Positions 1-32,015 of a DNA stretch of 32,015 nucleotides are shown in pieces (the first letter of the stretch is position 1; each line of letters begins with the position of its first letter). The stretch comes from Filomicrobium sp. (GTDB lineage Bacteria; Pseudomonadota; Alphaproteobacteria; Rhizobiales; Hyphomicrobiaceae). Where the stretch lies: NCBI GenBank assembly GCA_029287535.1, contig JARFQY010000294.1:1-32015 (forward strand), written 5' to 3'. The notes beneath the pieces are model-generated. The model had not been told where the DNA came from. It saw nothing but the letters and a program-made list of their open reading frames with translations, and did not search any database. Made by a program: the position numbers and the translations under genes.

Positions 1-867
1 CTGTTGCAATCGCCAAAGGAGAGACACCGCGTTGGACATATCGCGGAAATCGTCGGTCTCTGTCGGGCGGATCTCCTGATCGTAAAGCTTGAGCACGGCA
101 TCGTACTCGGCACTTTCCATGCGGAACAGCGCCAGATGCCATGCAAGGTGGAACCCGAAGTTGTTACACTTCGGCCAAAGCTCTCGCGACGACTCCAGCC
201 AGTCCGCGCCGTCGCCTGGTCGGCCGCGCATTTCCATCACATGACTCACGGCATGAACGCCCCACGCGTCCGCTGGCTCAGCGGCCACGGCTTGTCTTCC
301 AATCGCTTCGGCCTCGGCGAATGAGCCTGTCTCCTCAAGACCGAATGCGTGTAACCCGAGGACGAAACCATATCCGGCGTCGTTCTCGTCCCAGTGCGCA
401 AGAGCGTTCGAGGTGGTTTGCCTCATGCTCTTTGGTTCCCCCGTCATGAAGCGAAGCGCATTGGCGAGCTTCAGACAAAGGAAGTCATTAGGGTGGTCGG
501 CGACACGTGCTTCCAAGCGAGCCGCCGCAGCCTTGAATGATCCCTGCGAGGTAAGCTCGAGGGCTTTCACCAACGCACGTTCGAAATCCGTACCTCCGTC
601 AACCCGCACGAGAGAGGCACGCGCTTGCTCCAGAGCGCGGTGACTTGCGGCGAGGTCTTCAGCCTTGCCCAGCAAGGCAACACCAAACCCCTTCAAGGCA
701 TGCCCGGCGACGAGGTCTTCGTCCGCCTTGATCGCCGCCTTCAAAGCAGCAGCCGCGGGCCGATGCGCAGCAACGGCAAAAACGGCCTTCTCGAACTCGG
801 AGACAGCAGTCCCAGACGTTGTCGAGTGTTGGCCCCGATATCGATCCACGAGCATACTGTGCTCCAT
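1..867 (-). CDS. TTC38-like tetratricopeptide repeat protein, partial (C-terminus beyond left edge)
   Basis: An uninterrupted minus-strand reading frame runs from 867 down to base 1 with no stop, giving about 289 codons of the N-terminal part of a protein. The translation contains the stretch DAWGVHAVSHVMEMRGR and later FHLAWHLALFRME and NAVSLLWRLQQ. These are characteristic of the TTC38 family, a helical TPR-type fold of roughly 420-470 residues, so perhaps a third is missing. The first ATG (865-867) has no clear ribosome site. A second in-frame ATG at 853-855 has GGAG six bases upstream and gives an N-terminus (MLVDRYRG) closer to what I recall of the family, so 855 is a serious alternative. 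No signal peptide or membrane segment is visible, so it is probably cytoplasmic. The biochemical function of bacterial TTC38 proteins is not known to me. Family call is fairly sure. Confidence 0.82.
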   Translation of the reverse strand, partial: MEHSMLVDRYRGQHSTTSGTAVSEFEKAVFAVAAHRPAAAALKAAIKADEDLVAGHALKGFGVALLGKAEDLAASHRALEQARASLVRVDGGTDFERALVKALELTSQGSFKAAAARLEARVADHPNDFLCLKLANALRFMTGEPKSMRQTTSNALAHWDENDAGYGFVLGLHAFGLEETGSFAEAEAIGRQAVAAEPADAWGVHAVSHVMEMRGRPGDGADWLESSRELWPKCNNFGFHLAWHLALFRMESAEYDAVLKLYDQEIRPTETDDFRDMSNAVSLLWRLQQ

Positions 868-1471
868 TATCAAGTTAACCGTGCTGAGTTCACGGACGTT
901 ACGTTTTCCATGCAAGTCCAATAACGAACCACTGTGGCAAGGTGATGGGAGAATTGGTCTCCACAAGCAATTCAAAGCCATTCACAACGTCGCGACACGA
1001 ACGCACACAAAAGTTGACACGTCTGCCGAATGATTGAGCAAAACCGCATACGAATGGCTGAAATTATGCCGATCACCGCGACGACATGTTTCCGGTGACG
1101 GTTCTCTCACCTCCGATCACCCGACTCCCTGTTCCCAATCAGAAGCGAGCCGCTGAATGCGCGGGTCTAGGGCTTGTTTACGCCTCGGGCAGGTCGCGGT
1201 TCACAACCGTTCCGCAAACATCTTGCCAACGGCTCCAGCACTCCTTGCCGGCACCCGGCAGCACCTTACCGGTGAGCAAAAGGCAGACGGTCGCGGTTGA
1301 GAATTCCTGCGATCGGGACTTAGGTGTTGTTCCCCCGCGCCGGAAGGTCGGTCATTGCAAGGGCGTGAGATAACTCTATCAAGTGTGATCAGCTGCCGTT
1401 TCAGCCCGCGTAAAGTGTGGGTCGCCGCGGGGAACGGAATGGACTTTCACTTCTAATTTGGGAGATCAATC
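868..1471. other. Intergenic region without a supported gene
   Basis: About 600 bases lie between the divergent TTC38-like gene and the small membrane protein gene. An open frame of 95 codons (1086-1373, plus) has a composition rich in Pro, Arg and Thr, no recognisable motif and no good ribosome site, so I treat it as chance. A GGAAC at 1434-1438 resembles the -35 of the alphaproteobacterial general-stress sigma factor EcfG. The expected GTT about 16-17 bases downstream is absent, so I do not call a promoter. Confidence 0.5.
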
Positions 1472-1723
1472 ATGGATCCTGTCGCAATCATCGTCATGCT
1501 GGCCATTGGCGCCGTCGCCGGGTGGCTTGCCGGTCAGATCCTCTCTGGGGCCGGGTTTGGACTCGTTGGCAACATCATTGTCGGTATTTGCGGTGCGCTG
1601 ATCGCGGGCTTCCTCCTGCCGGGGTTCTTGCCGTTTGGCGGCATTTTGGGTCAGATCATCGCGGCCACGATCGGCGCTATTATTCTGTTGTTCGTGATTG
1701 GGCTCATTAAGAAGGCCACGTAG
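1472..1723 (+). CDS. GlsB/YeaQ/YmgE-family small stress-response membrane protein
   Basis: The 83-residue product is almost entirely hydrophobic and Gly/Ala/Ile rich, with three predicted membrane helices and a short basic tail (LIKKAT). The arrangement GxxAGWLAGxI near residues 12-21, then GNIIVGICGALIAGFLLP, then a final helix rich in Gly and Ile is the signature of the transglycosylase-associated / GlsB-YeaQ family. Despite the older name, these proteins have no known enzymatic activity. They are small inner-membrane proteins often induced by general stress. The start is supported by GGGAG seven bases upstream of the ATG. It appears monocistronic: the next gene starts 160 bases later beyond an inverted repeat. 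Family assignment is secure, physiological role is not. Confidence 0.9.
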   Translation: MDPVAIIVMLAIGAVAGWLAGQILSGAGFGLVGNIIVGICGALIAGFLLPGFLPFGGILGQIIAATIGAIILLFVIGLIKKAT

Positions 1724-1836
1724 CACGCGGTGGTTGGCGACCCGAGTTCTCGCGCACTGGTTGATGGCAACGGACATTGTTTCTGCAGGTGTTCCCAGCG
1801 AAACAGCCGCGATAACCAATCCTACGGCATGGTGAC

Positions 1837-1861
1837 ACTCAGTTAATTGCGACAACTGAGT
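1837..1861. repeat. Perfect 8-bp inverted repeat upstream of the DUF2147 gene
   Basis: ACTCAGTT (1837-1844) and AACTGAGT (1854-1861) are exact reverse complements separated by nine bases, ending 23 bases before the DUF2147 start codon. With no T run it is a poor intrinsic terminator. An operator or a 5' leader hairpin for the downstream gene is possible. Nothing identifies the binding protein. Confidence 0.4.
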
Positions 1862-1884
1862 ATTGGAACAAGGGAATCTCCGCC

Positions 1885-2724
1885 ATGTCGGTCAAACATC
1901 GCACCGCGCAAGGTGCCGCGCTCGCACTAGCTCTCCTTTGGTCGGCATCCGCGCAGGCCGCCGATCCAAAGGGCATTTGGCTGGACCACACCGGTCGCGG
2001 CGCTGTCCAGATTAAGGATTGCAAAAAGGGCCGCGGGCTTTGCGGCTTCGTCGTCTACATTAAACAGAAGAAGTACGCCGACCGCTGCGGGCTTCAGATC
2101 CTTGGAAACGTCACCACGGGCGGCGGCGGCTGGATTTATAGTCCGAGCCGCGGCAGCCGTTACACGGTTCGCTTGAAGCGCCTCAGCAACACCCGCTTGC
2201 GTGTCGTCGGCAATGCGTCATCCAGCTTCTTCAGCAAGACATTCACGTGGAAGAAGGCACCCGCCGATCTTCGCTTGTGCGGCAAATACGGTGCCGCGCA
2301 GCGCTTTGCGGCCGCCAAGGAGAAGAAAGCTGACGCTCCCAAGAAACAGTTTGTGAATCAATTGAATTCCTCGAACCCTGTCGTGCCACTGTCCAAGGAG
2401 CTCGATGACGACTTCGATAGATCGACCCGCGTAACAGGTGCTGAAAAACCGGCTTCCAAGCCGCCGCAAAGTGAAATCGAGGAAATGGAAGCTTCCCTCA
2501 CCTCGAAGCAGGATGCGCCCGCTGAAAACGCAAACAATTCGGACGTCGTCATCGACGTCGAGGAAGACGAAGCGGAAGCCGGTAGCGTCAAAACCTCCGG
2601 CGACCCGATGGAAGGCAAATTCAAGGCGGTCTTGGGCAAGTTCCTCGGCAAAGGCGGACTGAAGGGCAAGTGCAAGTTCCGCATCCCTTACGTCAACAAA
2701 GTGATCCGCGTCCCCTGCAAGTAA
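1885..2724 (+). CDS. DUF2147 domain exported protein
   Basis: The product is 279 residues. It opens with a clear Sec signal peptide (MSVKHR, a hydrophobic Ala/Leu stretch, cleavage probably after SAQA at about residue 25). The mature N-terminus DPKGIWLDHTGRGAVQIKDC, followed by CGFVVYI and a terminal LRLCGKYG block near residues 130-137, marks a DUF2147 domain (residues about 27-137), a beta-rich lipocalin-like periplasmic fold. After it comes a roughly 100-residue acidic/Ser-rich linker, probably disordered. A compact basic Cys-containing tail (KGKCKFRIPYVNKVIRVPCK) may form a disulphide. Start supported by AAGGGAA upstream. It has its own strong terminator, so it is probably a single-gene unit. 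Function of the family is unknown; an envelope or cell-surface role is inference from the export signal. Confidence 0.85.
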   Translation: MSVKHRTAQGAALALALLWSASAQAADPKGIWLDHTGRGAVQIKDCKKGRGLCGFVVYIKQKKYADRCGLQILGNVTTGGGGWIYSPSRGSRYTVRLKRLSNTRLRVVGNASSSFFSKTFTWKKAPADLRLCGKYGAAQRFAAAKEKKADAPKKQFVNQLNSSNPVVPLSKELDDDFDRSTRVTGAEKPASKPPQSEIEEMEASLTSKQDAPAENANNSDVVIDVEEDEAEAGSVKTSGDPMEGKFKAVLGKFLGKGGLKGKCKFRIPYVNKVIRVPCK

Positions 2725-2788
2725 CAAGTCCAACTTGGAAACTGTCGTCACTGTCGGCGGAGCGCCGACGGACAAGTCGAAAACAATG

Positions 2789-2820
2789 AAAAAGCGTGGT
2801 TCCTTTGAGCCGCGCTTTTT
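2789..2820 (+). terminator. Strong rho-independent terminator after the DUF2147 gene
   Basis: A 14-bp stem (2789-2802 with 2807-2820, two G-T wobbles) closes on the tetraloop CTTT and ends in five T bases, with five A bases at the foot of the left arm. It lies 65 bases past the DUF2147 stop codon. The A/T symmetry means it could act in both directions. Confidence 0.9.
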
Positions 2821-2953
2821 CGTATCGCGGTGTTCCGCCCTTTGCTGTGGATGACACGGCGTTCCAGGACTTGATCAAGGCGACCAACAAAGCACATGCT
2901 TGCCCGAACCAATACAAGGACCGCAAAACCGCGGCCCATAACAGCAGGCGGCG

Positions 2954-4225
2954 ATGGCGCAGTCCAAGGCACAGCGGTGGCTCTACTTTGCAAGTTTGGT
3001 CTTGGCCGCCGAGAGCATCTACATGCTCCCGTACCTTCGCAAGACGTTCCAAACGTCGATGGAGGTATCCTTTGGCCTTGGCTCTGTCGAACTCGGTCTT
3101 CTCAACTCGATGTATGGCTTGGTTGCGCTTGCCGCGTACTTTCCCGGCGGATGGCTGGCCGACCGCGTTTCAGCGCGCAGATTGCTGGCGTTCTCGCTCT
3201 TTTCGACCGGGCTTGGCGGGCTCTATATGGCAAGCATCCCGCCGCATACTGGCCTGGTTCTTCTTCATGCTTTTTGGGGGCTCACCTCGATCCTCACCTT
3301 CTGGGCCGCGCTGATCAAGGCGGTTCGTGATTGGGGCGGTGCCACGCAACAGGGCATCGGCTTTGGGCTTTTCGAGGCGGGCCGCGGCGTTGTCGCGGCG
3401 CTGCTGGCATCGTTGGCGACTTTGGTTTTCGCCTACGGTGGCAGCCCCACGGATGGCCTTGTCAATGTCATCATCTGTTATTCTATGGCCACCTTTGTCG
3501 CCGGAGCTCTCGTCTGGTTCCTTGTTCCCGAGGAGCTTCATGATGCGTCCGCCAGAGCAATCCGATCCAACGGTTCAGCTGAGACACAGCCGGCGCATTG
3601 GCGCGAGATCTTGACCAAGAGCCGCAGCTGGCTGCTCGCCTCCGTGATCTTCTGCGCGTATTTCTTGTATCTTGGCACCTACGACTTCCCGGCCTACGCC
3701 GAGCGCGGGTTCGAACAGACCAAACTGTTGGGTGCGCAGCTTGCGACGTTCCGCGACTGGATGCGTCCGCTGGCCGCCATCAGCGCGGGATTGATCGCTG
3801 ACCGATTGAATCCATCCAGAGTGGTCGGCGTTTCATTTTGTCTGCTCTTGATAGTCTACGTATCGCTCGCGCTCATGCCGTCGGACGCAGGTTACTTGTG
3901 GTTTTTCTGGGCACAGGTGGCCATCGCGGCGCTCGCGGGATTTGCGTTGCGTGCGGTCTTCTATGCATTGCTGCAGGAGACGGGCGTTCCTTTGTCACAG
4001 ACCGGGATGACGGTCGGCTTTGTTTCCGTGATTGGATACGCGCCTGATCTGTTTGCTCACACGCTTGCGGGTCACTTCGCAGATTGGTTCGGAGTCGACA
4101 TGGGGTATCGCTACTATTTCGCGTTCCTCAGCGTTTTTGCGTGCCTGGGGTTGTTGGCCACCTGGAAGTTGGTCCGTGAGCAGAGGCTCAATTCAAGGAG
4201 CGGAGATTCGCAGATCCACCGGTGA
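2954..4225 (+). CDS. MFS transporter
   Basis: The 423-residue product is a polytopic membrane protein with about twelve predicted helices in two halves separated by a hydrophilic loop near residues 200-220. The loop after helix 2 reads GGWLADRVSARRLL, the standard major facilitator motif A (GxxaDrxgrr), and a related copy (AGLIADRLNPSRVVG) sits in the second half after helix 8. The segment LNSMYGLVALAAYFPGGWLADR resembles the YihN-type branch of the superfamily, whose substrates are mostly uncharacterised. The ATG is preceded only by a weak CAGG; no better upstream start is seen. Flanked by a terminator upstream and several inverted repeats downstream, it is probably a single-gene unit. Superfamily is certain, substrate unknown. 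Confidence 0.9.
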   Translation: MAQSKAQRWLYFASLVLAAESIYMLPYLRKTFQTSMEVSFGLGSVELGLLNSMYGLVALAAYFPGGWLADRVSARRLLAFSLFSTGLGGLYMASIPPHTGLVLLHAFWGLTSILTFWAALIKAVRDWGGATQQGIGFGLFEAGRGVVAALLASLATLVFAYGGSPTDGLVNVIICYSMATFVAGALVWFLVPEELHDASARAIRSNGSAETQPAHWREILTKSRSWLLASVIFCAYFLYLGTYDFPAYAERGFEQTKLLGAQLATFRDWMRPLAAISAGLIADRLNPSRVVGVSFCLLLIVYVSLALMPSDAGYLWFFWAQVAIAALAGFALRAVFYALLQETGVPLSQTGMTVGFVSVIGYAPDLFAHTLAGHFADWFGVDMGYRYYFAFLSVFACLGLLATWKLVREQRLNSRSGDSQIHR

Positions 4226-4736
4226 GTCCTGAAGGCGGACGAATGCGCAATCAGGACCACTGTGCTTTCCGAAGACGTTCAAACGGAATGGCGCAACGAA
4301 AAGCGCTCCCAATGAGGGCACATTGGGAGCGCTCAGGACCTAAACGGTCCCAGATTCCGCGTTTGGCAACGTCTCTGTAGCGGGGAACAGTTACGACGCA
4401 AAACGCGAAAACTAAGTCACTTGCTCCCGCCGAATTACACCTCATCCGATCCCCCCCTGCGCCTAGCCGGATCGGCAGTCGCAAGCACGGCGGAGTTGCC
4501 GCAAATAATCGGAAAAAAGTGATAACCCCCAACAGGAACGAACAAAGCCTATTCGCAATTGGAGAAGAAGTAAAGTCTTCGCAAAATCAAGGGGACATAT
4601 CATCAAGATGAGAAGATATAGGCGGCTGTATTAGGCATATACCATTTTGGAGCCCAAGTAATTAAGCGTCTGATTCTGAGAGGTAAGTGTTCACCAACGT
4701 CGGCTCATCCAGCGTCGGTGAACCAGATGACGCGGC
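4226..4736. other. Intergenic region with several inverted repeats
   Basis: About 510 bases without a convincing gene. Starting at the MFS stop codon there are successive stem-loops: GTCCTGA/TCAGGAC (4226-4232 with 4251-4257), a perfect 13-bp stem at 4302-4333, and GGACC/GGTCC (4336-4340 with 4346-4350). A further imperfect 12-bp pair, GTTCACCAACGT with GCGTCGGTGAAC (4689-4700 with 4712-4723), lies just before the mbfA promoter. A minus-strand frame at 4251-4532 (93 codons) runs through the hairpins and lacks any recognisable motif, so I reject it. The stretch 4540-4690 is noticeably A/T rich compared with its surroundings. Confidence 0.5.
4302..4333. repeat. Perfect 13-bp inverted repeat (hairpin) downstream of the MFS gene
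   Basis: AGCGCTCCCAATG (4302-4314) and CATTGGGAGCGCT (4321-4333) are exact reverse complements around a six-base loop AGGGCA. No T run follows, so it is not a classical intrinsic terminator. It may act as a 3' stabilising hairpin or a barrier for the MFS transcript. Confidence 0.6.
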
Positions 4737-4765
4737 TTGCTGAGCTGCGCGCTATGGGGTATCTG
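4737..4765 (+). promoter_or_regulatory. Predicted sigma-70 type promoter of mbfA
   Basis: TTGCTG (4737-4742) and TATCTG (4760-4765) are separated by exactly 17 bases. They match the housekeeping consensus at 5/6 and 4/6 positions when compared with TTGACA and TATAAT loosely. The predicted start of transcription, around 4771-4773, falls inside the Irr-like box, which is where a repressor would be expected to act. Confidence 0.5.
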
Positions 4766-4767
4766 GC

Positions 4768-4782
4768 TTAGAGTTATTCTAA
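4768..4782 (+). promoter_or_regulatory. Irr box (ICE motif) controlling mbfA
   Basis: The 15-mer TTAGAGTTATTCTAA is an interrupted palindrome that matches the iron-control-element consensus TTAGAA-N3-TTCTAA, as I remember it, at 11 of 12 specified positions; only the sixth base differs (G for A). It begins three bases after the predicted -10 and ends 15 bases before the mbfA start codon. Irr, a haem-responsive Fur-family regulator of alphaproteobacteria, is known to repress mbfA in iron-limited cells, so site and gene agree. Confidence 0.82.
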
Positions 4783-4797
4783 TTAAAAGGGGGCCGC

Positions 4798-5778
4798 ATG
4801 TTTCCAGGTTTGACCCTGGGCCGGCGACAATTCTCCGACCTGTCCGAACAGGAGGTGTTGGCGCTGGCGATCTCCTCTGAGGAAGATGACGCTCGCATCT
4901 ATCGCTCTTACGCGGCGCGGCTTCGTAAGGACTTTCCCGACTCTGCGAAGATCTTCGAAAGTATGGCGGCTGAAGAAGATGAGCATCGCAAGCGGCTGAT
5001 CAGTAGGCACCAGGCGCGGTTTGGTGAGACCATTCCGCTCGTCCGCCGTGAACATGTCGCGGGATTTTACGCTCGTCGGCCGGTCTGGCTCATTGAGAAC
5101 CTCGGCCTTGATCGAATTCGTGATGAAGCCGCGAACATGGAACGCGAGGCTCGGCAATTCTATTTGAGAGCGGCGCAATCAACGAAGGATGCGGCGACAC
5201 GCCGACTTCTTGGCGATCTCGCCGCCGCTGAAGCCGGACATGAACATATTGCTGAGAAGCTCGAACGGAAACATCTGCCGGATGATACTCGTGAAGCCGA
5301 AGACCGCGCCGCCCATCGTCAGTTTATTCTGACGTGGGTGCAGCCCGGTCTGGCGGGCCTGATGGATGGATCGGTATCGACACTCGCGCCGATCTTCGCG
5401 ACAGCTTTTGCCACCCACGACACCTGGACAACATTCATTGTCGGTCTGGCGGCCTCCGTCGGCGCGGGCATTTCCATGGGTTTCACTGAAGCAGCCTCCG
5501 ACGACGGTCAGATCTCCGGTCGCGGCTCACCAGTCAAACGCGGCATAGCTTCGGGCGTTATGACAACGATCGGCGGCCTCGGGCATGCGCTGCCCTACTT
5601 GATCCCGGAGTTCTGGACCGCCACGACCATCGCGACCATCATCGTGTTTATCGAGCTCTGGGTCATTGCGTGGATTCAGAACAAGTACATGGAGACGCCC
5701 TTCTTCAGGGCGGCATTTCAGGTTGTCTTGGGAGGAGCCTTGGTCTTCGCCGCCGGCATTCTGATTGGCAGCGCGTGA
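4798..5778 (+). CDS. mbfA: Membrane-bound ferritin MbfA (rubrerythrin-VIT1 fusion iron exporter)
   Basis: The 326-residue product has two parts. Residues about 14-160 form a ferritin/rubrerythrin-like four-helix domain with di-iron ligand motifs: [10 protein letters not shown] near 27-35, ExxH at 60-63 (EDEH), MEREARQFY near 114-122 and ExxH at 145-148 (EAGH). Residues about 180-326 form a VIT1/CCC1-type membrane domain, beginning with [19 protein letters not shown] and continuing through AAGISMG-like and [15 protein letters not shown] segments. Characterised MbfA proteins export ferrous iron and protect against iron and peroxide stress, with the ferritin domain on the cytoplasmic side. The start is supported by AAAAGGGGG upstream. 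An Irr box covers the predicted transcription start. It converges on the NsrR-like gene with only seven bases between stop codons. Length and domain order are typical. Confidence 0.95.
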
Positions 5779-5785
5779 GCGACGG

Positions 5786-6208
5786 CTATACGACGCGGCG
5801 CGGGTTCTGGGTACCAAACGCCACGTCGCTGAGAGCGTATCCGTCGAGGACGCCGAGGAATGCATCTGTGGCATCCTTCATCACCGGCATCAACGCGCAT
5901 CTCGGTTCGAAGACGCACCTCGGCCCGGACGATCCAAGACAATCAACCACGGCAAACTCCCGCTCAACCGCCCGAACGACATCTCCAACTCTGATATCTG
6001 TTGCGGATTGCTGGAGCTGCACACCGCCGCCGGGCCCTCGTTGCGTTGAGACAAAATCGGCAGAGGCAAGCCGGGCCACGATCTTCATGACATGGCTTTT
6101 TGGCAGCGCGAGCCTTTCGGCGATCACATCGACCGGAACCACTTCACCTTTCTTGCAAAGCAGGATCAAGATCCGAAGAGCGAAATCACTGGCGCGATTG
6201 AGGCGCAA
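5786..6208 (-). CDS. nsrR: Rrf2-family [Fe-S] transcriptional regulator, NsrR-like
   Basis: The 140-residue product starts MRLNRASDFALRILI, the standard Rrf2 opening, followed by a winged helix (PVDVIAERLALPKSHVMKIVARLASADFV, residues about 25-53) and the glycine-rich wing RGPGGGVQL. Three cysteines at 90, 98 and 104 (spacing C-x7-C-x5-C) could ligate an iron-sulphur cluster. Asp at position 8 corresponds, from memory, to the fourth ligand of NsrR, where RirA usually has Asn. This favours the nitric-oxide sensor NsrR. Context agrees: the divergent genes encode a truncated haemoglobin and a cytochrome P460. A large inverted repeat in the 101-base divergent gap is a likely shared operator. RirA or another iron-sulphur sensor remains possible given the neighbouring mbfA. 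Family certain, subfamily probable. Confidence 0.85.
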   Translation of the reverse strand: MRLNRASDFALRILILLCKKGEVVPVDVIAERLALPKSHVMKIVARLASADFVSTQRGPGGGVQLQQSATDIRVGDVVRAVEREFAVVDCLGSSGPRCVFEPRCALMPVMKDATDAFLGVLDGYALSDVAFGTQNPRRVV

Positions 6209-6222
6209 GACAGGGCACTCCC

Positions 6223-6250
6223 AATATCATTCATCTAGGATGTTGATATT
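6223..6250. promoter_or_regulatory. Probable Rrf2/NsrR operator in the divergent gap
   Basis: AATATCA (6223-6229) and TGATATT (6244-6250) are exact reverse complements. They enclose a nested CATC-TAG-GATG palindrome (6232-6242). The element lies 15 bases upstream of the regulator gene and 59 bases upstream of the preferred haemoglobin start. A separate AAGATGCAT at 6273-6281 equals an NsrR half-site as described in enterobacteria. Dyad symmetry is seen directly; the bound protein is inferred from position. Confidence 0.55.
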
Positions 6251-6309
6251 AGCCTGCTACGCGTGCTATGAAAAGATGCATACGAGATGAATTAATTAAA
6301 GGGCCCGCC

Positions 6310-6774
6310 ATGCCCGGTGTTCGGGAACATCAGCTGCACGTGGTCGCCGTACCGGAAGGCCGAAAGCCGGCTCATCCATCCATCAGCCAAGATCAGATAT
6401 GCGCGCTCGTAGAGAGGTTTTACGAAGCCGTATGGGCGGACCCAACCTTGGGGCCGATCTTCAGTGATCGTATCGGCGGCGACCGCGCCGCGCATTTAGA
6501 AAAGATGAAGCTGTTTTGGTCCTCGGTGCTCCTCAGAACCGGCGTCTATAAGGGCAAGCCGGTACCCGCCCATCAAAAGCTGAGCGAGGTGAAGGCGGGA
6601 GATTTTGCGGTCTGGCTGGCCCACTTCCGGCAGACTGCACGGCAGGTCTTTTCCCCGGAGGCTGCACCAATTGTGATCTCCATCGCCGAGCGTATTGCTC
6701 TAAGTCTATGGCAGGCGATGAACCTGAATCTGGCTCATTTGAAGCCGGTAACGACGCCAAGTAAACGCAACTAA
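6310..6774 (+). CDS. Group III truncated haemoglobin
   Basis: From the preferred ATG at 6310, with AAAGGG seven bases upstream, the product is 154 residues. A longer form from 6268 adds 14 residues but lacks a ribosome site. The core FYEAVWADPTLGPIF, then HLEKMKLFWSSVLLRTG.YKGKPVPAHQKL, then FAVWLAHFRQT is diagnostic of group III truncated haemoglobins. The histidine of PAHQKL (about residue 88) aligns with the proximal haem ligand of Campylobacter Ctb. The first 30 residues are an extension compared with Ctb. Proteins of this group bind O2 and are implicated in nitric-oxide detoxification or controlled O2 delivery. The gene is followed after 27 bases by the cytochrome P460 gene, so the two are likely co-transcribed under the adjacent Rrf2 regulator. 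Family call is secure. Confidence 0.93.
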   Translation: MPGVREHQLHVVAVPEGRKPAHPSISQDQICALVERFYEAVWADPTLGPIFSDRIGGDRAAHLEKMKLFWSSVLLRTGVYKGKPVPAHQKLSEVKAGDFAVWLAHFRQTARQVFSPEAAPIVISIAERIALSLWQAMNLNLAHLKPVTTPSKRN

Positions 6775-6801
6775 AGAAAAGCAAGTGCTGAGGAGGAACA
6801 C

Positions 6802-7302
6802 ATGAAAAGAAGCTTGATCGCAATCGCTACACTGGCCGGCTTTTCAACCCTTGTCGCGGCTGCGGAGCCACGCATCTCGTTTCCTGCAGACTACAAATCG
6901 TTCAAGAACTACCTGAGTCTCGATCGGGTCGGTAACGATGACCAGGTCATTCGACTCTTTGCCAACGATGTCGCCTCTGCGGGCCCCTCAAAGGACGGCA
7001 GTCTACCCAACGGATCGATCCTTGTCGGTGAGGTATACAAGGCAAAGCTGAACGACAAAGGTGAAGTCATCAAGAGCGACCTCGGTCGGCGCATTCGCGG
7101 CAAGCTCGCGGCCATCGCAGTCATGGAAAAGCGTCAAGGTTGGGGTGAAGCCTTCTCCGAGGACCTGCGTAATGGCGACTGGGATTTCGCAATATTTAGT
7201 CCTGACGGCAAGCGCCTGAATAAGGACCTCAATTCTTGCCGCAGCTGTCACGCTCCTCTCAAGGATACCGACCACCTGTTCTCCATCGACCATCTGAAGT
7301 AG
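6802..7302 (+). CDS. Cytochrome P460-family c-type cytochrome
   Basis: The 166-residue product has a signal peptide (MKRSLIAIATLAGFSTLVAA, cleavage near residue 21) and a single haem-c site CRSCH at residues 146-150 close to the C-terminus. This position, with FPADYKSFKNYLSLDRV, GSILVGEVYKAKL and GWGEAFSEDLRNGDWDFAIFSPDGK, fits the P460 / cytochrome c'-beta fold. Members are periplasmic: true P460 enzymes oxidise hydroxylamine (to N2O or NO) and carry a Lys-haem cross-link, while c'-beta members bind NO. Which applies cannot be read from the sequence; Lys80 or Lys82 in VYKAK are the residues to examine. Start supported by a strong GAGGAGGA. Co-location with the NsrR-like regulator and haemoglobin points to nitrosative stress defence. 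Confidence 0.92.
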   Translation: MKRSLIAIATLAGFSTLVAAAEPRISFPADYKSFKNYLSLDRVGNDDQVIRLFANDVASAGPSKDGSLPNGSILVGEVYKAKLNDKGEVIKSDLGRRIRGKLAAIAVMEKRQGWGEAFSEDLRNGDWDFAIFSPDGKRLNKDLNSCRSCHAPLKDTDHLFSIDHLK

Positions 7303-7331
7303 GTGCGAAGGGTGGTATCGCTTGCTCGTCA

Positions 7332-7360
7332 GCCGGCCGCCGCTTCAATGCGCGGCCGGC
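7332..7360. terminator. GC-rich hairpin between convergent genes
   Basis: GCCGGCCGC (7332-7340) and GCGGCCGGC (7352-7360) form a perfect 9-bp stem with an 11-base loop, 30 bases after the cytochrome stop and in the gap to the convergent peptidase gene. It lacks a T run, so terminator function is plausible from position but not proven by form. Confidence 0.4.
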
Positions 7361-7396
7361 CGCTCGCCGCCATAAACTGTTCGGGCAAAGTCAGGC

Positions 7397-8149
7397 TTAG
7401 TCACTGACACCGTATCGATGCAGGTCCATCCCATAGACTTGAAGCCAGTTCTTGGCCTCGTCCATATGCGGGACGATTTGGTCGACGAGCGCCCAAAAAC
7501 GCGGCCCGTGGTTCATTTCCCGCAGATGCGCAACTTCGTGGGCCGCAACGTAATCGAGTACGAAGGGCGGAGCCATCACCAGCCTCCAGGAGAACGAAAG
7601 TGCTCCCGTCGATGAACACGACCCCCAACGGCTCGTTTGATCCCGGATCACAAGTTTCTTCGGCCTGAGTCCAAGCCGTGCGGCGTGCCCGAGAACCCGC
7701 GTGTCGAGGTCCCGGCGCGCTTGTTTGAACAGCCAGTTGCGCAGCCGCTGCGGGCCATTGTCGCCCACGACGGCAACCCGGATCTCCGTGAACCCACGAG
7801 CCGGCTTGTGAAGATGCACGACACCCTTGCCGCGCTGCGGCTTCACAAACACAATTCGGTGCGGAACACCTCTCAGCGGCATCACTTGCCGGTGCGCGAA
7901 AGGCACGGGATCCGGCAGGTTGCCAAGCCGTTCGCGGACCCAGTCGATGTGGCGGTGGACGAACAAACCAGCTTCGCCCAGATCGCACTGCGTCGGAAGC
8001 GTAACAATGACGGCACGGCGAGTACGGCTGACCCGAAGTGTCAGTCGACGTGCTTTCGGGTGCCGGCGCACCTCAACTGGAGCCCCTAGATCATCCAATC
8101 TTGGGTCATCAAGAGGGACAGGTTTCTGGTTGTCTGCGACCCGCGACAT
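7397..8149 (-). CDS. YgjP-type (SprT-like, DUF45) zinc metallopeptidase
   Basis: The 250-residue product carries the zinc site HEVAH at residues 204-208 with a third ligand in NHGPRFW (His214), and the preceding conserved block SRWGSCSSTGALSFSWRL (173-190). The N-terminal half begins with VRRHPKARRLTLRVS, the usual beta-rich start of the YgjP family (now placed with M48/DUF45 metallopeptidases). Size matches the family. No signal peptide or membrane helix is seen, so it should be cytoplasmic. Substrates are not established. It is separated from the upstream phaZ by about 400 bases on the same strand, so an operon is doubtful. Family call is secure, function generic. Confidence 0.93.
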   Translation of the reverse strand: MSRVADNQKPVPLDDPRLDDLGAPVEVRRHPKARRLTLRVSRTRRAVIVTLPTQCDLGEAGLFVHRHIDWVRERLGNLPDPVPFAHRQVMPLRGVPHRIVFVKPQRGKGVVHLHKPARGFTEIRVAVVGDNGPQRLRNWLFKQARRDLDTRVLGHAARLGLRPKKLVIRDQTSRWGSCSSTGALSFSWRLVMAPPFVLDYVAAHEVAHLREMNHGPRFWALVDQIVPHMDEAKNWLQVYGMDLHRYGVSD

Positions 8150-8555
8150 TCAGGGACCTTTTGAAAGTAGTGCGCTCGTTGTGTGGAGGTCCGTTTCGGG
8201 GGTCGATTTGTTAGGAGTTGGGCGCCCAAGAAGGGCGTCTTTCTCCGCTTTAACGAAGCGCCGTCCGAACCGTACGATAGCCCAAGTCTAGAGCTTCGCC
8301 GCCCGCTGCGCCAGAGGGATCGAGGAACAAGATTTCCAAGCGGTTGACTTGTGGCGATAGCGCCGCTGCTTCCAATCCGAAGGTCACACCGAGATCGAGA
8401 TCTCGATAAAAAATGTTCAAAATCAACGTATTAGCTGAAGCCTGGGTCAGCCCACAGATAGAGGCCCGAGCGCAACATGTGTGGCGCATACACCACAAAT
8501 GGAGCTGCGTCACACCTTGACGCGTGACAGAATCACGCCATCGGAGAAGGTTGTA
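8150..8555. other. Intergenic region with one doubtful small ORF
   Basis: About 400 bases between the peptidase and phaZ, both on the minus strand. A GTG-started minus frame at 8250-8513 (87 codons) has a protein-like second half (YRDLDLGVTFGLEAAALS and RLEILFLDPSG). It has an odd Cys/His-rich start, no spaced ribosome site and no family I recognise; I give it about one chance in five of being real. A weak stem-loop on the minus strand (GGGCGCC against GACGCCC with one mismatch, 8221-8241) could end a transcript. No tRNA-like fold was found. Confidence 0.4.
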
Positions 8556-10091
8556 TCAGACCCCCGAATTTCTACTGGGACCGAGCAGTCCTTCGATCAG
8601 CATTCGGGACGCCAGGGCCCACAGGCGAAACGGCGTCATGAATGGCAGTCCTTCGTCACCATCATCGTCTTCAAGATCGCTGTGGTGCGAACCGATGGGC
8701 AATCCCCTCATCTTAAGCTTGTTGGCCATCGGATCAGGCTTCTCGTCGTTCGCGGGTTTGAATGTGAATGCGACCGAGGAGATCTCACAGGCCCCACCGT
8801 GGGCGGCAGATTTTGCAGATGTTTCATCAATCGATGGCATCTGCGCGATGTGCTGGGCACGGTGGTCATGCGAGCGAACGAATTGCGTAATTCGTGGTGC
8901 GATGTCGTTGCGGAACCGGGAGCCGTTGAAGATGCCGTAGTGGCCGACACCCTCGGCCTCGTAGTGCAGCTTGAGAGACGAGGAGAGACATGGCGTCAGG
9001 TCATGCGCCGCCGCACATTGACCGAGCCCGGTAATGTCGTCCTTTTCGCCCTCGATGGTCATCAGTGGAACCCTGCGGATTGCCGTCGGGTCAACCTGCT
9101 TGCAACGGTGCATCATCTCGCCCTTTGGCAGGGCATGACGGACGAACACGGTATCGATCGTCTGCAGGAAGAACTCCGCGGTGAGATCCATTACAGCCAA
9201 GTATTCATCATAGAATACGCGGTGCTTCTCGGCTGAATCGCAGTCTCCGTCGACAAGATGCATGAAGAGGTCTTTGTGCGCGAACAGGTGACGGTCGAGA
9301 TTCATCGTCATGAACCCGGTCAGCTGCAAAAAGCCCGGATAGACGCGTCTGCCATAGCCTAGGTTCGTCCAGGGGACGACCTCGATGGCGTTGCTGGCGA
9401 ACCAGTCGGTACCTTTTTCTTCGGCCAGTTCGTTGACCACAGTCGGGCTGACGCGTGTGTCGATGGGACCGCCGGCATAGATCATCGAAGATGGAATGCA
9501 CGGGTCTCCCTCGGCTTCCATCAGCGAGATGGCCGCCATGACCGGCACCGCAGGCTGGCAAACAGCGAAGACATGCACGTCGCCGCCGAAGTGCTGCAGC
9601 ATCTGGATGACGTAATCGATGTAGGTATCAAGATCGAAGCGGCCAGCGCCCAGCGGGATTGTGCGGGCGTCCTGCCAGTCCGTGATGTAGACGTCGTGAT
9701 CTGGTAGAAAACGCTCAACGGTCCCGCGCAGCAAAGTCGCGTAATGTCCCGACATCGGCGCAACGATAAGGATCTTCGGATCCAATTCGGCGCGTTCTTC
9801 TGGAATATCCCTTGTGAAGTGCAGCAGCCGACAGAAGGGCCGCTGCCAAATCACCTGTTCACCGACCGCGACAGTCTCACCATCAACTTGCGTCGAGTGG
9901 ATGCCGAATTCCGGTTTGTCGTAACGGCGTGTGGTGCGTTCAAACACCTCGCAGGCAGCTGCGGCGTGACGCCCAAGTGAAGTATGCGTCAATGGATTCA
10001 GCGGGTTCTTGAAAAATGCCCCGTAATTTCCTGCTGCAGCCCGCGCTGGCCGAACGGCCGCGTGGCTAAATTCATACCAATGATAGAGCAC
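8556..10091 (-). CDS. phaZ: Intracellular polyhydroxybutyrate depolymerase PhaZ with C-terminal extension
   Basis: The 511-residue product is an alpha/beta hydrolase of the intracellular PHB depolymerase type. The nucleophile elbow is VCQPAV with Cys178 in place of the usual serine. The acid is in GEKDDITG (Asp351/352) and the histidine in GVGHYGIF (His384), spacing nearly identical to PhaZa1 of Cupriavidus necator (Cys183, Asp355, His388, as I recall). It should degrade native PHB granules during carbon starvation. No signal peptide is present, as expected. Typical members are about 400-420 residues. Here residues about 410-511 are extra, with an acidic run (SDLEDDDGDEG) and a final amphipathic helix. 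The GTG start has AAGGGGGAAG upstream. No other PHB gene lies in the window. Confidence 0.93.
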   Translation of the reverse strand: MLYHWYEFSHAAVRPARAAAGNYGAFFKNPLNPLTHTSLGRHAAAACEVFERTTRRYDKPEFGIHSTQVDGETVAVGEQVIWQRPFCRLLHFTRDIPEERAELDPKILIVAPMSGHYATLLRGTVERFLPDHDVYITDWQDARTIPLGAGRFDLDTYIDYVIQMLQHFGGDVHVFAVCQPAVPVMAAISLMEAEGDPCIPSSMIYAGGPIDTRVSPTVVNELAEEKGTDWFASNAIEVVPWTNLGYGRRVYPGFLQLTGFMTMNLDRHLFAHKDLFMHLVDGDCDSAEKHRVFYDEYLAVMDLTAEFFLQTIDTVFVRHALPKGEMMHRCKQVDPTAIRRVPLMTIEGEKDDITGLGQCAAAHDLTPCLSSSLKLHYEAEGVGHYGIFNGSRFRNDIAPRITQFVRSHDHRAQHIAQMPSIDETSAKSAAHGGACEISSVAFTFKPANDEKPDPMANKLKMRGLPIGSHHSDLEDDDGDEGLPFMTPFRLWALASRMLIEGLLGPSRNSGV

Positions 10092-10139
10092 GGCGTGCTT
10101 CCCCCTTGCACGTTAGCCCGGATAGGACGATCCCCGTAC

Positions 10140-10499
10140 TCACGAAAGACAATCAACTTGTGACGCCGTGACGCAGCCCCAACCTTTTGTGCGTTGACGT
10201 CTTTCCGCCCTTATCGACACCTTGCCCTGATTCGGGTTGTCGAGGGAACCTTCTTGAGTTGGGCGCCTCGCTTTCGCAGAAACGCGTATGTGCTTTTGGG
10301 TCTGGGCTGTTGCGCGCGCTCTTTTGCGAGCCGGTTGAACTGCTTTCGATTTGCCCCCGCTTTTACTGGCAAGTTTTCCGCTGGGAGCAATGTTGGTTTT
10401 GTGAAGACTTGGCGTCGTCTTTGGCGTAAGAGGCTTAGTCTCCAAATCTCGCAATTCTGTTTCATGCAGTTCAATGCGATCCGTGGCGGCTTCGATCAA
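10140..10499 (-). CDS. Doubtful hypothetical protein, Lys/Arg/Thr-rich
   Basis: The 438-base gap between divergent phaZ and regB contains a minus-strand frame of 119 codons with a TTG start. It opens with a helix-like IEAATDRIELHETELRDLE and then becomes a basic low-complexity tail rich in Lys, Arg, Thr, Ser and Gln. I recognise no family. A weak ribosome site and uneven codon use argue against it. Its place 48 bases upstream of phaZ on the same strand, and a histone-like or granule-associated composition, argue mildly for it. Listed so the gap is described; more likely than not it is not a gene. Confidence 0.22.
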   Translation of the reverse strand: MIEAATDRIELHETELRDLETKPLTPKTTPSLHKTNIAPSGKLASKSGGKSKAVQPARKRARATAQTQKHIRVSAKARRPTQEGSLDNPNQGKVSIRAERRQRTKGWGCVTASQVDCLS

Positions 10500-10529
10500 T
10501 CCGAATAGTTAGTTCAGCTGAGAAGGACC

Positions 10530-11918
10530 GTGCGAAAAGTCGCTTCAATTGATCTTCCAGCGCTCAGCGGCAACAGCGCTCAGAACGTCAGATTGGCAAC
10601 CATCGTTCGATTGCGCTGGATCGCGGTCGCGGGGCAGCTACTGACAATTGGCTTCGTTAAGTTGTGGCTGGGGTTCGAGGTTCCGTTGGCCTACTGCTTG
10701 GCGTTGATCGCGCTGTCGGCTTGGTTGAACGTCTTTCTGGTGATCCAGTTTCCGCCCCGCCATCGGCTGACGGATCACGTTGCCGCGTCGCTGCTGACCT
10801 ATGACATGTTGCAGCTCGCCGCTCTCCTCTACTTCACCGGTGGCATCGGCAATCCATTTGTCATGTTGATCATCGCCCCGTGTATCGTCTCGGCGGCGAC
10901 GCTTCCGGTCGGCTACACCATCGGCATCAGTGCTCTGACTTTATTGTGCGCCTATCTCCTGACGTACGACTACTGGCCGTTGCCCTGGTTTCCCGGGATA
11001 CGCTTCGAACTGCCCCTGGTCTACAAGGTCGCAATCCTGGCTTCGGTTGGCACGGGGCTGCTGTTCGTGGCGTTTTACGTCCGCCGGCTAGCCTTTGAGG
11101 GTCGCGAGATGTCGGCGGCACTCGCCGCCACGGAGCTTATTTTGGCCCGCGAGCAGAAGCTCCACGCACTGGACGGACTTGCCGCCGCCGCCGCCCACGA
11201 GTTGGGAACGCCATTGTCCACCATCTATCTCGTCGCCAAGGAGCTGGAACGCGATTTGGGACCTTCCCACCCACATGCCGAGGATTTGGCGCTTCTGCGA
11301 ACCCAGTCGGACAGATGCCGGGAGATCCTTAGGAAGCTGACCCGGCGGCCGGATGCGCAGGACCCAATGCACACCTCCGTGTCAATCCGGGAGATGCTGT
11401 CGGATGCAGCCGCTCCCTACCGAGACCTGGGAAAACTAGTGACGATCGCTTCCGCTCCCGCCGAGGGCACCACCGGCAGCGACGCCGCCGAGCCAGTGGG
11501 CGTGCGTCAGCCTGGGATGTTTTACGGCCTTGGCAACATCATCGAGAATGCGGTGGACTTCGCCCAGAGCAGCGTCGAGATCGCTGCCCATTGGGATGCT
11601 GAAACAATCGTTGTCGACGTCACTGACGATGGTCCCGGATTTCCCCCCGATCTTATGGAGTCCCTCGGTGACCCCTACATCACGACACGTGGCGCCCATT
11701 CCGGCAAGTCCGCCAAGGAAGCCTCGGGTCTCGGCCTCGGTTTCTTCATCGCCAAGACGCTACTGGAACGGTCGGGCGCCACCATCGAGCTGGGAAACCG
11801 GGCCGTCCCGGAGACCGGTGCGAAGGTCCGCATGACCTGGCCTCGCTCGGCGTTTTCGGCCCCTGAAGGTTGGAGCCCGCATCAAAGCGATGGCCCCCCA
11901 GCGGAGGCAGCTGAGTAA
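10530..11918 (+). CDS. regB: Redox-sensing histidine kinase RegB/ActS/PrrB
   Basis: The 462-residue product has about six membrane helices (residues 25-185). The quinone-binding motif GGIGNPF is at 104-110, followed by a cytoplasmic kinase: H-box AAAHELGTPLS with His223, N-box near FYGLGNIIENAVDFAQ, G1 DDGPGFP and G2 SGLGLGFFIAKTLLER. Cys263 lies exactly 40 residues after His223, the same spacing as the redox-active Cys265 relative to His225 in Rhodobacter capsulatus RegB. Both redox inputs, quinone pool and thiol, are therefore conserved. The GTG start has AGAAGGA upstream. The cognate regulator follows 95 bases downstream with no senC/sco1 gene between, unlike in Rhodobacter. The pair controls energy metabolism, carbon fixation or respiration genes according to oxygen and redox state. 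Confidence 0.95.
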   Translation: MRKVASIDLPALSGNSAQNVRLATIVRLRWIAVAGQLLTIGFVKLWLGFEVPLAYCLALIALSAWLNVFLVIQFPPRHRLTDHVAASLLTYDMLQLAALLYFTGGIGNPFVMLIIAPCIVSAATLPVGYTIGISALTLLCAYLLTYDYWPLPWFPGIRFELPLVYKVAILASVGTGLLFVAFYVRRLAFEGREMSAALAATELILAREQKLHALDGLAAAAAHELGTPLSTIYLVAKELERDLGPSHPHAEDLALLRTQSDRCREILRKLTRRPDAQDPMHTSVSIREMLSDAAAPYRDLGKLVTIASAPAEGTTGSDAAEPVGVRQPGMFYGLGNIIENAVDFAQSSVEIAAHWDAETIVVDVTDDGPGFPPDLMESLGDPYITTRGAHSGKSAKEASGLGLGFFIAKTLLERSGATIELGNRAVPETGAKVRMTWPRSAFSAPEGWSPHQSDGPPAEAAE

Positions 11919-12013
11919 CCCCCTATCCAGTATGCTGTTTTGTTTATACTGATGAAGGACTTGGCCTAAACCGCCCAAAGACTATGCTGACAGCAGTCAG
12001 GAGGATGACGACC

Positions 12014-12586
12014 GTGGAAAATAACAACGAAGATCTCTCGTTCCGTCAGGATGAGCTGCCCGAGGATGCCTCGTTGCTCATCATTGACGACGATAAGGCG
12101 TTTCTGCAGAGACTGGGCCGCGCAATGGAACAGCGCGGCTTCAAGGTGCGCATGGCCGATACGGTAAGCGAAGCGACCGAGCTGATCCGCCAGGAACCGC
12201 CGGCCTTCGCCATTGTTGATATGCGCCTGGAGGACGGAAACGGTCTCGAAGTCATCGCCGAATTGTCCAAGCTCAGACCCAACGCCCGGGCAATCATCCT
12301 GACAGGCTACGGCAACATCGCGACCGCAGTCACGGCCGTGAAGCTTGGAGCCGTCGATTATCTTGCCAAGCCGGCCGATGCCGATGAGGTCACCGATGCA
12401 CTTCTCGCGCCGCCGAATTCAAAGGCGGCTCCACCAGAGAACCCAATGTCGGCCGACCGCGTCCGCTGGGAGCACATCCAGCGCGTCTATGAGCTGTGCA
12501 ACCGTAATGTCTCGGAGACGGCCCGTCGCTTGAACATGCATCGGCGTACGTTGCAGCGCATCCTGGCCAAGCGCGCGCCGAAGTAA
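12014..12586 (+). CDS. regA: Redox response regulator RegA/ActR/PrrA
   Basis: From the preferred GTG at 12014 (AGGAGG nine bases upstream) the product is 190 residues. In-frame ATGs at 12005 and 11984 are alternatives; the first sits directly against the ribosome site and the second has none. The receiver domain contains LLIIDDDKAF, the phospho-acceptor in AIVDMRLEDG, ILTGYGNIATA and the Lys of YLAKPAD. A Pro-rich linker leads to a Fis-type helix-turn-helix at the C-terminus (NVSETARRLNMHRRTLQRILAKR), which is highly conserved across RegA orthologues. It is the phosphorylation partner of the adjacent RegB and acts as a global DNA-binding regulator of redox-responsive genes. Confidence 0.95.
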   Translation: MENNNEDLSFRQDELPEDASLLIIDDDKAFLQRLGRAMEQRGFKVRMADTVSEATELIRQEPPAFAIVDMRLEDGNGLEVIAELSKLRPNARAIILTGYGNIATAVTAVKLGAVDYLAKPADADEVTDALLAPPNSKAAPPENPMSADRVRWEHIQRVYELCNRNVSETARRLNMHRRTLQRILAKRAPK

Positions 12587-12756
12587 TCACTCCCGCCGGC
12601 ACCAAAAGCAGGTCGTCCCGAATTGTAACAGGCGGTCACCCGAAGATAAGCCCAATGGCAATCCACCCGCCTCGATCGGGTGAAGTTTGCCGTTTTGTTT
12701 AACCCATTCCGACAAGCTGTGATCGATACTGCCGGCGATCGTGGTTTGGAGGAGTG

Positions 12757-13491
12757 ATGGTACAGCGCCTGTGGGATGGTCGGCTGCTCTGTGCGGTACG
12801 CGGGTGCTTAGGACGCTTTTCCGGTCATCAGCAAGGCACCATTGCGATCCTCTATGCACTGTTGGCAATACCGACTCTCGGGATCGTCTTCGGTGGCATC
12901 GACTACAGCCGCGCTCTTTCGATTCAAAACCAGTTCCAGACGGCCGCCGATGCTGCCGCTCGCCTCGCGGCGTCGCGCCTATACGAGGGACGGTCGACAG
13001 CAAAGTCGGCCTTTCGCGCCGCGTTCCGCTCCAACCTGCCCGATGACCTGAAGGATCATCCTTATGACCTCAACATCGCCAGCGACAGGAGTTCGGTAAG
13101 CGTACGGGTCACTGCCAGCGTTCCAACGACCATGATTGCTATCCTCGGTGTGAGTAGGCTGGACGTTGCCGCCAGCGTAACCGCCAAGCCGCCCGTGCCG
13201 GGGGTCTTTGCTCGCCGAAAGGCGCCACTCTCATTGCAGGTTCCCGGAGGTCGCCCGTCGGACCCCCGGGTGCGGTCTAAATTGGAAAGAGTAATCCGGA
13301 GCAGCGGCTCAACAGACGTGCGCCTGCCGAGCGACAAGAAGATTGAACAGGCCCGCCGCCAAATGCAGCAAGCCCTACGTCAAATGGGACAGGCCGGTCG
13401 CCCCAACGCGTCACAGAATTTGCCGAGTGCCGCCGAGCTGGAACGACACCAGCGTCAAATTCAACGCGAGTTACAGCGGCTGCGCTTTTGA
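12757..13491 (+). CDS. TadG-like Flp pilus-assembly / TadE-type membrane-anchored protein
   Basis: From ATG 12757 (GGAGG four to five bases upstream) the product is 244 residues. A short basic N-terminus precedes one hydrophobic segment with the pattern QQGTIAILYALLAIPTLGIVFGGIDYSRA, followed by QNQFQTAADAAARLAA. This is the hallmark of the TadG/TadE pseudopilin-like N-terminus: a conserved Gly and acidic residue around the hydrophobic helix, then an Ala-rich helix. Residues 70-150 look beta-rich and exported. The C-terminal 60 residues are Gln/Arg-rich and probably coiled coil (residues about 190-244). Full TadG proteins are longer and carry a von Willebrand domain, which is absent here. No other tad gene is nearby, so it is an orphan. 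Role beyond envelope location is unknown. Confidence 0.8.
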   Translation: MVQRLWDGRLLCAVRGCLGRFSGHQQGTIAILYALLAIPTLGIVFGGIDYSRALSIQNQFQTAADAAARLAASRLYEGRSTAKSAFRAAFRSNLPDDLKDHPYDLNIASDRSSVSVRVTASVPTTMIAILGVSRLDVAASVTAKPPVPGVFARRKAPLSLQVPGGRPSDPRVRSKLERVIRSSGSTDVRLPSDKKIEQARRQMQQALRQMGQAGRPNASQNLPSAAELERHQRQIQRELQRLRF

Positions 13492-13501
13492 GCGCCCCCC
13501 C

Positions 13502-14371
13502 CTAGCGCACAAGAAACAGCGGGCTCTCCAGGGCAGTAGCAAGTGGCCGCAGATCTTCGGCCGGAACCGCTAGCCCGCCATACTGCGCGATGACAAATCC
13601 GGCCCGCGTTCGGCGGATGGCCTCAGCGATGCTGGCTGGCTCTCCATAGCTTGCGTGCGCGATTTGTATTTCTACCGAAGTGCCTTGCGACAAAAGCAGC
13701 CGAGCTTGGCCTTCCAGCCAATGCAGGTGTTCGGGATTGTCACTAACGAGCAGCGCAATGATGTTGTCTCGTCGCGCGCCGTGACCGGCAAGGCGCTCGG
13801 CGGTGCGCATCATGCCCACCATCCGGTCCGGGTCTTCCACCGCGACGACAACGGGACCAGAGGTTCTCCTCGAGCGCGGTCCCACCGTGCAAAGCCCCGT
13901 GGCATCACGAACCGAGGCCAGTATCTCTCCCAGAACGCGGCCATCGCGAGGACCAAATGCTTCACCCATCACGATGACATTCCAAGGCCCGGCCTCTGCG
14001 CAGACCCGCGCCAGCGCGCTGATCGGGTCGTCGCGAACGCTTCTCGCCCACATTCGCGTCTCGGACCGTTTCGCGATGGCTTCCAATCGCCGTCGCATGG
14101 CAAGGAAAGCAGCGCGGAACTCCTGCTCAAGGTCCTGACTCGACAGCGCTCTTGACCCGCGTCCTGTCAACGAGATTTCCTTGGCGAAAGGGTAGGCCGT
14201 CAGCTCAACCAACTGGCGGTCCTCGACGAACAACCCCTCGATTTCAGAATCGAATGCCTTTGCTATCCTGACGGCGGCCTCGAATGCCGCGTCAACAGCG
14301 CTCGTCCCGCACCCAAGCCGCAATACGACACGCCCGCGGGCTTCTTCGGCCGAGGCAACATGACCGATCAT
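13502..14371 (-). CDS. Universal-stress-protein-like protein
   Basis: The 289-residue product shows an alternating beta-alpha pattern: RVVLRLGCGTSAVDAAFEAAVRIAKAFDSEIEGLFVED at the start, a middle segment WNVIVMGEAF...GRVLGEILASVRDATGLCTVG, and a second start VVVAVEDPDRMVGMMRTAERLAGH. This suggests two USP-like Rossmann-type halves, but the classic nucleotide motif GxxGxxG(S/T) is not intact. Its ATG overlaps the stop of the Lon-type protease gene by four bases (ATGA), so the two are translationally coupled and very likely function together. No membrane helix is seen; it is probably cytoplasmic. A role as an adaptor or stress sensor for the protease is inference from the coupling. Family assignment moderate. 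Confidence 0.7.
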   Translation of the reverse strand: MIGHVASAEEARGRVVLRLGCGTSAVDAAFEAAVRIAKAFDSEIEGLFVEDRQLVELTAYPFAKEISLTGRGSRALSSQDLEQEFRAAFLAMRRRLEAIAKRSETRMWARSVRDDPISALARVCAEAGPWNVIVMGEAFGPRDGRVLGEILASVRDATGLCTVGPRSRRTSGPVVVAVEDPDRMVGMMRTAERLAGHGARRDNIIALLVSDNPEHLHWLEGQARLLLSQGTSVEIQIAHASYGEPASIAEAIRRTRAGFVIAQYGGLAVPAEDLRPLATALESPLFLVR

Positions 14372-16908
14372 GTCATCGTTCCTCCCTTCCCGGCCTCATT
14401 CGCGCCGGCCCCCGCGGCCCTGGCGCGCTCGGCGAAGACCCTTAGCCCAGCTTCCACCTCGGCGAACACGGAGTCTGCCGGAAAGGCCCCGTCCGGCCCC
14501 CGTTCGCCGGCTGGGCGTCCGGTGAGGATCTCAATCCCTTGCGCGATTGTCGAGACCGCAAACACGCTGAACTTGTTTTCCCGAATGGCATCAACGACGT
14601 CCTCGCGCAGCATCAGATGCTGCACGTTGGCCGCTGGAATGATGACGCCTTGTGTACCTGTCAGGCCGCGCAACTTGCAAATGTCGAAGAAGCCCTCAAT
14701 TTTCTCGTTCACACCGCCAATCGCCTGCACTTCGCCAAGCTGGTTAACCGAGCCCGTCACGGCGATCCCTTGTCTAATGGGCACATCGGCAAGGGCCGAC
14801 AATAGCGCATAGAGCTCCGTCGAGGACGCGCTGTCCCCCTCAACCCCACCGTAGGACTGCTCGAAAACAAGCGAGGCCGACAAGGCCAGCGGCCGGTCCT
14901 GAGCGAACATCCCGGCCAGGTACCCCCAAAGAATCATGACACCCTTTGAGTGAAGCGGACCGCCGAGTTTCACCTCGCGTTCGATATCCACCATCCGGCC
15001 TGGGCCGAATCGGACTCGGGCGGTAATGCGACTTGGCCGACCAAACGAGAACTCGCCAAGCTGCAAGACCGACAACCCATTGATCTGCCCAACCGTCTCA
15101 CCATCGGTGTCGACCAGAATGATACCCCGCTCGAAGGTTTCCTGATCACGATCGCGCAAACGGTCGGCTCTCTGCACGTGTTCATCGATGGCGCGGCGAA
15201 CGTCTTCCCGCGTCGTCACGCTCCGTTCCGCCTGGGCGGCCCAGTAGTCGGCCTCCCGCACGATGTCTCCGATCCTCGAAACCTCGATCGACAGCTTGTC
15301 GCGGTCGCCGGCCATGCGGCTGCCTTCCTCGATGATCCTGGCCACCGCGCCCTTGTCGAGCGGCTTCAGTTTGTATTCGCCGACGATGGCGGCAACCAGT
15401 CGTGCATAGGCCTCTGCGTTGTCCTCGGTTCGCGCAATTGTATCGTCGAAGTCCGCCTGCACTTTGAACAGCTGCTGAAACTCCGGATCACCTTGAGACA
15501 GCAGGTAATAGAGTTCCCGGTCTCCAAAAAGCACCACCTTGACATCGAGCGGGATCGGCTGCGGGTCGAGCGTCTGTGTGGTCACGACCCCGAGGTTTTC
15601 GGCGGGATGTTCAATGCGGATGGAGCGCGTGCTCAAAGCTCGCTTCAAGGCCTCCCAAGCAAATGGAGACAGCAACAGCTTGCGCGCATCGATCAGAAGG
15701 TAACCGCCATTGGCGCGATGCAGCGCACCGGGCTTGATCAGCAGGAAATCCGTGACCAGTGCTCCCATTTGCGCCAGATATTCTGACCTGCCGATCAAAT
15801 TGCCATGGGTCGGGTTCGTTGCCTCAATGACAGGCGCGCCACTGGCTTTGTCTTCCTGGGCGATAATCGCATTCACCATGTAGCGGCGAAATCGCGGGTC
15901 GCGTGATGAGTCGATCGGCTGCGCAACAAAATCGCTCTGCTCGCTTGTTGGCTCGCCAATGAAGAGCTGTGCATTGACAATGAGGTCGCCCTCCACCGCC
16001 TTCAGAAAGTCCCGAGCGCCCTCAACCTCGCCAAAGGCGGCGAGCACATCGGCCAATGCTGTTTTTACGGCATTGGCGGCAACTTCTTCATTCAGCGCGC
16101 TCAGGCTTTGACGCCGTTCCTTGTCGGCGCGCGGGAAGCTCTGCAGAAGCTCAGTCAGTTCCTTCTGCAGGGCTTCGATGTTCTCGCGGACGGTGTCCTG
16201 CATGCTCGGCGGCATCGCCGCGAAGGCTTCGGGCTTCACAACCTTGCCTTCCAGCATGGGAGCGAAAGTGAAGCCCATTGGCGTTCGCAGGAAAGCGATG
16301 CCGCGTTGCTCGGCCCTCTCCCCTAGCGCCTGAAGTTGTTCTTCCGGCTGACCGCCATACTCCGCATCGATAGCGCGCGCGCGCGCTTGGTAGTCCTCGC
16401 TGTCGAAGGCAGCCGGAAGCGTCGCGCGGAGCTCGTCAATCAGCGCGACCATGGCCTTCTCCAGGCGTTGTGCCTGGCCCGGTGCCAGGCGCAATGCGGT
16501 GGGTGCGTTGGCGTGCTCGAAATTGTTGACATAGACCCAGTCATCGGGGCGCGGCGCTTCCGACGCCAGGGCCGTTAACGCGGAGCGCACGGCGGCGCTT
16601 TTTCCCGAAGCATCCGGACCGAGTACAAAGATGTTGTAGTCGTGTGACCGCATACCGGCGCCGAACCGCAACGCCTTGAGGGCGCGCTCTTGACCGATCA
16701 GCCCATGTACGGGCTCAAGGTCGTCGGTGGTTGCGAATTTCAAGGCGTCGGCATCCACCGTGCGCCGCAGGTCGGTCACCGCGAGTGCCGACCCAGGTGG
16801 CTGTGAAGAGATGTCCTCGGATCGGCTTTCGCTGACGTCCTCCGAGGTCTTGTCCCCAGAGGCCGCTTTCCCGTCTTTCTTGCCTTTCCTGCCCAGTCCG
16901 AAAATCAT
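14368..16908 (-). CDS. YcbZ/LonC-type ATP-dependent protease (AAA_32 plus Lon S16 domain)
   Basis: The 846-residue product has a charged N-terminus (1-45) and an ATPase module with Walker A FVLGPDASGKSAAV (residues 95-107). Inserted within it is a helical region (150-300), and a Walker-B-like GGYLLIDA lies at 401-408. A C-terminal Lon S16 protease domain spans about 590-800. The catalytic dyad is visible: Ser693 in EGDSASS and Lys736 in GGVNEKIEGF. Domain order and HRANGGYLLIDA are those of the E. coli YcbZ (LonH) group, not of classical Lon, which has a separate LAN domain. Expected function is ATP-fuelled degradation of cytoplasmic proteins; targets are unknown. The downstream USP-like gene overlaps by four bases. 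Confidence 0.92.
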   Translation of the reverse strand: MIFGLGRKGKKDGKAASGDKTSEDVSESRSEDISSQPPGSALAVTDLRRTVDADALKFATTDDLEPVHGLIGQERALKALRFGAGMRSHDYNIFVLGPDASGKSAAVRSALTALASEAPRPDDWVYVNNFEHANAPTALRLAPGQAQRLEKAMVALIDELRATLPAAFDSEDYQARARAIDAEYGGQPEEQLQALGERAEQRGIAFLRTPMGFTFAPMLEGKVVKPEAFAAMPPSMQDTVRENIEALQKELTELLQSFPRADKERRQSLSALNEEVAANAVKTALADVLAAFGEVEGARDFLKAVEGDLIVNAQLFIGEPTSEQSDFVAQPIDSSRDPRFRRYMVNAIIAQEDKASGAPVIEATNPTHGNLIGRSEYLAQMGALVTDFLLIKPGALHRANGGYLLIDARKLLLSPFAWEALKRALSTRSIRIEHPAENLGVVTTQTLDPQPIPLDVKVVLFGDRELYYLLSQGDPEFQQLFKVQADFDDTIARTEDNAEAYARLVAAIVGEYKLKPLDKGAVARIIEEGSRMAGDRDKLSIEVSRIGDIVREADYWAAQAERSVTTREDVRRAIDEHVQRADRLRDRDQETFERGIILVDTDGETVGQINGLSVLQLGEFSFGRPSRITARVRFGPGRMVDIEREVKLGGPLHSKGVMILWGYLAGMFAQDRPLALSASLVFEQSYGGVEGDSASSTELYALLSALADVPIRQGIAVTGSVNQLGEVQAIGGVNEKIEGFFDICKLRGLTGTQGVIIPAANVQHLMLREDVVDAIRENKFSVFAVSTIAQGIEILTGRPAGERGPDGAFPADSVFAEVEAGLRVFAERARAAGAGANEAGKGGTMT

Positions 16909-17079
16909 ACTTCTACCGCCCCATCACCCAACCGCCGCCGAGCTGTGACTTGACGGCCCGCTGGCCGTCAACCACGCTTTCGGCTCATGCACGAACACCT
17001 GCCGTAGCCCAAAAACTAACCAGAGCATCGAACTACGGCTATGTCTTTAACTCCGAGCCTCCCAATATAGGGCGCTTCC

Positions 17080-17595
17080 ATGACGCTTCCCTCCAACAAT
17101 CCTCTCGGCCCGCCAGCCCAGCCGCCTGACGACGGCCGCCAATCGGAGCGCGCAAACGACATCGCTCGCGGTGTGGCTCGTCTCATGCGGGCCCACGGCC
17201 TTGTCGGTCTTCCGGAAGTGACATTGCCAAACGGACGGCGCGCGGACGTTATGGGGCTGTCTGAAAAAGGCATCATTTGGATCGTGGAGATCAAGTCTGG
17301 GCCCGCTGACTTCCGCGCCGACGCGAAGTGGCCCGACTATCGGGAGTTTTGTGACTACTTTTTCTTTGCGGTCGCATCTGATTTTCCATTGGAGCTGTTG
17401 CCGCCGGAGACGGGCCTCTTGCTTGCCGATCGCTTCGGCGGCGAAATCGAACGACCGGCTCCTGAAACGCCTTTGCCGCCCGCCCGCCGCCGCGCTCTCA
17501 CACTGCGCTTCGCACGGCTGGCCGCGGAGCGGCTTTCGCTGCTGATGGACCCTGATTTGTCCGCCCGTGCCGATGCGTTCAAGAGCAAACTCTAA
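17080..17595 (+). CDS. mmcB: MmcB-family DNA repair protein
   Basis: The 171-residue product has the MmcB pattern: an N-terminal helix with ARGVARLMRAHG, then LPEVTLPNGRRADVMGLSEKGIIWIVEIKSGPADFRADAKWPDY and CDYFFFAVASDFP. The arrangement (RAD...IVEIKS) is that of a PD-(D/E)xK nuclease-like core: Asp of RAD, then E-I-K. In Caulobacter MmcB is LexA-regulated and involved in mitomycin C resistance. No convincing ribosome site precedes the ATG and I did not see a LexA box (GAAC-N7-GTTC type) in the 170-base upstream gap. The stop codon overlaps the end of the convergent PPK2 gene by four bases. Family call is good. Confidence 0.88.
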   Translation: MTLPSNNPLGPPAQPPDDGRQSERANDIARGVARLMRAHGLVGLPEVTLPNGRRADVMGLSEKGIIWIVEIKSGPADFRADAKWPDYREFCDYFFFAVASDFPLELLPPETGLLLADRFGGEIERPAPETPLPPARRRALTLRFARLAAERLSLLMDPDLSARADAFKSKL

Positions 17596-18506
17596 GCCTT
17601 TAGCGGTGTGGTCTCATAGAAGAACTCCGGTCCGGAGCCGATTATTTGCTCATCGGCCTTGCCGATTGCTTCCTCATCCTTGCCATCGTACTCGAACCCA
17701 CGCAGGACATACCGTATCGCTTCCAGCCGGGACCGCCGTTTGTCATTGGAGCGGATCACGGTCCATGGGCAATCAATGGTGTGGGTGAATCGGAACAGGT
17801 CGTGCTTTGCCTCGGTGTACTCGTCCCACTTTCCAATCGCTGCGAGATCCATGCGCGTGAGCTTCCATCGTTTGAGCGGATCGTGCTGACGCGCGTGCAG
17901 CCGCTTCAGTTGCATCTCACGGCCGATGGTCAGGAAAATCTTGAACAGATGAATACCATCGCGAGCCAATAGGGCTTCGAACTGGGGCGCCTCACGAAGG
18001 AAGTCTGCGAGCTGCTCTTCATCGCAAAAACCCATGACGCGTTCGACGCCGGCGCGGTTGTACCAGGAACGGTCAAATAGGACCATGTTGCCGCTGGTTG
18101 GCAGGTGTGTGACATACCGCTGAAAATACCACTGCCCCCGTTCAGCTTCGGTCGGCTTTGACAGGGCGACCGAGCGGGCATGGCGTGGATTCAGGTGTTC
18201 CATGAAGCGCTTGATGCATCCGCCCTTGCCGGCACTGTCGCGCCCTTCGAACAGTACGACAATTCGCTGCTGGGTTTCTCGGATATGCGATTGCAGTTTC
18301 AGCAGCTCGATCTGCAAGAGCCTCATTTGCTTCTCATATGCGCGGCGCTTCATTCGCTCGCTATAGGGGTAGTCGCCCGATCGAAGCGCGCCCTTAGCGA
18401 TCTTCTTGGGAAGGGTTAGAGCAGTCACGTCGAAACGAGTGACGTCGAAGGGCTCCGAGGTGGCCTCTTCTCCCTCGCCTTGGTGGGACTTCTTACCACC
18501 TGACAT
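17592..18506 (-). CDS. ppk2: Polyphosphate kinase 2 (PPK2)
   Basis: The 304-residue product has the single PPK2 domain: Walker A LFEGRDSAGKGG (residues 85-96), HLNPRHARSVAL with the conserved Arg, EAERGQWYFQRYV, and Walker B VLFDRSWYNRAGVE (142-155). The lid region includes KRLHARQHDPLKRWKLTRMD. Single-domain PPK2 enzymes transfer phosphate between polyphosphate and nucleoside di- or monophosphates; residue pattern and length fit the class I (nucleoside diphosphate) type, an inference. Placement next to the phosphate regulon fits polyphosphate handling. Its promoter region holds only one Pho half-box-like TTGTCAT (18541-18547), which is not enough to call PhoB control. Start ATG has AGAAGGACC upstream at a longish distance. 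Confidence 0.94.
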   Translation of the reverse strand: MSGGKKSHQGEGEEATSEPFDVTRFDVTALTLPKKIAKGALRSGDYPYSERMKRRAYEKQMRLLQIELLKLQSHIRETQQRIVVLFEGRDSAGKGGCIKRFMEHLNPRHARSVALSKPTEAERGQWYFQRYVTHLPTSGNMVLFDRSWYNRAGVERVMGFCDEEQLADFLREAPQFEALLARDGIHLFKIFLTIGREMQLKRLHARQHDPLKRWKLTRMDLAAIGKWDEYTEAKHDLFRFTHTIDCPWTVIRSNDKRRSRLEAIRYVLRGFEYDGKDEEAIGKADEQIIGSGPEFFYETTPLKA

Positions 18507-18801
18507 TTTTTTGTTGGTCCTTCTTCAATTCAGCGATCAATTGTCATCTTGGCCTGCGACAGTCTCAACTCCGCGCAGGAAGGTTGCAAGTGGTCTGGTG
18601 CGCGAACTGGAGTGCTATCAGTTTGTTTTCCGGTAAGGTTTCGATAAGCCACCCGTTGCAACCTCCTGAGATCACGTGCTTGCCGCGTGGTTAAGCCGGA
18701 ATGAGGCGTACAAAAAGAAAAATTGAGCGAAGAGGCTTCGCTCGGCAACCGCGTCCTGGCCGACCCGCCAGGTGGCGAGCGTCGAAGCTGGGAGGTTGTT
18801 G

Positions 18802-20088
18802 ATGAGTCTACGAGCCGGAGCACGCTCGGTCGTTTTTCTCTGCACGGAGATGCGCTCTCCTATAGTGTTGCTGCTATCAGTCATTGCTGTGACTTGGCTG
18901 CCGGGTTGGCAGCACGATAACCTGGAGTTGTTTCTTGCCATGGCCTCATTGACGCCAGGCGCACCTTTTCCGCGATCCTTGACGGATACTGCAGAGCAGA
19001 ACGCGAGTGAGGGGCAATCAGCGATTGGATCAAAAGGGTCTGACGAGAGTTGGCGAGCGATCATCGATGCTCTGCCCGACGCTGCTTTGACGCTCGATGC
19101 GGATGGCGTGATTTCTCATCAAAACGAACTTCTCAAAGGTCTTTTCCCTGAAATGACGGTTGGTCAGGCCATGGGGCAGCTGCTGAGAGATCCTGATCTG
19201 AAGACCGCTGTGGAGATGGCCCCCCGTTCAACCAAGCCGATGGTTGTACATCTTAATGAACGCGTTCCGGTGCCACGCAGTATCGAAGCCACCGTCACGC
19301 GCCTTGAGTTGGGTTCCGATACGGCCAGGCTCTTGGTGACATTCCGTGATTTAACCGAGCGCGAGAAGGTCGAAAAAATGCGTGCCGACTTCGTCGCCAA
19401 CGCAAGTCATGAATTGCGCACGCCGCTCGCCTCCCTCAAAGGCTACATTGAAACGCTGCAGGGTTCGGCCCGCGAAGACGAGGCAGCCCGCGATCGATTT
19501 TTGGCGATCATGTGGACCCAGGCCCTGCGCATGTCGCGCCTCGTCGACGACCTTTTATCGCTGACCCGTGTCGAGATGCGTGCCCACCTTGTGCCGCGTG
19601 GCACGGCGGACCTCAATGAAGTGGCCGCCTATGTCGTGCAATCCTTGGAGCCATTGGCGAATTCGCAGAACGCGCGGATTAGCTTGAAAGTTCTGGATGC
19701 AGACGCACTTATTCGCGCCGATCGTGAGGAAATCGTGCAGGCGCTCCAGAACCTCGTTCACAATGCTCTGAAGTATGGCCGTGACAATGGCTGCGTCGAA
19801 GTCACCGTTTCTCGGCAGGCAAACGATGACGGAACCCAAGATACGTTTAACGTTTCGGTTGCTGACGATGGACCCGGTATTGCCGCCCACCATTTGCCGC
19901 GTCTTGTCGAGCGCTTTTACCGCGTTAACCCTGCCTCGAGCCGGGAAAAAGGCGGCACCGGATTGGGGCTCGCGATCGTCAAGCACATCATGCTGCGACA
20001 CCGCGGAGATCTAAAGGTCACCTCCAAAGTTGGCCAAGGATCGACGTTCACTTTGGCGTTTGAAGAGCTCGCCCCAAACGCGACCTAG
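18802..20088 (+). CDS. phoR: Phosphate regulon sensor histidine kinase PhoR
   Basis: The start at 18802 is chosen because GGGAGG lies six bases upstream; a GTG at 18772 would add ten residues without a ribosome site. The product is 428 residues. One or two short hydrophobic segments lie near residues 20-45, then a PAS domain (WRAIIDALPDAALTLDADGVISHQN, about 80-180), then the kinase: H-box FVANASHELRTPLASLKGYIETL, N-box QNLVHNALKYGRDNG, G1 VADDGPGI, F-box and G2 GGTGLGLAIVKHI. It lacks a large periplasmic domain, as usual for PhoR, which reads phosphate status through PstSCAB and PhoU. It is the first gene of the phosphate cluster; its partner PhoB is encoded at the other end. Confidence 0.95.
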   Translation: MSLRAGARSVVFLCTEMRSPIVLLLSVIAVTWLPGWQHDNLELFLAMASLTPGAPFPRSLTDTAEQNASEGQSAIGSKGSDESWRAIIDALPDAALTLDADGVISHQNELLKGLFPEMTVGQAMGQLLRDPDLKTAVEMAPRSTKPMVVHLNERVPVPRSIEATVTRLELGSDTARLLVTFRDLTEREKVEKMRADFVANASHELRTPLASLKGYIETLQGSAREDEAARDRFLAIMWTQALRMSRLVDDLLSLTRVEMRAHLVPRGTADLNEVAAYVVQSLEPLANSQNARISLKVLDADALIRADREEIVQALQNLVHNALKYGRDNGCVEVTVSRQANDDGTQDTFNVSVADDGPGIAAHHLPRLVERFYRVNPASSREKGGTGLGLAIVKHIMLRHRGDLKVTSKVGQGSTFTLAFEELAPNAT

Positions 20089-20116
20089 AAAAAGCAATAA
20101 TATTCAAACGCTTAAG

Positions 20117-20145
20117 TTGTCACAATTTTGTATGCAAACTGTCAA
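20117..20145 (+). promoter_or_regulatory. Pho box of three direct-repeat units upstream of pstS
   Basis: TTGTCAC (20117-20123), TTGTATG (20128-20134) and CTGTCAA (20139-20145) are spaced by exactly four bases (AATT and CAAA), giving an 11-bp period. The first and third match the Pho-box unit CTGTCAT in 5 and 6 of 7 positions, the middle one in 4. PhoB binds such head-to-tail repeats next to the -10 region. The position, 117 bases before the pstS start, fits PhoB activation of pstSCAB-phoU-phoB from inside the cluster, separately from phoR. Confidence 0.88.
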
Positions 20146-20261
20146 AAACACTTAGAACTAATAGTCTAGGTGTGGATGGCCGGCGCGGGGAGCTCCGGCC
20201 AGATGTCGGTATACCGCTGACATCTTGTTTGCACTCCTAGAGCAATCCAGGGAGAAAAAGC

Positions 20262-21323
20262 GTGAACCACAAGTTCATCGCCATCGCTGTAGCAACTGCT
20301 GCTGCGGGCTCATTTGTACTTACTAATGCGGCGTCGGCCCGTGAAATTAAGATCGTCGGTTCATCGACGGTGTTCCCTTACACGCAGGCGGTTGCCGAGG
20401 AATTCGCTCGCGCCGGCGGTAAGGCTCCAACGGTCGAATCGACCGGCACCGGCGGCGGCATGAAGATCTTCTGCGCTGGTATCGGCGAGTCGCACCCAGA
20501 CATCACTGGTGCTTCGCGCGCCATGAAGTCTTCGGAAAAGGCCGACTGTGAGAAGAACGGCGTCAAGGACGTCACCGAAGTTCTGCTTGGCTATGATGGA
20601 CTGTCTGTCGCCAACTCGCGTAAGGGCAAGAAGTTCTCGGTCACGAAGCCTCAGCTTTATCAGGCCTTGGCTGCGAAGGTTCCTGTTGACGGCAAGCTCG
20701 TCGACAACCCTTACAAGAAGTGGTCGGACATCGATAAGGCGCTGCCGAACCAGCCGATCACGGCTTACGGCCCGCCGCCAACCTCCGGTACGCGCGACGC
20801 TTTCGTCGAACTCGTTTTCCACTACGTCTGCAAGAAGGGTAAGCTTCCTTTCTGGGCCGACGCGAAGAAAGGCGCTGGCGACAAGAAAGCCTTCAAGAAG
20901 ATGTACAAGGCCGACTGCACCGCCATGCGGACCGACGGCCCGTTCATCGAAGCCGGCGAAAATGACAACCTGATCGTTCAGCGTCTCGATGCTGACCCGA
21001 ACGCGGTTGGTATCTTCGGCTACTCGTTCCTGTTCGAGAACCAGGACAAGCTGCAGGCTCTCCAGATTGGTGGCGTCGAGCCGTCAATGGAAACCATTGC
21101 GTCCGGCGAATACGGCATTTCCCGTCCGCTGTTCATCTACATCAAAAACGCTCACCGCAAAGTCATCGACGGCATGACTGCCTTCATCGAGGAGTACGTG
21201 TCCGACAAGGCTATGGGTGACGGTGGCTATCTGTCCGAGCGCGGCCTCGTTGTACTTCCTGCCGACAAGCTGAAGGAAGTTCAAGAAGGCGCTCGCAAAG
21301 CAAAGAAAATGGCAGCGAAGTAA
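20262..21323 (+). CDS. pstS: Phosphate ABC transporter substrate-binding protein PstS
   Basis: The GTG start at 20262 is backed by AGGGAG seven bases upstream. The 353-residue precursor has a signal peptide (cleavage after NAASA, about residue 26). The mature start REIKIVGSSTVFPYTQAVAEEF is typical of the family. Phosphate-binding loops are visible: GSSTVFP near 32-38, ESTGTGGGMKIFC near 60-72, DITGASRAMK near 80-89 and PPTSGTRDAF near 171-180. It is the periplasmic high-affinity phosphate receptor for PstCAB. Codon use is more biased to preferred codons (AAG, ATC, GGC) than in neighbours, fitting high expression. Two hairpins follow the gene before pstC, consistent with much higher pstS than pstC levels. 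Preceded by a clear Pho box. Confidence 0.97.
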   Translation: MNHKFIAIAVATAAAGSFVLTNAASAREIKIVGSSTVFPYTQAVAEEFARAGGKAPTVESTGTGGGMKIFCAGIGESHPDITGASRAMKSSEKADCEKNGVKDVTEVLLGYDGLSVANSRKGKKFSVTKPQLYQALAAKVPVDGKLVDNPYKKWSDIDKALPNQPITAYGPPPTSGTRDAFVELVFHYVCKKGKLPFWADAKKGAGDKKAFKKMYKADCTAMRTDGPFIEAGENDNLIVQRLDADPNAVGIFGYSFLFENQDKLQALQIGGVEPSMETIASGEYGISRPLFIYIKNAHRKVIDGMTAFIEEYVSDKAMGDGGYLSERGLVVLPADKLKEVQEGARKAKKMAAK

Positions 21324-21329
21324 ACAATT

Positions 21330-21401
21330 GCCTCGACGAATGAAATTCGTTCGAAGAGGCTAGAAAAATACGCGGCGGCGGCCTCGTTCTTAGAGGCCGC
21401 C
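21330..21401 (+). terminator. Two hairpins between pstS and pstC
   Basis: Hairpin one (21330-21360) pairs GCCTC with GAGGC and, further in, ACGAAT with ATTCGT around a GAA loop, with a small internal bulge. Hairpin two (21377-21401) has a perfect 9-bp GC-rich stem GGCGGCCTC/GAGGCCGCC with a seven-base loop. Neither is followed by a strong T run. They probably stabilise or partly terminate the pstS message, allowing excess binding protein over membrane subunits; this is inference from position. Confidence 0.6.
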
Positions 21402-21489
21402 ACCCAATTTGAAATAAAAGTACCGACGTCGACACCAGTATGCGCGCAAGGTGTTTGCGTTTCTTATCCGCCGATTCATAGGCTGACCC

Positions 21490-22872
21490 ATGCTCTCCTA
21501 CCTGCTGCTGGCCTTGCTGGCTGTCACCATCGCGGCGTATTTCGCGGGCTACTCAAAAGCACGCGCCTTCGCCACCGGGGCAAGTGACGGTTCACAGCAC
21601 TCGCTGTCTGGCTACCATGGCGCATACGTTGCTGCCTGGGCCGGAATTCCTTCTTTTCTCTTGGTTCTTCTGTGGTTGCTCTTCCAAGGTCCGGTCGTCG
21701 ACTCGCTCTTGGTGTCGAGCCTGCCGCCCGATCGGGTTGAGGGCCTGGATGTTGGTCAGCTGAACTTGCTGGTAAGCGAGATCAAATCGGTCGCAAAAGG
21801 CAACATATTCAGTGAGCCCGACGCAGTCGTCCTTGCAGCGGCCGAGCGGTACAACGCTTGGAACGCGATCGCCAACTGGGCCATGGTCGCTTGTGCGCTC
21901 GCTTTGGCTGTCGGCGCCTTGTTCATTGCGCGCTCAAAGCTGGCGCCGCGGTTCCGGGCACGCAACCAGGTTGAACGCATTACCTCGGCCCTCATGATCG
22001 TTTGCTCGCTCATCGCGATCTTCACGACCATCGGCATTGTCGTCTCACTTCTGTATGAGACGCTGCGGTTCTTCTCCATGGTATCGCCCCTTCAGTTCTT
22101 CTTCGGCTTGAACTGGGAACCGCAGATCGCCATGCGAGAGGATCAGGTGACATCGGGCGGCGCATTTGGTGCGATCCCGGTTTACGTCGGCACCCTGCTG
22201 ATCGCCTTTATCGCCATGCTGGTGGCCACCCCGATTGGGCTCTTTTCAGCCGTGTATCTGACCGAGTACGCTTCCGACGGCGTGCGGGCGGTTGTGAAGC
22301 CGCTACTGGAGATCCTCGCTGGCATCCCGACCGTCGTTTATGGCTTCTTCGCCGTTTTGACGGTTGCGCCCGCGATGCGCCAGTTCGGCGAATTGCTTGG
22401 CTTCTCAATCGCTCCGAACAGCGCGCTCGCCGCCGGTGCGGTGATGGGCATCATGTTGATCCCATTCATCTCTTCACTCTCCGATGACGCTCTTGCCGCG
22501 GTGCCTCAGTCACTTCGGGATGGATCTTATGGACTCGGCGCCACCAAGGGCGAAACGATCACGAAGGTCCTCCTTCCTGCGGCGTTGCCGGGCATCATGG
22601 GCGGTATCCTGCTCGCCGTCAGCCGCGCCATCGGCGAAACCATGATCGTTGTTATGGCCGCCGGCATCATCGCGGCATTGACGCTCAACCCGTTCGAGCC
22701 TGTCACCACAGTGACCGTGCAGATCGTCACCTTGTTGATCGGCGACACTGAATTCGACAATCCCAAGACGCTCGCGGCATTCGCACTTGGTCTGGTGCTG
22801 TTCTTGGTCACGCTGTGTCTCAACGTGATCGCTTTGAGCATCGTTCGAAAGTACCGGGAACAATATGACTGA
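21490..22872 (+). CDS. pstC: Phosphate ABC transporter permease PstC
   Basis: The 460-residue product is an integral membrane permease. About 200 N-terminal residues contain two or three extra helices and a periplasmic loop (residues about 65-120), a form usual in alphaproteobacteria and longer than the roughly 320-residue E. coli PstC. The conserved ABC permease core follows, from GAIPVYVGTLLIAFIAMLVATPIGLFSAVYLTEY. The EAA loop contacting the ATPase is LRDGSYGLGATKGETITKVLLPAALPGIMGGI. The last 8 bases overlap the start of pstA, so the two are translationally coupled. With PstA it forms the transmembrane channel for phosphate. The ribosome site is weak. Confidence 0.95.
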   Translation: MLSYLLLALLAVTIAAYFAGYSKARAFATGASDGSQHSLSGYHGAYVAAWAGIPSFLLVLLWLLFQGPVVDSLLVSSLPPDRVEGLDVGQLNLLVSEIKSVAKGNIFSEPDAVVLAAAERYNAWNAIANWAMVACALALAVGALFIARSKLAPRFRARNQVERITSALMIVCSLIAIFTTIGIVVSLLYETLRFFSMVSPLQFFFGLNWEPQIAMREDQVTSGGAFGAIPVYVGTLLIAFIAMLVATPIGLFSAVYLTEYASDGVRAVVKPLLEILAGIPTVVYGFFAVLTVAPAMRQFGELLGFSIAPNSALAAGAVMGIMLIPFISSLSDDALAAVPQSLRDGSYGLGATKGETITKVLLPAALPGIMGGILLAVSRAIGETMIVVMAAGIIAALTLNPFEPVTTVTVQIVTLLIGDTEFDNPKTLAAFALGLVLFLVTLCLNVIALSIVRKYREQYD

Positions 22873-24517
22873 TATCTCGCAAGCCCAGCCGTCGATCACG
22901 CATGATTGGTCGTCTAGCACAGCCCGTCGTCGTGTCCGACGACGCTATGGCGCCGATCGCCGTCTGCAGCTGTACGGTCTCGCCGCGATCGGCACAGCGA
23001 TGGCGTTGCTTGGCATCCTTTTCACCTCCCTCATTTACGCGGGCTACGCCGCGTTCACGACAACGAAGGTGGAGCTAGGGGTCTTCCTCGATCCGGAAAA
23101 GATCGACAAGGACAACATCCGTGCCGCGAACTTCCGGAAGATCGTCCGGGACGCATTCTTCTCGTACTTCCCAGAAGTTCAGAATCGAACTGAAAAGCGG
23201 AATTTGTCGAAGATTCTGAGTTCCGGCGCCGACTACATCGTTCGCGATTACGTGGTCCGCAACCCGGATAAGATCGGGGAGCTCGTCAAGATTTCGGTTC
23301 CGGTCTCAGATCCCTTCGACCAGCTCTACAAGGGGATCATCCCGCGCGAAATCGACGCTTTGTCGTATGACCGGATTGCCCTTTATCGGCAGCTGGAGAG
23401 TAGAGGTGTGCTCAGCGTCGTCGATGGTGTGGGCGTTGCGAAGACGACATTGTTCGTCGATCCGGCACAGGTTCCAGAGGAAGGTGGCGTCGAGGCCGCG
23501 GATTTCCAACGCATGATCGACGAGGGCTTCCGTAGCTTCTTCCTGGCGGAACCAAGCCGGTCCTTCTACGAGATTCTCTCGCGAAACGCGGCGGAGACAT
23601 TAAGGAACAAGGTCGTTGCCGATCCGAGCCTGGTTGGGAAGACCATCGAGATCAATCTGCCGCTGTCGTCGAACTATGATAATCTGCTCCAGAAGGGCGA
23701 AGCTAAGATTCGTAACCCCAGGTTCAGGTCCGACAAGGAATTCGCCTGGTTCGACTCCCTTATCCAGCGCGGGTTGATCAGCACACCGTTTACGTGGGAA
23801 CTGTTCTTCAACGCGGACAGCCGCTTCCCGGAATTGGCGGGTCTGGCTGGCGCGCTATCGGGCTCGTTCTTGGCGTTGCTCGTGTGCTTCTTGTTGAGTT
23901 TCCCGATCGGCATCGCGACAGCGACATATCTCGAGGAATTCGCCCCGAAGAACCGCATTACGGACCTTATCGAGGTTAATATCAATAACCTCGCGGCGGT
24001 CCCCTCGGTGGTGTTCGGTCTGCTCGGTCTGGCACTCTTCCTGAACACGTTCGGTATGCCGCGGTCGGCGCCGCTTGTCGGTGGCATGGTGCTCGCCTTG
24101 ATGACGCTGCCGACAATCATTGTTGCCACACGGGCGGCACTAAAGTCGGTACCGCCCTCGATCCGCGAAGCCGCACTGGGCGTTGGGGCCTCCAAGCACC
24201 AGGTGATGTTGCACCATGTGCTCCCGCTGGCGATGCCGGGCATTCTGACCGGTACGATCATCGGTCTTGCACAGGCATTGGGAGAAACGGCACCATTGTT
24301 GCTAATTGGTATGAACGCGTTCATACCGAGCGTGGATAATGTTGGTCTCACTCAGCCGGCGATGGCTCTGCCCACGCAGATCTTCTCGTGGGCTGACAGC
24401 CCTGAACGTGGCTTCGTGAGCCGGACTTCCGCGGCCATTCTTGTACTGCTTGGCTTCCTCGTCTTGATGAATCTTCTCGCGGTGTACCTGCGCCGTCGGT
24501 TCGAGAAAAAATGGTAA
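22865..24517 (+). CDS. pstA: Phosphate ABC transporter permease PstA with large duplicated periplasmic insert
   Basis: The 550-residue product is nearly twice the E. coli length. After a basic N-terminus and one helix (residues about 38-62), a 250-residue periplasmic region of the DUF3333 type precedes the five-helix permease core (from about 325). The core includes [18 protein letters not shown] and the EAA loop [28 protein letters not shown]. The insert consists of two related units, about residues 73-184 and 197-307: [79 protein letters not shown] and [16 protein letters not shown]. The insert could contact PstS or the PstC loop; that is inference. Overlaps pstC by 8 bases and pstB by up to 7. 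Confidence 0.95.
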
Positions 24518-25341
24518 AGGGATCGCTCACCATGGATCAACAAGTAGTGTCACCAGAGACGACCACGACGAGATCAGTGGTAGAAGACCCCAAGATCACA
24601 TCGGGGGACGTTAGCGTTTTTTACGGCGCCAAGCAGGCCCTTTTCGATGTCAATCTCGACATCCCCCGTTATGCGGTAACATCGCTCATCGGTCCTTCGG
24701 GCTGTGGCAAGTCAACTTACCTGCGCTGCATCAACCGCATGAACGACACCATCCCCATCGCTCGCGTCACGGGTGAGATCAAGATCGATGATCAGGACAT
24801 TTACGATCCCGACCTTGACGTCGTCGAGCTTCGCGCACGTGTTGGCATGGTCTTCCAGAAACCGAACCCGTTTCCAAAGTCCATCTTTGAAAACGTCGCC
24901 TATGGTCCGCGCATCCACGGATTGGCCAAGGGCAAGACCGACTTGGAAGAACTCGTGACCACCAGCCTCGAGCGCGCCGGTCTATGGGACGAGGTCAAGG
25001 ATCGTATCAATGAGCCCGGCACCGGCCTGTCAGGTGGTCAGCAGCAGCGTTTGTGTATTGCACGGGCCATCGCCACCAAGCCTGACATTATCTTGATGGA
25101 CGAACCCTGCTCCGCCCTCGATCCGATCGCGACAGCGAAGGTCGAAGAACTGATGATGGAGCTGCGCGAAAAGTATACCATTGTGATCGTCACACACTCC
25201 ATGGCTCAGGCCCAGCGCGTCTCGCAGAAGACCGCCTTCTTCCATATCGGCTACATGGTGGAGTACGGTGATACGAAGCAGATCTTCGAGGACCCGCAGG
25301 ACAAACGTACGCAGGACTATATCTTCGGCCGCTTCGGCTAA
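24511..25341 (+). CDS. pstB: Phosphate ABC transporter ATPase PstB
   Basis: The product is 276 residues from the ATG at 24511, which overlaps the end of pstA by seven bases. A second ATG at 24532 (AAAGGG about ten bases upstream) would remove seven residues and is equally likely. All ABC ATPase motifs are present: Walker [11 protein letters not shown]-loop [11 protein letters not shown], signature LSGGQQQRL, Walker [13 protein letters not shown] and the switch His in [28 protein letters not shown] is specific for PstB. It powers phosphate uptake through PstCA on the cytoplasmic face and is also part of the signalling complex with PhoU and PhoR. Confidence 0.97.
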
Positions 25342-25379
25342 TGGTCCTCGGACTCCCGCGAGGGGAAAACAAGAAACGA

Positions 25380-26102
25380 ATGCAAAACCGGACCTACAGC
25401 GAGGAGCTCGCGCTTCTCGACAATAAGATCGCCCAGATGGGCGGCATGTCTGAACATGTCCTGGGGCTGGCTTTTGATGCGTTGGAGCAGCGTGACCCCC
25501 TGCTGGCGGAAAGGGTCGTAGAGCTTGACTGGCGCATCGATGCCCTCGAACGCGACATCGAAGCGCAAGTCGTTGCCATGATTTCCCGGCGCCAGCCAAA
25601 GGAAGAGGCGCTTCGCCGCGTCATTGGCGCAATGCGCATTGCCGCCGATTTGGAACGCATTGGCGATCTGGGCAAGAACATCGCCAAGCGGGCCTTGGCG
25701 ATCGCCCACGAGCCACACCCGAAGCCACTCATGACAGGCCTGCGCCACATCGTGGAACTGGCGCTGCGCCAGTTGAAGGATGTTCTCGACGCTTACGCCG
25801 CGCGCGACGCCACCCGCGCCATATCCGTGTGGCACGCTGACCGTCAACTCGACGACCTCTACAACTCCCTGTTTCGCGAGTTGCTGACCTACATGATGGA
25901 AGACCCGCGCAACATCGGGCTTTCCACGCATCTTCTTTTCGGTGCCAAGAATATCGAGCGAGTCGGCGACCACACCACCAATATCGCTGAAACGATTCAT
26001 TATCTCGTGACAGGCGTTAATTTGACGGATGACCGGCCCAAAGGCGACCAGACGAGCACGACGCTGATCAAGAATGGTGTAGATCGTGAAGAGGATAGCT
26101 GA
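25380..26102 (+). CDS. phoU: Phosphate signalling protein PhoU
   Basis: Starting at ATG 25380 the product is 240 residues. An earlier in-frame ATG at 25341, overlapping the pstB stop by one base (TAATG), would add 13 residues not typical of the family. The protein is all-helical with two PhoU repeats: YSEELALLDNKIAQMGGMSEHVLGL and ARDATRAISVWHADRQLDDLYNSL. Metal-binding motifs ERIGDLGKNIAKRA and ERVGDHTTNIAE carry the conserved E/D-x3-D pattern. PhoU inhibits PhoR when the Pst transporter is phosphate-replete and limits uptake. It sits between pstB and phoB, 14 bases before the latter, in one transcription unit. Confidence 0.96.
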   Translation: MQNRTYSEELALLDNKIAQMGGMSEHVLGLAFDALEQRDPLLAERVVELDWRIDALERDIEAQVVAMISRRQPKEEALRRVIGAMRIAADLERIGDLGKNIAKRALAIAHEPHPKPLMTGLRHIVELALRQLKDVLDAYAARDATRAISVWHADRQLDDLYNSLFRELLTYMMEDPRNIGLSTHLLFGAKNIERVGDHTTNIAETIHYLVTGVNLTDDRPKGDQTSTTLIKNGVDREEDS

Positions 26103-26116
26103 GCTAGGCGGAACCG

Positions 26117-26827
26117 ATGGGACAACTTCAGATGACGGCGAAACTCCTCATTGTCGAGGATGAGCAGGCGCTAAGCGAGTTGTTGCGTTACAACTTCGAG
26201 GCGGAGGGTTTCCACGTTACCCATTGCGAGTCGGGTGAAGAGGCGGAGATTATCGTCGCCGAAGAGACGCCTGACATCGTCGTGCTCGACTGGATGCTGC
26301 CCTCGGTCTCCGGCATTGAGTTGTGCCGGCGCATGCGTTCCAAACCGGAAACGCGCAATATCCCGATCATCATGTTGACGGCGCGCGGCGAGGAGACCGA
26401 TCGAATCCGCGGCTTGGATACCGGTGCCGACGACTATGTCGTCAAGCCGTTCTCCGTTCCCGAGCTGATGGCCCGTGTGAAGGCAATCCTACGCCGTTCC
26501 GCCCCCGACCGCATGGCGGAAGTCTTGAGCGTGTCCGATATCGAACTTGATCGGGCTGCTCATAAGGTGACCCGCGGGCCGCGCGAAGTTCACCTTGGCC
26601 CGACGGAGTTCCGTCTCTTGGAATATCTCATGGAGAGCCCCGGCAGGGTTCTGTCGCGCTCACAGCTCCTCGATGGCGTCTGGGGACGCGACGCCTTCGT
26701 TGACGAGCGGACCGTGGACGTCCACATCGGCCGCCTGCGCAAGGCCCTGATCCGTGGAAAAGAACGCGACCCGATTCGCACCGTGCGCGGTGCCGGGTAC
26801 GTCTTTGGCGAACGTTCGGGCAAGTAA
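26117..26827 (+). CDS. phoB: Phosphate response regulator PhoB
   Basis: The 236-residue product is an OmpR/PhoB-type regulator. The receiver has LLIVEDEQ, phospho-acceptor Asp in IVVLDWMLPSVSG, MLTARGEE and DYVVKPFS. The winged-helix output domain (about 135-232) includes HLGPTEFRLLEYLMESPGRVLSRSQLLDGVWG and DERTVDVHIGRLRKAL...IRTVRGAGYVF. WMLPSVSG and RDxFVDERTVDVHI are PhoB-specific. Phosphorylated by PhoR at low phosphate, it should bind the Pho box at 20117-20145 and activate its own operon. Start supported by AGGCGGA upstream; an internal ATG (MTAKLL, residue 6) is possible. It is the last gene of the Pho cluster. Confidence 0.97.
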   Translation: MGQLQMTAKLLIVEDEQALSELLRYNFEAEGFHVTHCESGEEAEIIVAEETPDIVVLDWMLPSVSGIELCRRMRSKPETRNIPIIMLTARGEETDRIRGLDTGADDYVVKPFSVPELMARVKAILRRSAPDRMAEVLSVSDIELDRAAHKVTRGPREVHLGPTEFRLLEYLMESPGRVLSRSQLLDGVWGRDAFVDERTVDVHIGRLRKALIRGKERDPIRTVRGAGYVFGERSGK

Positions 26828-26952
26828 CCTGTTGTAAATGTTGAAAATACGACGCGTTCCATGGCCGGAACCGTCGCATTGAAGTCGTGCCCACGCCACA
26901 TTGGCCGGTTAACCGACCTGTTTACCCAAAGTGTGGCTGCGAAGAACGGGGC

Positions 26953-29454
26953 ATGATCGCAATAGCAAAAGGCTTGATGCGTCTGGTCGAGATGGTGGTG
27001 TCCATCCCGGTCTGGATTGCACGGTTCTTTACCGAGTGGATCGCGTTCAACCCGCGCCTCGGGGCCCTACGCTATGTCGTTCTCGCGCTCTTTGCGTACC
27101 TGGCGTTTGCGGTTGTGCTCGTCTATGTCGTCGCGCCGATTCGCGGTTACACCGGTCAGCTCTATCTTTCCGACAAGCTCAAATACGATGCCGAACGCTG
27201 GCTGGCGACGGCGATCTACGACAAGCGCGGCAACTTTGTTGGCACCTTCGATCCCCGCCTCGACAGCCAGCAGGACGTCAACTGGACAGGCGAGGCCATC
27301 GACCTTGGCGACTACATCTCCAATCCGGATCATAAGTCGATCCCCGTCCGCCAGGTTCCAGAGCACTATTGGAAGTGTCTGACGTTCCATGAGGACCGCC
27401 ATATTGGTACCATCTACAATCCGTTCGGTATCGATCTGCTGGGCGTTCTGAAGATCCCCTATTCCACGATCCGCCGCTCCGTTGCACTTGGTCGCCCGGC
27501 GCTTGGCGTCGGAGGATCGACACTTCCCATGCAGATCGCCCGGGTGATCTACAAGACGCCACCGCAAACCAGTGAGGGTCCGTTCGCCAAGCTCAAGCGC
27601 AAGGTCGGCGAATGGTGGCTGGCGCCCGTGATCTATTTCGAACTGACCCAGGGTGGTGACCGAACCCGCCTGAAGCAATGGGCGGCCAACCACCTGTGGC
27701 TTGCGCAGCGTACAGGCGGCACGTCTCTCCACGGCGTTGAGCTGGCCAGCCGCATCGTATTTGGCAAGGAGGCCAAGGATCTGACGGTTGCCGAGCAGTT
27801 CGTCCTGGCCTCCGCCGTCAACAAACCCGTCATCCTGCTGCGCGGCAGTGAGAGGCTTAATCAGGTGCGTCTCGATCGCTGGCGCTACATCACCGAAGTG
27901 CGCGCAAGAAAGTGCGCCGAACGCCTCTTAGAGGACGATGAACAACAAAAGGCGGTGGTTTTCGACTTGATTGGACTGGCCGGCGGTCCCCCGGACCCCC
28001 GCGTTCAGCCGGGTCTCGACAAGACGCTTGAAAAGCTCTCGCCGCGCCTTGCAGCCCGGGCCCGCGCCAATCCCGTCGTTCGCGCCAACACGCTGATGGG
28101 CGCCTCTCGCTACGGCCTGCGAGAAGAGATGAAGCAGACCTATGGCTTCGATTGGCGCAACCACGTTCGTGGCGTTTCGACCAGCCTCGACGCGGGCGAG
28201 AACCTGGCCTTTACGCTGCGTATGACGGACGCCCTGAAGGCTCTGGGCGACAAGCTCGCTGATCGCATGGACCCGGCCTTCACGTTGGATCGAACGAACG
28301 CCGGGCCGGGTGTCGACCTACCTCATGTCGCCGTTGTCGCCGCCGACGCTGAAGGTCGCATAGTCCGCTATTTTGAGAATAGGGAAACGGCGAGCTATTT
28401 CGGCTCGCCGGTCGCGCGCAACTCCGAGACGGGTTTTTACGAACGTGCGCGCGAACCCCGCATGATCGCCTCGACCGGCAAGATGATCGCCGCTATCGCC
28501 ATCGCCAACGAAGGCCGGGACAGCGCGTCCACGCTGTATGTAGATACCACTGCGCCGGCGCGAGGGCTGGAAACCTGCCGCAGAAACGGCAATCTCCGCC
28601 GCGGCCGCAAAGCGGTTGTCGCCTTCGCTTGCTCCCTCAACGTTCCAATCGCCAATCGCACCGCGAAGATCGGGCAGCCGCGGATCAAGGCGCTAATCGA
28701 CCAGTTTGGTTTCAACATGCCGCCAACCAACGCAAACGGTGAAGGGACACCACCGTCGACCGCCGCCGTTTTGGGGTTGATTTCCGGTTCGCCGCGCCGC
28801 GTCCATCAAATGTCCTCGGTCGTTCTTAATGCCCTGATCAATCGCTCACGGACCACGGTGCGCCCGCCGACGCTGATTAAGTCCTATGACTACACGCACC
28901 TTCAAGACTCCAAGGGACAGTCTGTCGATGAACTCTCAAGCGCCATCGTTCCCGCCAAGGTGATCCGCGAGAGGGCGAAACCACTTGTAAAGGCCTTGTT
29001 GCAGGCGCCCTTGTGTTACCGGTCCAACAAGACATCGCATGGCACATTGAAAAGTCTGTCGAAGTGGTGTGCCGCACGGCGCTCTGACGTGCGTTTGCAT
29101 TTCGCCAAGACCGGGACGCAGGTGACGCTTGATCCAGACGCCACCGTCGATGTCTGGGCTTCCGGAGGCATCCAGTTCCGCAACGGAGCGGCCTATTCCT
29201 ACGTGGTTGTTGTTGGGACCGGGTCGGCGTCAAAGCCCTGGGCCCGCCGCGTTCACGCCGCCCAGGCGGCCGCTCCCCTACTGGCCGAACTGCTGCCGGA
29301 ACTCGCGGCCCACGCCAAAGCCAATCCACGTTCCGACCTGCTGCCCAGACCAAAGCGAAAGCGGAGGACAACCGGCACGCCACAGCGCGGCAAGCCGTCT
29401 GGCTGGCGCCCCCTGTCCCAACAGGAGCGCGACAGCGTTTTGGGGTTGAACTAA
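26953..29454 (+). CDS. Divergent class A penicillin-binding protein (GT51 glycosyltransferase plus transpeptidase)
   Basis: From ATG 26953 the product is 833 residues; a GTG at 26887 gives 22 more without a credible N-terminus. One membrane helix near residues 38-62 is followed by a GT51 domain: E147 in HEDRHIG, GGSTLPMQIAR (187-197), KRKVGEWWLAPVIYFEL (about 216-232) and DLTVAEQFVLASAVNKP. These match the four peptidoglycan glycosyltransferase motifs but with an unusual spacer IYNPFGID after the first. The transpeptidase triad is intact: STGK (507-510), SLN (561-563), KTG (719-721). The C-terminal 70 residues are Pro/Arg/Lys-rich. Such proteins polymerise and cross-link peptidoglycan in the periplasm. 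It starts 125 bases after phoB and is clearly not an ordinary PBP1a or PBP1c. The next gene may be its partner. Confidence 0.85.
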   Translation: MIAIAKGLMRLVEMVVSIPVWIARFFTEWIAFNPRLGALRYVVLALFAYLAFAVVLVYVVAPIRGYTGQLYLSDKLKYDAERWLATAIYDKRGNFVGTFDPRLDSQQDVNWTGEAIDLGDYISNPDHKSIPVRQVPEHYWKCLTFHEDRHIGTIYNPFGIDLLGVLKIPYSTIRRSVALGRPALGVGGSTLPMQIARVIYKTPPQTSEGPFAKLKRKVGEWWLAPVIYFELTQGGDRTRLKQWAANHLWLAQRTGGTSLHGVELASRIVFGKEAKDLTVAEQFVLASAVNKPVILLRGSERLNQVRLDRWRYITEVRARKCAERLLEDDEQQKAVVFDLIGLAGGPPDPRVQPGLDKTLEKLSPRLAARARANPVVRANTLMGASRYGLREEMKQTYGFDWRNHVRGVSTSLDAGENLAFTLRMTDALKALGDKLADRMDPAFTLDRTNAGPGVDLPHVAVVAADAEGRIVRYFENRETASYFGSPVARNSETGFYERAREPRMIASTGKMIAAIAIANEGRDSASTLYVDTTAPARGLETCRRNGNLRRGRKAVVAFACSLNVPIANRTAKIGQPRIKALIDQFGFNMPPTNANGEGTPPSTAAVLGLISGSPRRVHQMSSVVLNALINRSRTTVRPPTLIKSYDYTHLQDSKGQSVDELSSAIVPAKVIRERAKPLVKALLQAPLCYRSNKTSHGTLKSLSKWCAARRSDVRLHFAKTGTQVTLDPDATVDVWASGGIQFRNGAAYSYVVVVGTGSASKPWARRVHAAQAAAPLLAELLPELAAHAKANPRSDLLPRPKRKRRTTGTPQRGKPSGWRPLSQQERDSVLGLN

Positions 29455-29525
29455 CACGCGCCTGCGTAGTGTTGGCTTGCAGGTGCCCAACACGCGCCTG
29501 CGCAGTGTTGGCTTGCATGTGCTCC
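29453..29525 (+). repeat. Two tandem copies of a 36-37 bp direct repeat
   Basis: Copy one (29453-29488) and copy two (29489-29525) both start AACACGCGCCTGCG and continue AGTGTTGGCTTGCA, differing at only a few positions. A degenerate start of a third copy (AAGACTCGCTTGCG, 11 of 14 matches) follows at 29526. Copy one begins inside the PBP stop codon. GTGTTGG (29469-29475) and CCAACAC (29487-29493) also form a 7-bp stem across the copy boundary, so the array could fold as an RNA hairpin. Confidence 0.85.
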
Positions 29526-29892
29526 AAGACTCGCTTGCGAGGTTTCGACCAGCTCACTTGGCCACCGCGCGTTCATCTCCCGTTAAACCGCCCGGCGCCA
29601 TTGCGTCACAATCGCGCCGTTCTCAAGCCAAAAACACGCTCTACTCAGATAGTTGGAGTAGGGGGCTCGTGGCGGCAGTTTGTATTAAGGCGGGCGCCGG
29701 GCTCTGACTGAAGACGAGGCAACAGCATCATGCACCGGGGCGGACCAAATGGTCTGGCCGAACTGGGGAGCTTCAACACGCCGTGTTGATGTGAGAACGC
29801 GCGGGTCCCTCCGCACTGTACCCATATGACGCTCGCCGGCCGCGTGATGAAAATGGATGGTCGAGCCGATGGCTGTGAATAGTGATAGGTCA
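29526..29892. other. Intergenic region before the unknown membrane protein
   Basis: About 370 bases after the repeat array. Several overlapping frames of 70-80 codons on both strands (for example 29645-29893 minus) have no motif, no ribosome site and biased composition, so I reject them. No clear promoter or terminator was recognised. Confidence 0.4.
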
Positions 29893-32015
29893 ATGCGCGA
29901 ACCGAGTCTGACGCTTGGCGGCACGGGGTCTGCGCATTTGGGCGGCGGCGATTGGATCGAGCCGGAAGAACCTCCTCGCGATTGGAAAAAGCTTTTCCTG
30001 GTTTTGGGTCTGGGTGCGCTGTCGTGGGTCGCGACCTACGTCGGCATGCTCGAACTCATCGAATCGAACATGGGCGAGCTTCCCATTGTCCAGAAGGTCA
30101 TCATCGGCTTCGCGGTGGCGATGCTGATGACCATGATCATCTGGCTGCTCGATCAGATCTTCAGTCCCATCCATTTCACAACGAAAGTCATTTACGTCTT
30201 TGGTTACCTGTTTCTGACCGTCATCTCGGTTGGCTTCGGCTTTGGCTTCTATTGGAAGGTCCTGGAGAGCCGCGGTGAAGCGACAAGATCCGCTGAGGCA
30301 GCAATTTCGCAGGTTCAAACCGCTTTGCATGCGGGTTCGACACGCCTCGAGCAACTCTCCGACACGCTTGAGCAGCTCACCACTGTATCGACGGCCAAGG
30401 CCATCGAGGAGCGTGAAAGAGGAACAAGCTGCCCCAACTCGAGTCCCGGTGACGGTCCACGCCGAAAGCTGCGCGATGCCGACGCGCAGAAGTTCTCGTT
30501 TTCAGGTGACTTCGTCAAAGGGCGTGTCGGCAGCATCCGCAACGAAATGACGGCCCTTGATGCCGAACTGAAGAAGATCTCCGACGCCAGCCAGTCGACA
30601 ATCGACCCCAAGACCGGTACGCGCAACGAGTTCATGCGCGGCCTGAACCGCCGGCTGGATCTGACCGTAGCCGGCTTCAACGCATTCCGCACCGACCCCC
30701 AGCTCGTTCAGATCCGCAGCGATCTGGCCGTCCGCGCCGAAAAGGCGGTATTCCCGAATGGCCGCGGAGGCACCTTTGCATGTCCGGATCCGCAACTGCA
30801 GACGGCGCTGCGCGGCGTTGTTCGCGCCATTGATCAACTGCCGGTTATGCAGCGCCCGCACGTCGCGGCCGTCGAAGGCGCCGAAGCCACCATCGAAGCC
30901 TTTCGCCGCCTCGCGGCGACACTTCAAGGTGCCGTCATCCTCGAGTTGCCCCCGTCGGCTGACGAACTGCGCGCGTTACAGAAGAAAGCCGTTCAGTCGG
31001 TTTCCGGCGGCGCCTCGGGTCAAGCGGCTCCTGTACTGGCGCAGCCCGTCGGCCTGTCCAAGCGCGACTACATTCCGCTGGCCATCGCGGTCTTCGTCGA
31101 CTTCTGCCTGCTGCTTGTGTCCATCGGACGGCCAATCAACCGTCTCAATGGATTGGTGCCGGTCATGCGCGAAGCCGAGCGCGGCCCCATGATCGGAATT
31201 CTATCGCGCTTCAATGAAATCCATCGCGATCCAGAGATTCGCCAGAACTTCGAGGTATTCCGCCACGTGGTTTTCGATATGCACGGCGCCTATTACGTCG
31301 CCGTACCACTGGACGCGCCCTACCGCCCACACGCACGAAATGCGCAAGCTGGCTTCGGTTACGGTTCCCACGATGCTCAGGAGCTGCAGCACGAAGCGCA
31401 CCTGCTCGCCAACCTGTTTTCCGGATTCGAGCAGCAGAAAATTTTCACGCGCGTCTACAACCCATTCCTGTCGACGAAGGCCATACAAAAGAAGCTGTGG
31501 CGCCAGGGCAGCAAATTCGCCGGATGCCAGGCCTTCCGGGTCTATCGATTCCGCGACGGTGCCTGGTCCAACATGATCCTGCAGGCTGTTATGGGAGCGG
31601 CAAAGAGGGCGGAGGATGTGCGCCGCGTGCGCATCAAGGCGGAGGCCGAGGCGAGAGCCGCCGCGCTGGCAGCCGCTCCGGTATCCCGGCATCAGCACGC
31701 AGGAAGCAGCAGTACAGAAAACGACCCGTTGCGCGGTTTCGACACCGGCCTCCGGCATGCCCCGGGTTCCGACAACCCCCGCAATGCTAATGGGGCAAGT
31801 CGCATCCATCCGGGTGCGCTGCGGGCCGCTCGTGATGATCATGACGCCCACCTGAGTGTGGACGCCGGCGGCGTCTATGGTCACGGCGGAACCAACGGCC
31901 GCGCACGCACCGCAAAATCCGGAAACGGCTACAAGGTCAATGCTGGTGATAAGCGCTCCAGGCGCCGTCGCTCGCCGGGCTCTGCGACCGCAGCTGAGGA
32001 GACGCCGGATTCCTA
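29893..32015 (+). CDS. Large four-TM protein of unknown function, runs to the window edge
   Basis: An uninterrupted frame of 707 codons plus two bases reaches the right edge. The final two bases are TA, so the stop may be the very next base or the protein may continue. In-frame ATGs at 29857 and 29869 are alternative starts; none has a good ribosome site. Predicted helices lie at about 34-54, 69-88 and 99-121, then a coiled-coil-like region (EATRSAEAAISQVQTALHAGSTRLEQLSDTLEQL, 129-162). A mostly helical 200-residue domain follows, then a fourth membrane helix (394-412), and then a domain with EIHRDPEIRQNFEVFRHVVFDMHGAYYVAV. The last 100 residues are Ala/Arg and then Gly/His/Asn-rich and probably disordered. 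I recognise no family. Codon use is normal for the window. Confidence 0.85.
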   Translation, partial: MREPSLTLGGTGSAHLGGGDWIEPEEPPRDWKKLFLVLGLGALSWVATYVGMLELIESNMGELPIVQKVIIGFAVAMLMTMIIWLLDQIFSPIHFTTKVIYVFGYLFLTVISVGFGFGFYWKVLESRGEATRSAEAAISQVQTALHAGSTRLEQLSDTLEQLTTVSTAKAIEERERGTSCPNSSPGDGPRRKLRDADAQKFSFSGDFVKGRVGSIRNEMTALDAELKKISDASQSTIDPKTGTRNEFMRGLNRRLDLTVAGFNAFRTDPQLVQIRSDLAVRAEKAVFPNGRGGTFACPDPQLQTALRGVVRAIDQLPVMQRPHVAAVEGAEATIEAFRRLAATLQGAVILELPPSADELRALQKKAVQSVSGGASGQAAPVLAQPVGLSKRDYIPLAIAVFVDFCLLLVSIGRPINRLNGLVPVMREAERGPMIGILSRFNEIHRDPEIRQNFEVFRHVVFDMHGAYYVAVPLDAPYRPHARNAQAGFGYGSHDAQELQHEAHLLANLFSGFEQQKIFTRVYNPFLSTKAIQKKLWRQGSKFAGCQAFRVYRFRDGAWSNMILQAVMGAAKRAEDVRRVRIKAEAEARAAALAAAPVSRHQHAGSSSTENDPLRGFDTGLRHAPGSDNPRNANGASRIHPGALRAARDDHDAHLSVDAGGVYGHGGTNGRARTAKSGNGYKVNAGDKRSRRRRSPGSATAAEETPDS

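Follow-up and report, generated by a model that had tools for sequence, protein, structure and literature searches.

The window, by which we mean the whole stretch of 32,015 nucleotides analyzed, is the entire contig C343 of a Filomicrobium genome (4.5 Mb, 379 contigs) and carries at its end two genes on the forward strand. The first, PBP', runs from an ATG at 26953 to a stop codon at 29454 and encodes a divergent class A-like penicillin-binding protein (PBP) of 833 amino acids. The second, U, starts with an ATG at 29857 and encodes a four-TM protein of an undescribed family, whose reading frame is still open at position 32015. Directly upstream of PBP' lies a complete phoR, pstS, pstC, pstA, pstB, phoU, and phoB cluster (18772 to 26827, forward strand), which we treat as context and not as part of the core. 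PBP' begins about 125 bp after phoB and U about 400 bp after PBP', all in the same orientation. A scan of the PBP'-U region for sigma-70 promoters and terminators gave no sites, a result of low weight in this bacterial group.

Over its last 141 nucleotides, the window matches the end of contig C377 (reverse strand) exactly, and the frame of U continues there to a stop codon. Because this overlap is exactly 141 nucleotides and in frame, U can be given a total length of 975 amino acids. An exact overlap of this size is typical of a graph junction in an assembly, and the join of C343 and C377 is further backed by Filomicrobium records (L083 and L088) that show these genes uninterrupted. The original prediction had placed U correctly on the strand of PBP', but its minimum of 707 residues counted from a later methionine; from the ATG at 29857, 719 residues are encoded up to the end of the window. 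Past U, where a look for further genes of the unit had been suggested, C377 carries in order the gene Y, an alpha-2-macroglobulin gene (1,765 amino acids), and a canonical PBP1C gene (722 amino acids). Relatives of the latter two were identified with Pfam by their macroglobulin domains and by the combination of Transgly, Transpeptidase, and BiPBP_C, respectively.

PBP' has a single N-terminal TM helix (around residues 36 to 62), after which follow the periplasmic GT51 and transpeptidase regions. The GT51 transglycosylase region (residues 124 to 295; 27322 to 27837, forward strand), supported by Pfam Transgly, column counts, and profile alignment, contains E147-D-R followed by N156-P-F-G-I-D, then GGSTLPMQ (187 to 194) and R216-K217-x-x-E220. 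Column counts over 21 sequences place the transpeptidase SxxK at S507-T-G-K510 (28471 to 28482) and an invariant KTGT at residues 719 to 722 (29107 to 29118); between them, directly after the invariant C560, lies the SxN motif S561-L-N563 (28633 to 28641), all on the forward strand. Hence, E147, STGK, SLN, and KTG are present as had been claimed, and in the orthologue alignment E147, E220, S507, K510, S561, K719, T720, and G721 are found in 21 of 21 sequences. The exception is position 563, the third residue of SxN, which is Asn in 13 and Ser in 8 of the 21. Sequence family and catalytic residues are, in that sense, directly observed.

The GT51 motifs, in contrast, are not complete in the canonical sense. 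The two glutamates E147 and E220 are kept, but the His of motif 1 and the Glu of motif 4 are lost. The first motif reads EDR-x-[LI]-G...N-[PLM]-[FY]-G-I-D instead of EDxxFxxHxG: the His is replaced, N156 is invariant, and extra residues are present. This atypical form had been noted before, and since all 21 orthologues share it, it is not a sequencing error. Motif 2 is GGST[LI]xMQ and resembles that of PBP1C, the third motif keeps RKxxE, and in motif 4 the position of the ExYLN Glu varies (Q, R, E, K, or H) next to an invariant W243. PBP' thus lacks the full set of five canonical motifs, EDxxFxxHxG and ExYLN included, but it has the GT51 domain with the catalytic Glu in motifs 1 and 3 expected of class A PBPs, with Pfam Transgly matching 21 of 21 members. 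The importance of the motif-1 Glu is documented for E233 of Escherichia coli PBP1B (PMC4632607).

Transgly is the one domain that Pfam recognizes in PBP' (E = 2.7e-16, 60 bits); its Transpeptidase model (PF00905) matches none of the 21 members. However, profile-profile alignment with hhalign aligns PBP' over its whole length with canonical class A PBPs (probability 99.2, E = 6e-19) and with PBP1C (probability 98.8, E = 4e-16), and it covers the transpeptidase region that is invisible to the Pfam model. A C-terminal transpeptidase with SxxK, SxN, and KTG is therefore present, SxN being the variable element. Six cysteines (142, 321, 542, 560, 688, and 706) are invariant among the 21 orthologues; as all of them lie beyond the single TM helix, they are probably periplasmic and disulfide bonded. 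The genome has three further GT51 genes, among them a PBP1a-type protein (on C194) and PBP1C, which makes PBP' an extra synthase. No other GT51 match in its genome is as weak, and it ranks among the weakest in all PBP'-carrying genomes that were examined. GT51 motif residues beyond the motif-1 Glu also have functional roles, and with the motif-1 His and the motif-4 Glu lost, glycosyltransferase activity is not assured. By its sequence, PBP' is a very divergent class A PBP with the residues for peptidoglycan polymerization and cross-linking, its activity being a prediction.

For U, hydropathy, loop charge, and a structural model place three TM helices near the N-terminus (residues about 46 to 65, 78 to 100, and 107 to 132; 29992 to 30252), with the N-terminus predicted to be cytoplasmic. 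These are followed by a predicted periplasmic helical bundle (about 138 to 344; 30268 to 30888; pLDDT mostly above 85), a fourth TM helix seen in model and hydropathy (about 403 to 425; 31063 to 31131), and a predicted cytoplasmic domain (426 to 600) of low model confidence with the start of a disordered tail (31132 to 32015), all on the forward strand. The AlphaFold2 model of residues 30 to 600, built from 74 sequences, has a mean pLDDT of 78 and a pTM of 0.54; its long-helix bundle is well predicted and its cytoplasmic domain poorly. Of the architecture originally proposed, with three helices, a coiled coil, a fourth helix, and a tail, the four TM helices were borne out, whereas a predicted four-helix bundle describes the supposed coiled coil more accurately. 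Loop charges (a mean of 0.07 K+R in the TM1-TM2 loop and 3.6 after TM4) suggest that both termini are inside and that the modeled bundle is in the periplasm; since the N-terminal and post-TM3 segments are similar in K+R, this topology is one that we infer. C192 and C309 are each invariant in 74 of 74 sequences and could form a disulfide in the periplasm. The tail, which is carried onto C377, is variable except for two short stretches, an RETATF-type motif (RETATF...P), seen in 35 of the 76 tails, and, at the C-terminus of many, an end of the I-x-R-hydrophobic-x-P type (I-A-x-R-L-R-P type). Short motifs in disordered tails are usually docking peptides, and these may have the same role.

U of the nearest named relatives, Filomicrobium MAGs, is about 85 to 91% identical. 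No Pfam family was significant for any of 25 U members, no NCBIfam family reached its cut-off, and no PDB chain matched meaningfully; U is a family undescribed in any library searched, as had been supposed. A fold search returned generic four-helix bundles only (VIA Z of 13 to de novo maquettes, further BAR, ClyA, and TTYH), and as no Foldseek match was below E = 0.07, we do not claim homology to any of them. DUF4407 (PF14362), which has a similar 3TM-coil-TM layout, was considered and rejected: it did not appear in the family list of the 25 members at E values up to 10, and its model gave no match above cut-off in 61 genomes and none in the Filomicrobium genome itself. A viral origin was likewise dismissed, a scan of viral contigs having yielded no relative. 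The same genome encodes a second U-like protein, U2 (613 amino acids; L064 on G000:C290, 6858 to 8699, reverse strand), which is 25% identical to U over the membrane-bundle part and has a similar Cys pair. It lies between clpB and a divergently transcribed 946-amino-acid gene with a TIR-like N-terminus, after which comes a gene for an M23/LysM-type murein peptidase. U2 is present in most U-bearing genomes and lies within a few kilobases of U in family f33.

Y, the next gene after U, encodes 205 to 256 amino acids depending on the start codon and has no significant Pfam family. Its model (63 sequences, pLDDT 82, pTM 0.75) has the predicted fold of the phospholipase D (PLD) superfamily, with a Foldseek match to Salmonella Nuc (1byr) at E = 1.2e-6 and a VIA Z of 11.9 (rmsd 3.1 over 138 residues). 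The catalytic HxK(x4)D, however, is absent: Gln takes the place of the Lys of HxK in 57 of 63 sequences, with H112 kept in all 63 and Lys not among the residues listed at its position, the region after it reads W-x-G-D, and the GSxN region reads GDCM. With Lys replaced by Gln and GSxN altered, Y is most likely a pseudo-enzyme that binds something. It has no apparent membrane segment and is therefore probably cytoplasmic. Y homologues without a linked U were also observed beside unrelated genes (L191 to L197; families f30, f31, and f38), with glmM/folP in L193 and a gene for an Mrp-like ATPase in L191, L192, and L196; the pseudo-PLD family is thus wider than the PBP'-U-Y module.

The pairing of PBP' with U had been proposed from adjacency, with the suggestion to follow it across genomes. 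An evenly drawn set of 199 genomes from the order contained 29 with full-length PBP' and 34 with U; all 29 PBP' genomes carried U, 5 (all of one family, f30) had U only, none had PBP' only, and 165 had neither. Two weak U matches (G032 and G077) were paralogue-like and left out of these counts. Among 385 genomes across the class, U was matched only in the genome of the window itself. Carriers include Hyphomicrobium, Filomicrobium, Methyloligella, and several MAG families. Across 80 named loci, the gene immediately before U is PBP' in 35 of the 64 that allowed the test, and the gene immediately after U is Y in 70 of 70, counts that are not independent trials because the loci are related to each other. 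The proposed adjacency is therefore found, also in families sharing no other neighbors, and the most constant partner of U is Y, a gene beyond the pair first considered.

In at least seven families (f1, f2, f9, f11, f25, f38, and f39), the three genes lie side by side. Particularly informative is G038 of f38, in which the order PBP'-U-Y is kept at 38% (PBP') and 29% (U) identity while the other neighbors are unlike those of Filomicrobium. Such cases bear on the idea that the genes are neighbors by inherited synteny without any functional partnership. The relatedness of the sampled loci and the conservation of flanking MoeA and HerA-like genes in the Hyphomicrobiaceae would fit it, but PBP', U, and Y persist in f11, f33, f38, and Methyloligella, where the other neighbors differ, and the co-occurrence is perfect on the side of PBP'; we consider it very improbable. 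In f33, 6 to 8 kb with leuS and two further conserved genes separate PBP' from U, and in G177 the two are 26 kb apart, with co-occurrence persisting.

The stronger linkage of U to Y than to PBP' raises another option, namely, that U and Y are the actual functional unit, for example, a membrane sensor or signaling pair, with PBP' as one downstream client in some lineages. Indeed, the f30 genomes indicate that U can do something else without PBP', and U2 on C290 adjoins no PBP. However, PBP' never occurs without U in the 199 genomes, the order PBP'-U-Y survives deep divergence, and in f30 itself Y is not next to U (there and in f31, Y also occurs unlinked and without U). We regard this option as quite unlikely.

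The wider neighborhood is less constant. Regulation by phosphate was dropped as a core theme, as pho genes precede PBP' or U in only 6 of 64 loci (Filomicrobium-like and a few Hyphomicrobium), a linkage that is lineage context. In four Hyphomicrobium-type loci (L122, L128, L132, and L137), U comes immediately after phoB and PBP' is not in the vicinity, which makes two arrangements of the pho linkage. In many Hyphomicrobium loci (23), a gene for a HerA/FtsK-like ATPase with a second AAA domain (1,157 amino acids; L116, 3126 to 6596, forward strand) lies just upstream of PBP', and it remains with PBP' where U sits elsewhere (L067, L071, and L082). Alpha-2-macroglobulin is found within 6 kb in 41 of 63 named loci and PBP1C in 35 of 53, with the alpha-2-macroglobulin link absent in the Methyloligella-like group. 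Downstream of PBP1C in the Filomicrobium genome (L063 on G000:C377, 8243 to 10658, reverse strand) lie a gene for a lookalike of polyhydroxybutyrate depolymerase-type secreted proteins (424 amino acids) and a 403-amino-acid gene; relatives of a gene in this position (cluster 8) also come after PBP1C in several Hyphomicrobium loci.

Taken together, we propose that PBP', U, and Y form a peptidoglycan-synthesis module confined to part of the Hyphomicrobiales, in which U links the periplasmic PBP' to the cytoplasmic Y, and that wall insertion or repair is its most likely use, a reading that we place just on the probable side of even. PBP' would act as an additional, disulfide-braced bifunctional synthase that polymerizes and cross-links lipid II. 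U would be its dedicated inner-membrane partner, with the periplasmic helical bundle contacting PBP' and the cytoplasmic domain and the long tail with its short conserved peptide motifs receiving Y, and may in this way place or switch PBP' from the cytoplasmic side. The modeled anatomy of U would suit a connector between a regulator in the cytoplasm and a synthase in the periplasm; co-occurrence and co-linearity are observed, whereas contact between the proteins, the direction of control, and the use are what we infer. Alpha-2-macroglobulin and PBP1C beside the module suggest a use in repair or stress in the Hyphomicrobiaceae, where it may serve to insert or mend wall material locally when the envelope is damaged. 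The two have been proposed to act jointly in defense and wall repair (Budd et al. 2004, as cited in PMC4498604). Counting against our reading are U without PBP' in f30, Y unlinked and without U in f31 and f30, the separation of PBP' and U in f33 and G177, the two lost GT51 residues, SxS in 8 of 21 orthologues, and the missing alpha-2-macroglobulin link of the Methyloligella-like group.

Alternatively, the three proteins might be a synthase complex for growth of the tip or hypha, with U and Y as polar markers. Hyphomicrobium and Filomicrobium, both carriers, are hyphal budding genera. MreB and the elongasome are absent from the order (PMC10259793), and polar growth of Agrobacterium depends on a class A PBP (PMC8546619), which is why we keep a growth role open. 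However, the genome retains a canonical synthase of the PBP1a type (C194), the polar-growth enzyme in Agrobacterium, and the module is also present in several MAG families not known as hyphal and in Methyloligella, which to our knowledge is not a budding or hyphal genus. A role restricted to hyphae is therefore unlikely, and the growth-mode explanation as a whole appears unlikely to us. It is imaginable, although doubtful, that the module is a trans-envelope peptidoglycan synthase complex in which a disulfide-braced class A-type PBP with a rebuilt GT51 active site is controlled via U by the pseudo-PLD Y, and that this complex stands in for part of the MreB/Rod machinery that hyphal Hyphomicrobiales and their relatives lack.

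The module bears on the question of how wall synthesis is placed in the Hyphomicrobiales, which lack MreB and the Rod complex and yet in part form hyphae and buds. It offers three named genes for study, those of a class A PBP family confined to one branch, of the membrane protein that constantly accompanies it, and of a pseudo-enzyme. Through them, the pair of alpha-2-macroglobulin and PBP1C, for which a role has so far only been proposed, is connected to other genes of the envelope. Dedicated partners of class A PBPs are already known; the PBP' subfamily, the U family, and the pseudo-PLD Y are undescribed in any library searched, and searches of the open-access literature gave no paper on a PBP'-U-Y module.

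Among known systems, PBP1C (PbpC) with alpha-2-macroglobulin (YfhM) comes close, as PBP' shares the GGSTLxMQxxR motif 2, has PBP_1c (TIGR02073) as its best NCBIfam model, and is accompanied in its genome by both genes, which come after U and Y. PBP' is nevertheless not a PBP1C: it scores 56.6 bits against a cut-off of 494.2, BiPBP_C (PF06832) is detected in none of the 21 members yet is present in the neighboring true PBP1C family, and the six invariant cysteines and the altered GT51 motif 1 set it apart from the PBP1C encoded separately. With the canonical class A PBPs (PBP1a and PBP1b), among which we count the Rhizobiales PBP1a that is essential for polar growth, PBP' shares GT51 followed by a transpeptidase, SxxK, SxN, and KTG in the same order, and alignability over the whole length, but identity is about 20%, the two GT51 residues are missing, and the transpeptidase escapes Pfam. 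U resembles the class A PBP regulators LpoA/LpoB/LpoP, CpoB, and MacP in concept only, as a dedicated partner. The Lpo proteins are outer-membrane lipoproteins, whereas U passes the inner membrane four times and carries a helical bundle; a relationship in sequence was not found. Finally, Y shares the predicted fold and the invariant His of HxK with the PLD superfamily (Nuc) and differs in the Gln for Lys and the GDCM at GSxN; FAM83 and TrmB are non-catalytic members of that superfamily.
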